From assembly GCA_023395555.1 (NCBI GenBank), contig JAEWYQ010000077.1, positions 1-45,666 of the forward strand: 45,666 bases of DNA, written 5' to 3'. The position numbers and the translations under genes are program-made. Shown here piece by piece: positions 1 to 45,666 of the stretch. The notes beneath the pieces were generated by a model that was not told where the DNA came from, searched no databases, and saw only the letters and a program-made list of their open reading frames with translations. Each line of letters begins with the position of its first letter. The stretch's first letter is position 1. Source of the DNA: Bacillota bacterium (GTDB lineage Bacteria > Bacillota > Clostridia > Lachnospirales > Lachnospiraceae).

Positions 1-33
1 CTTTGTGGGGTCACATCAGGGCTTCCTGCATTT

Positions 34-1122
34 TTATGTATCCCATTTATTCTCATTCCAGCTCATCTCAAGCTCTGATTCCATAATTGTAATCTGCAGA
101 ATTTTCATCAGGTCAATTTCATAGGGCTCAATATCCACTCCATTTTCATCTGTAATAACGCGGACAAAGGGCCGGAGAGGGAAATTCTTATTCTGTTCCT
201 TCACGATTCCGATGGCATTGCTGGACAGCCTTACCAGGGAGCCGTTGGGATAGATTGCAATCTGCTTGATAAAAGCGGACACCAGCTTGAGATCAAACTG
301 GGTCTCCGAATGCTCTACCAGATAATTCACCGCCTGATTGGAACTCCACTTTCTCCGATAGCAGCGGTCTGATACCAGCGCATCATAAACATCGGCAATC
401 GCAACAATTCTGGCGAACTCATGCAGCTCCGCTGCCGGAGTTCCCGTGGGATAGCCGCCCCCATCCATCCTCTCATGATGATACAAGGATATAATTCTGG
501 ACAGCTCCGTAAGATTGGTACATTTTTTCAAGGCCTCATACCCTCTGGTGGTATGGGTTTTTACATATTCAAATTCTTCATCGGTCAGCTTATCGGTTTT
601 ATTAAGGATCTTACCATCCAGAAGCACCTTGCCCAGATCATGCAGCATCGCCCCGGCACCCAGCTTCTCCATCATCGGCCTGCTGTACCCCAGCTTATTG
701 CCTATGATCAAAGAATATACCGTAGTACTCACGGAATGGCTGAGGGTATAGTCATCCGCCGCCGCAATATCATTCAGGCTGACCTGAACATCGGGGTTCT
801 CCATAATTCCGTCTATTACGCTGGATATGGCATGGGACACCTCGCTGATGTCAATGACAGCCTTGGTCGCAAAATCATCGATGGTCTGGCGCAGTACCTG
901 TTTGCACAATACACGGGTTTCCTCTGATACCGCATCGGGAATCTCAATTCCGTGGCTTTTATTATCCTCTATGTAAATATAATCAATACCCAGCCGTGTA
1001 AGACTTTTCGCATATCGTTCCAGATTCTCAGTACCTTCTCTCAGTACCAGATTGTCATGGTAATAGATTGATTTTGCAAGAACCATCTCCGGTTTCAGCA
1101 TTGATAACGATATTAACCGCAT
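34..1122 (-). CDS. HD-GYP domain protein, probable cyclic-di-GMP phosphodiesterase
   Basis: This 362-residue protein carries the HD-GYP signature. HDLGK lies at about residues 161-165, HHE at 215-217 and the DGGGYP loop at 220-225, with an upstream His near 129. Proteins of this family bind two or three metals and hydrolyse cyclic di-GMP to pGpG or GMP. The first 90 or so residues resemble the small N-terminal domain often found ahead of HD-GYP, and no membrane segment or receiver domain is seen. I chose the ATG at 1122 because AAGGAG sits 6 bases ahead of it. An upstream TTG at 1152 lacks such a site. The gene has its own promoter and is separate from the sugar genes to its right. The enzymatic class is well supported, but the signal it responds to and its cellular role cannot be read from the sequence. 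Confidence 0.9.
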   Translation of the reverse strand: MRLISLSMLKPEMVLAKSIYYHDNLVLREGTENLERYAKSLTRLGIDYIYIEDNKSHGIEIPDAVSEETRVLCKQVLRQTIDDFATKAVIDISEVSHAISSVIDGIMENPDVQVSLNDIAAADDYTLSHSVSTTVYSLIIGNKLGYSRPMMEKLGAGAMLHDLGKVLLDGKILNKTDKLTDEEFEYVKTHTTRGYEALKKCTNLTELSRIISLYHHERMDGGGYPTGTPAAELHEFARIVAIADVYDALVSDRCYRRKWSSNQAVNYLVEHSETQFDLKLVSAFIKQIAIYPNGSLVRLSSNAIGIVKEQNKNFPLRPFVRVITDENGVDIEPYEIDLMKILQITIMESELEMSWNENKWDT

Positions 1123-1161
1123 TCCTATCTCCTTTTGTACAACTTCTTTCAATACTTCTCT

Positions 1162-1190
1162 ACTATACTTTATTGTTTATAAGGTGTCAA
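1162..1190 (-). promoter_or_regulatory. Sigma-A promoter of the HD-GYP gene
   Basis: On the minus strand a perfect -35 TTGACA (1185-1190) is followed after 17 bases by TATAGT (1162-1167). It lies about 40 bases upstream of the chosen ATG. Its position just after the GH2 stop makes the HD-GYP gene a separate transcription unit, although read-through from the GH2 gene is possible because no strong terminator is visible at 1191-1245. Confidence 0.8.
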
Positions 1191-1245
1191 TAACTCCTAG
1201 CCTTATTTGTCGAAAAAATGTTGGTACCGGGCGGTGAGAATTATA

Positions 1246-4200
1246 TCAATAATCAATCTCCCGAGTAGCGCTTCTTGCTTCTCCGGATTTTCTTATCTCC
1301 TCCTCTTTTGAGACAGAAGCTTCCCCTTCCAGCTCTATTTCTAACGGAAGGAACAGGAGCTCCGCAATAGCCGCTTCCTCCTCCCGGTAGTCTGTTTTCT
1401 CACCAAACCACCCTTCCCTCCTGGCACTGTATATTGTAATCCCCTTTCCTGAAAACCCATATAATGCCGTAAACCTTATTTTTGAGGTCCTTACCGCTTC
1501 AGAGAACAGAATCTCCTTCGGCTCAAAGGAAGAGGCCAGCTCCCCTTCATATACTACTTTCCAGGCTCCGTCCAGATACGCCTCCGCAAGGCAGCCTCTG
1601 ATGTCACCCTTGTGCTCCCTCTCATTCTGCCGGGGCATATAGAGCAGACCCTTAAGCCATATCTCCCTTTCCGCCTCCATTTCCAGGGTGAAGGGATAGC
1701 GCAGCCTGTCTGAGGCAAGGAAGGTATTGGGGTCGCCGTCCAGCATAAGGCCGGCTTCTTCTTCCGATATTCCCGCTCCTGTCAGTCTGACTCTATAGTC
1801 CTTCATAATACTCCGCGGAAAGAAGGCATCCCTCAGTATCTCCTCGCTGACACAGATCTCCGGGCAGAATTCATCGGATGCGGCATAGGCAAACAATGCC
1901 CTTCTCAGCTGCCTTGCTGCCGGACGCGTCTTAATATCCCGGTCCAGGTCAGCGGTCACAATCAGCAGCCTGCCCTTTAATACCCTGCATTCCAGGAGCA
2001 TTCCCAGCCTGTAATTCCGGTTCCACTCGTCGATGGGCTGTACAATCGGCTTAAGCTCCGCCGGAAATCTTCGCAAATTCAGACCGTTGGCCCCTTCTAT
2101 AATCTCCTCCCATTGCCATTCCTGGTACTCCCTGGTGGGAAATCCCTTCAGCGCAGGGTGGCCCGGATCAATCAGCAGCCCCATTCCCCTGCTGTAGGTA
2201 GGCCCCATCTGGGAATTCCAGAAAACGGTCTTCGCAGACAGCGGCGGTGAATCCAATCTGTGATGCTCCGGCAGCGGCGAGTAGATGACCCGTTCTCCCC
2301 TGGCCAGGCCCTCCAAAGCCTCCCGGAGGGAACAGGTATAGCTTACCTTTGCTCCTTCCCCGGGTGAGATACTATCCTCCTCATAAAGCCAGATGCTCCA
2401 GCTATTTAGTATATTGGTATTCCGTATCCCCGCCTCTATCGTATATTCTGCCGGTGCGGGCAGGCTGTGCAAAGGATACCGGAGATTCCCCGCAGCAATA
2501 TTCTTTTCCAAGGGCATGTCCATCCTCCCCAGATCCTCTTCATGGATGATCTCCTCCCCAGCCCCGCGAATTCTCCAAAAGATCATTGCCTGCTTCCGCT
2601 CTTCCCTGCCAAAGTGGCAGAACTCCAGAGGGCAATCCAGTATCTCTCCGGTGGTATATACCCTTTTGGAAGCGCGCAGCAGAGGCACGGTTTCCGAACA
2701 AAAGCTTCTGAACTCTTCCGGTCCGATAAAGCCCTTCTCATCCCAGAAGGGATCTAAGAGACCCACCAGGGCGGTGCCCTGTCCGATATAATCATGGAGA
2801 TCCAGCAGCTCAAAGCCGTATAGATGAGGGGTTCTGAAATTGGCTTCGATCTCTTCTTTATAGAGCTGTACCTTTCGCTTCCCGGATGCGTAGGCAAATT
2901 CCCTGTTCTGCTCCAGCACTCCGTTTCTCCCTGCGCTTTCCTGAAAGATCCTGTAATTGCCCGGCTGCAGATATCCGGTGAATTTGCCGATGACTTCATA
3001 ATCGGGATAGGAGCACCATTGCCCCAGCTCATGGGAGATCACCGGATATTTGATTCCTTCCACCGACAGCCTGTAATCCTTCCCGTGCCACCCCTGGCTG
3101 TTGCGTATGGTGCCGCCGGGCTGGATTCCGTACCCTGAACGGTGAAAATACACATAGTCCGTCCCTTCGATCTTCCCCGGTTCCATGGGATAATGCCACC
3201 CGGATTCGGCGGTATAGATCCGCCGCATATCCAGGCCGTGGCATCTTTCCACCCAGCACTGCAGCGGCTTAAGCCAATCGCCCCCCGGTTCATTTCCGGA
3301 AGAAAGCATAACAAAGGAGGGGTGATTCCCGTAAGCCCTGATGATTCTCACGGTTTCCTCCCATAGCACCTCATTCATTTCACTATCCTCGTAAAAGATA
3401 TTCCACATGCCGCATTCCACCTGCAGGTATATCCCCTCCTCATCGGCAGCGGTGAATGCGGCCTCCGGCGGGCAGAAGGAATGAAAGCGGACATAATTCA
3501 ATCCCCAGCTCTTGCATATCCCGAAGATTCTCTTCCAATCCGATACCTCTGACGACGGATACCCGGTGAGGGGAAAATCTCCGCCGGAATGGGTTCCCCT
3601 GAAATACGCCGGGCGCTGATTGATATAGAACAATCCATCCTTCGCTTCTATTTTCCGAAATCCGAAGGTCTCCGTCCTTTCCTGCCGGATTCCCCGGTAG
3701 TCGAGGAGAGCCGTTACCTTATAAAGAACCGGCGTGTATTCATCCCATAGGGAACTGTCCTTTCCATAGTCCAGCTCTATACGTACTGTCTCAAGGGGCC
3801 CCTTCACCCTAACCTCCCTTATGGTTTCGTTCACCTGTAATCCGGCCTGGGCTTCCCTGCCGGTATGATTTCGCAGAACCACCTCCGCAAGAACCTTCCT
3901 CGTACTGATATCCGGATAGAGCCTGAGCTCCTCAATGTGTACGTCCGGAACCTCCCGGATGGAGACCTCTCCCGTTATCCCGTTCCAGGCAGCCCCCAAT
4001 GCATCTGACACCATATGCCCATCCGGCCGGTAGGGATACTGGAGACTGTTATCCACACAGACCGTAATCCGGTGTTCTCCCCTGTCCAGTTTGCCAAGAC
4101 AGTATTCATGAGGCGTACAAAGGGCCGTCTCACTTCCTGCAAAGGAATGGTCCACCCAGACGCAGGTCTTCCATTTAACGCATTCCATCTTCAAGTAGTA

Positions 4201-4524
4201 GGTCCTGTCCCGATTCTCATCCGGGATCACAAAGCTCTTCTGATACCATGCCCTGCCCAGATAATGTCTGGGCGGCTGGCATAAGAACGGAACCAGCAGT
4301 TCCCCGGAACTAACCTTATACTCCTCCCTGTAAAACCATAGCTTATCATGAAGGCCGGATACCCAGGGGGTAGTCTCGCTGATCTCCTCCCCATAACCCT
4401 GTGCCTGCAAAATGCCCGGGATACGGATCACATCCCCCAGCTCCTGCTCCTGCCATCCTTCTTCTATTCCGACATTCCCCGCATCCAGCCTGAATTTCCA
4501 TTCACCATGAAGTGAGTATTCCAT
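1246..4524 (-). CDS. Glycoside hydrolase family 2 enzyme with C-terminal discoidin-like domain
   Basis: This 1092-residue protein opens with a GH2 sugar-binding domain (YSLHGEWKFRLD, then AWYQKSFVIP) followed by an immunoglobulin-like domain and a TIM barrel. The expected acid/base Glu is at about residue 412 in SGNEPGG, and the expected nucleophile Glu at about 499 in SHELGQ. The last 170 or so residues (DGDPNTFLASD onward) look like an F5/8-type discoidin or CBM32-like module. No signal peptide is present, so it should act in the cytoplasm. The ATG at 4524 has GGAGG 7 bases upstream. An earlier in-frame start at 4599 would run through a strong hairpin. It is the last gene of the pectin-type locus, after the CE12 esterase. 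The exact substrate (beta-galactoside, beta-galacturonide or another) is not determinable here; a side-chain role on rhamnogalacturonan is inferred from context. Confidence 0.88.
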   Translation of the reverse strand: MEYSLHGEWKFRLDAGNVGIEEGWQEQELGDVIRIPGILQAQGYGEEISETTPWVSGLHDKLWFYREEYKVSSGELLVPFLCQPPRHYLGRAWYQKSFVIPDENRDRTYYLKMECVKWKTCVWVDHSFAGSETALCTPHEYCLGKLDRGEHRITVCVDNSLQYPYRPDGHMVSDALGAAWNGITGEVSIREVPDVHIEELRLYPDISTRKVLAEVVLRNHTGREAQAGLQVNETIREVRVKGPLETVRIELDYGKDSSLWDEYTPVLYKVTALLDYRGIRQERTETFGFRKIEAKDGLFYINQRPAYFRGTHSGGDFPLTGYPSSEVSDWKRIFGICKSWGLNYVRFHSFCPPEAAFTAADEEGIYLQVECGMWNIFYEDSEMNEVLWEETVRIIRAYGNHPSFVMLSSGNEPGGDWLKPLQCWVERCHGLDMRRIYTAESGWHYPMEPGKIEGTDYVYFHRSGYGIQPGGTIRNSQGWHGKDYRLSVEGIKYPVISHELGQWCSYPDYEVIGKFTGYLQPGNYRIFQESAGRNGVLEQNREFAYASGKRKVQLYKEEIEANFRTPHLYGFELLDLHDYIGQGTALVGLLDPFWDEKGFIGPEEFRSFCSETVPLLRASKRVYTTGEILDCPLEFCHFGREERKQAMIFWRIRGAGEEIIHEEDLGRMDMPLEKNIAAGNLRYPLHSLPAPAEYTIEAGIRNTNILNSWSIWLYEEDSISPGEGAKVSYTCSLREALEGLARGERVIYSPLPEHHRLDSPPLSAKTVFWNSQMGPTYSRGMGLLIDPGHPALKGFPTREYQEWQWEEIIEGANGLNLRRFPAELKPIVQPIDEWNRNYRLGMLLECRVLKGRLLIVTADLDRDIKTRPAARQLRRALFAYAASDEFCPEICVSEEILRDAFFPRSIMKDYRVRLTGAGISEEEAGLMLDGDPNTFLASDRLRYPFTLEMEAEREIWLKGLLYMPRQNEREHKGDIRGCLAEAYLDGAWKVVYEGELASSFEPKEILFSEAVRTSKIRFTALYGFSGKGITIYSARREGWFGEKTDYREEEAAIAELLFLPLEIELEGEASVSKEEEIRKSGEARSATREIDY

Positions 4525-4571
4525 CTTCCATCCTCCTCTGTTCCTGTTCTGTTCCCAATACTGCCGACAAA

Positions 4572-4614
4572 GCCCGGAACCATGGGACATCCTGCGCATC
4601 CCACGGCTCCGGGC
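4572..4614 (-). promoter_or_regulatory. Intercistronic mRNA hairpin between CE12 and GH2 genes
   Basis: Arms at 4572-4587 and 4599-4614 are complementary over 16 positions, two of them G-U wobbles, with an 11-base loop. On the minus strand the stem is followed by CTTTGTCGGC, which is not a real U-tract. It therefore looks more like an RNA processing or stability element than a terminator. It ends some 45 bases before the GH2 start. Confidence 0.6.
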
Positions 4615-4648
4615 CTCCCTTCGGCTATGTTATCCTTTTACAGGATCT

Positions 4649-5884
4649 TTATTTTAAATAGGCCTTAATCCTGTCCAGCTGATCATCCTCATGATACTCT
4701 GCAATCAGCCTTGCTGCAATACCGGCGAAGGCTTCCGCTCCCCGGTATTGCAGATGGGTGTTATCCGTAACTCCCTCCCGATAATTGCTCTCCGGGAACT
4801 CTCCCTTCTCCGTCCATAAAAACAGTTTCTTGCTCTCCTCTGCTCCGATTTGGCTCAAATACTCCGTAGTTTCCTTGCCCAGATCCAGGAGAGGAAGCTT
4901 CTGCTCCGCAGCCAGAGCCAGCATTACCTTCCGGTAACCGGGAAAGCTTATGGAAAATGCTCCCCCTTCTTCCTCACAGTTTCTTCTCGCTACAGGCGTT
5001 ACAAGCACGCAGACTGCCCCTCTCTGCTTCACTCCGTCAATATAATATTGCAGATACTCTGCAAAGCTTTCTTCCGGGACATAGCGGTTCGGCCGGGCAG
5101 GCGTTGCATCATTATGCCCGAACTGGACAAATACATAATCTCCCTGTCTCACTTCGGATAAGATCTCATCCAGCCTGCCTTCCTCCAGGAAGGAGCGGGC
5201 GCTCCTGCCCCCAATAGCGCGGTTCTCAATCTTAATTTCCCGGAAATACCCGGGAAACACCTGTCCCCAGCCGGTCTGGGGAGCATACTCCTTGGAATAA
5301 ACCTGCACCGTGGAATCGGATGCCAGGAAGATGGTTGGCCGGTCTCCCTTCTCCTTCCCCTGTATTTTCCATATAGCTATCTGTTTCAGGTATACTGTCT
5401 TCTCTTCCGCCCCTTCCCTTGTGACAGCAAAGCTGACAGGAAGGAGCTTCAGAGCCAGCTCCCCTTTTATGACACAGAAGGAAAAATCAGCCGTCCCTTC
5501 TTCTCCAACCAGGATATCCCCGGCCTTTACGATCCCATTCGCCTTGATCCGGGCATGGTAAGCCTCCCCTGTCGGATTGGCAAAGGTAACACGGATATCA
5601 TAATTCCCGTTCTCCAAAGGGATGTGGATGATCTTTGTCTCCTCGTAGGAGTAGTTTCCGAACCCGGTCTCCTCCGTCTCCTTCCACACCCTGCTTGCCA
5701 GCGGAATATAATCCTCATGAAATTCAAAAGGTGCCCTCTCAGACAATCCTTCCTGTTCCTCTCTGGGATAATATATTCCATCCACCCATCCCGGAGCAGC
5801 CTTCGGAAAGGAAGTCCGGCTCCGATAATAGGGATAACGCTCCCAGGTTCCATATCCTGAACTTAACTCAAATACTATTTCCAT
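4649..5884 (-). CDS. SGNH/GDSL esterase, rhamnogalacturonan acetylesterase-like (CE12)
   Basis: This 411-residue protein has an N-terminal beta-rich domain of about 175 residues (GTWERYPYYRSRTSF to VYLKQIAIWKI) and a C-terminal SGNH hydrolase domain. The blocks are in order: Ser191 in ASDST, Gly in AIGGRSARSF (about 225), Asn258 in FGHND, and Asp374/His377 in TDNTH. The pattern matches CE12 rhamnogalacturonan acetylesterases, which remove acetyl groups from the galacturonate residues of RG-I. There is no signal peptide. The ATG is the first possible start because a stop codon lies three codons upstream in frame; the GGAGG site is rather distant (about 15 bases). It sits between the PL26-like gene and the GH2 gene, which fits debranching of imported oligosaccharides. 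The family is clear and the substrate is inferred. Confidence 0.88.
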   Translation of the reverse strand: MEIVFELSSGYGTWERYPYYRSRTSFPKAAPGWVDGIYYPREEQEGLSERAPFEFHEDYIPLASRVWKETEETGFGNYSYEETKIIHIPLENGNYDIRVTFANPTGEAYHARIKANGIVKAGDILVGEEGTADFSFCVIKGELALKLLPVSFAVTREGAEEKTVYLKQIAIWKIQGKEKGDRPTIFLASDSTVQVYSKEYAPQTGWGQVFPGYFREIKIENRAIGGRSARSFLEEGRLDEILSEVRQGDYVFVQFGHNDATPARPNRYVPEESFAEYLQYYIDGVKQRGAVCVLVTPVARRNCEEEGGAFSISFPGYRKVMLALAAEQKLPLLDLGKETTEYLSQIGAEESKKLFLWTEKGEFPESNYREGVTDNTHLQYRGAEAFAGIAARLIAEYHEDDQLDRIKAYLK

Positions 5885-5945
5885 CTTACTCTATGAAATC
5901 CTCCTGTCCGTACTTTTCCCCGGCAACTCCTTCGGCACTTGCCGA

Positions 5946-6002
5946 CTTCCGCCTTTTCTTCGGCGGTATCTTCAACGCTTCCCGCTTCCGCCTTTTCTTC
6001 GG
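5946..6002. repeat. Two 18-bp identical direct repeats, 39 bp apart
   Basis: The 18-mer CTTCCGCCTTTTCTTCGG occurs at 5946-5963 and again at 5985-6002, so the period is 39 bases (13 codons). It fills part of the 145-base gap between the PL26-like gene and the CE12 gene. On the minus strand one frame would read as two EEKAE-containing units, but no start or ribosome site supports translation. Confidence 0.75.
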
Positions 6003-6029
6003 AAATCCTTTCAACAACACTTCCCTGTT

Positions 6030-8648
6030 TTACTCTTCCTCAAATTCTGTCGGAAGATCCTCCCTGATCAAATCCAGGGCCACAATCACATTCAAGCTCC
6101 ACTGTGACAGTACATTAGTGGAGACCCGGGGCATCTCATATAATACCTCCTGGTTGCCCGCATCTCTCAGAGGCGTAATTCCAAAGAGTCCGTCTCCCAC
6201 CTCTTCCTTCAGGCAGCCCTTCATAACCTGCCATACCTGTCTGCCCAGCTCGTGATCTTTATAGTAATTTGCACCGAAGGCTGCAATTCCTGCTGCCATA
6301 TAGGGATAGGTAAATACCTTCTCTCCCAGCAGTCCCCCGGTCAGCTCCTGCTGCTTCTCCCTGGGCAGATAATAGAAACGTCCGAAATCCGCCAGCATCC
6401 TGGTCCATTCCTCATCCTCCAGCAGCTGTGCCAGCTCCAGCCATACCTGAACGGCTCCCATGCAGATCTGCAGATGAGTGCCGCCGGTGGCACGTTCTCC
6501 GATATACCTCAGATGGCTGTCCTCCGGATTATACTCGAAGTCAGAGCCGGAAATCAGTTTAAAGGGTGTTTTCTTTAAATCTTCTATTCCCGTCACAATC
6601 TTATCCATATATTTTCTGTTCTCCGTCCTCTCCCATTCCGTCATCCAGTTGGAGCAGAAGCTGGACCAGTCGGGGCCGGAGCGGGCATGGGTGGGATATA
6701 CCATCTTCTCCTTGTCAAAGAACAGCCCCAGGGGGTCCACGGTGAGCAGTGCAAAATCCCCGTCCTTCACATCCTCAAACACATCCTGAAGCCGGTAATC
6801 CCCCGTCAGATAGTGATAAAAACGATGATGCCCCGCCATGGCAATCCTGGCCTCCTTACAGGAGCAGCCCCAGTGTCTCACATTGTGCCTGGAACCGATG
6901 CCCCGGTAAGCCCCCAAATGATAGGTGTCCACCTCCGAGCAGTGCCGGCTCATGGCTTCCGCCATGGTATAGATATCCTCCCTGCCGGAACGCAGAAATG
7001 CAAACCATAGCCAGAGAGTAGGAACCAGCTCCGTGTTCTGCCATGCATATCCTCCCATATCATACCGCCAGCAATGCCGGGTCTTATCATAGGTATGCAT
7101 GAAATCCCCGTAATGAAAAAATCCGTACCAATTGCGCACCTCTATTTCCTTCTTATAGAAGTCCACCGTCCGGTCCAGCTGATCCTCCAGCCAATTTTCA
7201 GCAGGAGTGTCTCTCCTCGGCAGGCTCCAGACTCCAAAAGCCTGCAGCTCATGGTAGTACTCCGGCGAGGCGATATAGACCGGAGGCTTCTGCACCTGAC
7301 AGGCAAAATTGCGGATCGTCTCATCCCCCGGGATCTCACCCGGAAAGCCGCGGAGGGTGAATTCATTGGTATTGGCAATTCCATAGGGAGTGGCCCCCAT
7401 AAAGTCAAAGCCCTCATAATAGCTCTGGGAATAGCCTTCCTTGGCATAATGACGGAAGTCCATAGCCTCCGATTCGGGAGACCAGAACCACAGGGAGGCC
7501 TGGGCCATGTCCCCGTCCAGGCTGCTGACCTTCATGGTAGAGGGGTATTTCTGCCAGCAATCCTTCCGTCCCAGCAGAATGCCGCCGTTTTCACCGCCAA
7601 AGCCCATCACACCGGGAGCCCTGTTTCCGTGAAGACCTTCCACATAGCAGCAGTCCTCGTCACTGATTCTCTTCCTTATGGAATAATGGGATGCGCTGTC
7701 CTGCCAGAGCACATACTCACCCCAGATGGGAATCTGCCCTGCCGCCGTCAGAGCCTCGCTGTCCCGTTCCGGCGTCAGCCTCAGGAATTCTCCATTGATC
7801 TGAGCCTGATAGATTCTCTCCGGAACCCTGGGACGCCAGGACAGCAGCAGAGCCGGGCTTTCATGAAACACCCCGTGATCAATACCGAACTTGATGTGCC
7901 TGTTGTAAGGAGCCCCTTCTACCGGCACTGCAAACTGTATGCCGATTCCTTTCAGAAAATCATACTTCTCATCCCCGTCATAGAAAAAGGTATGAGTAAA
8001 TTTAATCTCAGAGGAATTGTAGCAGAATTCCATATAGAGCTGGAACGCCAGTTTTTCCTCCTCTTTGTTCCTGTGGGTACCCGCCGCCTTAATCACAGCC
8101 CGGAGAGGCCCTGCCTCCTGTACGGTGACCTCTTTGATCTCACCCGAAAAGGGAATTTCTCTCCGTAGCAGAGAGCTTTCCTTCCCTTCAACCTTCTTCT
8201 CTCTTTTCTCTAAGATCATGGTCAGAACCGCCGTTTTTGCCGTCATCCGGTGATCGGTGACCAGATCGCTGATGAGGATCTGACCGCTTTTATGCACCGT
8301 TGCCCGGGTGCTTCCCGCATCAATCCGGATACAGTCCTCCAGCTCCTCCAGCTTAATTTTCTCCGTCTCATTTACAGGTTCTTGCAAAGAACCGGAAGAA
8401 GGCTCTGCAAGCGTCGTAATCTGCTTCCCCATCCCGGCACTGTCCCCGGTATGGGCCGCCCATTTGACGGAGCCGTCGGGCCAGCAGGCTGTAATTCTGG
8501 ACTGCAGCGGAATTCTCCTTCCCTCCTCATTCTCTGCGGAAAATACGGCATCCCTCAGAACAGTTCCTTTCCTCCAATGGCTTCCCCAGGTAGTATAACC
8601 TGTTTCCGCTCTGTTTTCCATCCGGTGTAACACCATTCTTTCACTCAT
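6030..8648 (-). CDS. YetA/PL26-like family protein, probable exo-rhamnogalacturonan lyase
   Basis: This protein of about 872 residues resembles the YetA / PcRGLX family. The N-terminal part (TTWGSHWRKGTVLRDA, then PLQSRITACWPDGSVKWA) matches the family's first beta domain. The rest is a central beta domain and a large Trp/Tyr/His-rich helical-toroid-like region (RHCWRYDMGGYAWQNTELVPTLWLW, GCSCKEARIAMAGHHRFYHY). Characterised PL26 enzymes cleave RG-I from one end by beta-elimination. No signal peptide is seen, which suggests a cytoplasmic enzyme. In Bacillus subtilis yetA lies beside the lplABC transporter genes, and here the same kinds of genes are adjacent. The start is uncertain: the ATG at 8648 has only a GGGG-type site, and in-frame ATGs exist at 8699 and 8690. 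I prefer 8648 because the family match begins shortly after it. Lyase activity is inferred from homology. Confidence 0.8.
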   Translation of the reverse strand: MSERMVLHRMENRAETGYTTWGSHWRKGTVLRDAVFSAENEEGRRIPLQSRITACWPDGSVKWAAHTGDSAGMGKQITTLAEPSSGSLQEPVNETEKIKLEELEDCIRIDAGSTRATVHKSGQILISDLVTDHRMTAKTAVLTMILEKREKKVEGKESSLLRREIPFSGEIKEVTVQEAGPLRAVIKAAGTHRNKEEEKLAFQLYMEFCYNSSEIKFTHTFFYDGDEKYDFLKGIGIQFAVPVEGAPYNRHIKFGIDHGVFHESPALLLSWRPRVPERIYQAQINGEFLRLTPERDSEALTAAGQIPIWGEYVLWQDSASHYSIRKRISDEDCCYVEGLHGNRAPGVMGFGGENGGILLGRKDCWQKYPSTMKVSSLDGDMAQASLWFWSPESEAMDFRHYAKEGYSQSYYEGFDFMGATPYGIANTNEFTLRGFPGEIPGDETIRNFACQVQKPPVYIASPEYYHELQAFGVWSLPRRDTPAENWLEDQLDRTVDFYKKEIEVRNWYGFFHYGDFMHTYDKTRHCWRYDMGGYAWQNTELVPTLWLWFAFLRSGREDIYTMAEAMSRHCSEVDTYHLGAYRGIGSRHNVRHWGCSCKEARIAMAGHHRFYHYLTGDYRLQDVFEDVKDGDFALLTVDPLGLFFDKEKMVYPTHARSGPDWSSFCSNWMTEWERTENRKYMDKIVTGIEDLKKTPFKLISGSDFEYNPEDSHLRYIGERATGGTHLQICMGAVQVWLELAQLLEDEEWTRMLADFGRFYYLPREKQQELTGGLLGEKVFTYPYMAAGIAAFGANYYKDHELGRQVWQVMKGCLKEEVGDGLFGITPLRDAGNQEVLYEMPRVSTNVLSQWSLNVIVALDLIREDLPTEFEEE

Positions 8649-8660
8649 ATTAATGACCCC

Positions 8661-8676
8661 GCGTTGCCTGCAACGC
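8661..8676 (-). promoter_or_regulatory. Tight hairpin just upstream of the PL26-like start
   Basis: GCGTTGCCTGCAACGC is a perfect inverted repeat ending about 12 bases before the chosen ATG. On the minus strand it would fold just ahead of the weak GGGG ribosome site. It may affect translation initiation, or it may simply be a repeat. It also argues weakly against the longer start, which would have to be translated through it. Confidence 0.45.
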
Positions 8677-8750
8677 TTTCCTTTCCTCATAGCCTGCATC
8701 CACTGTCATGTAAAAATTTTTTCCTATGAGCAGGCATAACGCTTACGATA

Positions 8751-8809
8751 AAGAAAAGACATCCCACAGCGTCAGCACACTGGCGGACAAATATGCGATG
8801 TCTTTTCTT
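8751..8809 (-). terminator. Long hairpin between binding-protein and lyase genes, partial terminator candidate
   Basis: AAGAAAAGACATC at 8751-8763 is the exact complement of GATGTCTTTTCTT at 8797-8809, a 13-bp stem with a 33-base loop. On the minus strand the descending arm contains TTTTCTTT. It follows the solute-binding protein gene directly, so it could reduce transcription into the enzyme genes or protect the upstream mRNA. Confidence 0.55.
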
Positions 8810-8844
8810 AAAATTATCAAATATGGCTCAGGCTTAAAATAATA

Positions 8845-10446
8845 TTATTTGGAAGCAAGATACTGCTCATTCACTTCGTCAATAACCTTCTGTCCGCCCT
8901 GCTTCGACCAGTTGGCAAATGCGGCCTCCAGTCCGGTTTTATCGATTTCACCGCAGATATACTGTGTTCTGGCATATTTTAAAATCTCATCCAAAGTTGC
9001 TCCCAGCTCCGAATAGGTGGCAGAATTGGTTAAGAAGGGCAGGGCCGGATTAAACACGGCATAGGGCTCACATTCTGCCTTTACCTTCTCTTCTAAAATC
9101 AGTCTCTCGGACTTTTCTTCTGCCGGAGAGATCTGGCTCAGATTGGGAATATACGCTACCAGCTGATTCAGTCCCGCATAATTGGCCATTAAAGTAGTGT
9201 CTCCGATGTCCTTCTTTACGAGCTTTCCGTTCTCATTGATGTCATAGTTGATATCTTTCAGACCGTAGCCGGTTAAGGTCAGCATCTCATCATCATTCAT
9301 CTTATCCAGGAAGGTAAGGGCTGCCTCAATCTTCTCCGGAGTATTGCAGGTGGATGCGCTTAAGGTGAAATATCCGTTGTAGCCGGAGGTTGCCAGAGTC
9401 TTTCCGTTGATGGTTCCCAGCAGACCCATGGAAGCAAACTGGCTGGAATCTGTAACTGACATAATATTGTTATTTACAAAGTAATCCCAGACTCTGCGCC
9501 CGCCGTCCAGAACATCGATATACACACCGTTCTCGCCGTTCTTGCAGCCATTGCTCCAGGTATCTGTTGTCCGCACCGCCCAATCGGAAGGCATTAATCC
9601 ATCCTCATACAATTTCTTGAACCAGTCCAGAGCCTCAAAATATTCCTTCTGCATATGAACGGGCACCAGCTTTCCATCCACTTCCGCCCAGCCGTTGCCT
9701 ACGCCGAACCAGGTCTGCATAATATCAAAGGGGCCTGTGTAGGAGGTCATCTCCATGCCAATGGTATCATCCACGCCATTTCCGTCGGGATCATTATAAG
9801 TAAAGGCGTAGAGCATGTTATAGATATCATCGATTGACTGAGGTACACCAAGTCCCAGCTTCTCAGCCCAATCCGCCCGGTAAGCCACACCATAGCGGCC
9901 GATGACACGGGCACGGTAGATGCCGATCAGCTTGCCGTCCACCGTAAGGCTGGCAGCAACATTGGGATTCATCTTGGAAAGGTTGGGGTATTTCTCCGCG
10001 TCCTTGATATATTCTGTCAAATCAACAAAAGCGCCTGCCTTTGCCGCACTGACTACCGTACCGGTCAGCGCTCCGTTAAAGGTCATAATCATGGGCATGG
10101 TTGCCGGGTTGGCCAGGGCCAGGGTGTTTTTCTCATCCAATACATCGGTCTGAACCCAGTTGATCTCCAGGTCTGTATTGGTGTATTCCTTCAGCTGTTT
10201 CAAAATTTCCTCTGCATGCTCACCGGTGTTGGACATTCCCGAGTTAAAATCAATTGCAGAAAAGGTTACTTTCTGCGGCGCTTTGGAAGTATTGTCGGAT
10301 GAAGGCGCCGAAGTGGCCGTATTCTTACCATCTGTTCCCGAAGGTGCCGACGGTTTATCCTTGGAACTGCATCCGGCAAGCGCTGCCGTTACCATAATGA
10401 CTGCCAATGCCATTGCAGTCACCTTTTTGAATTTCTTTAAGTACAT
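8845..10446 (-). CDS. Sugar ABC transporter substrate-binding lipoprotein (LplA-like)
   Basis: This 533-residue protein has a lipoprotein signal: a basic start (MYLKKFKK), a hydrophobic stretch and the lipobox LAGC with Cys26, followed by a Ser/Thr/Lys-rich linker. The body matches the long extracellular solute-binding proteins of the LplA/YtcQ type (VTFSAIDFNSG, then TDLEINWVQTDV). Such proteins work with paired LplB/LplC permeases and an ATPase encoded elsewhere, and several serve pectin-derived oligosaccharides. The ATG is preceded by AGGAGG. It is third in the order permease, permease, binding protein, and is flanked by hairpins on both sides, consistent with separate control of its mRNA level. 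Import of rhamnogalacturonan oligosaccharides is inferred from neighbouring enzymes. Confidence 0.92.
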   Translation of the reverse strand: MYLKKFKKVTAMALAVIMVTAALAGCSSKDKPSAPSGTDGKNTATSAPSSDNTSKAPQKVTFSAIDFNSGMSNTGEHAEEILKQLKEYTNTDLEINWVQTDVLDEKNTLALANPATMPMIMTFNGALTGTVVSAAKAGAFVDLTEYIKDAEKYPNLSKMNPNVAASLTVDGKLIGIYRARVIGRYGVAYRADWAEKLGLGVPQSIDDIYNMLYAFTYNDPDGNGVDDTIGMEMTSYTGPFDIMQTWFGVGNGWAEVDGKLVPVHMQKEYFEALDWFKKLYEDGLMPSDWAVRTTDTWSNGCKNGENGVYIDVLDGGRRVWDYFVNNNIMSVTDSSQFASMGLLGTINGKTLATSGYNGYFTLSASTCNTPEKIEAALTFLDKMNDDEMLTLTGYGLKDINYDINENGKLVKKDIGDTTLMANYAGLNQLVAYIPNLSQISPAEEKSERLILEEKVKAECEPYAVFNPALPFLTNSATYSELGATLDEILKYARTQYICGEIDKTGLEAAFANWSKQGGQKVIDEVNEQYLASK

Positions 10447-10506
10447 AAAACTCTCCTCCTTTAATATAGATATCTATTGGTGTTTACGAGACACCTTGGG
10501 CGGATG

Positions 10507-10528
10507 GCAGGAAATGCAATTCCTGCCG
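10507..10528 (-). promoter_or_regulatory. Intercistronic hairpin upstream of the binding-protein gene
   Basis: GGCAGGAA and TTCCTGCC form an 8-bp perfect stem around a 6-base loop in the 145-base gap between the LplC-type permease and the binding-protein gene. No U-tract follows on the minus strand, so mRNA stabilisation or processing is more likely than termination. Confidence 0.5.
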
Positions 10529-10591
10529 CCTTCCCTTATCGTTCTTCCTGCGAAGCAGACAAGGCCGCTGCCCTGTGTGCTGTCTGGCCGG

Positions 10592-11494
10592 CTATCCCTT
10601 TACCGCGCCAACCATAACGCCCTTGGTAAAATACTTCTGGACAAAGGGGTAGATGCATATGATCGGAACCGTCGCTATAACCGTGGCGGCCATTTTAACC
10701 GCTTTATCCGGTGGCGCCCCCCAGGTGTCATAGTAATCCAGCATGACCTCGGAAATATTGCTGGCCTTTAGCACGATGTTTCTCAGTATAATCTGTACCG
10801 TGAACTTGGAAGGGGTATTGAGATAAATCATGGCGTTAAAATAATCATTCCAGTACCCAACCCCGTAGAACAGGGAAATGGATGCGATAACCGGCTTGGA
10901 CAGGGGCAGGATGATCTTCCCGAATATCCCGATCTCACTGCAGCCGTCAATACAGGCCGCTTCCTCCAGCTCAACAGGAAGCTCCTGAAAAAAGTTCTTA
11001 ATAATAATCATGTTAAAGGGGCTGATTGCTCCGATCAATACCAGCGCCCAGTAGCTGTCGTACAGCTTATAGCCGTTCAATACCAGATAGGTAGGTATCA
11101 TACCGCCTGAAAACAGCATTGTCACAATTACCATATTTAAGATCAGGGTTCTTCCCCTCAGATGCTTCTTCGACAAGGGATAGGCGAACAGCAGTGACAG
11201 CGTCATGCTTACTGTTGTCCCCAGCAAAGTGAGCTTAATGGAATTCCACAGGCCCATTAGTATGTTTCCGTTTTTTATTGCGTAGTTGTACGCATTCATT
11301 GACCAGACCCTGGGGATAATGAAAAAAGCCCGTTCCGTCAGTTCCTTATCCGTCGCAAAGGAGCCTGCGACTACATATAGAAAGGGAAGCACCGTACTCA
11401 GTGCAATCAGCCCGATCACACCATAGATAATCACATCCGCAACCCGGGTGCTAAGACTTCCCCTGATCCTATTGCCTTTTTTTAATGATGCCAC
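10592..11494 (-). CDS. Sugar ABC transporter permease (LplC/YtcP-like)
   Basis: This 300-residue inner-membrane protein has about six hydrophobic segments, the first near residues 22-45 (VIIYGVIGLIALSTVLPFLYVVAG). The permease EAA loop is ELEEAACIDGCSEIGIFGKIILPLSKP. It ends TKGVMVGAVKG, as is usual for the LplC/YtcP type of carbohydrate permeases. The start is GTG with a GGGGG-rich site upstream, and it begins 18 bases after the partner permease stops, which suggests co-transcription and coupled translation. It forms the channel with the LplB-type partner. No ATPase gene is present in the window, so a shared MsmX-type ATPase encoded elsewhere is likely. Confidence 0.92.
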   Translation of the reverse strand: MASLKKGNRIRGSLSTRVADVIIYGVIGLIALSTVLPFLYVVAGSFATDKELTERAFFIIPRVWSMNAYNYAIKNGNILMGLWNSIKLTLLGTTVSMTLSLLFAYPLSKKHLRGRTLILNMVIVTMLFSGGMIPTYLVLNGYKLYDSYWALVLIGAISPFNMIIIKNFFQELPVELEEAACIDGCSEIGIFGKIILPLSKPVIASISLFYGVGYWNDYFNAMIYLNTPSKFTVQIILRNIVLKASNISEVMLDYYDTWGAPPDKAVKMAATVIATVPIICIYPFVQKYFTKGVMVGAVKG

Positions 11495-11512
11495 TCTATT
11501 TCTTCCCCCTTC

Positions 11513-12454
11513 CTAGTAAATTCCGCTTTCTCCGGCCTTCTTTGCCGTCCAGTTTGCCCCAAGTACCATAATCAGACCAACCAACGACTTGAACATACCG
11601 GCTGCCGCCGAGAAGGAGTATCGCCCGTTCTGAATACCCTTGGTATAGATATAGGTATCAAACACATCCGCATAGGCAATATTTAAGTCATTTCTCATAA
11701 GGAATATCTGCTCATAGCCTGTATTCAGCAGGGAGCCCACCCGTAGGATCAGCATCATAATAATGGTTCCTTTAATGGCCGGAAGGGTGATATGCCACAT
11801 TAGCCTCCATCTGCCCGCACCGTCCACACGGGCCGCTTCATATAGATTCTGATCCACTCCTGCCAATGCGGCAAGGAATATGATAGTGCCGTAGCCGGTT
11901 TCCTTCCAGATATCCTGGCCCACGATCAGCCCCCAGAAGTATTTTCCCTGGGACAGAACGTCGAATTTGCTGCCGGTAATCCCCCGGACCACCATACTAA
12001 TGATACCGTCGTTGGTATTCAGTAATTGATAGGAAAGGCTGGCTACGATAACCCAGGAGATAAAATGCGGTATGTAAACCAGGGTCTGCACCGTTCTCTT
12101 ATAACCATTATGTCTTATCTCATTTAAGAAGAGAGACAGAATAATTGGCGCAGGAAAGTAGATAAACAGCTGCATCAGAGAAATTCCCAGGGTATTACGG
12201 AGCAGCCGCCCAAAATCATTGGTGGCAAAGAAACTGGCAAACTGCTTGAAGCCCACCCAGTCACTTTTCCAGATGCCTACGAAGGGATTGTATTCTTTAA
12301 ATGCAATCACAAGTCCGCCGATTGGAACATAGCGAAACAGAATAAAGTACAAAATTCCCGGGAGCAGCATGATATACAGCCACTTGTGAGCCTTCATATA
12401 GCTTAAGGTACTCATAGAATTAGGTACAAAGGCTGCCGGCTTCTTTTTTTTCAT
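11513..12454 (-). CDS. Sugar ABC transporter permease (LplB/YteP-like)
   Basis: This 313-residue membrane protein has about six hydrophobic segments, starting with WLYIMLLPGILYFILFRYVPIG. The EAA loop is NLYEAARVDGAGRWRLMWHITLPAIKGT. The FRYVPIGGLVIAFKEYNPFVGI motif is typical of LplB/YteP permeases. The ATG at 12454 has AAGGAGGT five bases upstream, whereas the ATG at 12484 has none. It is the first gene of the transporter-enzyme operon, and the 290-base gap before it probably carries the regulated promoter. Pectin-oligosaccharide transport is inferred from context. Confidence 0.92.
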   Translation of the reverse strand: MKKKKPAAFVPNSMSTLSYMKAHKWLYIMLLPGILYFILFRYVPIGGLVIAFKEYNPFVGIWKSDWVGFKQFASFFATNDFGRLLRNTLGISLMQLFIYFPAPIILSLFLNEIRHNGYKRTVQTLVYIPHFISWVIVASLSYQLLNTNDGIISMVVRGITGSKFDVLSQGKYFWGLIVGQDIWKETGYGTIIFLAALAGVDQNLYEAARVDGAGRWRLMWHITLPAIKGTIIMMLILRVGSLLNTGYEQIFLMRNDLNIAYADVFDTYIYTKGIQNGRYSFSAAAGMFKSLVGLIMVLGANWTAKKAGESGIY

Positions 12455-12484
12455 AAATGACCTCCTTGCATTACTTTTATGCAA

Positions 12485-12660
12485 AACACTTAACTGGATC
12501 CGTTATTTTGCATATCGCTTAGTGAAATGTTACATCATCTCTCTGATAACATCTATAATCTTTTTATAGAATGTGGTTATCTTGTATAGAAATAATCATT
12601 TTATTTCCTATTTGTTTATCATATATATATAATGATTATTCCCTGAAACAGCCCAGAAAC
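12485..12660 (-). promoter_or_regulatory. Probable regulatory region of the pectin-transporter operon
   Basis: This AT-rich stretch separates the AraC regulator's terminator from the LplB-type gene. It holds an inverted pair AATAATCATT (12591-12600) and AATGATTATT (12631-12640), 40 bases apart. On the minus strand TATAAA/TTATAG elements lie near 12555-12570, but no convincing -35 box does. A promoter without a good -35 fits one that needs an AraC-type activator. This is inference. Confidence 0.4.
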
Positions 12661-12663
12661 GAC

Positions 12664-12705
12664 AAAAATACCACATTCTTACCGTAATGAATTGTAAGAA
12701 TGTGG
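12664..12705 (-). terminator. Intrinsic terminator after the AraC regulator gene
   Basis: CCACATTCTTAC at 12671-12682 pairs perfectly with GTAAGAATGTGG at 12694-12705, a 12-bp stem with an 11-base loop. On the minus strand TATTTTT follows. It lies 40 bases after the stop of the AraC regulator, so the regulator and the transporter genes are largely separate units. Confidence 0.85.
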
Positions 12706-12744
12706 CCATGATAACGGGATATCGGGATTCCGGTTGTATGCAAT

Positions 12745-15045
12745 CTATAAAAGATTCCGATACTTTCCCGGTGTGGTGCCGACCGCCTTGCTGAAAAAGC
12801 GGATGAAATTCTGTGCATTGGTATAGTTCAATTGCTGTGCAATCTCTCCGATGGTTAATTTTGTTTCCTTCAACAGACGCTTTGCCTGTTCGATCTTATA
12901 CTCCTCCAGGTAATTGGCAAAGGATTTATTCTTTTCCATCTTCAATATCTTCCAGATGTAGGTCGGATGATAATTGAGTATTTCCGCACACTCTGCCAGG
13001 GTTATATTACCTTTGTGCTCTTCTATCAGCTGCTGCACCTTTTCCATAATCAGATGGGTTTGGGTTGAATTCAGGGAATCCATGGCTTCCATGATGGGAT
13101 CAATGACCACATGCTTAATATATCTTCTGCATTTGTCCAGGTCATATAATCCAACCATCTGCATATAGATATCGGAAAGGCTTTCCCGGAACAGATGCTC
13201 CGTATCCAGCCCGAATTCCATAATTGCCAGGAGAATTGCATTGGTAAACTGCACCAGATAAATTACCGTATCGTCATGGGACAGCTTCTCCTGCTTCAGA
13301 TACCGGATAAACAGATTCACCGCATTATAAGCCTGTTCCTTATCACATCCCATAATGGCTGTCCTGATCTCTTTCTCATAGGAGCTCTCCAGTACCTTCT
13401 TTCCCTTGCTGGTCTGCTCCGCATAGAATCGGCAATAGCTGTAGCCCGCGGACTGGGTATGCTCCGTATCGGACTGGATGTCGCTGTTAAGGGCATGGAT
13501 ACTTTCCTGGTAAGCAATATTCAGCTGACGAATATCAGAATGTACGGCGCTTACTCCTACGCCGATATGCAGGCCATAGGTGCTCTCCACATATTTCTTC
13601 AGCTCGTTGAAGAAGTCCATGACAATATGTACCATAACCTCCGGATCTTCTTCGCTGACGGTACAGAACACCGCTCTGGCATAATAGATCGGCTGGAGGC
13701 TCAGGCTCTTCCTCAAATGCTCCGGCATATTATTAACAATATCATTTCCGATCTCATCTTCATGATCCCCGGTCAGGGTCTGTGCCTCATCACTGGTCCG
13801 GAAAATAATTGCAAGAGTCGTAAAATTACCGATGGAATCCAATTGCAGCTTCTCTAAAAAGGTATCCACACCCTCCGGCATCAGCTCCTTCCGCAAAAGA
13901 CGCAGCTCAAACAGCTCCATAACCCGGCTTCTCTGTTCCAGAACCTTTTCCTCCAGCTCCGCATTATTGCCAACCAGGTAGTCAAAGCTGTCCGCCAGAA
14001 ATTGAAGTTCATTGCCGTTGAAGCCTTCTCTTTCCTGACTGCCCGCCGTCGCTTTTCTGGTCAAATGGTTGATGGGCATGTAAATTCCATAGCCGATGAG
14101 CGCCGCTATAATGATCAGCACCGCTATAATCAGAAGCAGAATGGACACCGAGTAATTCTTTGTCTCCTTCGTTACTTCATTCCAGTTATTTGCCACGTAA
14201 TAATGCCAGTTCATGATGGAGGAACTGCTTTTCGTCACCACATACAGACTGCCGTCGGAACTCTTCATCTTTTTGACGAAGGGCTCCTCCAGCCGGTAGG
14301 AAAGCAGCGCGTCATTCAGAGCCGGATTGGAGCTGTAGATAATCTTACCGTCATCATCCGTCACAATGATATCCTCGCTCCCTGCCAGTCCGTCAGTCAT
14401 CCAGCCATGAAGCTCCCCCCTGTTAATATTGATAATAATCATTCCATACACATACAGATTGGCCGCAGGCAGCTTCATCACCAGATTCAGACCGCTGGTA
14501 TCCACATACAATCTGTAATTGACGTCATTTACCCCCAGGGAAATGGATTCATCATCATAATGCCAGTAATTCTTATCAATGCCGGTATTGTTATAATTAT
14601 ATAAATCATTTACCAAATTCTGGTTCAATACGCTGGTGAAGGGGTACATTCCCTTATGGCTTAATACCCAGCCCGTTTTAAAATTCACCAGGGTATAACC
14701 GGAGATGTAATCAGACAGTACATTATTTCCCGCCAGGATATCCATTGCCGCCTTGATATAGCTGTACTGGTAGTATTTTAAATCATTCTCCAGCACATAG
14801 CTTACCTCGTCATTGGTGGTATTGGCCAAATAATACCGCTTCAGATTAATCAGGTTCTCATCGATGCGCTTGGCAATCTGCTTCGCATCCGTTTGGGACA
14901 GATCCCTTGCACTGAGCGTCAGCTGCTGCATATAATTCCTATAAGAATACAGGCTGAACGCAATTACCGCAGCCATAAGAAACAGGGATAGATAGATGAT
15001 AATCTTATGCTTGTACTTGAGATTGCTCCATTTTCCCCGCCTCAT
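12745..15045 (-). CDS. Membrane-anchored AraC-family regulator with extracellular sensor (YtdP/YesN-like)
   Basis: This 766-residue protein has a first membrane helix at about residues 14-36 and an extracellular region of about 265 residues that reads as a Cache-like sensor (IIVTDDDGKIIYSSNP). A second membrane helix is at about 300-324, followed by a cytoplasmic linker with a diverged GGDEF-like or helical part. The C-terminal AraC double helix-turn-helix covers about 680-766 (ITLAECAEILNYHPTYIWKIL, then TIGEIAQQLNYTNAQNFIRFF). This one-component design senses a sugar outside and activates genes inside, and such proteins often sit beside LplABC-type transporters. The start overlaps the stop of the YesU-like gene by ATGA, indicating translational coupling. 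A terminator follows it. The likely target is the transporter-enzyme operon immediately downstream. Confidence 0.9.
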   Translation of the reverse strand: MRRGKWSNLKYKHKIIIYLSLFLMAAVIAFSLYSYRNYMQQLTLSARDLSQTDAKQIAKRIDENLINLKRYYLANTTNDEVSYVLENDLKYYQYSYIKAAMDILAGNNVLSDYISGYTLVNFKTGWVLSHKGMYPFTSVLNQNLVNDLYNYNNTGIDKNYWHYDDESISLGVNDVNYRLYVDTSGLNLVMKLPAANLYVYGMIIININRGELHGWMTDGLAGSEDIIVTDDDGKIIYSSNPALNDALLSYRLEEPFVKKMKSSDGSLYVVTKSSSSIMNWHYYVANNWNEVTKETKNYSVSILLLIIAVLIIIAALIGYGIYMPINHLTRKATAGSQEREGFNGNELQFLADSFDYLVGNNAELEEKVLEQRSRVMELFELRLLRKELMPEGVDTFLEKLQLDSIGNFTTLAIIFRTSDEAQTLTGDHEDEIGNDIVNNMPEHLRKSLSLQPIYYARAVFCTVSEEDPEVMVHIVMDFFNELKKYVESTYGLHIGVGVSAVHSDIRQLNIAYQESIHALNSDIQSDTEHTQSAGYSYCRFYAEQTSKGKKVLESSYEKEIRTAIMGCDKEQAYNAVNLFIRYLKQEKLSHDDTVIYLVQFTNAILLAIMEFGLDTEHLFRESLSDIYMQMVGLYDLDKCRRYIKHVVIDPIMEAMDSLNSTQTHLIMEKVQQLIEEHKGNITLAECAEILNYHPTYIWKILKMEKNKSFANYLEEYKIEQAKRLLKETKLTIGEIAQQLNYTNAQNFIRFFSKAVGTTPGKYRNLL

Positions 15046-15731
15046 AGCTGATACACCTTCAGATCCGAGTATTCCCCAATCATTGGCGCCAGCTGCCGGA
15101 AACCGATTTTCCCTCCGCCCAGCTTCGCTCCGTAGGTAACCCCGTCATCTAAGAAGCGAAAGATCTCCAGCTCATTGACAAAGAAGGCGATCTGCTCTCC
15201 TTTCTTAAGACAGGCCAGCCGATATGGCTCTGTGATGTCGGCAACATCAGGAATCGGATCGGCTCCCTGGGCAACCAGGTGAAAGCCATGGCTCTTACGC
15301 AGGTTACAGGTGTGGAACCGCCTTTCTTCCAGCTCCTTCCGGCGGAAATATGACACATGGAACGCATTGATATCCCCATGGTGATACTGGGGGTATTCTC
15401 CGGTTCTTGTCTTCAGGGACGGATCAAATACATCCTCCCCCCTTCTGCCCGCGGCGGCAAAGAACAAAATAGCCAGCCCCGGCTCCCTTAAGGGTCTGAA
15501 ATTCCATTGTATCAGCACATCACAAGGAAACTCTTCCGGGCACCACAGCACATAGTTTGCCTTCTGCCCCTCCTCTTCGGATACCGCATTCTCCATACGC
15601 AGCTTTCCCTCCGGGAAGGACAGGTGAGCCCGGCCTTCCAGACAGAAGCCTGCCAGATCCTTCTCCTCGGCCAATGGATTATGATAGATCAAAAGCGGTT
15701 CTCTTTCCAATCCCAATGATTGATATTGCAT
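15042..15731 (-). CDS. DUF1961 family protein, YesU-like
   Basis: This 229-residue protein matches the DUF1961/YesU family, with an aromatic-rich beta-sandwich pattern (WFFAA-type core LAILFFAAAGRRGEDVFD, YPQYHHGDINAFHVSYF, RKSHGFHLVAQGADPIPD, GGGKIGFRQLAPMIGEYSDLKVY). In Bacillus subtilis yesU lies within the rhamnogalacturonan gene cluster. No enzymatic role is established to my knowledge; the fold appears lectin- or glycosidase-like. There is no signal peptide. The ATG at 15731 has GGAG seven bases upstream, while the longer start at 15755 lacks one. It is the first gene of a two-gene unit with the AraC regulator, overlapping by four bases. Its link to RG-I catabolism rests on context and family distribution. 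Confidence 0.82.
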   Translation of the reverse strand: MQYQSLGLEREPLLIYHNPLAEEKDLAGFCLEGRAHLSFPEGKLRMENAVSEEEGQKANYVLWCPEEFPCDVLIQWNFRPLREPGLAILFFAAAGRRGEDVFDPSLKTRTGEYPQYHHGDINAFHVSYFRRKELEERRFHTCNLRKSHGFHLVAQGADPIPDVADITEPYRLACLKKGEQIAFFVNELEIFRFLDDGVTYGAKLGGGKIGFRQLAPMIGEYSDLKVYQL

Positions 15732-15791
15732 AATAATTCTCCATTCTAACCACAATACTTTTTATTTCTCTCTTTGCTTACTCCTCTTCTA

Positions 15792-15813
15792 TTTTACGAC
15801 AGTTGTCCTAAAA
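15792..15813. promoter_or_regulatory. 22-bp palindromic operator candidate between yesU-like and moxR genes
   Basis: The left arm TTTTACGACA and the right arm TGTCCTAAAA match as inverted repeats at 9 of 10 positions around a central GT. The ACAnnTGT core resembles BlaI/MecI/CopY-type operators, but the cognate regulator is unknown. It is 61 bases upstream of the yesU-like start and 55 bases before the moxR promoter. Confidence 0.5.
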
Positions 15814-15867
15814 CATAAATAGGTTTTTTAAAAAGAATCCATCCCATGTCTTCTCCTCAGTAATCTA

Positions 15868-15897
15868 TTGACTGGCATAATATAGCAGTGCTATACT
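15868..15897 (+). promoter_or_regulatory. Promoter of the moxR-DUF58-DUF4129 operon
   Basis: A -35 TTGACT (15868-15873) is followed after 18 bases by a -10 TATACT (15892-15897). The moxR ATG is about 60 bases downstream. Confidence 0.65.
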
Positions 15898-15957
15898 GTA
15901 AAGTAACAAAGCAACCATAAACGGCACCAAAATACTAAGAAAAGGACTGGCATCTTC

Positions 15958-16911
15958 ATGGAAATAAGTAGCCTTCAACAGAAAACAACCGCAATCCGAG
16001 AGAATATCCAAAAGGTTATCGTCGGAAAATCAGAACTCATTGATCTGCTCCTTACCGCCCTTCTGGCAAACGGACATGTTCTCCTGGAGGATGTCCCCGG
16101 CACCGGCAAGACGATGCTGGCCAAATCCCTGGCCAAATCCATTGACGCGGATTTTAAGCGCATCCAGTTTACACCGGATCTTCTTCCCTCCGATATCACC
16201 GGACTGAACTACTACAATCAGAAACAGGGGGAATTCACCTTCCACGGCGGCCCTGTTTTTACCCATATCCTGCTGGCGGATGAGATCAACCGTGCCACCC
16301 CAAGAACTCAGTCCAGTCTTCTGGAATGTATGGAAGAGCGGCAGATTACCATTGACGGGGTAACCCATCTGCTGGAAAAGCCTTTTCTGGTTATTGCCAC
16401 TCAGAACCCTGTGGAGACCTCAGGCACCTTCCCCCTGCCGGAAGCCCAGCTGGACCGTTTTCTTATGCAGCTTCAGGTAGGCTTTCCCTCCTCTGGGGAG
16501 GAGCTGTCCATCCTGACCCGTTTTATTGAGGACAGCCCCCTGGAAACCCTGCAGCCGGTATGTACGAGGGAAGAGCTCCTTGGGATGCAGAACACCATAA
16601 AGGGGATCTATGTTCATCCCTCCCTGATGGAGTATATGATTGAACTCATTCATCGGACCAGAACCAACGACAATATTGCCCTGGGGGTCAGTCCCAGAGG
16701 CTCTCTGGCCCTGCTCAGGGCCTCCCAGGCTTACAGCGCCCTCCGGGGACAGACCTATGTTACCCCGGAGATCATCCGGCACCTTGTTCCCTTTGTGCTG
16801 ATGCACCGCCTGATCCTGCGCTCGAACTTTCAGAGGACCGCTTCCGCAGTTGAGCTGCTGAACCGTATCCTGTCCGACACTCCGGTTCCGACAGAGGATT
16901 TTTCTCATTGA
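15958..16911 (+). CDS. MoxR-family AAA+ ATPase
   Basis: This 317-residue protein has Walker A GTGKT at residues 48-52 in EDVPGTGKTMLAKSLA and Walker B ILLADEINRA near 108-117. It also has the MoxR-typical TPRTQSSLLECMEERQ and ATQNPVETSGTFPLPEAQLDRF blocks and the sensor region GVSPRGSLALLRASQAYS. MoxR ATPases act as chaperone-like remodelers and are usually encoded beside DUF58 and membrane proteins, as here. The ATG has only a weak upstream site. It is the first gene of a plus-strand, three-gene unit running opposite to both flanking regions. The client of this system is not known. Confidence 0.95.
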   Translation: MEISSLQQKTTAIRENIQKVIVGKSELIDLLLTALLANGHVLLEDVPGTGKTMLAKSLAKSIDADFKRIQFTPDLLPSDITGLNYYNQKQGEFTFHGGPVFTHILLADEINRATPRTQSSLLECMEERQITIDGVTHLLEKPFLVIATQNPVETSGTFPLPEAQLDRFLMQLQVGFPSSGEELSILTRFIEDSPLETLQPVCTREELLGMQNTIKGIYVHPSLMEYMIELIHRTRTNDNIALGVSPRGSLALLRASQAYSALRGQTYVTPEIIRHLVPFVLMHRLILRSNFQRTASAVELLNRILSDTPVPTEDFSH

Positions 16912-16997
16912 GGAATAGTACGCTGCAGCTTATGAGAAAGGACACGCTGCGGACGAGGTAGTTCTGCCATATTGCAGCTTCTGCATCATGGCATGCC

Positions 16998-18143
16998 TTG
17001 CCCGCAGCTTATGGTATCAATATGGAAATAGCAGCTGCCTTATTAGGTGCATTGCTTCTTTACCAATTACAGAAATTCTTATACAGTAGATTCTGGGACC
17101 GTAATCTGACCGTGGAGCTGAGCCTGTCCGAGAAGCAGGCGACGGAAGGGGAAGAGCTGACCTTGAACGAGACGGTCATCAACCAGAAGCTTCTGCCGAT
17201 TCCCGCGTTGAAGATCAAATATATGACCTCACGGCATCTATCCTTTCTCGATATGAAGGATACCGAGGTCACAGACAATACCTACCGGAATGATCTTGTC
17301 TCCGTCATGATGTACCAGAAGCTGACCCGGAGAATTCCTTTTGTATGCTCAAAACGCGGATATTATTCCATCAGCCGTATCACCTTTGTCTGCAGTGATC
17401 TTCTCTTTGAATCAGATCTGGTGGCGGGAGAGAATCTGGATCTCCACCTCTATGTCTATCCCAGACCGGTGGACTCTCTCAGAATGGAAGTCCCTTTTCA
17501 GAACATGATGGGCACCGTGCTGACCAAACGCTTTATCAACGAAGATCCCTTTGAATTCAAAAGCATACGGGAATACCAATCCTATGATACCATGAAGACG
17601 ATTAACTGGAAAGCTTCTGCCAAGACCGGCTCCCTTATGGTCAATATATATGACCATACCGCTTCCCAGCAGATCAAGATCCTCCTTAACCTGGAATCCG
17701 ATACGATCTGGCTCTACGAGGATCTGCAGGAGGAGAGCATCCGGCTGGCTGTCACCTTTGCCCATGCTTTTATAGAGCTGGGCATTCCCGTATCTCTTTA
17801 TACTAACGGTCTTGATGTAATCAGCAAGGAGGTTCTTCATGTGCCTGCCGGTTCGGGGAAGAATCATCTTCGTACCATCAACGAAACACTGGCCCGGATC
17901 GATGCCCTTTCGCCGCTTCCTTCCTTCACCTCTACTGTGGGCGGTGAGCTGGAGAATGGGAATCCAAAGGACTATCTCCTGCTGATCTCCTCCTATCAGA
18001 GGCTGGAGCTTCAGGAACGTCTGGAACATCTGTTGCGGTCCCATATTGATTTTATGTGGATTGTTCCCACCAACCGGGAGGTACGGCTGACGGTGGAAGG
18101 AAGCCTGCTGTCCCATGTACAGGTCTGGGAGACCGAAGACTGA
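16998..18143 (+). CDS. DUF58 domain-containing protein
   Basis: This protein of up to 381 residues has the DUF58 core: FEFKSIREYQSYDTMKTINWKASAKTG near residue 190, followed by a von Willebrand A-like domain (QIKILLNLESDTIW onward, MIDAS-like features not complete). The N-terminal part has a short hydrophobic stretch (IAAALLGALLLYQL). DUF58 proteins usually start with two membrane segments, and here there seems to be only one. The start is unclear: TTG at 16998 and ATG at 17022 are both in frame, and neither has a good ribosome site. Upstream, an in-frame ATG at 16932 runs into TAG at 16959-16961. It follows moxR by about 86 bases, consistent with the common moxR-DUF58 pairing. Function is unknown beyond that association. 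Confidence 0.85.
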   Translation: MPAAYGINMEIAAALLGALLLYQLQKFLYSRFWDRNLTVELSLSEKQATEGEELTLNETVINQKLLPIPALKIKYMTSRHLSFLDMKDTEVTDNTYRNDLVSVMMYQKLTRRIPFVCSKRGYYSISRITFVCSDLLFESDLVAGENLDLHLYVYPRPVDSLRMEVPFQNMMGTVLTKRFINEDPFEFKSIREYQSYDTMKTINWKASAKTGSLMVNIYDHTASQQIKILLNLESDTIWLYEDLQEESIRLAVTFAHAFIELGIPVSLYTNGLDVISKEVLHVPAGSGKNHLRTINETLARIDALSPLPSFTSTVGGELENGNPKDYLLLISSYQRLELQERLEHLLRSHIDFMWIVPTNREVRLTVEGSLLSHVQVWETED

Positions 18144-18168
18144 AAGCGGAAGAAAAGAGGAGGGTATT

Positions 18169-19425
18169 ATGAATTTCAAGCGTCAACAGCTGATCATTGA
18201 TCTGCTTCGTATTTTAATGCATTTTATGATTGCTTATCTGTTTATTACAGTGATACTTTATTTGTTCATTGAGGATGCTGCCCTTTACGTTCTGTTTCTG
18301 CTTCCGGCGCCTTTTCTCTCCTATGCCATTAACAGATACACGAAGCATATCTGGTCCTTCCTGCTGCTGCATGCGGCTTTGCTGGCTCTTTACGGTATTA
18401 CCTCCCGTCACCTATTCCTTGTGATCCTCAATACTGCATATCTGGTCTGGCTGGCAAGCTCCTCCTTTTATCTCCGGCAAAAAAAGCCCGGTCAGGAGCG
18501 TATCCTGATGCAGACTGCTGCCGTATTCCCGGTCTTGTATCTCTTATGCCATCTGGCGAAGATGCCGAAGCTTCAGCCGCTCTGCTTTGCATTTACCATT
18601 GTGTTCATCCTTCTCAATGTCCTGCGCAATTACCTGATGAATCTCAGCCAGTTTGCCCGCAACCATGAGGATATCCGTAATATGCCCTTTCAGCAGATCC
18701 GGAATTCAAACCATGTCTTAATGGCCTTTCTTTGCGGTCTGTTTCTTGCAGCCATGCTGCTGTTCTCCCGGTTCCCCCTGGGATCTGTCCTCTCCTATAC
18801 GGGGACGATGCTCAAGGAGCTTCTGCGGTTTCTTCTGTCCCTAATTCGCTTTTCCGAGGCGGAGGAAGCTCCTCCACCGGAGCCGGAGACAAAGCCGGAA
18901 GTCCCGGATGACTTCGGCCTGCCGCCGGCCGAGTCCTCGCCCATTATGGAGCTGATTGCCGAGATCCTTCAGCGAATCGTTCTGGTTCTTGCGGCGGCCG
19001 GCATTGTCGCTCTGCTGCTCTATTCCCTCTACCGGTTGTACCGGTACTTCTATCTGAAGAGCGAGGGAGGCGTTGCAAAGGATGAGGTAGAATTTATATC
19101 GCCTTATATCAAAAGAGATCGTGCAAAACGGGAGAAAAAGACTGCCCGGCGCTGGCTCTTCGGTCGTTCCAACAATCAGATCATCCGTAAATCCTTCGCA
19201 CAGGCAGTTTCTGCCAATACTAAGGGCGAGAAAAAGCTGGCGGTCAGTATGACCCCCTCCCAGCTGTCCGAGTATGCCCTGGGCAAAACGAAGCTGTCCC
19301 CGTCTGCATCAGAGGATGAGCGGAAAAAGAAAGAATTACTGACTTCCTATTATGAAAAAGCAAGATACAGCGATGAAGAATGTACAAAAAGTGAAGTAAA
19401 ACAAGTGAAGGAGCTTTTGAAATAA
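18169..19425 (+). CDS. Polytopic membrane protein with C-terminal DUF4129-like segment
   Basis: This 418-residue protein has seven or so hydrophobic segments, the first six within residues 10-210 and the last near 285-310. A Pro/Glu-rich loop (EEAPPPEPETKPEVPDD) lies before the last one. The tail (SEYALGKTKL, then LTSYYEKARYSDEECTKSEVKQVKELL) resembles the DUF4129 end of TgpA-like transglutaminase membrane proteins. However, no transglutaminase Cys-His-Asp domain is present. The ATG at 18169 has GAGGAGGG five bases upstream. An in-frame start at 18115 would overlap the DUF58 gene and lacks such a site. It completes the moxR-DUF58 operon, where TgpA-like proteins are commonly found. I infer a shared membrane complex; its biochemical role is unknown. 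Confidence 0.75.
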   Translation: MNFKRQQLIIDLLRILMHFMIAYLFITVILYLFIEDAALYVLFLLPAPFLSYAINRYTKHIWSFLLLHAALLALYGITSRHLFLVILNTAYLVWLASSSFYLRQKKPGQERILMQTAAVFPVLYLLCHLAKMPKLQPLCFAFTIVFILLNVLRNYLMNLSQFARNHEDIRNMPFQQIRNSNHVLMAFLCGLFLAAMLLFSRFPLGSVLSYTGTMLKELLRFLLSLIRFSEAEEAPPPEPETKPEVPDDFGLPPAESSPIMELIAEILQRIVLVLAAAGIVALLLYSLYRLYRYFYLKSEGGVAKDEVEFISPYIKRDRAKREKKTARRWLFGRSNNQIIRKSFAQAVSANTKGEKKLAVSMTPSQLSEYALGKTKLSPSASEDERKKKELLTSYYEKARYSDEECTKSEVKQVKELLK

Positions 19426-19586
19426 GCCCCTTCTTAACAAAGAAAGCCGACATTATAATATGATTGATATCACCTCTCATAAAATAATGCCGACTCATTT
19501 TTAGCACCTCTCCTTCACAGGAAAGATACAAGAATCTATTAATTTACACTCATATATGGCATTCCTGCCATTTTGGGGCCTTCGGC

Positions 19587-21236
<1,650 letters not shown>

Positions 21237-21244
21237 CTATGTTC

Positions 21245-21532
21245 TTAGTCTTCCACCACTGCAACAATGTCGTTCTGCTTCACGATGATGAATTCCTCAT
21301 CCTCAAGCTTCACTTCTGTTCCGGCATATTTTGAATAGATAACCTTATCGCCAACCTTAACCTGCATCGTTACTTCTTTTCCATCCACCATTCCGCCGGG
21401 TCCTACAGCGATTACCTGAGCCTGCTGAGGCTTTTCCTTTGCCTGGCCGGGCAATACAATACCGGATTTTGTGGTCTCTTCTGCCACCAGCTGCTTTAAT
21501 ACTACCTTATCTCCTAATGGTACAAGTTTCAT
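21245..21532 (-). CDS. groES: 10-kDa co-chaperonin GroES
   Basis: This 95-residue protein matches GroES throughout: it begins KLVPLGDKVVLKQL, has the mobile-loop region EETTKSGIVLPGQAKEKPQ, and continues with VGDKVIYSKYAGTEVKLEDEEFIIVKQNDIVAVVE. It caps the GroEL ring. The ATG has GGAGGAATTAGCAA directly upstream. It is first in the groES-groEL operon, under the CIRCE operator. Confidence 0.98.
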   Translation of the reverse strand: MKLVPLGDKVVLKQLVAEETTKSGIVLPGQAKEKPQQAQVIAVGPGGMVDGKEVTMQVKVGDKVIYSKYAGTEVKLEDEEFIIVKQNDIVAVVED

Positions 21533-21571
21533 TTGCTAATTCCTCCTTCAAACTTTAACTTTTAGTGATTA

Positions 21572-21598
21572 TTAGCACTCTGTATTGTTGAGTGCTAA
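21572..21598 (-). promoter_or_regulatory. CIRCE operator (HrcA binding site)
   Basis: TTAGCACTC (21572-21580), nine bases, then GAGTGCTAA (21590-21598) is an exact match to the CIRCE consensus. It lies in the groES leader just after the -10 box, where HrcA repression of heat-shock genes is established in Firmicutes. hrcA itself is not in the window. Confidence 0.97.
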
Positions 21599-21608
21599 TC
21601 TGATTTAT

Positions 21609-21637
21609 ATATTAGTAAATTTGCCTTTAATATGCAA
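21609..21637 (-). promoter_or_regulatory. Promoter of groES-groEL
   Basis: On the minus strand TTGCAT (21632-21637), a 17-base spacer and TAATAT (21609-21614) lie immediately upstream of CIRCE. The spacing places the transcription start at the edge of the operator. The rest of the AT-rich gap from 21640 to 21766 shows no further feature. Confidence 0.75.
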
Positions 21638-21766
21638 CTTCCTTTCTATGACGATACTTCAGCAAATTTAATAATTTCTCATTTATTCTTTATTTTACTC
21701 TTTATATCTCATTTTTTTTAATTTTTCTGTTTTCCAGAGCCGATTTCCTTCCCGGCAATTGGCTTT

Positions 21767-21790
21767 AAGAAAAGGGGGTTAACACCCCCC
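21767..21790 (-). terminator. Intrinsic terminator of the DUF6062-containing operon
   Basis: On the minus strand GGGGG, a TGTTAA loop and CCCCC are followed by TTTTCTT. It lies about 95 bases after the DUF6062 stop codon and before the groES promoter region. Confidence 0.75.
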
Positions 21791-21883
21791 TGAACTTCTT
21801 AAAAGGCTCGCAGGCTTCTGCCAGCCATATTCACATTAATTAGTATATTCATAAACAGGAACGATATACCATAAACATAGATC

Positions 21884-22612
21884 TTACTTATTATTGTAAT
21901 AAATACTGTTCGTCTTCTGCATGGCCCTTGGCAGGGAGTCCTTTGCGTTCTTCCAGGGCTCATCCGCATAGCGGTAATCAAATTTGTTGATAAACCACTC
22001 CAGATCATCCCGGACACGCTTCATATTCTCAAGATAGAGGGAATTCAGCTGCCGCAGGAAATCCTCCAGCTCTTCTCCGCTGAGATGCTGGGGTGCGGTA
22101 GAATACAGTACCTTATAATGCCCCGTGCAAAAGCCCTTCGATGCCTTGAATTTGTCACGGAAGGCTTTCTCCGTATGATAGAGATGAAAGATAGTGGCTA
22201 CATAGCGGTCAAAGGTATTGTCAATCTTCTCACATACAAAGCAGTTCTGCTCCAGTTCATTGAGATATCCCACCACTCCCGGCGTTCCGCTCTTCTTGCG
22301 GAACAAGGAGGGGGCCGCCGGTCTGGGTCCCGAGCCCGACAGCTTTTCTGTATCCTTGATCAGCTTATCCATATGGGTCTTCAGAATCAGCGCCAGCCCA
22401 AGCCGGTTCTGATTCTTATGCAGCAGCTCCAGATGCTTTTCACAAAAGCCCAGGCGTGAAGTAGCCTCCCGGATATCATCCTCCATATAGCTGGGGCCCA
22501 TGGTAAAATCCACCGCATTTACCTCCAGCGTCTTGCGCATGGAGCAAAGCGGACATTCCGTATCTGAATCAAACGCCTCATTTACCGGTATTGTATATAA
22601 TTTTTCCTTCAA
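21884..22612 (-). CDS. DUF6062 family protein with Cys pairs
   Basis: This 242-residue cytoplasmic protein matches the clostridial DUF6062 family. It has paired Cys/His motifs: CPLC at residues 21-24, FCEKH near 57-61, CFVC near 126-129, and FCTGHY near 157-162. These suggest metal binding, possibly two zinc sites from an internal repeat. No enzymatic motif is recognised. The start is TTG, with GGGAGAAGG upstream. It begins 22 bases after the DUF2225 gene, so the two are likely co-transcribed with glnS. Function unknown. Confidence 0.8.
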   Translation of the reverse strand: MKEKLYTIPVNEAFDSDTECPLCSMRKTLEVNAVDFTMGPSYMEDDIREATSRLGFCEKHLELLHKNQNRLGLALILKTHMDKLIKDTEKLSGSGPRPAAPSLFRKKSGTPGVVGYLNELEQNCFVCEKIDNTFDRYVATIFHLYHTEKAFRDKFKASKGFCTGHYKVLYSTAPQHLSGEELEDFLRQLNSLYLENMKRVRDDLEWFINKFDYRYADEPWKNAKDSLPRAMQKTNSIYYNNK

Positions 22613-22634
22613 TGCCTTCTCCCGCCTTTATCGA

Positions 22635-23471
22635 TTATTCCTCTCTTAACAGCGCCTTGATATCCCTTGCCTTTTGTTTAATCCGCTCGTTGGCATTCCT
22701 GGAGGTTAAAACCTTGGATATCCATCGGCTGGACTCCGTAGTCTTTCCTGTCTTTCTGCCCAGCTCCGCCATAAGCAGGGACATAGTAACCTCATCCATG
22801 CCGCACATGGGGAAGTTCTCCTTACTAAAAGCTTCTTCAAATCCTATATAAGCCTTCTCAATAAAATCCAGTTCTTCTTTTTCCATTTCCTCCAGCTGCT
22901 TCTGATAATCAGGCGTGTTCTTCGGCAGCGCCTCCGCCTTTCCCCTGAGCAGCCAGGCTATCTTAAGACAGGTATAAGCCCGTTCCGAGGTCTTCGCCTT
23001 CTTCACGATGGAATTCACCAGAGCCAGCTTATGCCGCATCATGGCATCATCATAGGTGAATACGCTGTTATTCTCCTTAATCCCCTTGAAATTAGCGGAG
23101 ATATTTGTCTTAATCAGAGTGGCCTGGGCATTGGTCACATATTTAAAGAAACGGTTCAAAGCCGCAAAGCCGCAGTGAGGGCATACAACTGCATCATATT
23201 TGAGGGGATCCATAAACTGGTATATGGGCCTTAAATCAGAATCCAAATTGGCCAGCTTCACCTTCCCCGACTTCACCATCTTAGATTTAAATTCCTTATC
23301 ACACACCGGACACACAAAGGATTTGTCAAAAATGGCATCCTCCTCTGAAAACGACGGCTTATCATCCTCTGCGGACTTGTCCCCCGTGTCCTTTTCCTTT
23401 TCGTCATAAATGTCCATTTCAGACAAATTCTTCAGACCAAAAGCCTCCAAGCCTGAAAATAAATTTTCCAA
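22635..23471 (-). CDS. DUF2225 domain protein
   Basis: This 278-residue protein has two CxxC pairs, CPVC near residue 54 and CPHC near 97, in the DUF2225 arrangement FVCPVCDKEFKSKMVKSGK then DAVVCPHCGFAALNRFF. Together they form a likely zinc ribbon. The C-terminal half is helical and TPR-like (KTSERAYTCLKIAWLLRG, LMAELGRKTGKTTESSRWISKVL). The start is TTG, eight bases after AGGAGG. It lies between glnS and the DUF6062 gene. A link to stress or redox sensing is sometimes suggested for such proteins, but nothing here proves it. Confidence 0.85.
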   Translation of the reverse strand: MENLFSGLEAFGLKNLSEMDIYDEKEKDTGDKSAEDDKPSFSEEDAIFDKSFVCPVCDKEFKSKMVKSGKVKLANLDSDLRPIYQFMDPLKYDAVVCPHCGFAALNRFFKYVTNAQATLIKTNISANFKGIKENNSVFTYDDAMMRHKLALVNSIVKKAKTSERAYTCLKIAWLLRGKAEALPKNTPDYQKQLEEMEKEELDFIEKAYIGFEEAFSKENFPMCGMDEVTMSLLMAELGRKTGKTTESSRWISKVLTSRNANERIKQKARDIKALLREE

Positions 23472-23501
23472 TATTATATCCTCCTTCTTCTTTCCAATCC
23501 A

Positions 23502-25205
23502 TTACTCCGGTTTATAGGAACTCTTAAGCGACACAATCCGGTTAAAGACCGGCGCTTCCGGTGTTGAATCCTTACTGTCCAGGCAGAAAAAGCCCTGTCT
23601 CAGGAACTGGAAGCTCTCCGGGGCCTTCGCAGCGGCAATCCCTGGCTCCACATAGCATTCCTTTAATATAGTAAGGGAATTGGGATTCAAATTCAGACTT
23701 CCATCCTCATTATATACACCCTTTTCTTCATCGACCAAATTCTCATAGAGGCGAACCTCCGCTTTGATCGCTGTCTCTGCGGCAACCCAGTGAATTGTTC
23801 CCTTTACCTTCCGTCCGGTAAAACCGGAGCCGCTCCTTGTCTCCGGATCATAGGTACAATGTACCTCCGTCACTCTGCCGTTCTCATCCGTAACATAATC
23901 CTGACAGGTTACAAAGTAGGCATTCATCAGACGGACCTCATTGCCCGGATAGAGGCGGAAATATTTCTTAGGAGGCTCTATCATAAAGTCCTCCCGCTCA
24001 ATATACAGTTCCCTCCCAAAAGGCAGCTGTCTGACGCCCATTTCTTCATTTTCCTGATTGTTGGGCGCCTCCAGATATTCTATCTGTCCTTCGGGGTAAT
24101 TGGTAATGATCAGCTTGATGGGATCCAGCACCGCCATGATTCTGGGTCTCTTTAACTTCAGATCCTCCCGGATGCAGTACTCCAGCATAGCATAATCCAC
24201 AGAGCTCTGGCTCTTAGACACACCGCACAGCTCCATGAACATCTGAATGGATTCCGGTGTGAAGCCCCTTCTTCTCAGTGCACTGATGGACACCAGGCGC
24301 GGATCATCCCAACCGTCCACAATTCCTTCCTCCACCAGCTTCTTGATGTAGCGCTTGCCGGTGATCACATTGGTCAGATACATCTTGGCAAATTCAATCT
24401 GCTTCGGCGGGCATTCATATTCCAGCTCTCTCACCACCCAGTCATAAAGAGGACGGTGATCCTCGAATTCCAGAGTACAGATGGAGTGGGTAATTCCTTC
24501 GATGGCATCCTCAATGGGATGGGCAAAATCATACATGGGATAAATGCACCACTGATCTCCCGTATTGTGGTGGGACACCCTGGCCACGCGGTAGATGACC
24601 GGATCTCTCATATTGATGTTGGGAGATTCCATATCGATCTTGGCCCGCAGGACCTTAGAGCCGTCCGGCAGCCTGCCCTCCTTCATATCCTCAAAAAGCC
24701 TCAGATTCTCTTCGATGCTGCGGCCGCGGTACGGGCTGTTCTTCCCCGGCTCCGTCAGAGTTCCCCGGTATTCCCGGATCTCTTCCGCCGTAAGATCACA
24801 TACGAAAGCCTTTCCCTTCTTAATGAGCTTAACTGCCGCCTCGTACATCTGCTGGAAATAATCCGAAGCAAAGAACAGGCGATCCTCAAAATCACCTCCA
24901 ACCCATTTTACATCCTCGATGATGGAGTCTACATACTCTGTCTTTTCCTTGGTGGGATTGGTGTCGTCAAAACGAAGATTGAACTTCCCGCCGTACTTCT
25001 TAGCCAGGCCGTAATTTAAAAGAATGGACTTGGCATGTCCGATATGAAGATAACCGTTAGGCTCCGGCGGAAATCTGGTAGCAATCTGCTTCACCCTTCC
25101 CTCCTCCAGATCCTTATCAATAATCATCTCAATAAAATTCTTGGAAACCGTCTCTTTCTCCGCTGTCTCCGGCTCCATTCCCGCTAGTTTGTCTTTATCT
25201 TCCAT
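23502..25205 (-). CDS. glnS: Glutaminyl-tRNA synthetase
   Basis: This 567-residue class I synthetase carries the HIGH motif at residues 54-57 ([10 protein letters not shown]), LRFDDTNP, and the GlnRS block [24 protein letters not shown]. The C-terminal anticodon-binding beta-barrel domain includes [16 protein letters not shown]. It charges tRNA-Gln directly, as an alternative to the GatCAB route common in Firmicutes. The signature corresponding to MSK in the E. coli enzyme reads TGKR (Lys284), so the second active-site motif is altered but its key Lys remains. GGGAGG precedes the ATG. A DUF2225 gene follows after 30 bases. A GlnRS in a Firmicute is presumably an ancient acquisition. Confidence 0.95.
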
Positions 25206-25386
25206 GAAAAACCTCCCGGTTAATAGTTGTCATCCCTGCATGATGAATTCTGTTTCTTATTATAATGCCATATATAGATATGTTATATAATACCACAATT
25301 GATCTTAACTTAAAAGTACTAAAATTCATCAAATAATGGGTTGCTCCTATCTTTGCCCTCCTATACCTGCCGTTATCGGAATGATA

Positions 25387-25602
25387 CTATCCTTTAATCA
25401 AGGATTCCATCATGCTTATGAATTCTTTATCAAGCTGCTCATATTTTTCAAGGCTTTTCTCTTGATCAACCATATCCCCCGTCAATATGGCGTCTGTTTC
25501 CCCTTCGATTACGATGGCTATGCTATCGGTAAGATATACCAGATGCCTGACATGAGGTATCTTTGCATCCGCGCTGGGTACAGGGAGTTTCAATTCCGCC
25601 AT
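25387..25602 (-). CDS. Small hypothetical ORF or gene remnant (71 aa)
   Basis: This 71-codon ORF encodes a mostly acidic, soluble sequence (LVYLTDSIAIVIEGETDAILTG, then EKYEQLDKEFISMMESLIKG). I do not recognise a family. There is no ribosome site ahead of the ATG. A stop codon is two codons upstream in frame, and the ATG lies right at the end of the U-tract of the preceding terminator. This suggests either a leaderless or poorly translated small protein, or the 3' end of a decayed gene. The surrounding stretch (25206-25386) is AT-rich with no other feature I can support. Confidence 0.35.
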   Translation of the reverse strand: MAELKLPVPSADAKIPHVRHLVYLTDSIAIVIEGETDAILTGDMVDQEKSLEKYEQLDKEFISMMESLIKG

Positions 25603-25611
25603 AAATATTTA

Positions 25612-25652
25612 AAAACGCCAATGCAAGGTTGTCCCCTTGCAATCGGCGTTTT
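25612..25652 (-). terminator. Strong bidirectional terminator after the DUF3810 gene
   Basis: AAAACGCC (25612-25619) pairs with GGCGTTTT (25645-25652), and TGCAAGG (25622-25628) pairs with CCTTGCA (25635-25641). The resulting 15-bp stem is broken only by a small internal loop. A-rich and U-rich flanks allow termination on both strands. Confidence 0.88.
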
Positions 25653-25682
25653 AGATGTGATTATAGATATGCTTCACAAAGC

Positions 25683-26804
25683 TCAATCCTGCTGCTCCCT
25701 GCGGTATCTGGCCAGCAGCAGATCCAGCATTCTTCCGTAGCTCTTCACTCCATCGGTCTGAGCATTGACCTTGAGATAGGTGTCATTAATCTTGCTGGAT
25801 ACCGTGCTCACTACGGTATCCTCATACTGCTGCCAGTACCTGGAGTTTGCTCTCAGATCCTTCACAACCCCTTCGCTGTATTGGCCGCTTATTTCAAAGT
25901 AAAGCTCCGGACTCTGGTCATACAGCGCATTTCCCGATGTGATCAGAGCCAGCATGGTGGCGCTGTATTTCAGATCCGCATGCTCCGATTTCATTCCCGC
26001 CAGATAAGCGATATAATTCGCCTCGTCCTCCCGCATAAATCCCCGCAGATGAGCCAGCTCATGGAGCATAGTCACAGGAATGGAGTAATCCGGCACATCC
26101 ACATTAACATTCGCCTCCATGGTAAATGGAAAGAACATTCCCGTTATCTCCGTCATTGACATCATCTTCGAGAGCAGAACAGACTTTGGGGCCCCATATC
26201 TCCCGCCCAGAACGGGATAATCCCCGGCCAGCTGCTCAAAAGCCTTCTCCGCCTCCCTGCCAAGCTCCCGGTGATTCATACTCAGGCGGAATACCCCCTC
26301 CTCATCTTCCAGCAACGGCTGCTGGGCATTGGGTGATCTCAGCCCGTTGGCATCCAGCATCAGCCCTTCCGTAAGGGCATACAGTTCTTCCACCGTAGAT
26401 TCCAATACTTCCAGATTAGAATAAACACTGAAGGAATACCTGTAATAATTCAATCCCCCCAGGAGGATGAATGCAAAAAGAATTACGCTGAGAGTACATC
26501 CCAGATTGAGAAGCCCTTTTGCCAGTATCTCCTCACGCCGCTCTTTATCCAGAATCAGCTTAAGAACAAACCGTGACAGAAATACCAGAACCGCCAAAGG
26601 CAGCAGAACAACGATCAGTTCCCCCAGGGAAAAGGGGAATACCCCTGTAATATTGGAGACAATCTGAGAAATCCACTTATAGATATGTTTTGCATAGATC
26701 TCCTCCGCAAAAAAGCTGCTTTTCTTGGCAAGCTGCACCAGGAGCAGCGAAACCGGCAGCAATATCAACAGCCAGCTTCTCTTATAGATTATAAGCTTCT
26801 TCAT
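25683..26804 (-). CDS. DUF3810 family membrane protein, probable zinc metalloprotease
   Basis: This 373-residue protein has about three hydrophobic segments at its start (LLILLPVSLLLVQLA, FSLGELIVVLLPLAVLVFLSRF, LSVILFAFILLGGL). A large soluble part contains the HELAHLRGFMREDEANYIAYLA motif. It provides HExxH with a downstream Glu, a pattern for a membrane-linked gluzincin-type protease. The ATG at 26804 has GGGGG 8 to 12 bases upstream; an ORF start at 26942 has no such support. It stands alone between the metQ gene and glnS, and ends in a strong terminator. Substrate unknown. Confidence 0.88.
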   Translation of the reverse strand: MKKLIIYKRSWLLILLPVSLLLVQLAKKSSFFAEEIYAKHIYKWISQIVSNITGVFPFSLGELIVVLLPLAVLVFLSRFVLKLILDKERREEILAKGLLNLGCTLSVILFAFILLGGLNYYRYSFSVYSNLEVLESTVEELYALTEGLMLDANGLRSPNAQQPLLEDEEGVFRLSMNHRELGREAEKAFEQLAGDYPVLGGRYGAPKSVLLSKMMSMTEITGMFFPFTMEANVNVDVPDYSIPVTMLHELAHLRGFMREDEANYIAYLAGMKSEHADLKYSATMLALITSGNALYDQSPELYFEISGQYSEGVVKDLRANSRYWQQYEDTVVSTVSSKINDTYLKVNAQTDGVKSYGRMLDLLLARYRREQQD

Positions 26805-26989
26805 ACCGTCATCCCCCGTTTGTTCAAATGCTCTTTTATTCCTATTAATAGTAGCATGGAACCGGCTTTCCTGCAACAGTTTGCATAAAATTCGACACAG
26901 ATAATCATTTCCATTTCTATGATTTGTACAAAAAATATACACAAAAGTAACAGTTCAGGGTAAAAATGACCCCAAGGATATATTGTGGA

Positions 26990-27802
26990 TTAGAACTTCG
27001 GAACTACCGCCGAGTCATAGGTTTCATTGATGAAATCTCTTACGGCATCGCTTTTCAGGGCTTCAATCAGAGCCTTGATATCCCCTCTGTCCTCATTTCC
27101 CTTGAGAACAGCTATGATATTGCCATAGGTTTCGGCAGCGATGGAATCCTTGCCCTCGAAAGCGATGGCATCCTTTGATACATTCAGTCCGGCTTCAATC
27201 GCATAGTTGCCGTTGATGACCGCCATGGCGGCATCCTGCCGGGAGCGGGCCAGCTGGGCAGCTTCGATTTCCACGATCTCCAGCTTCTTGGGATTCTCAA
27301 CAATATCATTCTTGGTTGCCTTCAGGCCGATTCCTTCCTTCAGCTCGATCAATCCCTCAGCCTCCAGCAGCAGAAGAGCTCTTGCTTCATTGGTAGCATC
27401 GTTGGGAACTAAAATCTGCGCTCCCTCGGTTAATTCGTCAAAGGATGCAACCTTGCCGGGATATACACCATAGGGCTCATAATGAATGATTGCGGCAGAT
27501 ACCAGATTCGTCTTATTCTCCTCATTAGACTGCTCCAGATAAGGCAGGTGCTGGAAGTAGTTGGCGTCCAGTTCTCCGCTTTCCAGAGCCAGATTCGGCT
27601 GAACATAATCGGCATATACAACAATCTTAAGCTCATAGCCCGCTGCTTCCAGAGCAGGCTTGGCCTTCTCCAGTATCTCGGCATGGGGAGTGGCGCTGGC
27701 GCCGACAACCAGTATCTTATCCTCCACATTCTTTTTCTGGCAGCCGGTTGCGGCCACCGTAAGCAGGGTAAGTACTACTAAAATAGATATAATTTTTTTC
27801 AT
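26990..27802 (-). CDS. metQ: Methionine-binding lipoprotein MetQ
   Basis: This 270-residue lipoprotein has a signal sequence with a lipobox ending at Cys21 (LTVAATGC). The NLPA/MetQ fold shows in KILVVGASATPHAEILEKAKP, LDANYFQHLPYLEQ, and YGVYPGKVASFDEL. It captures methionine outside the membrane for MetN-MetI. The ATG at 27802 has AGGAGG eight bases upstream. It is third in the metN-metI-metQ operon, 87 bases after metI. Confidence 0.95.
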   Translation of the reverse strand: MKKIISILVVLTLLTVAATGCQKKNVEDKILVVGASATPHAEILEKAKPALEAAGYELKIVVYADYVQPNLALESGELDANYFQHLPYLEQSNEENKTNLVSAAIIHYEPYGVYPGKVASFDELTEGAQILVPNDATNEARALLLLEAEGLIELKEGIGLKATKNDIVENPKKLEIVEIEAAQLARSRQDAAMAVINGNYAIEAGLNVSKDAIAFEGKDSIAAETYGNIIAVLKGNEDRGDIKALIEALKSDAVRDFINETYDSAVVPKF

Positions 27803-27889
27803 AGATAAATCCTCCTTCTTTCTTTTCATTTTATTTTTTCAATTCCTGTATTCTTTCTCTCTTAATCCTGCTTCTGTTTCCCTCGGTCC

Positions 27890-28549
27890 CTATAATCTCT
27901 TGTCGGCACGCTTCATCCATTTGAAGCCTGCTTCCTGGAGCACCTGCACGATTAAAACCAGGATAGCTACCGTGATGAACATGATCTCCGTCTCATAGCG
28001 GTAGTAGCCGTAACGGATCGCAATGTCACCCAGTCCTCCGCCGCCGAAGATACCTGCCATGGCGGAATAGCTTAGAATAGTTGTTACTGCTATGGCACCT
28101 CCGACAATCAGCGAGGGCCTTGCTTCGGGAAGGAGCACCTTGCAAATAATCTGGAATGGGGTTGCCCCCATGGACTGCGCCGCCTCCACAACACCCTTAT
28201 CCACCTCCTTCAGTGAGGATTCCACCAGTCTGGCAATATACGGGGCCGAGGCGATAATCAGAGGAACCACCATGGCAGTGGGACCGATGGTAGTGCCCAC
28301 CACAAATCTGGTAAAGGGCATCACCGTAATCGCCAGAATGAGAAAGGGCACGGAACGCAGGAGATTTACCACAACTCCCAGCACCTTGTTCACCGGTACC
28401 AGGGGCGCGATTCCTTCCTTATCCGTTACCACCAGCAGAACTCCCATGGGTAAACCGATGAGATAGGCCATCAGGGAAGAGAGCAGGGTCATATACAAGG
28501 TCTCCAGGACACCCATTCCCAGCATCTTAATGACTTCCGGACTCCACAT
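27890..28549 (-). CDS. metI: Methionine ABC transporter permease MetI
   Basis: This 219-residue integral membrane protein has about five helices (LYMTLLSSLMAYLIGLPMGVLLVV, VVNLLRSVPFLILAITVMPF). The coupling loop is EAAQSMGATPFQIICKVLLPEA. It matches MetI, the channel subunit of the MetNIQ importer. Its GGAGG ribosome site lies within the end of metN, and it starts one base after the metN stop codon, so translation is likely coupled. Confidence 0.96.
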   Translation of the reverse strand: MWSPEVIKMLGMGVLETLYMTLLSSLMAYLIGLPMGVLLVVTDKEGIAPLVPVNKVLGVVVNLLRSVPFLILAITVMPFTRFVVGTTIGPTAMVVPLIIASAPYIARLVESSLKEVDKGVVEAAQSMGATPFQIICKVLLPEARPSLIVGGAIAVTTILSYSAMAGIFGGGGLGDIAIRYGYYRYETEIMFITVAILVLIVQVLQEAGFKWMKRADKRL

Positions 28550-28550
28550 G

Positions 28551-29558
28551 CTACCTCACCTCCTCATAGGTTATCTGGTGTGCCTTCAAATAGTGAATAA
28601 TCCTGTTATATCCGGATGCATCATCCGGCAGCTGGATTACCATCTGCCCGAAGGCTTTGCCGTCAATATCCTTTGTATCTGCAAATAATATGTTTACCGG
28701 TGTCTTACATTCCAGAACCATATTGGATATCACCGGTTCAAAAGAGGACTTGCCGTCAAAGATGATACGGCACTGCCTTTCTCCGGTATAATTGTCAATA
28801 TGGGGCTCTCCTGAGAACACCAGCTGCCTGGCGATGGCGGACTGGGGCCGGACAAAGACCTCTTCCACCTCGCCCACCTCTGCAATCCGGCTCTGATCAA
28901 TGATCGCCACCCGGTTACAGATTTCTTCGATTACAGTCATCTCATGGGTAATAACAATTACGGTAATCCTCAGCCTCCGGTTGATCTCCTTAAGCAGGCT
29001 CAGGATAGAACGGGTGGTGGTGGGATCCAGTGCACTGGTGGCCTCATCGCAGAGCAGAATCTTGGGATTGGTGGCAAGAGCCCTGGCAATGGCTACCCTT
29101 TGCTTTTGACCGCCGGACAGCTGGGCCGGATAAGCTCCTGCTTTCTCCGATAGTCCCACCACCTCCAGCAGCTCCTTTGCTCTGGCCCTGGCATCTTTCT
29201 TGGATACCCCGGCCAGCTCCAAGGGAAAGCAGATATTTTCCAGAGCCGTTCTCTGCATCAGCAGATTGAATTGCTGGAAGATCATCCCCATGGACTGCCT
29301 CGCCTTCAGCAGCTCCCTCTTCGGCAGACTTCCCAGATCGGCCCCGTCAAAGATCACCCGGCCGCTGGTGGGACGCTCTAAAAAATTAATACAGCGTACC
29401 AGCGTGCTCTTTCCCGCTCCGCTGAGTCCGATAATTCCGAAGATCTCTCCTTCAAATATAGCAAGATTAATATCCTCCAGCGCCTTTACCTCGCTGTTCT
29501 TGCTCTGGAACACCTTGCCCAGCCCCACAAGCTGAACGATCGGTTTTTGATATGCCAC
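28551..29558 (-). CDS. metN: Methionine ABC transporter ATPase MetN
   Basis: This 335-residue protein has Walker A (GLSGAGKST, residues 44-52), the ABC signature LSGGQKQR, Walker B ILLCDEATSALD, and a C-terminal NIL-type regulatory domain (about 262-335). The NIL domain is known to bind methionine and inhibit transport. I chose the GTG start at 29558 because GGAGG lies eight bases upstream and the family match begins at once. Longer in-frame starts at 29606 and 29630 would be translated through a hairpin. It is the first structural gene behind the Met-rich leader and terminator. Confidence 0.95.
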   Translation of the reverse strand: MAYQKPIVQLVGLGKVFQSKNSEVKALEDINLAIFEGEIFGIIGLSGAGKSTLVRCINFLERPTSGRVIFDGADLGSLPKRELLKARQSMGMIFQQFNLLMQRTALENICFPLELAGVSKKDARARAKELLEVVGLSEKAGAYPAQLSGGQKQRVAIARALATNPKILLCDEATSALDPTTTRSILSLLKEINRRLRITVIVITHEMTVIEEICNRVAIIDQSRIAEVGEVEEVFVRPQSAIARQLVFSGEPHIDNYTGERQCRIIFDGKSSFEPVISNMVLECKTPVNILFADTKDIDGKAFGQMVIQLPDDASGYNRIIHYLKAHQITYEEVR

Positions 29559-29583
29559 AGCCCCCACCTCCAATTTAAACAAC

Positions 29584-29608
29584 GAATGGTATGCTTTGCG
29601 AACCATTC
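29584..29608 (-). promoter_or_regulatory. Hairpin just upstream of the metN ribosome site
   Basis: GAATGGT (29584-29590) and ACCATTC (29602-29608) form a 7-bp stem with an 11-base loop. It ends about 12 bases before the GGAGG of metN, so it may affect initiation or insulate the terminator from metN. Confidence 0.5.
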
Positions 29609-29610
29609 TT

Positions 29611-29628
29611 AATGCTAACAATGCTAAC
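29611..29628. repeat. Tandem 9-bp repeat in the metN leader
   Basis: AATGCTAAC occurs twice in direct succession (29611-29619 and 29620-29628), immediately after the terminator U-tract on the minus strand. No function is evident. Confidence 0.7.
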
Positions 29629-29662
29629 AAAAAAACAGGACCGCTATGATAAGCTTCCTGTT
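29629..29662 (-). terminator. Intrinsic terminator in the metN leader (attenuator)
   Basis: On the minus strand AACAGGA (29662-29656) and TCCTGTT (29640-29634) form a 7-bp outer stem. An inner GCT/AGC stem lies inside it, and seven T residues overlap the end of the stem and follow it. It lies between the Met-rich leader ORF and metN, with no coding gene ending there. This is the position of an attenuator. Confidence 0.75.
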
Positions 29663-29681
29663 CTGTAATTCATCCTATCTC

Positions 29682-29703
29682 AAAGAGAAGATGCAATCTC
29701 TTT
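29682..29703 (-). promoter_or_regulatory. Upstream leader hairpin, possible anti- or pause structure
   Basis: AAAGAGA (29703-29697) and TCTCTTT (29688-29682) form a 7-bp stem with an 8-base loop on the minus strand, between the leader ORF and the terminator. The CUUCU within it can also pair with AGGAAG of the terminator's 5' arm, so the two structures may compete. This pairing is my manual reading only. Confidence 0.4.
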
Positions 29704-29726
29704 TTGCACATATGAAAACATCACAT

Positions 29727-29807
29727 TCACCTATCACGCAAATATGTCATCGCCGGCATGCACATGCCACACATATTGTTGCACATAGTACGCATTGATG
29801 TTCTCAT
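29727..29807 (-). CDS. Met/Cys-rich 26-residue leader peptide of metNIQ
   Basis: A 26-codon ORF begins at an ATG preceded by AAGGAGGACGATT, an excellent ribosome site. It contains Met at residues 1, 5, 8, 12, 15, 17 and 20 and Cys at 9, 13 and 16, and ends in TGA. Seven Met in 26 residues is far above any usual protein composition. It lies between a strong promoter and an intrinsic terminator, just ahead of methionine importer genes. Ribosome stalling at Met codons when charged tRNA-Met is scarce would suit attenuation. No S-box or T-box landmarks are seen in this leader. The CNNMCGMC stretch also fits a CxxxCxxC spacing, so a metal-binding peptide is an alternative. Translation is strongly suggested but the mechanism is inferred. 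Confidence 0.72.
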   Translation of the reverse strand: MRTSMRTMCNNMCGMCMPAMTYLRDR

Positions 29808-29868
29808 AATCGTCCTCCTTGCTTCGGCTTCCATTCTGTTTTATAAAATATATCCTAGGAATGGGGTT

Positions 29869-29897
29869 AGTATACATGATAGAATTTGAGTTGTCAA
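29869..29897 (-). promoter_or_regulatory. Promoter of the leader-metNIQ operon
   Basis: Perfect -35 TTGACA (29892-29897), a 17-base spacer and -10 TATACT (29869-29874) on the minus strand. The leader ATG lies about 55 bases downstream of the expected start. A promoter this strong fits control after initiation rather than at the promoter itself. Confidence 0.88.
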
Positions 29898-29959
29898 TGT
29901 ATTTCTAATGATTTTTCAAAAAAATTATATATATCCTATATGTTATGTATGATTTATTG

Positions 29960-30853
29960 TTATTCTTCTTGATTTTTGACGGGCTCGTTACCAATGAGCA
30001 TCGGCGAGGCCGGATCATGCCTGGCGCAATTTCTGAGGATGGAGTCTTCGCTATGATTGGCATAGCAGTAGATACAGCCGTTTCTGCAAGTATTATAGGC
30101 CCCGATATCCACGCTTTGAATACAGCCGCAGCCGCTGCGCTGGCTCTTGTCCCTCTTCCCCTTCAGCGGATGCCCAAGAATCCCTTCTATCGTATTCTGA
30201 TCAATGCAGGACGCGGGACAGATTCCTTCAAGGGATAAATCCACTGCTTCGCAGCATGCCCGCAGTTCCATCTGATGCTTTCCAGCAATTCCGGCAAACT
30301 CTGCGGCTAATCTGCGCATCTGTTCCTCGCTTATTGTCTTGATTACACGCTCCTTCACCAGCCTGGCCAATTTACTGTATTGGTCAACAAAGCTGATCGT
30401 GCAAAGCTGCGTATATCCGGAGAGTCTCTCACAAAGATTGGTGAATTCCCTATAATGATATTCTAAGGGAATACGGTCATTTATTATGACAGGATCGTAT
30501 CTCCAGAGCACCCTGTGCCTTCCCAGACGCCGGGACAGCTGCTGAAAGGTTGAAACAATCTCCTGTTTATCTCTAAGATGGGGTTCTATCTCCTTGCCAT
30601 AGGGTGTTAAGGTGAATTGAAAATAATAAGAATATCCCATCCCCTCCAACCGCTCCAGCTTATCCATCAACGGAAGCGGATCCTTTGTCCAGAATACAAT
30701 ACAGTCTATGTTCTCCGGTGACAAATCTACCTTGCAAATCTGGGCATGATTCATAGGATTCCGGTATAAGGCATAGCCTTCCTCCAGCCGGTTCATCAGC
30801 CACTGCGAATAATAGCACGGCAGATCCGTTCTTCTTGATGCCGAAAGTATCAT
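29960..30853 (-). CDS. DUF1848 family protein with C-terminal CxxxCxxC cluster
   Basis: This 297-residue protein starts MILSASRRTDLPCYYSQW, followed by ALYRNPMNHAQICKVDLSPENIDCIVFWTKDP, the hallmark of DUF1848. Near the C terminus CRNGCIYCYANHS gives a CxxxCxxC set like that binding the [4Fe-4S] cluster in radical SAM enzymes, with extra Cys at CCEAV and CPASC. That motif is normally near the start of a radical SAM barrel, so its place here is unusual. The ATG at 30853 is chosen because it matches the family start and has GGAAGG upstream; the 30937 start does not. No function is established to my knowledge. It is transcribed toward the metN promoter. Confidence 0.85.
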   Translation of the reverse strand: MILSASRRTDLPCYYSQWLMNRLEEGYALYRNPMNHAQICKVDLSPENIDCIVFWTKDPLPLMDKLERLEGMGYSYYFQFTLTPYGKEIEPHLRDKQEIVSTFQQLSRRLGRHRVLWRYDPVIINDRIPLEYHYREFTNLCERLSGYTQLCTISFVDQYSKLARLVKERVIKTISEEQMRRLAAEFAGIAGKHQMELRACCEAVDLSLEGICPASCIDQNTIEGILGHPLKGKRDKSQRSGCGCIQSVDIGAYNTCRNGCIYCYANHSEDSILRNCARHDPASPMLIGNEPVKNQEE

Positions 30854-30940
30854 ACCTCTTACCTTCCTTTTAAAGATAATATAGTTATAATTATTGCGGG
30901 AGCTCAGCGGAAATATGCAACACGAAGTGCAGCACAAAAC

Positions 30941-30967
30941 AAAAAAACCTCTGAAAATTCAGAGGTT
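30941..30967 (-). terminator. Intrinsic terminator of the tRNA gene
   Basis: AACCTCTGAA pairs with TTCAGAGGTT in a near-perfect palindrome (30946-30967). Seven T residues overlap its end on the minus strand (30941-30947). It lies 7 bases after the tRNA end. Confidence 0.9.
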
Positions 30968-30973
30968 ATAAAA

Positions 30974-31048
30974 TCGAGGCGACAAGATTTGAACTTGCGA
31001 CCTCTGCGTCCCTAACGCAGCGCTCTAGCCAAGCTGAGCCACGCCTCG
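30974..31048 (-). tRNA. tRNA-Pro (anticodon AGG)
   Basis: The 75-base minus-strand sequence folds fully. The acceptor arm is CGAGGCG/CGCCTCG with discriminator A, the D stem GCTC/GAGC, and the anticodon stem CTGCG/CGCAG with loop TTAGGGA. The T stem is GCAAG/CTTGT with loop TTCAAAT. Anticodon AGG and the C1-G72 pair with A73 indicate proline. CCA is not encoded. A34 would normally need deamination to inosine to read several Pro codons. Confidence 0.93.
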
Positions 31049-31081
31049 ATATTTAATTGTGCCCTTGAGGACAACAATGAT

Positions 31082-31110
31082 ATTATATTATGATCCTATT
31101 CGTTTGTCAA
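31082..31110 (-). promoter_or_regulatory. Consensus promoter of the tRNA-Pro gene
   Basis: TTGACA (31105-31110), 17 bases, TATAAT (31082-31087) on the minus strand: a perfect sigma-A match, as often found for tRNA genes. The mature tRNA starts about 33 bases downstream of the -10 box. Confidence 0.92.
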
Positions 31111-31238
31111 CATAAAGAATTACTTTTTGCAAAATTCTTTTTATCCTCTTTTTACCAGCTCCTTTGTCATTTTGATTGAGAGAAACTCCCGTCTGAAACA
31201 GCCGGATTGAAGCTGATGGAAGCTTCCTATTTCAAGTA

Positions 31239-31267
31239 TTGATAAAACCCTGTGGAATGATTATAAT
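31239..31267 (+). promoter_or_regulatory. Promoter of the DUF4180 gene
   Basis: TTGATA (31239-31244), a 17-base spacer and TATAAT (31262-31267). The stretch from 31111 to 31238, between this promoter and the tRNA promoter, shows nothing else I can support. Confidence 0.8.
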
Positions 31268-31273
31268 AAAGCC

Positions 31274-31290
31274 ATTGGATTTTATCCAAT
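31274..31290 (+). promoter_or_regulatory. Operator-like palindrome at the DUF4180 transcription start
   Basis: ATTGGAT-TTT-ATCCAAT is a perfect 7-bp inverted repeat 6 bases after the -10 box, where a bound repressor would block initiation. The DNA-binding protein is not identifiable from this window. Confidence 0.55.
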
Positions 31291-31322
31291 ATCCATAATC
31301 AGACAAGCAGGGAGAAAACTTT

Positions 31323-31685
31323 ATGCAACACACGATTTTAGGTCAGGAGAAAAACATAGCTTATATAGAGATATCCGAAAAAATAAACGACGTGCAGTCA
31401 GCACTTGATTTCATCATGTCTGCAAATTACGAAACGAATTGCAGCAGGCTTGTTTTGGATAAAAGCTGTTTTGCAGATGAATTCTTTGTACTGAGCAGCG
31501 GTCTCGCCGGAGAGGTCCTTCAGAAGTTTGTAACCTATCACGTGAAAATGGCAATTGTCGGCGACTATTCCGGCTATACCAGCAAGCCGCTCAAAGATTT
31601 TATTTACGAAAGCAACCGGGGCAATCATTTTTTCTTTGTTCCGACACTGGAAGAGGCGGTTGCAAAGCTGGAAGCCGCAAAATAA
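31323..31685 (+). CDS. DUF4180 domain protein
   Basis: This 120-residue cytoplasmic protein matches the DUF4180 family along its length (NIAYIEISEKINDVQSALDFIMSANYE, SCFADEFFVLSSGLAGEVLQKFVTYHVKMAIVGD, SNRGNHFFFVPTLEEAV). Members form an alpha/beta fold of unknown role. GGGAG lies eight bases ahead of the ATG. It is a single-gene unit with its own promoter, a palindromic operator candidate and a strong terminator downstream. A regulated stress function is possible but not shown. Confidence 0.9.
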   Translation: MQHTILGQEKNIAYIEISEKINDVQSALDFIMSANYETNCSRLVLDKSCFADEFFVLSSGLAGEVLQKFVTYHVKMAIVGDYSGYTSKPLKDFIYESNRGNHFFFVPTLEEAVAKLEAAK

Positions 31686-31706
31686 CGAGGAGCTGCATTA
31701 GTGAAC

Positions 31707-31740
31707 GAAAGCCCCGGAGCCATATGGCTCCGGGGCTTTC
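31707..31740. terminator. Bidirectional terminator between DUF4180 and the starch operon
   Basis: GAAAGCCCCGGAGCC and GGCTCCGGGGCTTTC form a 15-bp perfect stem around a 4-base loop. CCTTTTAATT follows on the plus strand. It separates two convergent genes. Confidence 0.85.
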
Positions 31741-31774
31741 CGCCTTTTAATTATCCTTCTCCTGCCGTTAATCG

Positions 31775-33124
31775 TTATTTGCTCAGTACAATAAACTCCC
31801 AGGGTTCCAGACTCATGCTGTTCTCTCCCGCTTTCAACTCCTGCTTCTGTGAGGTCATCAGCTCCTGCCCTGCAAAATCCTGCTCCAGCGTGAATTTTAC
31901 ATCCGCACTCCGGTCAGACAGATTTAGTATCACCAGAATCTGATCCTCCTCCTTCTCCCGCTGGTACACCAGCACCCTCTCGGTGGAGGAATCCAAAAAC
32001 CGAATCTCTCCTCCCGCATTGCCGTTCCACAGAGCCGGATGCTCCAGCTTCAGATGAATCAACCTGGTAAGCAGCTCTTCGTTCTCAAAGCCCTCCCATT
32101 GGATCTCGTCCTTCTCAAAAAACTCCAGCCGGTGATCCAGGTTCACCTCCTGCCCGGAATAAACCAGGGGCATACCCGGGACAGTGAAGATCAGCGCCAG
32201 CATCGCCTGCTGGGCATCTCCGATCCTCTCCTCCACCGTTCCGTTCCAGGAATTCTCATCATGATTATCAATAAAATGAAGAGGATAGGTCCCTTTGGGG
32301 TAGTTCTTCACCTTATTCTTAAAATACAGGGTCAGACTTCCGGCCTTCTTGCTTCCTCTCGCCACACTGTTCAGATCATGGAAGAAGCTCCAGCCGTAGT
32401 TGGAATTAAAAGCATTTATTAAAAGCGCCGTGGCTTTATCATCCTCCGCCAGCATATAAACCGGTTTGATCTTCTCCAGCTTCGTTCGGGCCGTCTCCCA
32501 GAAATCCACCGGCACACCCCCGGCATAATCGCACCGGAAGCCGTCCACATCGAACTCCTTCACCCAATAGGTCATCGCCTTCAGCATCGCCTGCCGCATG
32601 TCCTTATTGTCAAAATTCAGATCCGCAACATCCTCCCAGGTCTCCGGGTAGACAATCTTCCCGCTGGAATCCTTCGTATACCAGTCCGGATGCTCCCTCA
32701 CCCAGGCATTATCCCAGCCCGTGTGGTTGGCCACCCAATCCATAAGCACCTTAAAGCCCATCTCATGGCAGCGCTCCACCAGATGCTTAAAATCCTCCTT
32801 TGTACCGAACTCAGGATTAACCTCCTGATAATCGGCAATGGAATAATAGGAACCCAGGCTGCCCAGCCGTTTCTCCCTGGAAATGGGGTGAATGGGCATA
32901 AACCATAGAATCTTCACACCCATCTCCTGCAGCCTCGGCAGGTGCTCTTCAAAAGCCTTAAAGGTTCCTTCCCTGGTATATTGCCGGATATTGACCTCAT
33001 ACATAGTGGCATTCTCGGACCATTCCGGCACCTTCACTCCGCCCTTGTCTGCGCCTGCGCTGCAGCCGGCCAGTATGGACAGAAACAGTATCGTTGAAAT
33101 ACATTTCGTAATGAATTTACGCAT
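31775..33124 (-). CDS. Surface lipoprotein alpha-amylase (GH13)
   Basis: This 449-residue protein has a lipoprotein signal with lipobox LAGC (Cys21). The GH13 barrel regions are VLMDWVANHTG, then Asp199 in GFRCDYAGG (nucleophile), Glu227 in MLAEDDK (acid/base) and FIDNHDENSW (third acid). The last 70 or so residues form a beta domain. It is likely anchored outside the membrane and cuts starch or maltodextrin for the ABC importer. It is the last gene of the operon, 14 bases after malQ, and AGGAGGG precedes the ATG. The exact product spectrum is unknown. Confidence 0.93.
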   Translation of the reverse strand: MRKFITKCISTILFLSILAGCSAGADKGGVKVPEWSENATMYEVNIRQYTREGTFKAFEEHLPRLQEMGVKILWFMPIHPISREKRLGSLGSYYSIADYQEVNPEFGTKEDFKHLVERCHEMGFKVLMDWVANHTGWDNAWVREHPDWYTKDSSGKIVYPETWEDVADLNFDNKDMRQAMLKAMTYWVKEFDVDGFRCDYAGGVPVDFWETARTKLEKIKPVYMLAEDDKATALLINAFNSNYGWSFFHDLNSVARGSKKAGSLTLYFKNKVKNYPKGTYPLHFIDNHDENSWNGTVEERIGDAQQAMLALIFTVPGMPLVYSGQEVNLDHRLEFFEKDEIQWEGFENEELLTRLIHLKLEHPALWNGNAGGEIRFLDSSTERVLVYQREKEEDQILVILNLSDRSADVKFTLEQDFAGQELMTSQKQELKAGENSMSLEPWEFIVLSK

Positions 33125-33138
33125 ATACCGCCCTCCTC

Positions 33139-34668
33139 TTATTCCTTCCCGGCTGTTCTTCCATAAAGCAAACTGATCTTATACAGTTTCTCTGCCAGCC
33201 CGCGATGCAGCATCTCCGGCGTATAACGCCACTGCCAGTTATTCCTTGTCGTTCCGGGAGTGTTCATCCGGGCAGCACTATTAAGCCCCATCACATCCTG
33301 TAAGGGAACGATTGCCAGCCGGGATACGGATCCGTAGCAGGTACGGATAAAGTCCCAGGCAATCTCCTGTCCCTCCGTATTCATATACTGCTTCACCTTC
33401 TCCTGGCATCTCCGATCCGCCTGCAGATACCAGCCCAGGGTAGTATCATTATCATGGGTACCGGTATAACAGACACTTCCCGGCACATAATTATGGGGCA
33501 GGAACAGATTTTCCTCCGTATTATCAAAGGCAAACTGCAGAATCTTCATTCCGGGAAGGCGGAAATGATCTCTCAGCTCCACCACCTCCGGGGTAATCAC
33601 GCCAAGATCCTCCGCAATAATGGGAAGCTCCTCGCCCAATTCCTCCTGCAGGGCATAGAACAAATCCTTATACGGTCCCTTACGCCACTCTCCATGAATC
33701 GCAGTCTCTGCTCCGTAGGGAATTGCATAATAGGCCTCAAAGCCTCTGAAATGATCAATTCTCAGCAAATCCACCATCTCCAGGGCGGCCTTTACCCGTT
33801 TCACCCACCAGCTGAACTTCTGCTCCTTATGGACCTCCCAGTTATACAGGGGATTCCCCCATAACTGGCCCGTTTCTGAAAAATAATCCGGCGGAACCCC
33901 TGCCACAACCAGGGGATACCCCTCTTCATCCAGATAGAACAGCTCCTTATTCCCCCATACATCCGCACTGTCAAAGGCGGTAAAGATGGGAATATCTCCA
34001 ATAATAGAAATCCCCTTGCTGTTGGCGTACTCTTTCAGCCGGAACCACTGCTTGAAAAAGAGGAACTGTACAAAGGAATAATAACGTACCTCCCGCTCCA
34101 AACGGCGGCGCCAGCTCTGCCGGACCTCCTTCGAGGGAAAAGCAATCTCCCGGTCCCATTGGCACCACATAACCCCTCCCTGGGTATCCTTCACCGCCAT
34201 AAACAGGGCATAATCCTCCAGCCATTCCTTCTGCCTCCGGCAAAATCCCTCAAATTCCTCCGCTACGGACCCATCCTCTTTCTCTTCAAACCGCCGGTAG
34301 GCTGTCTGAAGCAGCTTCAGCTTATAAGGAATTACCTGCCCGAAATCAACCTTCTCCGGGTCCCATTTCTCAGGCTTTCTCTCCTGCTTTGTCAGAAGGC
34401 CCATCTCTCCCAGAAGCTCCGGGCTGATAATCAGCGGCTGCCCTGCAAAGGAAGAAAAGGATTGATACGGCGAATCCCCATACCCGGTAGGCCCAAGGGG
34501 CAGCACCTGCCATAGGGTCTGGCCTGCTTCCGCCAGAAAATCAATAAACTCATAGGCACTGGGCCCCAGATCTCCGATCCCATAAGGCCCCGGAAAAGAT
34601 GTCGGATGCACCAGAATGCCACCCCTCCTGCCCGAATGGGCAAGGCTTTCAACCGATTTTCTTTCCAC
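33139..34668 (-). CDS. malQ: 4-alpha-glucanotransferase MalQ (GH77)
   Basis: This 509-residue protein shows the GH77 start RGGILVHPTSFPGPYGIGDLGP and WQVLPLGPTGYGDSPYQSFSSFAGQP. The catalytic residues are Asp305 in LRIDHFRGF and Glu353 in IIAEDLGVITPEV, with the third acid in YTGTHDNDTTLGW. It transfers maltosyl units between maltodextrins, releasing glucose. The GTG start at 34668 has GGGAGG seven bases upstream; the TTG at 34683 overlaps that site. It has no signal peptide and is a cytoplasmic step of the operon. Confidence 0.97.
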   Translation of the reverse strand: MERKSVESLAHSGRRGGILVHPTSFPGPYGIGDLGPSAYEFIDFLAEAGQTLWQVLPLGPTGYGDSPYQSFSSFAGQPLIISPELLGEMGLLTKQERKPEKWDPEKVDFGQVIPYKLKLLQTAYRRFEEKEDGSVAEEFEGFCRRQKEWLEDYALFMAVKDTQGGVMWCQWDREIAFPSKEVRQSWRRRLEREVRYYSFVQFLFFKQWFRLKEYANSKGISIIGDIPIFTAFDSADVWGNKELFYLDEEGYPLVVAGVPPDYFSETGQLWGNPLYNWEVHKEQKFSWWVKRVKAALEMVDLLRIDHFRGFEAYYAIPYGAETAIHGEWRKGPYKDLFYALQEELGEELPIIAEDLGVITPEVVELRDHFRLPGMKILQFAFDNTEENLFLPHNYVPGSVCYTGTHDNDTTLGWYLQADRRCQEKVKQYMNTEGQEIAWDFIRTCYGSVSRLAIVPLQDVMGLNSAARMNTPGTTRNNWQWRYTPEMLHRGLAEKLYKISLLYGRTAGKE

Positions 34669-34689
34669 TAAAAAACCTCCCAACTCATG

Positions 34690-36504
34690 TCATTTATGCT
34701 TTAGAATATAATATCCATAAGGTTCAAGCTCCAGCGCATCCTTCTGGCAAAGCTCTTCCTCCTGCCACAGATCCAGGCAGGATTGATTCCTCATATCCTC
34801 CGGCAGCTCCAGGCTGTTCCTTTTATCAGAACGGTTCATCAGTACAGAATAAACCTCGTTCCCGGTAAATCTCTGATATAGAAGAATATCCGGATTCCCC
34901 GCCGGAATAAACCGCAGCTCTCCTTCGTCCCTCAGAACGCTGTGTTTCCTCCGAATGCCCAAAAGCTTCTTCATAAACTCCAACAGCTCCCTGTCCTGCT
35001 TCTCCGGCTCCCAGATCATCGGTCTGCGGCAATCCGGGTCCTGCCCCCCGGTCATCCCCACCTCATTGCCATAGTAGACGGAAGGAGCTCCGGTATGGGT
35101 CATCATGAATACATAGGCCAGCTTCAGCCTTTCCTTCCTCTCGCCTGCCTGATTTAAGAATCTGGCTGTATCATGGCTGTCCAGCAGATTATACATGGCC
35201 GCATTCACCTGTCTCGGATACTGGAAATTTACGTGATTTACCCTTCTGGCAAAATCCTCGGCCCCGCACAGCTCCTTGGCAAAGAAATCTGTCGCCGCAT
35301 CCCGCAGCGGGTAATTCATCACCGCATCAAACTGGTCTCCAGCCAGCCAGGGATTGGCATCATGCCATACCTCGCCGATGATATAGGCCTGGGGATTCTT
35401 CTCCTTGACCACCTTGCGGAATTCACGCCAGAAGGCATGATCCACCTCGCTGGCCACATCCAGCCTCCAGGCATCAATGGGGGCAATATCACTCCAATAA
35501 CGGATCACATCCAGAAGATATTCCCTTGTCTGGGGATTCTCCGTATTCAGCTTGGGCATACTGGGTGTAAAGGCAAAGCTCTCAAAATTAAGCACCTTCG
35601 AGGAGTACAGATCGATGGAGCTGTCATAGACCGGATATCCATGAATATGAAACCAGTCTTTATAGCTGGAATCCTGTCCATATTCTACCACATCCTGGAA
35701 CGGTTGAAAATAAAAACCGCTGTGGTTGAACACAATATCCAGCATAATCCGGATTCCTCGTGCATGAGCCTCCTCCACCAGTTTTACCAGAGTCTCCTGA
35801 CTGCCAAAATGAGGGTCAACCGCCAGATAATCAATGGTATCGTATTTGTGGTTGGAGCGGGACTGGAAGATTGGGGTAAAATAAATACCGTTCACCCCTA
35901 ATTCCTGCAAATAATCCAGGTGATCAATCACTCCCTGGAGGTCTCCGCCGTAATAATCCCAGGGAGTGGGCCGGTCCTCCTCCCATGCCTTCTTATCCTC
36001 CGGGTCATTGCTCCTGTCCCCGTTGGCAAAGCGTTCCGGAAAGATCTGATACCAGACCGTATCCTTCACCCAGTCCGGTGCCTGGAAGACATCCGCCTGA
36101 TTAATATAGGGAAAGCAGAAAAAGTTCAGCGGCCGGAACAGCTCCGGGTCCGTATCCGAAGTAAGCCGGCAAAACCTCTGCTCTCCGTACAGATACTCCT
36201 GCCCGTCGCTTTTCAAACAGAAGGCATAACGCATTCTCTTCCATTCCGGCCGGACCTGTGCAAACCAGAAATCATGAATACCGTCGTCGCCAACCTTCTC
36301 CATTCTCACACGTTTCCCGTGCCAGTCCCAAACCGTCTCTTTCCCTTCTCCTTTGCGTTCCCGATAATCATAGGGATCGCCCCAGAGCAGCTCCGCCGCT
36401 TGTACATCATCCTTCTTGGTCTGCAGCTTGATATGAATAATTTCCCTGTTATATGCATATGCGTAACTACTGCTGCCTTTATGAAATACTGCTGACTGTT
36501 CCAT
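34690..36504 (-). CDS. Neopullulanase/cyclomaltodextrinase-type GH13 enzyme
   Basis: This 604-residue protein has an N-terminal CBM34-like beta domain (about residues 1-135), then a GH13 barrel starting VWYQIFPERFANGD. Catalytic positions are Asp349 in WRLDVASEVD, Glu378 in IIGEVWHDA and the Asp of LLDSHDTARF. MPKLN marks the GH13_20 (neopullulanase, cyclomaltodextrinase, maltogenic amylase) group. It probably hydrolyses imported maltodextrins or cyclodextrins in the cytoplasm, since no signal is present. AGGAGG precedes the ATG. It begins 12 bases after the GH31 stop codon. Confidence 0.94.
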   Translation of the reverse strand: MEQSAVFHKGSSSYAYAYNREIIHIKLQTKKDDVQAAELLWGDPYDYRERKGEGKETVWDWHGKRVRMEKVGDDGIHDFWFAQVRPEWKRMRYAFCLKSDGQEYLYGEQRFCRLTSDTDPELFRPLNFFCFPYINQADVFQAPDWVKDTVWYQIFPERFANGDRSNDPEDKKAWEEDRPTPWDYYGGDLQGVIDHLDYLQELGVNGIYFTPIFQSRSNHKYDTIDYLAVDPHFGSQETLVKLVEEAHARGIRIMLDIVFNHSGFYFQPFQDVVEYGQDSSYKDWFHIHGYPVYDSSIDLYSSKVLNFESFAFTPSMPKLNTENPQTREYLLDVIRYWSDIAPIDAWRLDVASEVDHAFWREFRKVVKEKNPQAYIIGEVWHDANPWLAGDQFDAVMNYPLRDAATDFFAKELCGAEDFARRVNHVNFQYPRQVNAAMYNLLDSHDTARFLNQAGERKERLKLAYVFMMTHTGAPSVYYGNEVGMTGGQDPDCRRPMIWEPEKQDRELLEFMKKLLGIRRKHSVLRDEGELRFIPAGNPDILLYQRFTGNEVYSVLMNRSDKRNSLELPEDMRNQSCLDLWQEEELCQKDALELEPYGYYILKHK

Positions 36505-36516
36505 TCTCTCCTCCTA

Positions 36517-38940
36517 TTACTGCTTTACAGCACCAACTAATAAAATCTCACATAGTACTCCGAATAAATTCCGGTTCAGTCCCAAAGCATGAAGCTCTGT
36601 AATGATTTTGGCAGCGTCTGCATGGCCCTGCTTCAAATTCGCTCTCACCAGCCCATAGATTCTCTCTTTCAGCTGGAATTCAATCTGAGCCTGATCCAGG
36701 AAGGACAGCAACTCCCCCTCGATCCGGTTATCCGCCAGCTGCGGCCTGTCACCAAACTGAACCAGCAGCTCCCGGTCTGTCCGTACCTTGTCCAGAATGA
36801 GCTCAATGGAATTCCTGCCGGTATCATATTCTTGCTGAAATTTCACCTTTTTCCCTTCCGAGGTAACCATGATCTCCCGGCAATCCCGGAAACCGGAAAA
36901 GCTTAACCGGTAATATCGGTGATCCGGTATCAGTTCCGTTCTGCCCTGGGCTGCTTCAATGCGGAAGCAGTATCCCTTCCGCCAATCAAGCACCATATTG
37001 GTCTTTACCCAGGCCCCGTCTTCATATTCCAGACTCTCTCCGTCATCCTCGTACAGACAGAACCTTCCGTCCTCCCCTCCAAAGATCCGGATATCCAGCC
37101 GTTCGGGATTGCTTATGTCATTGCCCGTCTCCTCCCCGGCCCTCATGGGAACAATGCCTCCGGCCCTGGCCAAAACCGGAAGGCCGGCCAGGCTTCGGTA
37201 CATCTCAAGACATCTTCCTCCCTCATAAATCCTGCCGCAAAAGAAATCGATATAGATTCCCTCCGGGAGCCACACCTTCACCGGTGCCAGGTTAAGAGAC
37301 CGGTCCATGGCCTCCGTCACCGGCACCACAATCAGCTCCGTACCGAAATAATATTGATTCCCCGCCTCGTACGCCTGGGCACTCTCCGGGTATTGATAAT
37401 ACATGGGCTGGATCAGGGGCTCTCCTTCTACGCTGCACCGGTAGCTCATGGTGTAGAGATAGGGAAGCAGCCGATGCCTCAGCCTCAGAAAATTCTTCAT
37501 AATCTCATGGACGATCCGGTTATAGCGCCAGGGCTCCTTCCCGTTGAAAAGACTTCCTGAGCTATGCAGGCGCATAATAGGGGAGAACACACCAAACTGC
37601 AGCCATCTGGCCGCCAGCTCATCGTCCCTGATTCCATTCATATGCCCGCCGATATCATGGCTCCACCAGCCAAAACCGATATTGGAGGCAGTGGCCGTAA
37701 AATAGGGCTGGAACCTTAAGGTCTCCCAGGATATTACGGTATCTCCCGAAAATCCGATGGGGTAACGATGGCTGCCCGGCCCCGCATACCTGGACAGGAT
37801 CAGAGCACGCTTTCCGCTTTCTGACTGATCCAGGAAATGAAAATGATTCAACATCCAAAGAGGGTCCATTCCCTCCATCCTGGAGCTGCTTCCCTGCTGC
37901 CAGTCAATCCACCAGAAGTCCACTCCCGCCCGCTCATTGGGGTGATGCAGATATTTAAAATAAGCCTTGAGGAACTCCCGATCCGTCAAATCAAAGGGAA
38001 TGGGCAGCGCTGTCCGCGATTCCTTATTTACCCCCAGCTCCCCGGCCATCTCCTCGTACATTTCTTCATGGGGCCGAACCCCATCCGCAGGATGAACGTT
38101 CAGGGTAATCCGCATCCCCTTCTCATGAAGCCAGCTCATGAAGCCCGGGGGATCAGGGAACAGCTCCCTATTCCAGGTATACCCGGTCCAGCCGCTGCCA
38201 TATTGTGGATCAAGGCTGGTCAGATGCCAGTCCATATCCATTACGGCAACCGTAAACGGAATCTGCTCTGCTTCAAAGTGTTCTACCAGAGCCTTGTAGC
38301 TCTCTTCAGTGTAACGGTAGAATCTGCTCCACCAGTTCCCCAGGGCATACCTGGGAAGCATCGGGGTGGCCCCGGTCAGACGGTAATAATCCTTCAAACA
38401 GCTCCGGTAATCCCGCCCATAACCAAAGAAATACAAATCGATAATGCCTTCCTCCCTCGGCTCCAGCCATCCGTCCTCCCGGATCAGAAGGGATTTGCTG
38501 TCATCCAGAATAGAGAAGCCATTTCTGGATAAAAGCCCCGGCTCCAGTTCAATGGGTCCATCCGCTCCATCCAGCGTCCTTGCCGTCCCTCCCAGATTCT
38601 GCGCCGGTTCCGAGTAATTCCAAACACTGTGATATACCGTGAAGTTTCCTCTCAGCTTCACGGTCAGCCCGTTACGGGAGAACTTCTTCTTATCATACAG
38701 GATATGGACTGCCTCGGTCAGGAGCTGGAGACCCTCCTCCCCGTCAATCACCTGGAAGTTCCGGGGTTCAAAGTCTCTGTGAAGCACGGTCTGCGTCGCA
38801 CGGTCCTCAAATATACCTGCCTCATTATACTCCATGCGAATCAAGCATGGCGTCAATATTGTAAATCGATAGCAATCACCCTGCACAATATTTTCCGGTG
38901 CACATTGGGGGGTGATTTTTAATTGATCTGTCTTACTCAA
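36517..38940 (-). CDS. GH31 alpha-glucosidase family enzyme
   Basis: This 807-residue cytoplasmic protein has the GH31 barrel with nucleophile Asp346 in FWWIDWQQG, acid/base Asp400 in GFSGDT, and WWSHDIGGHMNG. An N-terminal beta domain and the C-terminal beta domains ending SLAGLPVLARAGGIVPM flank it. The WIDWQQG motif differs from the more usual WxDMNE, so the exact linkage preference (alpha-1,4, alpha-1,6 or other) is uncertain. The last 90 residues (LLSFLDQAQIEFQLKERIYGL to the end) look helical and extra to the core. The start is TTG with AAGGA upstream. The starch operon context favours an alpha-glucosidase. Confidence 0.92.
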   Translation of the reverse strand: MSKTDQLKITPQCAPENIVQGDCYRFTILTPCLIRMEYNEAGIFEDRATQTVLHRDFEPRNFQVIDGEEGLQLLTEAVHILYDKKKFSRNGLTVKLRGNFTVYHSVWNYSEPAQNLGGTARTLDGADGPIELEPGLLSRNGFSILDDSKSLLIREDGWLEPREEGIIDLYFFGYGRDYRSCLKDYYRLTGATPMLPRYALGNWWSRFYRYTEESYKALVEHFEAEQIPFTVAVMDMDWHLTSLDPQYGSGWTGYTWNRELFPDPPGFMSWLHEKGMRITLNVHPADGVRPHEEMYEEMAGELGVNKESRTALPIPFDLTDREFLKAYFKYLHHPNERAGVDFWWIDWQQGSSSRMEGMDPLWMLNHFHFLDQSESGKRALILSRYAGPGSHRYPIGFSGDTVISWETLRFQPYFTATASNIGFGWWSHDIGGHMNGIRDDELAARWLQFGVFSPIMRLHSSGSLFNGKEPWRYNRIVHEIMKNFLRLRHRLLPYLYTMSYRCSVEGEPLIQPMYYQYPESAQAYEAGNQYYFGTELIVVPVTEAMDRSLNLAPVKVWLPEGIYIDFFCGRIYEGGRCLEMYRSLAGLPVLARAGGIVPMRAGEETGNDISNPERLDIRIFGGEDGRFCLYEDDGESLEYEDGAWVKTNMVLDWRKGYCFRIEAAQGRTELIPDHRYYRLSFSGFRDCREIMVTSEGKKVKFQQEYDTGRNSIELILDKVRTDRELLVQFGDRPQLADNRIEGELLSFLDQAQIEFQLKERIYGLVRANLKQGHADAAKIITELHALGLNRNLFGVLCEILLVGAVKQ

Positions 38941-38998
38941 GATTCGTCCTTTCCGATGTCGTTATCTCTTCTGCGCTGTGAGTAGGTTCCATCCGTAT

Positions 38999-40321
38999 TT
39001 AGAGTTTCATTCTCAGCAGTATCGGTTCCTGCCGGAGCCGGAGTCTCCGGCCTTTAAGCTCTACCGGCTGCCCGTCAATGAGATTTTCATAAATGCCATC
39101 GGGAATTTCATTGATTACGGTATAATTCTCATTCTCCACCGTAAGATCAATCTCCCCCGCTTTTAGTCCTACATTAAAGATTCCCAGGAGTATCTCCCGG
39201 TCTCGGATATAGCTTCCATAGATCACCTGGTCTGCCGGCATGGGATGGATTTTATAGACGCCCTGGGCAAAGATCTCATCCTTCTTCAATTCTCCCAGAC
39301 GTATAAGGAAAGAGACAAAGTCCTCCTCCAACCCCTCCCAGTCTACCGGATCCACGCCGAACAACGAGGGCAGCTTCCGGTTCTTTGCTTCCTGCCCTGC
39401 ATAAATCAGCACCGCACCCTTCTCAAAATACATAAATGCGGTCCACATCCGCAGCATCCCCTCATTGGGGATCAAAGCCGCCGCCCTGGGGTTATCATGA
39501 TTTTCCAGGTATCTCAGCTTAACATAATTCTCAGGATAAATTACCTCCTGCTGCCGTTTTCTTTCCAACACCTTTTCCAACGGAAGCTTTCCCTGAAAAT
39601 ATTGCAGCAGCTCTCCATGAGTATCATAGTCATAGCAGATATCAAAAGCCTCGTATACCTCGCTGTCCGAAGCCATGGAAAAGCCCCGGCTTCTCACATG
39701 CTCAATGAAGCTCGGATGAACTGTCTCCGCCAGAAGGATCACCTCCGGATTAAGCTTCTCCAGTGCCTGCCTTGCTTCTTTCCAGAATTCCATGGGCACG
39801 ATGGGAGCAACGTCACAGCGGAAGCCGTCCACTCCCAGCTCCATCCACATCTGCAGCGCTTTTATCTGAGGCTCCCACAGCTCCCGGTTGGCATAGTCCA
39901 GATCAATGATATCCGACCATTCTGCAATCCGGTTGGCAAACCTGCCGTCCCTGCGGTAATAATACTCCGGGTGCTCCTTCACATATACGGCATCATGGGA
40001 GGTATGATTATATACCACATCGATCATCACCTGCATATCCAAACCGTGAATCGCATCGATCAGCTCCTTGAACTCTTCCATCGTTCCGTACTCCGGATTC
40101 ACCCCGGTATAATCCCGGATGGAATAGGGGCCGCCCATCCCTTTTTTATTCAGGTCTCCGATGGGATGGATCGGGAGGAACCAGATAATGTCCGTTCCCA
40201 GCTCCTTAATCCGGGGAAGATCCTCCAGCACATCGGTAAACTTCCCGTTTTTGCCGTGATTTCGGACATAAACCGAATAGATTATCTTATTTCTCAATGA
40301 TTTCTTTGTGTTTTTTGCCAT
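38999..40321 (-). CDS. Cytoplasmic alpha-amylase family GH13 enzyme
   Basis: This 440-residue protein is a single GH13 barrel with a short C-terminal beta domain. Region I is VMIDVVYNHTSHDA, the nucleophile is Asp170 in GFRCDVAP, the acid/base Glu199 in LLAETVH, and the third acid lies in LENHDNPRA. It has no signal peptide, so it should act on imported maltodextrins. It is clearly related to the lipoprotein GH13 at the end of the operon (shared WFxPIHPI and VNPEYGT/VNPEFGT blocks). That suggests an old duplication into inside and outside versions. It follows malG by 34 bases, with only a weak ribosome site. Confidence 0.93.
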   Translation of the reverse strand: MAKNTKKSLRNKIIYSVYVRNHGKNGKFTDVLEDLPRIKELGTDIIWFLPIHPIGDLNKKGMGGPYSIRDYTGVNPEYGTMEEFKELIDAIHGLDMQVMIDVVYNHTSHDAVYVKEHPEYYYRRDGRFANRIAEWSDIIDLDYANRELWEPQIKALQMWMELGVDGFRCDVAPIVPMEFWKEARQALEKLNPEVILLAETVHPSFIEHVRSRGFSMASDSEVYEAFDICYDYDTHGELLQYFQGKLPLEKVLERKRQQEVIYPENYVKLRYLENHDNPRAAALIPNEGMLRMWTAFMYFEKGAVLIYAGQEAKNRKLPSLFGVDPVDWEGLEEDFVSFLIRLGELKKDEIFAQGVYKIHPMPADQVIYGSYIRDREILLGIFNVGLKAGEIDLTVENENYTVINEIPDGIYENLIDGQPVELKGRRLRLRQEPILLRMKL

Positions 40322-40355
40322 ATTGGAACCTTACCTTTCTCGCTGCCTCAGCCGG

Positions 40356-41228
40356 CTATTCTTTATTCGCGCCGGCGCTGAGTCCTTCAATCAAGTACCG
40401 CTGCAGGAACAGATAGAGGATGGCAATGGGAACCGCCACCAACACTGCGCCTGCCGCAAACATGGTGAAATTCGTATTGGTCTCGGTGTTAATCATCTCA
40501 TACAGCCCTACCGCCAGGGTCTTTTTCTTACTGGAAGAAATCAGGAAGCTGGGCAGGATATAGTCAAACCAGGGCCCCATAAACTGTGTGATAGCCACAA
40601 AGGTCAGAATCGGAAACATAATGGGCAGTACAATCTTCGTGTAAATCTGCAGCTTGGTAGCTCCGTCAATCTGAGCCGCCTCATCCAGGGAGATGGATAC
40701 ATTCTTCAGATATCCCTTAATCAGCCAGGTGTTGTAAGGAATCTGGCCTGCCGAATAGATCAGCACCAGCGCCAGAGGCTGGTTCAGCAGACCGAAATTC
40801 AGAAAGAATACATAAATCGCGATCATTCCCATAAAAGTAGGGAACATCTGCAGAATCAATATCGCCAGCAGGCCAATCCTCTTCCCTGCAAATTTCAGAC
40901 GGGCGAACACATATCCCATGGTCCCGACCAGGAGTACGGATACGATCATATTGACCACCGCCACCGACAGAGTGTTCAAATACCAGAGCTTGTAATCTGT
41001 CTTCGTCAGCAGACGGATAAAATTATTCAGAGTCGGATGCTTGGGAATAGCGGTTGCCGATGCCAGGGAGGAGCCGGGGTTGAAGGACGAGCCTACAATC
41101 CAGATCACCGGGTACAGTATGGATATTGCCAGGATAATCAGCAGGGCATAGATCCCGATATAGGCCAGGATATCCTTGATGCGGTCTGCCACAGACAGGG
41201 TACTTTTCTTACGCGGTCTCTCCATCAT
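40356..41228 (-). CDS. malG: Maltodextrin ABC transporter permease (MalG-type)
   Basis: This 290-residue membrane protein has six or so helices starting IGIYALLIILAISILYPVIWIVGSSF. The EAA loop is SLDEAAQIDGATKLQIYTKIVLPIMFPIL, and the end RYLIEGLSAGANKE is typical of MalG. It pairs with MalF to form the channel. Its ATG follows the malF stop by three bases with AGGAGG inside the malF end. The MsmX/MalK-type ATPase is not in the window. Confidence 0.95.
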   Translation of the reverse strand: MMERPRKKSTLSVADRIKDILAYIGIYALLIILAISILYPVIWIVGSSFNPGSSLASATAIPKHPTLNNFIRLLTKTDYKLWYLNTLSVAVVNMIVSVLLVGTMGYVFARLKFAGKRIGLLAILILQMFPTFMGMIAIYVFFLNFGLLNQPLALVLIYSAGQIPYNTWLIKGYLKNVSISLDEAAQIDGATKLQIYTKIVLPIMFPILTFVAITQFMGPWFDYILPSFLISSSKKKTLAVGLYEMINTETNTNFTMFAAGAVLVAVPIAILYLFLQRYLIEGLSAGANKE

Positions 41229-41231
41229 TCA

Positions 41232-42584
41232 TTAATCCTCCTTAAATGCATCGCTTCGTAAAAAGTTCCAGGTAGATATGCTTCCGATCAAAAGGAAGAT
41301 CAGAATGGACATAACGGAAGCCATGTTATACATCTTGAAATCTCTGGTCATGTTGTAAATCCAGGTAATTAAAATATCCGTATGATTCGCATATTCGTAG
41401 GCTATATTTCTCGGCCCTCCTCCGCTGAGGAAGAATACGACGCCGAAATTATTAAAATTACCGGCAAAGGACATGATCAGCAGCGGCATGGTCTGGGACA
41501 GCAGAATCGGGAAAGTGATTTTCCAAAAGCTTTGGCTGCTGTTTGCCCCGTCCACCTTTGCAGCCTCATACAAGGTCTTATCAAAACTTGTTAAAATTCC
41601 GGTCATAAGCATCATAAAATAAGGAACACCAAGCCAGAAGTTAATGATTACCAAGGTTATTTTCGCAATAGTGGCGTCGTTCAGCCAGGGAATGTTCATC
41701 TGCAGCATCCGGTTCAAAGGACCGTAGGTTTGATTCAGAAAATTCCGGAACACCAGCAGGGACACCATGCTGGGGATTGCCCAGGGCAGAATTAAAATCG
41801 TACGCCAGATCTTCTTAAATACTACTCTCTTGTTGTTAATCACCACCGCTACCAGCAGACCGCCGAAGAAGGTGGTGAAGGTGGAAAGAATGGCCCAGAT
41901 AACGGTCCAGCTCGCAACTCCCAGAAAGGTGCTTCTCCATCCGGGAAGCTGCAGTATCTTAGCAAAGTTGGAAAATCCAACCCAGTCAATTAAATCCGCA
42001 GGGGGATTGTGGTAAGCGTCATAATTGGTAAATGCCGTTAAAAACGAAAATATAATCGGAAGAATGGAGACAAACATCATTAAAATTAAAGCAGGCGCAC
42101 TGACCACATAAGCAAAACCGGTCTCAAATACCTCCTTGTAGAACTCCTTCGAGGTCTGCCGCTCTCCCGCCTCCCGGTATCTGATACAGGTATTGTTAGC
42201 GTCCCGGATGTTCATCAGCCAGATTACCGCAAGAATAAAGAGCAGGAAGAAGACGATAATGCCCTCGATCATCATGATGGGAGAATTATCCCGGAACCTT
42301 CCGCCGGTGGTCTCTCCCAATGTGATAAAACCATGGATACCTCTTCGGAAGAAGCCATAGCCCCAATAATCCGGCTGTCCCGGAATTCCCGGGGATACCA
42401 GGGAGCTGGTGAGCACCTCCACCGCTACATATACAAACTGAAAGGCAAAGAAGAACAAGGCCTTCCCCTTCTGTTTATTCTTCAGCTGGCCCAGGCCGAA
42501 CAGGAAGAAAGAGAGCCAGCCGGAGGAGGTCATTCTCTGACCAATAAGCTTTTGCCACCATTTGGATGTCTTTTTTGTATTCAT
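41232..42584 (-). CDS. malF: Maltodextrin ABC transporter permease (MalF-type)
   Basis: This 450-residue membrane protein is longer than the LplB-type permease because of an N-terminal part of about 150 residues. That part has extra membrane segments (GKALFFFAFQFVYVAVEVL, IEGIIVFFLLFILAVIWLMNI), as in maltose-type MalF proteins. The core permease domain follows (ALILMMFVSILPIIFSFLTAF onward), with EAA loop TLYEAAKVDGANSSQSFWKITFPILLSQT. AAGGAG precedes the ATG. It lies 110 bases after malE, across a hairpin that may lower expression relative to malE. Confidence 0.95.
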   Translation of the reverse strand: MNTKKTSKWWQKLIGQRMTSSGWLSFFLFGLGQLKNKQKGKALFFFAFQFVYVAVEVLTSSLVSPGIPGQPDYWGYGFFRRGIHGFITLGETTGGRFRDNSPIMMIEGIIVFFLLFILAVIWLMNIRDANNTCIRYREAGERQTSKEFYKEVFETGFAYVVSAPALILMMFVSILPIIFSFLTAFTNYDAYHNPPADLIDWVGFSNFAKILQLPGWRSTFLGVASWTVIWAILSTFTTFFGGLLVAVVINNKRVVFKKIWRTILILPWAIPSMVSLLVFRNFLNQTYGPLNRMLQMNIPWLNDATIAKITLVIINFWLGVPYFMMLMTGILTSFDKTLYEAAKVDGANSSQSFWKITFPILLSQTMPLLIMSFAGNFNNFGVVFFLSGGGPRNIAYEYANHTDILITWIYNMTRDFKMYNMASVMSILIFLLIGSISTWNFLRSDAFKED

Positions 42585-42613
42585 AAGATAAGATCTCCTT
42601 ATTTTTATAAGAG

Positions 42614-42651
42614 GGGTATTGCAAATCCTCCGTTAAGGCTTTGCAATACCC
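42614..42651 (-). promoter_or_regulatory. Intercistronic hairpin between malE and malF
   Basis: GGGTATTGCAAA (42614-42625) pairs perfectly with TTTGCAATACCC (42640-42651), a 12-bp stem. CTCTTATAAAA follows on the minus strand, so there is no U-tract. Such stems after binding-protein genes often protect the upstream mRNA and give binding protein in excess over permease. Confidence 0.7.
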
Positions 42652-42694
42652 TCCATTCTATATAGCGATATCCTGTATACTGGTACTCTGGTTC

Positions 42695-44206
42695 TTATTG
42701 GCCTTCTTCGCCTTCCGCCTTGCCGGAATTAGCCAGTATGTTCTCATAATCCTGCAGTGATCTTGCCTGAGCGTCTTCGACGGACATCTTTTCATCAAAG
42801 ATATTGGTCCAAACATCGCGAAGAGGATCCCACATATAATTACCTTCCTGGATTACAGGCATTGCATGGGAATAAGCCGCCTGGCTTAAGAAGCCCTGGC
42901 TGATGATATCCTCGTTCAGTCCCGGTATTGAATTAGAATCCTTCACAGCCGGGATCTTGCCCAGAGTGTTATACACTGCATTCATAACCTCGTCGCTGGT
43001 GAGGAATCTCAATAAATTCATCGCGGCATTGGGATAATTGGTATAAATGTTCATACCGGTAACCTGTACGCCGGAGAAAGTGACAGGCTGCTGGTCATTG
43101 CTGAATCTGGGTATCTTGCCTGCTCCGTAGATATCGGAAACCTTGCTGTCCGCGGTTAATCCGAATTTGCCCGTCTCAATCCAGTCAGCGAAATTCTTCT
43201 TGATATCAGAAATCACCCAAGGGCCGCTGAAGGTGATAGCCAACTGACCCTTCTGGAAGCGTGCCGGTCCCTGATCCCAGCCCATGTCCTGAATGGTGGC
43301 CAGGCCGGGGAATAGCTTGGAGCCGTCCTTATTGCCGTACCAGTCACCGGTAACGGCTTTGATGGCGGAAGTAACCTGAGGGGAAGTAATATCAAACTTC
43401 GTCGGATCGTTGTTATCCGCACCAAATACCCGGTATCCATCTCTGGTTAAGAAGAAATAGTTGTGGTAGGCATCATACAGCTGCCAGGCCAGAAGGGTAT
43501 GCTTATCTTCTACCGCTGCCCCTGCATCGCCTTCGCTCTCAAAACGGTCGGCAAGGAAGGGAATCTCCGCTCCGGTTCCTGCAAAATTATTGCCCCAGGC
43601 AGCAATTCCGGACAACAGCTCTTCCAGGTAGATCTCTTCCCTTTCGATCTGCTCCAGCAGATTGGATGCCGTGAGCTGCAATTTGGTGGGAAGGGTGGGT
43701 AGAGCGGCAAGAATCTGCTTGTTATAAACCAGAGCCACATTCTCCACGCTGGAGGGAACCGCATACATATTATCCTGATACAAGGTTACTGCAGTCGCAG
43801 AATCCTGCATGAGGTCTTTAAAATAAGTCTCATCACTTTCCGGAATCTGGAAGAGCAGCCCGGCCTCTCTCATATCAACCACACTGTTATGAGGAATATA
43901 AAACACATCGGCACCTAAGCCTGCCGGGCCGTCCAGCTTCATCTTCGCTGCCGTATCCGTGGAGCCTACATTCTCGTAGCTGATGGGTACATCGGGATAC
44001 TTTGCACTCCAGAGCTCAATCAGCTTCTCTGCATACGGATCGTTATCCGTCCAGAATTTCACTTCTGCATTCTTCTCAAATACATATTCCTGTTTGCTCT
44101 CATCCCATTTCAAATCATCTGCAAATTTGGCTGTCACCTGTTTCTTACAGCCGGCCATGGAAAAAATCATAGCGATTACAAGGAATACAACTACCAATTT
44201 TTTCAT
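42695..44206 (-). CDS. malE: Maltodextrin-binding lipoprotein (MalE-type)
   Basis: This 503-residue lipoprotein has a signal with lipobox SMAGC (Cys20). It then has a solute-binding fold: AEVKFWTDNDPYAEKLIELWSAKYPDVPISYENVGS, ADVFYIPHNSVVDMREAGLLFQIPE, GPWVISDIKK. These match maltose/maltodextrin-type binding proteins. AGGGAGGATATGAA precedes the ATG. It is the first gene of an eight-gene sugar operon, directly behind its promoter and a LacI-type operator candidate. Ligand identity is inferred from the amylase and MalQ genes downstream. Confidence 0.93.
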   Translation of the reverse strand: MKKLVVVFLVIAMIFSMAGCKKQVTAKFADDLKWDESKQEYVFEKNAEVKFWTDNDPYAEKLIELWSAKYPDVPISYENVGSTDTAAKMKLDGPAGLGADVFYIPHNSVVDMREAGLLFQIPESDETYFKDLMQDSATAVTLYQDNMYAVPSSVENVALVYNKQILAALPTLPTKLQLTASNLLEQIEREEIYLEELLSGIAAWGNNFAGTGAEIPFLADRFESEGDAGAAVEDKHTLLAWQLYDAYHNYFFLTRDGYRVFGADNNDPTKFDITSPQVTSAIKAVTGDWYGNKDGSKLFPGLATIQDMGWDQGPARFQKGQLAITFSGPWVISDIKKNFADWIETGKFGLTADSKVSDIYGAGKIPRFSNDQQPVTFSGVQVTGMNIYTNYPNAAMNLLRFLTSDEVMNAVYNTLGKIPAVKDSNSIPGLNEDIISQGFLSQAAYSHAMPVIQEGNYMWDPLRDVWTNIFDEKMSVEDAQARSLQDYENILANSGKAEGEEGQ

Positions 44207-44241
44207 TTCATATCCTCCCTGTTAAATAAAATAGTATTAAT

Positions 44242-44259
44242 AGGTTTATCGGTATACCT
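44242..44259. promoter_or_regulatory. LacI-type operator candidate at malE (O1)
   Basis: AGGTTTATCGGTATACCT is an imperfect 18-bp palindrome around a central CG (14 of 18 positions symmetric). It spans about +1 to +18 of the malE transcript. The 14-base core GTTTATCGRTATAC recurs at the second site near the LacI gene. Confidence 0.7.
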
Positions 44260-44265
44260 GCTTTT

Positions 44266-44294
44266 AGATTATCACCAGTTTTGTATATTGTCAA
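44266..44294 (-). promoter_or_regulatory. Promoter of the starch/maltodextrin operon
   Basis: TTGACA (44289-44294), a 17-base spacer and TAATCT (44266-44271) on the minus strand, about 60 bases upstream of malE. The operator candidate begins at the expected start of transcription. Confidence 0.8.
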
Positions 44295-44366
44295 CAGTTT
44301 TTTGCATCTTTTTTTTATATATTTATCCACTTTTCATATAACGCGTTTTATATAATTTATTTTTCA

Positions 44367-44395
44367 TTGCTATTTTGACGTAAATGCTTTATAAT
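44367..44395 (+). promoter_or_regulatory. Probable promoter of the LacI-family gene
   Basis: TTGCTA (44367-44372), 17 bases, TATAAT (44390-44395) on the plus strand. The second operator candidate lies 34 bases downstream of the -10 box, compatible with autoregulation. The remaining bases of the 394-base divergent gap hold no other feature I can support. Confidence 0.55.
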
Positions 44396-44428
44396 CTTTT
44401 TTAAACACTTTTATTTTCATAGGCAATA

Positions 44429-44446
44429 AAGTTTATCGATATACTT
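44429..44446. promoter_or_regulatory. LacI-type operator candidate near the regulator gene (O2)
   Basis: AAGTTTATCGATATACTT is symmetric at 16 of 18 positions around CG and shares GTTTATCG-TATAC with the site at malE, 187 bases away. Two sites at such a distance could allow looping by a tetramer, or independent repression of both promoters. Confidence 0.7.
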
Positions 44447-44600
44447 CATTCGCGCAGGAACGCGGCACTCACTTCCACCCGCATATTCCGTTTCTATCCA
44501 ACAGATGAGTGATAAACTATTACGAATTTTTCATTTTATTTCTGGCTTGGGCTTGTAAAAACCTATGGTATCAATAATAATAAAGATGGAGGAAGATATC

Positions 44601-45623
44601 ATGTCAACTATAAAAGAAATTGCATCAGAAGCCGGCGTCAGCGTCATGACTGTTTATAATGTCATCAACGGCAACCACAGCAAGGTATCTGACAAGAATA
44701 TTACTTTGATCCAGGAGCTGATCAAAAAGAAGAACTATGTCCCGAATCTGTCAGCGAAAAGTCTGACCATCAAATCGACAAAGATCATCGGTGTCATCAT
44801 TCCTCTGGATGCAGGAGATTATAATTTTTTTAAAGATCCCTATCTGAGTGAGTTAATCGGAGTCGTAGAGCATTCCGTCAGAAAGAAGGGCTATTATGCC
44901 ATGATTCGTTCCGTGAGCCGCGCTTCCGATATATCCGCGCTGCTAAAGACCTGGAATATGGACGGGGCTGTTTTCCTGATGCCCTACTATGACAGGATTG
45001 TTCATAAAATATTAACCAGCAACCATCTGCCCATGGTCTTTCTGGACAGCTATACGGATTACCCGGATATATTGAGCGTTGGAATCAATGATTACAAGGG
45101 CGGTTATATCGCTACCAAGTATCTCATCGGCATGGGACATAAGAAGATTGCTTTTGCCGGTCCCATCGAGGACGAGGGTGTGGATACCGTTGTAAACCAG
45201 CGTTTTCTAGGCTACAAAGCCGCGCTGAAGGATGCGGGGATCGAATTCCAGGATTCCTTTGCCTATGCCACCATGCCGGTTTACGATACCGGTGTCACCG
45301 TAGGCCGCGATATCAGCGAGCGCAGGGGGGAGATCACAGCCGTATTTGCAACGGCGGACATTATGGCAATCGGTATCATGGAAGGTGCCCGCAGAAACGG
45401 ATATGTCCTTCCCAAGGATCTGTCCATCGTCGGCTTTGATAATATTGAAGCCGCTATTTTCTCAAGCCCCAAGCTCACCACCATCTCCCAGAATATTGCC
45501 AAGAAAGCGGAATGTGCCATTGACCTGCTGATGCGGCAGATTGATGAGGAGCCGATACCGGAGAAAAGGATACTCCTGGATCTGGAGATTATCGAACGCC
45601 AATCTGTAATTCCCCTGACATAA
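44601..45623 (+). CDS. LacI-family transcriptional regulator
   Basis: This 340-residue protein starts with the LacI helix-turn-helix (STIKEIASEAGVSVMTVYNVINGNHSKVSDKN), then the hinge, then a periplasmic-binding-protein-like sugar-sensing core (KIIGVIIPLDAGDYNFFKDPY, ISERRGEITAVFATADIMAIGIMEG, DLSIVGFDNIEAA). The ATG at 44601 has GGAGG eight bases upstream. An in-frame start at 44565 lies before that site. It is divergent from malE, and two 18-bp operator-like sites lie in the shared gap, so it is the likely repressor of the starch operon and of itself. Its ligand is probably a maltose-type sugar, by inference. Confidence 0.93.
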   Translation: MSTIKEIASEAGVSVMTVYNVINGNHSKVSDKNITLIQELIKKKNYVPNLSAKSLTIKSTKIIGVIIPLDAGDYNFFKDPYLSELIGVVEHSVRKKGYYAMIRSVSRASDISALLKTWNMDGAVFLMPYYDRIVHKILTSNHLPMVFLDSYTDYPDILSVGINDYKGGYIATKYLIGMGHKKIAFAGPIEDEGVDTVVNQRFLGYKAALKDAGIEFQDSFAYATMPVYDTGVTVGRDISERRGEITAVFATADIMAIGIMEGARRNGYVLPKDLSIVGFDNIEAAIFSSPKLTTISQNIAKKAECAIDLLMRQIDEEPIPEKRILLDLEIIERQSVIPLT

Positions 45624-45646
45624 AGGAAAAGAGAAGAGAGAAAAGA

Positions 45647-45659
45647 GGTGTCAGGCACC
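45647..45659. repeat. GGTGTCAGGCACC element at window end
   Basis: This 13-base imperfect palindrome, after a purine-rich stretch, resembles a short dispersed element that I recall from other Firmicute genomes. It is cut off by the end of the window, so neither its full length nor its copy number can be judged. Confidence 0.35.
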
Positions 45660-45666
45660 CCCAGGG

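What the first reader, a model, noticed from the sequence alone, without database searches (positions are those of the whole stretch)
29629..29897. Methionine-rich leader peptide and terminator ahead of metNIQ: a candidate ribosome-mediated attenuator for methionine uptake
Seen: a near-consensus promoter, then a 26-codon ORF with its own AGGAGG site, seven Met codons (six internal) and three Cys codons, then an intrinsic terminator, then metN. Known: amino-acid leader peptides followed by a terminator control biosynthesis genes in enteric bacteria. Methionine genes in Firmicutes are usually controlled by S-box or T-box RNAs, and neither is recognisable in this leader. Inferred: stalling at Met codons when charged tRNA-Met is low would prevent the terminator from forming and switch on the importer. 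I know of no described Met leader-peptide attenuator in Clostridia, so this may be a new control element.
Basis: partly seen in the sequence, partly recalled or inferred. Interest (0 to 1): 0.87.

Follow-up and report, generated by a model that had tools for sequence, protein, structure and literature searches.

The report
Methionine-sensing leader peptide before metNIQ
A tiny gene packed with methionine and cysteine codons sits in front of a methionine-importer operon and probably works as a sensor: a ribosome that stalls there for lack of methionine lets the importer genes be read; differently built leaders of the same kind stand before the same operon in many other Clostridia.

Summary
The finding holds and is larger than claimed. 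On the minus strand a promoter, AGGAGG, a 26-codon ORF (6 internal Met, 3 Cys) and an intrinsic terminator precede metN-metI-metQ. The layout recurs in 22 related loci: four internal Met codons are invariant in 23/23; start-to-last-Met distances take six lengths, all multiples of 3, while the next RNA block lies in all three frames. I found an antiterminator: GATAG just after the Met block pairs with CTATC in the terminator's 5' arm, with compensatory changes; partner permutation 0/20000. In partial transcripts it is favoured with a ribosome at the last block Met in 23/23, without ribosome in 0/23, at the stop in 1/23. No Rfam family matches. Of 162 distinct metN upstream regions, mostly Clostridia, 61 carry a short ORF with >=4 internal Met (reverse strand 1/162), in about 15 peptide groups; 60/61 contain Met-Cys. 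Best reading: ribosome-mediated attenuation by Met-tRNA supply, perhaps also Cys. Only precedent found: a proposed metL leader at Streptomyces lividans metNIQ, no typical terminator. Against: equilibrium folding with the full terminator gives weak antitermination; no experiment.

The parts
29869..29897 (-). sigma-A type promoter TTGACA-17-TATACT
   Evidence: 11 of 12 matches; by eye similar TTGACA/TATAxT boxes stand before the ORF in 16 of the relatives printed (in others the print begins too late or no box is plain)
29814..29819 (-). Shine-Dalgarno AGGAGG of the leader ORF
   Evidence: SD-like purine stretch before the ORF in the aligned relatives
29727..29807 (-). leader peptide ORF MRTSMRTMCNNMCGMCMPAMTYLRDR (26 codons plus stop)
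   Evidence: four internal ATG invariant in 23 of 23; start-to-last-conserved-Met distance a multiple of 3 in 23 of 23; no Pfam or NCBIfam match for 4 leader peptides tried, this one among them
29797..29807 (-). region 1: AUGAGAACAUC, 5' strand of P1 (anti-antiterminator), includes the start codon
   Evidence: pairs with 29722-29712; 95.6% of cells paired in 23 sequences, one pair with changes on both sides; partner permutation not significant (3270 of 20000)
29712..29735 (-). region 2: GAUAGGUGAAUGUGAUGUUUUCAU, shared by P1 and the antiterminator; conserved as RNA, lying in all three frames across relatives
29648..29673 (-). region 3: AUGAAUUAC...ACAGGAAGCUUAUC, 3' strand of the antiterminator and 5' arm/loop of the terminator
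   Evidence: GAUAG:CUAUC helix in the MFE of all 23 segments; outer helix permutation 0 of 20000, inner helix 47 of 20000
29629..29662 (-). intrinsic terminator (region 3:4) with U tract
   Evidence: outer stem 98.8% paired in 23 sequences, one AU pair changed to GC in 4
28551..29558 (-). metN (ATPase with NIL domain)
   Evidence: Pfam PF00005 and PF09383; 86% identity to a Herbinix MAG
27890..28549 (-). metI (permease)
   Evidence: PF00528; name by position and family
26990..27829 (-). metQ (NlpA-family substrate-binding lipoprotein)
   Evidence: PF03180

Best explanation
This is a ribosome-mediated transcription attenuator of the trp/his kind whose leader codes mainly for Met (and Cys). Shown by sequence comparison and folding: a frame-locked Met block, and three competing pairings, 1:2 (ORF start with GUGUUUUCAU), 2:3 (antiterminator: GAUAG...GUUUUC with ...ACAGGAGGCUAUC) and 3:4 (terminator). 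Inferred: with enough Met-tRNA the ribosome runs to the stop, covers region 2, and the terminator forms (importer off). When elongator Met-tRNA is scarce the ribosome stalls in the Met block; the last block Met lies 15-26 nt before GAUAG, so region 1 is covered and region 2 is free, the antiterminator forms and metNIQ is transcribed. Without any translation P1 forms and transcription terminates, which predicts shut-off again when initiation itself fails under severe Met starvation.
For: Conservation and frame: 23 sequences; six lengths, 23/23 multiple of 3; RNA block in frames 0/1/2 in 7/12/4. Third bases of the two conserved Cys codons vary while their first two bases hardly do. GAUAG:CUAUC in all 23 segment folds, UA/CG exchange via UG and a matched one-base-pair indel (134 of 145 cells paired in register, 23-40% when slid), permutation 0/20000 outer, 47/20000 inner. 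Ribosome-position folding at the moment region 3 has just emerged: antiterminator P>=0.5 with a ribosome at the last block Met in 23/23, at every block Met in 16/23, without ribosome in 0/23, at the stop in 1/23 (one search had 22/23 because the script misplaced the motif of L009). A second design in Agathobaculum repeats the logic: GCUCGUUUU in the codons after the Met block pairs with the purine-rich stretch overlapping the terminator in 13 of 13 folded segments, and the consensus fold pairs the same stretch with the SD region. Gene match: 61 of 162 metN upstream regions have an ORF with >=4 internal Met against 1 of 162 on the reverse strand; next come Cys 29 vs 2, Arg 27 vs 4, Ala 25 vs 5. 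At the same place other Clostridia have an S-box (L030) or T-box (L042, L067, L075).
Against: At equilibrium with the full terminator present, stalling raises the antiterminator only to 0.24-0.31 at five of the window's six internal Mets (0.04 at the last), and in 16 of 23 sequences it never exceeds 0.05. In L005 a ribosome at the stop does not block the antiterminator. P1 shows no significant partner preference and is weak in L010. In the permutation test the own partner is the single best one in only 6 (outer) and 3 (inner) of 23 rows, and permutation ignores relatedness. Loose terminator search: 61/61 leaders but also 41/61 on the reverse strand and 71/101 of regions without leader; strict search 29/61 vs 4/61, 19/101 without leader, and the window's own terminator misses the strict cut. 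Starting a Met sensor needs fMet. No expression data.
Confidence: 0.85

Rival explanations
1. The leader senses both sulfur amino acids: Cys codons are sensors too, so stalling for either Met-tRNA or Cys-tRNA switches on methionine import.
For: 60 of 61 Met-rich leaders contain Met-Cys, L146 being the exception; Cys follows 142 internal Met codons, against about 47 expected from pooled composition (my arithmetic; many of the 61 are close relatives); Cys is the second commonest residue, 220 vs 409 internal Met. Conserved Cys codons use both TGT and TGC. The proposed S. lividans metL peptide also holds CMCRRMC.
Against: L014 keeps 8 internal Met with 1 Cys, L016 has 2 Cys, so Cys is less constrained than Met. 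Met-Cys may serve some other end, such as codon-pair speed.
Confidence: 0.35
2. A nascent-peptide arrest leader: free Met, SAM or another ligand stalls the ribosome through the peptide sequence, as Trp does in TnaC.
For: Met/Cys clustering could be a peptide motif; Met-Cys recurs.
Against: About 15 peptide groups without a shared motif beyond Met and Cys, with variable Met spacing. A Met-induced stall would switch the importer on when Met is plentiful.
Confidence: 0.06
3. A metabolite riboswitch (Met, SAM or other) whose conserved block GAUAGRUGAAUGUGRUGUUUUC is the aptamer, the ORF being incidental.
For: That block is among the best conserved RNA of the leader.
Against: The Met block is frame-locked; most of the block's conserved letters are accounted for by its two pairings; Agathobaculum and other designs lack this block yet keep Met-rich ORFs; no Rfam match except two weak ones of unrelated families (E 0.44 and 3.1).
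Confidence: 0.05
4. The ORF makes a functional small Met/Cys-rich protein (for instance metal-binding) rather than a sensor in cis.
For: The Cys/Met spacing could bind a soft metal (inference, not tested).
Against: Length, C-terminus and Cys number vary, and frames diverge right after the Met block; it stands before metN with a terminator and antiterminator.
Confidence: 0.03

Closest known systems
metL leader peptide upstream of metNIQ, Streptomyces lividans TK24 (PMC8079986, passages read)
   Same: Short Met- and Cys-containing leader ORF (MSTTSDRTPATEATTTPGARCMCRRMCAF) upstream of metN, proposed as attenuator
   Different: Actinomycete; leaderless transcript; authors report no typical Rho-independent terminator; 3 Met in all; no comparative or antiterminator evidence in the passages read; no likeness seen by eye beyond Met/Cys
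Classical amino-acid leader attenuators (trp, his, thr, leu operons; general knowledge, and passages of PMC2965389)
   Same: Leader ORF rich in the codons of the regulated amino acid, 1:2/2:3/3:4 pairing logic, intrinsic terminator
   Different: Amino acid is Met, which is also the initiator; the gene is an importer; Clostridia
Met-specific T-box of the Lactococcus lactis met (transporter) operon (PMC7058034, passages read)
   Same: Controls a high-affinity Met transporter operon by premature termination according to tRNA-Met charging
   Different: RNA binds uncharged tRNA directly, no leader peptide; no T-box match here
S-box (SAM-I riboswitch, RF00162)
   Same: Present in the same organisms, a termination-type control of Met/SAM genes (general knowledge)
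   Different: Absent from this leader; the one S-box per genome found in 12 of 13 genomes with Met leaders lies before metK
uORFC-8-2 (Cys codon uORF before cysS, Rhodobacterales; PMC8632094, passages) and Cys leaders of Actinobacteria (PMC1262725, passages)
   Same: Sulfur amino-acid codons in a regulatory uORF
   Different: Cys, other genes, other phyla

Membership tests
Ribosome-mediated transcription attenuator (leader-peptide attenuator) | Translatable short leader ORF with SD, rich in codons of the regulated amino acid | tested here: met
Ribosome-mediated transcription attenuator (leader-peptide attenuator) | Intrinsic terminator between leader ORF and first structural gene | tested here: met
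   stem 98.8% paired in 23 sequences plus T run; generic scans discriminate poorly
Ribosome-mediated transcription attenuator (leader-peptide attenuator) | Mutually exclusive antiterminator supported by covariation | tested here: met
Ribosome-mediated transcription attenuator (leader-peptide attenuator) | Anti-antiterminator (1:2) overlapping the leader ORF | tested here: inconclusive
   P1 95.6% paired, one pair changed on both sides, but permutation 3270/20000
Ribosome-mediated transcription attenuator (leader-peptide attenuator) | Read-through rises when the cognate aminoacyl-tRNA is scarce | not testable with these tools
   needs reporter, term-seq or ribosome profiling
S-box / SAM riboswitches | Match to the Rfam covariance models | tested here: not met
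   no such match in the leader
T-box | Match to RF00230 | tested here: not met
   the same kind of search finds T-boxes before metN in L042, L067, L075
S. lividans metL leader | Met-containing leader ORF before metNIQ | tested here: met
   compared by eye with the peptide printed in PMC8079986, no alignment made
S. lividans metL leader | Common descent (alignable peptide or RNA) | not tested
   no Streptomyces locus was fetched

The most novel reading that the evidence does not exclude
A previously unrecognised, repeatedly reinvented class of sulfur-amino-acid attenuators: Clostridia count charged Met-tRNA and Cys-tRNA together with Met-Cys-rich leader peptides before metNIQ. Because the sensor must itself be started with Met, its output would be biphasic: on at moderate Met shortage, off when initiation fails.
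Probability: 0.3. Interest if true: 0.85.

Novelty: new variant of a known kind. Interest (0 to 1): 0.76.

Why it matters
Leader-peptide attenuators are well known for several amino acids (general knowledge), but for Met, the amino acid that starts every protein, my searches found one proposal only. Here it appears as a frequent control of methionine uptake in Clostridia, in the slot that S-box and T-box RNAs hold elsewhere. It would explain how metNIQ responds to Met while the S-box of the same genomes sits at metK. The recurrent Met-Cys pairing gives a direct test of whether bacteria pool the supply of both sulfur amino acids in one sensor, and the initiator problem makes a clean, falsifiable prediction.

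Tried and rejected
SAM riboswitch or T-box in the leader: rejected (only sub-threshold matches RT-6, on the other strand, and snoR28). Covariance model R1 as a finder of the whole class: it finds only the Herbinix/Mobilitalea design (6 of 12 chosen genomes; 2 of 397 genomes of the family, one of them the centre genome G001 itself, stricter filters), so the class was found through metN instead. Generic terminator scans: the loose one does not discriminate, the strict one loses many, the window's included. Equilibrium folding with ribosome positions gave weak support and is reported beside the partial-transcript version. P1 as a helix with partner preference: not shown. In some searches the rule was: 520 nt upstream of metN, SD-like site, 8-60 codons; leaders further upstream (L018, L107, L109) are therefore missed, 3 loci with short upstream and 15 duplicates were dropped before counting. 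Searches were first versions that searched one strand only and so missed leaders in unoriented loci; one search mended this. The scripts put the GATAG motif of L009 three bases too early; one search repeats the ribosome test in the right register (22/23 became 23/23, last-Met distance of L009 21 became 24), while the pair table still holds the wrong L009 row. A review on methionine regulation recalled from memory could not be opened.

Full report
What is there. The minus strand of the window carries, in order, a promoter (29897-29869), an SD and a 26-codon ORF (29807-29727), a terminator (29662-29629) and metN, metI, metQ. The ORF reads MRTSMRTMCNNMCGMCMPAMTYLRDR. No Rfam family reaches its cut-off in the leader, and a permissive scan gives only two weak matches of unrelated families. 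Four leader peptides, this one included, match nothing in Pfam or NCBIfam.

Conservation in relatives. Of the 26 nearest, 22 hold the complete leader ORF, L001 holds a truncated one because the contig starts inside it, L020 starts at metN, and L024 and L026 lack it. These 22 plus the window form alignment A1. Four internal ATG codons are invariant in 23 of 23. The distance from the start codon to the last conserved ATG is 48, 51, 54, 57, 66 or 69 nt, a multiple of three in 23 of 23, while the distance to the next conserved block falls in frames 0, 1 and 2 in 7, 12 and 4 sequences. So the Met block is kept as reading frame, and the block GATAGRTGAATGTGRTGTTTTCAT is kept as RNA. In the two conserved Cys codons the third base varies (minor frequency 0.48 and 0.39) while the first two barely do.

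The switch. Folding the stretch from GATAG to CTATC, i.e. before the 3' arm of the terminator exists, gives the GATAG:CTATC helix in all 23 sequences, with a UGU:ACA helix and a variable inner helix around GUUUUC. The outer helix changes from UA to CG through UG intermediates (16, 4 and 3 sequences) and has a matched one-pair insertion in seven sequences; 134 of 145 cells pair in register against 23-40% when slid, L009 being misplaced there by the script. When partners are permuted among species the true pairing beats all 20000 permutations for the outer helix and all but 47 for the inner one; for the terminator stem 10 permutations do as well; P1 (ORF start with GUGUUUUCAU) is conserved but not significant by this test, 3270 of 20000. 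The own partner is the single best one in 6, 3, 21 and 10 of 23 rows for outer, inner, terminator and P1. These tests ignore relatedness. A column count for P1 and terminator together gives 96.9% paired cells (41-59% when slid) and a covariation score that none of 500 shuffles reaches. The antiterminator uses the ACA and CUAUC of the terminator's 5' arm, so 2:3 and 3:4 exclude each other, and its inner strand is the partner of P1, so 1:2 and 2:3 exclude each other.

Ribosome positions. The last Met of the block lies 15-26 nt before GATAG in 23 of 23 (block defined as at least 14 nt before; four sequences have further Met codons nearer) and the stop lies from 14 nt before to 58 nt after it. In partial transcripts ending just after region 3 the antiterminator has P>=0.5 with a ribosome at the last block Met in 23 of 23, at every block Met in 16 of 23, with no ribosome in 0 of 23 (highest 0.07), and with a ribosome at the stop in 1 of 23, L005 (an earlier run gave 22 of 23 because of the L009 error). 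With the complete terminator at equilibrium the effect is weak: in the window 0.24-0.31 at five of six internal Mets and 0.04 at the last, above 0.7 at some Met in L005, L010 and L014, and never above 0.05 in 16 of 23. The model thus needs the usual kinetic advantage of the earlier-formed hairpin, which I could not simulate.

A second design. In Agathobaculum the leader is of the type MLSIRMDMCMMCGFARFSAMQR. The codons for ARF, GCUCGUUUU, pair with the purine-rich stretch that overlaps the terminator stem, in 13 of 13 segments folded (L029 escaped the script's pattern), and the consensus fold pairs the SD region with the same stretch. I see no sequence likeness to the Herbinix design apart from Met and Cys, but the logic is the same.

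How common. I pooled 179 loci with metN; after removing 3 with short upstream and 15 duplicates and adding the window, 162 distinct upstream regions remained. Short ORFs with an SD-like site and >=4 internal Met occur in 61 of 162, against 1 of 162 on the reverse strand, 7 of 1620 dinucleotide shuffles and 3 of 452 windows downstream of metN. For >=5 Met it is 55 against 1, 2 and 0. Next come Cys (29 against 2 on the reverse strand), Arg (27 against 4) and Ala (25 against 5). A simple rule on peptide beginnings sorts the 61 into four larger groups (23, 12, 8 and 4 members) and 14 single ones; three pairs of the single ones look alike (L099/L101, L114/L116, L140/L157), so I say about 15 groups. 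In one genus 8 of 9 genomes have a metN match, and all 8 carry a leader of the type MFAAKAMNNSMMMAMCGMMMVMCRMF. On a MetN tree of 160 rows (FastTree) presence or absence needs about 20 changes; for the label 'none' starred branches alone force 13. The class is not universal: among the 29 new loci of the class-wide search (L171-L199, the best matches of 391 genomes) only L186 and L193 scored. At the same place L030 has an S-box and L042, L067, L075 a T-box (Rfam run on L001-L080 only).

Met and Cys. Of the 61 leaders 60 contain Met-Cys; the exception is L146. After internal Met, Cys follows 142 times, while composition alone (220 Cys in 1914 residues, 409 Met) would give about 47 (counts, expectation my arithmetic; relatives are counted many times). 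This recurs in unlike peptides and in the proposed Streptomyces metL peptide, so I keep a dual Met/Cys sensor as a serious rival.

Regulation elsewhere in the same genomes. One S-box per genome was found in 12 of 13 genomes that carry such leaders (none in G008), and all 12 lie just upstream of metK. The Herbinix-type model gave one strong match (E 1.2e-14 or better) in each of six genomes; G003 has two further weak ones (E 0.0096 and 0.07) that I did not follow.

What is known. Searches for a Met leader attenuator (listings seen) gave one precedent: metL of Streptomyces lividans upstream of metNIQ, listed among attenuator structures identified through RNA-seq, with no typical terminator (PMC8079986, passages read). 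A comparative study of Actinobacteria reported no conserved RNA structures at methionine operons (PMC1262725, passages), and the terminator survey of 2010 describes histidine leader peptides in Firmicutes and a T-box at a methionine transporter (PMC2965389, passages). The library holds open-licence papers only, so absence there is not absence in print. That attenuators of this general kind exist for Trp, His, Thr, Leu and others is general knowledge.

Verdict. It is a leader-peptide attenuator with an unusual amino acid, part of a widespread class that was probably remade several times. Function is inferred from comparison only.

Noticed in passing
L107:329 and L109:230 (about 1.2 kb upstream of the MetN match): Met-rich short ORFs (MKQYAAMMMEMHMGVCPMGMCP..., MQNRAAMMMEMVPCMMSMMLMCMN...) well upstream of metN, perhaps before another gene of the operon.
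   Followed up: no
L078, L124, L130, L186: A group of leaders starting MNQ/MNH with up to 11 internal Met codons; their terminator and antiterminator were not analysed.
   Followed up: partly
L030, L042, L067, L075 upstream of metN: S-box or T-box in the place that the leader peptide holds elsewhere: three different sensors at one gene.
   Followed up: partly
L159-L170: Genomes with Met leaders show a single S-box, in 12 of 12 cases before metK.
   Followed up: yes
L012-L017, L019, L022, L023 just upstream of the leader: tRNA genes end within about 80-225 nt of the leader ORF in these loci (Rfam tRNA hits).
   Followed up: no
L087, L088 (genome G003): Two weak matches of the leader model elsewhere in one genome (E 0.0096 and 0.07).
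   Followed up: no
window 30974-31048, minus strand: tRNA gene (60.9 bits) upstream of the DUF1848 gene that precedes the leader.
   Followed up: no
window 29960-30937, minus strand: DUF1848 protein gene with a Cys-rich C-terminal part ([25 protein letters not shown]), neighbour of the leader; likely unrelated.
   Followed up: no
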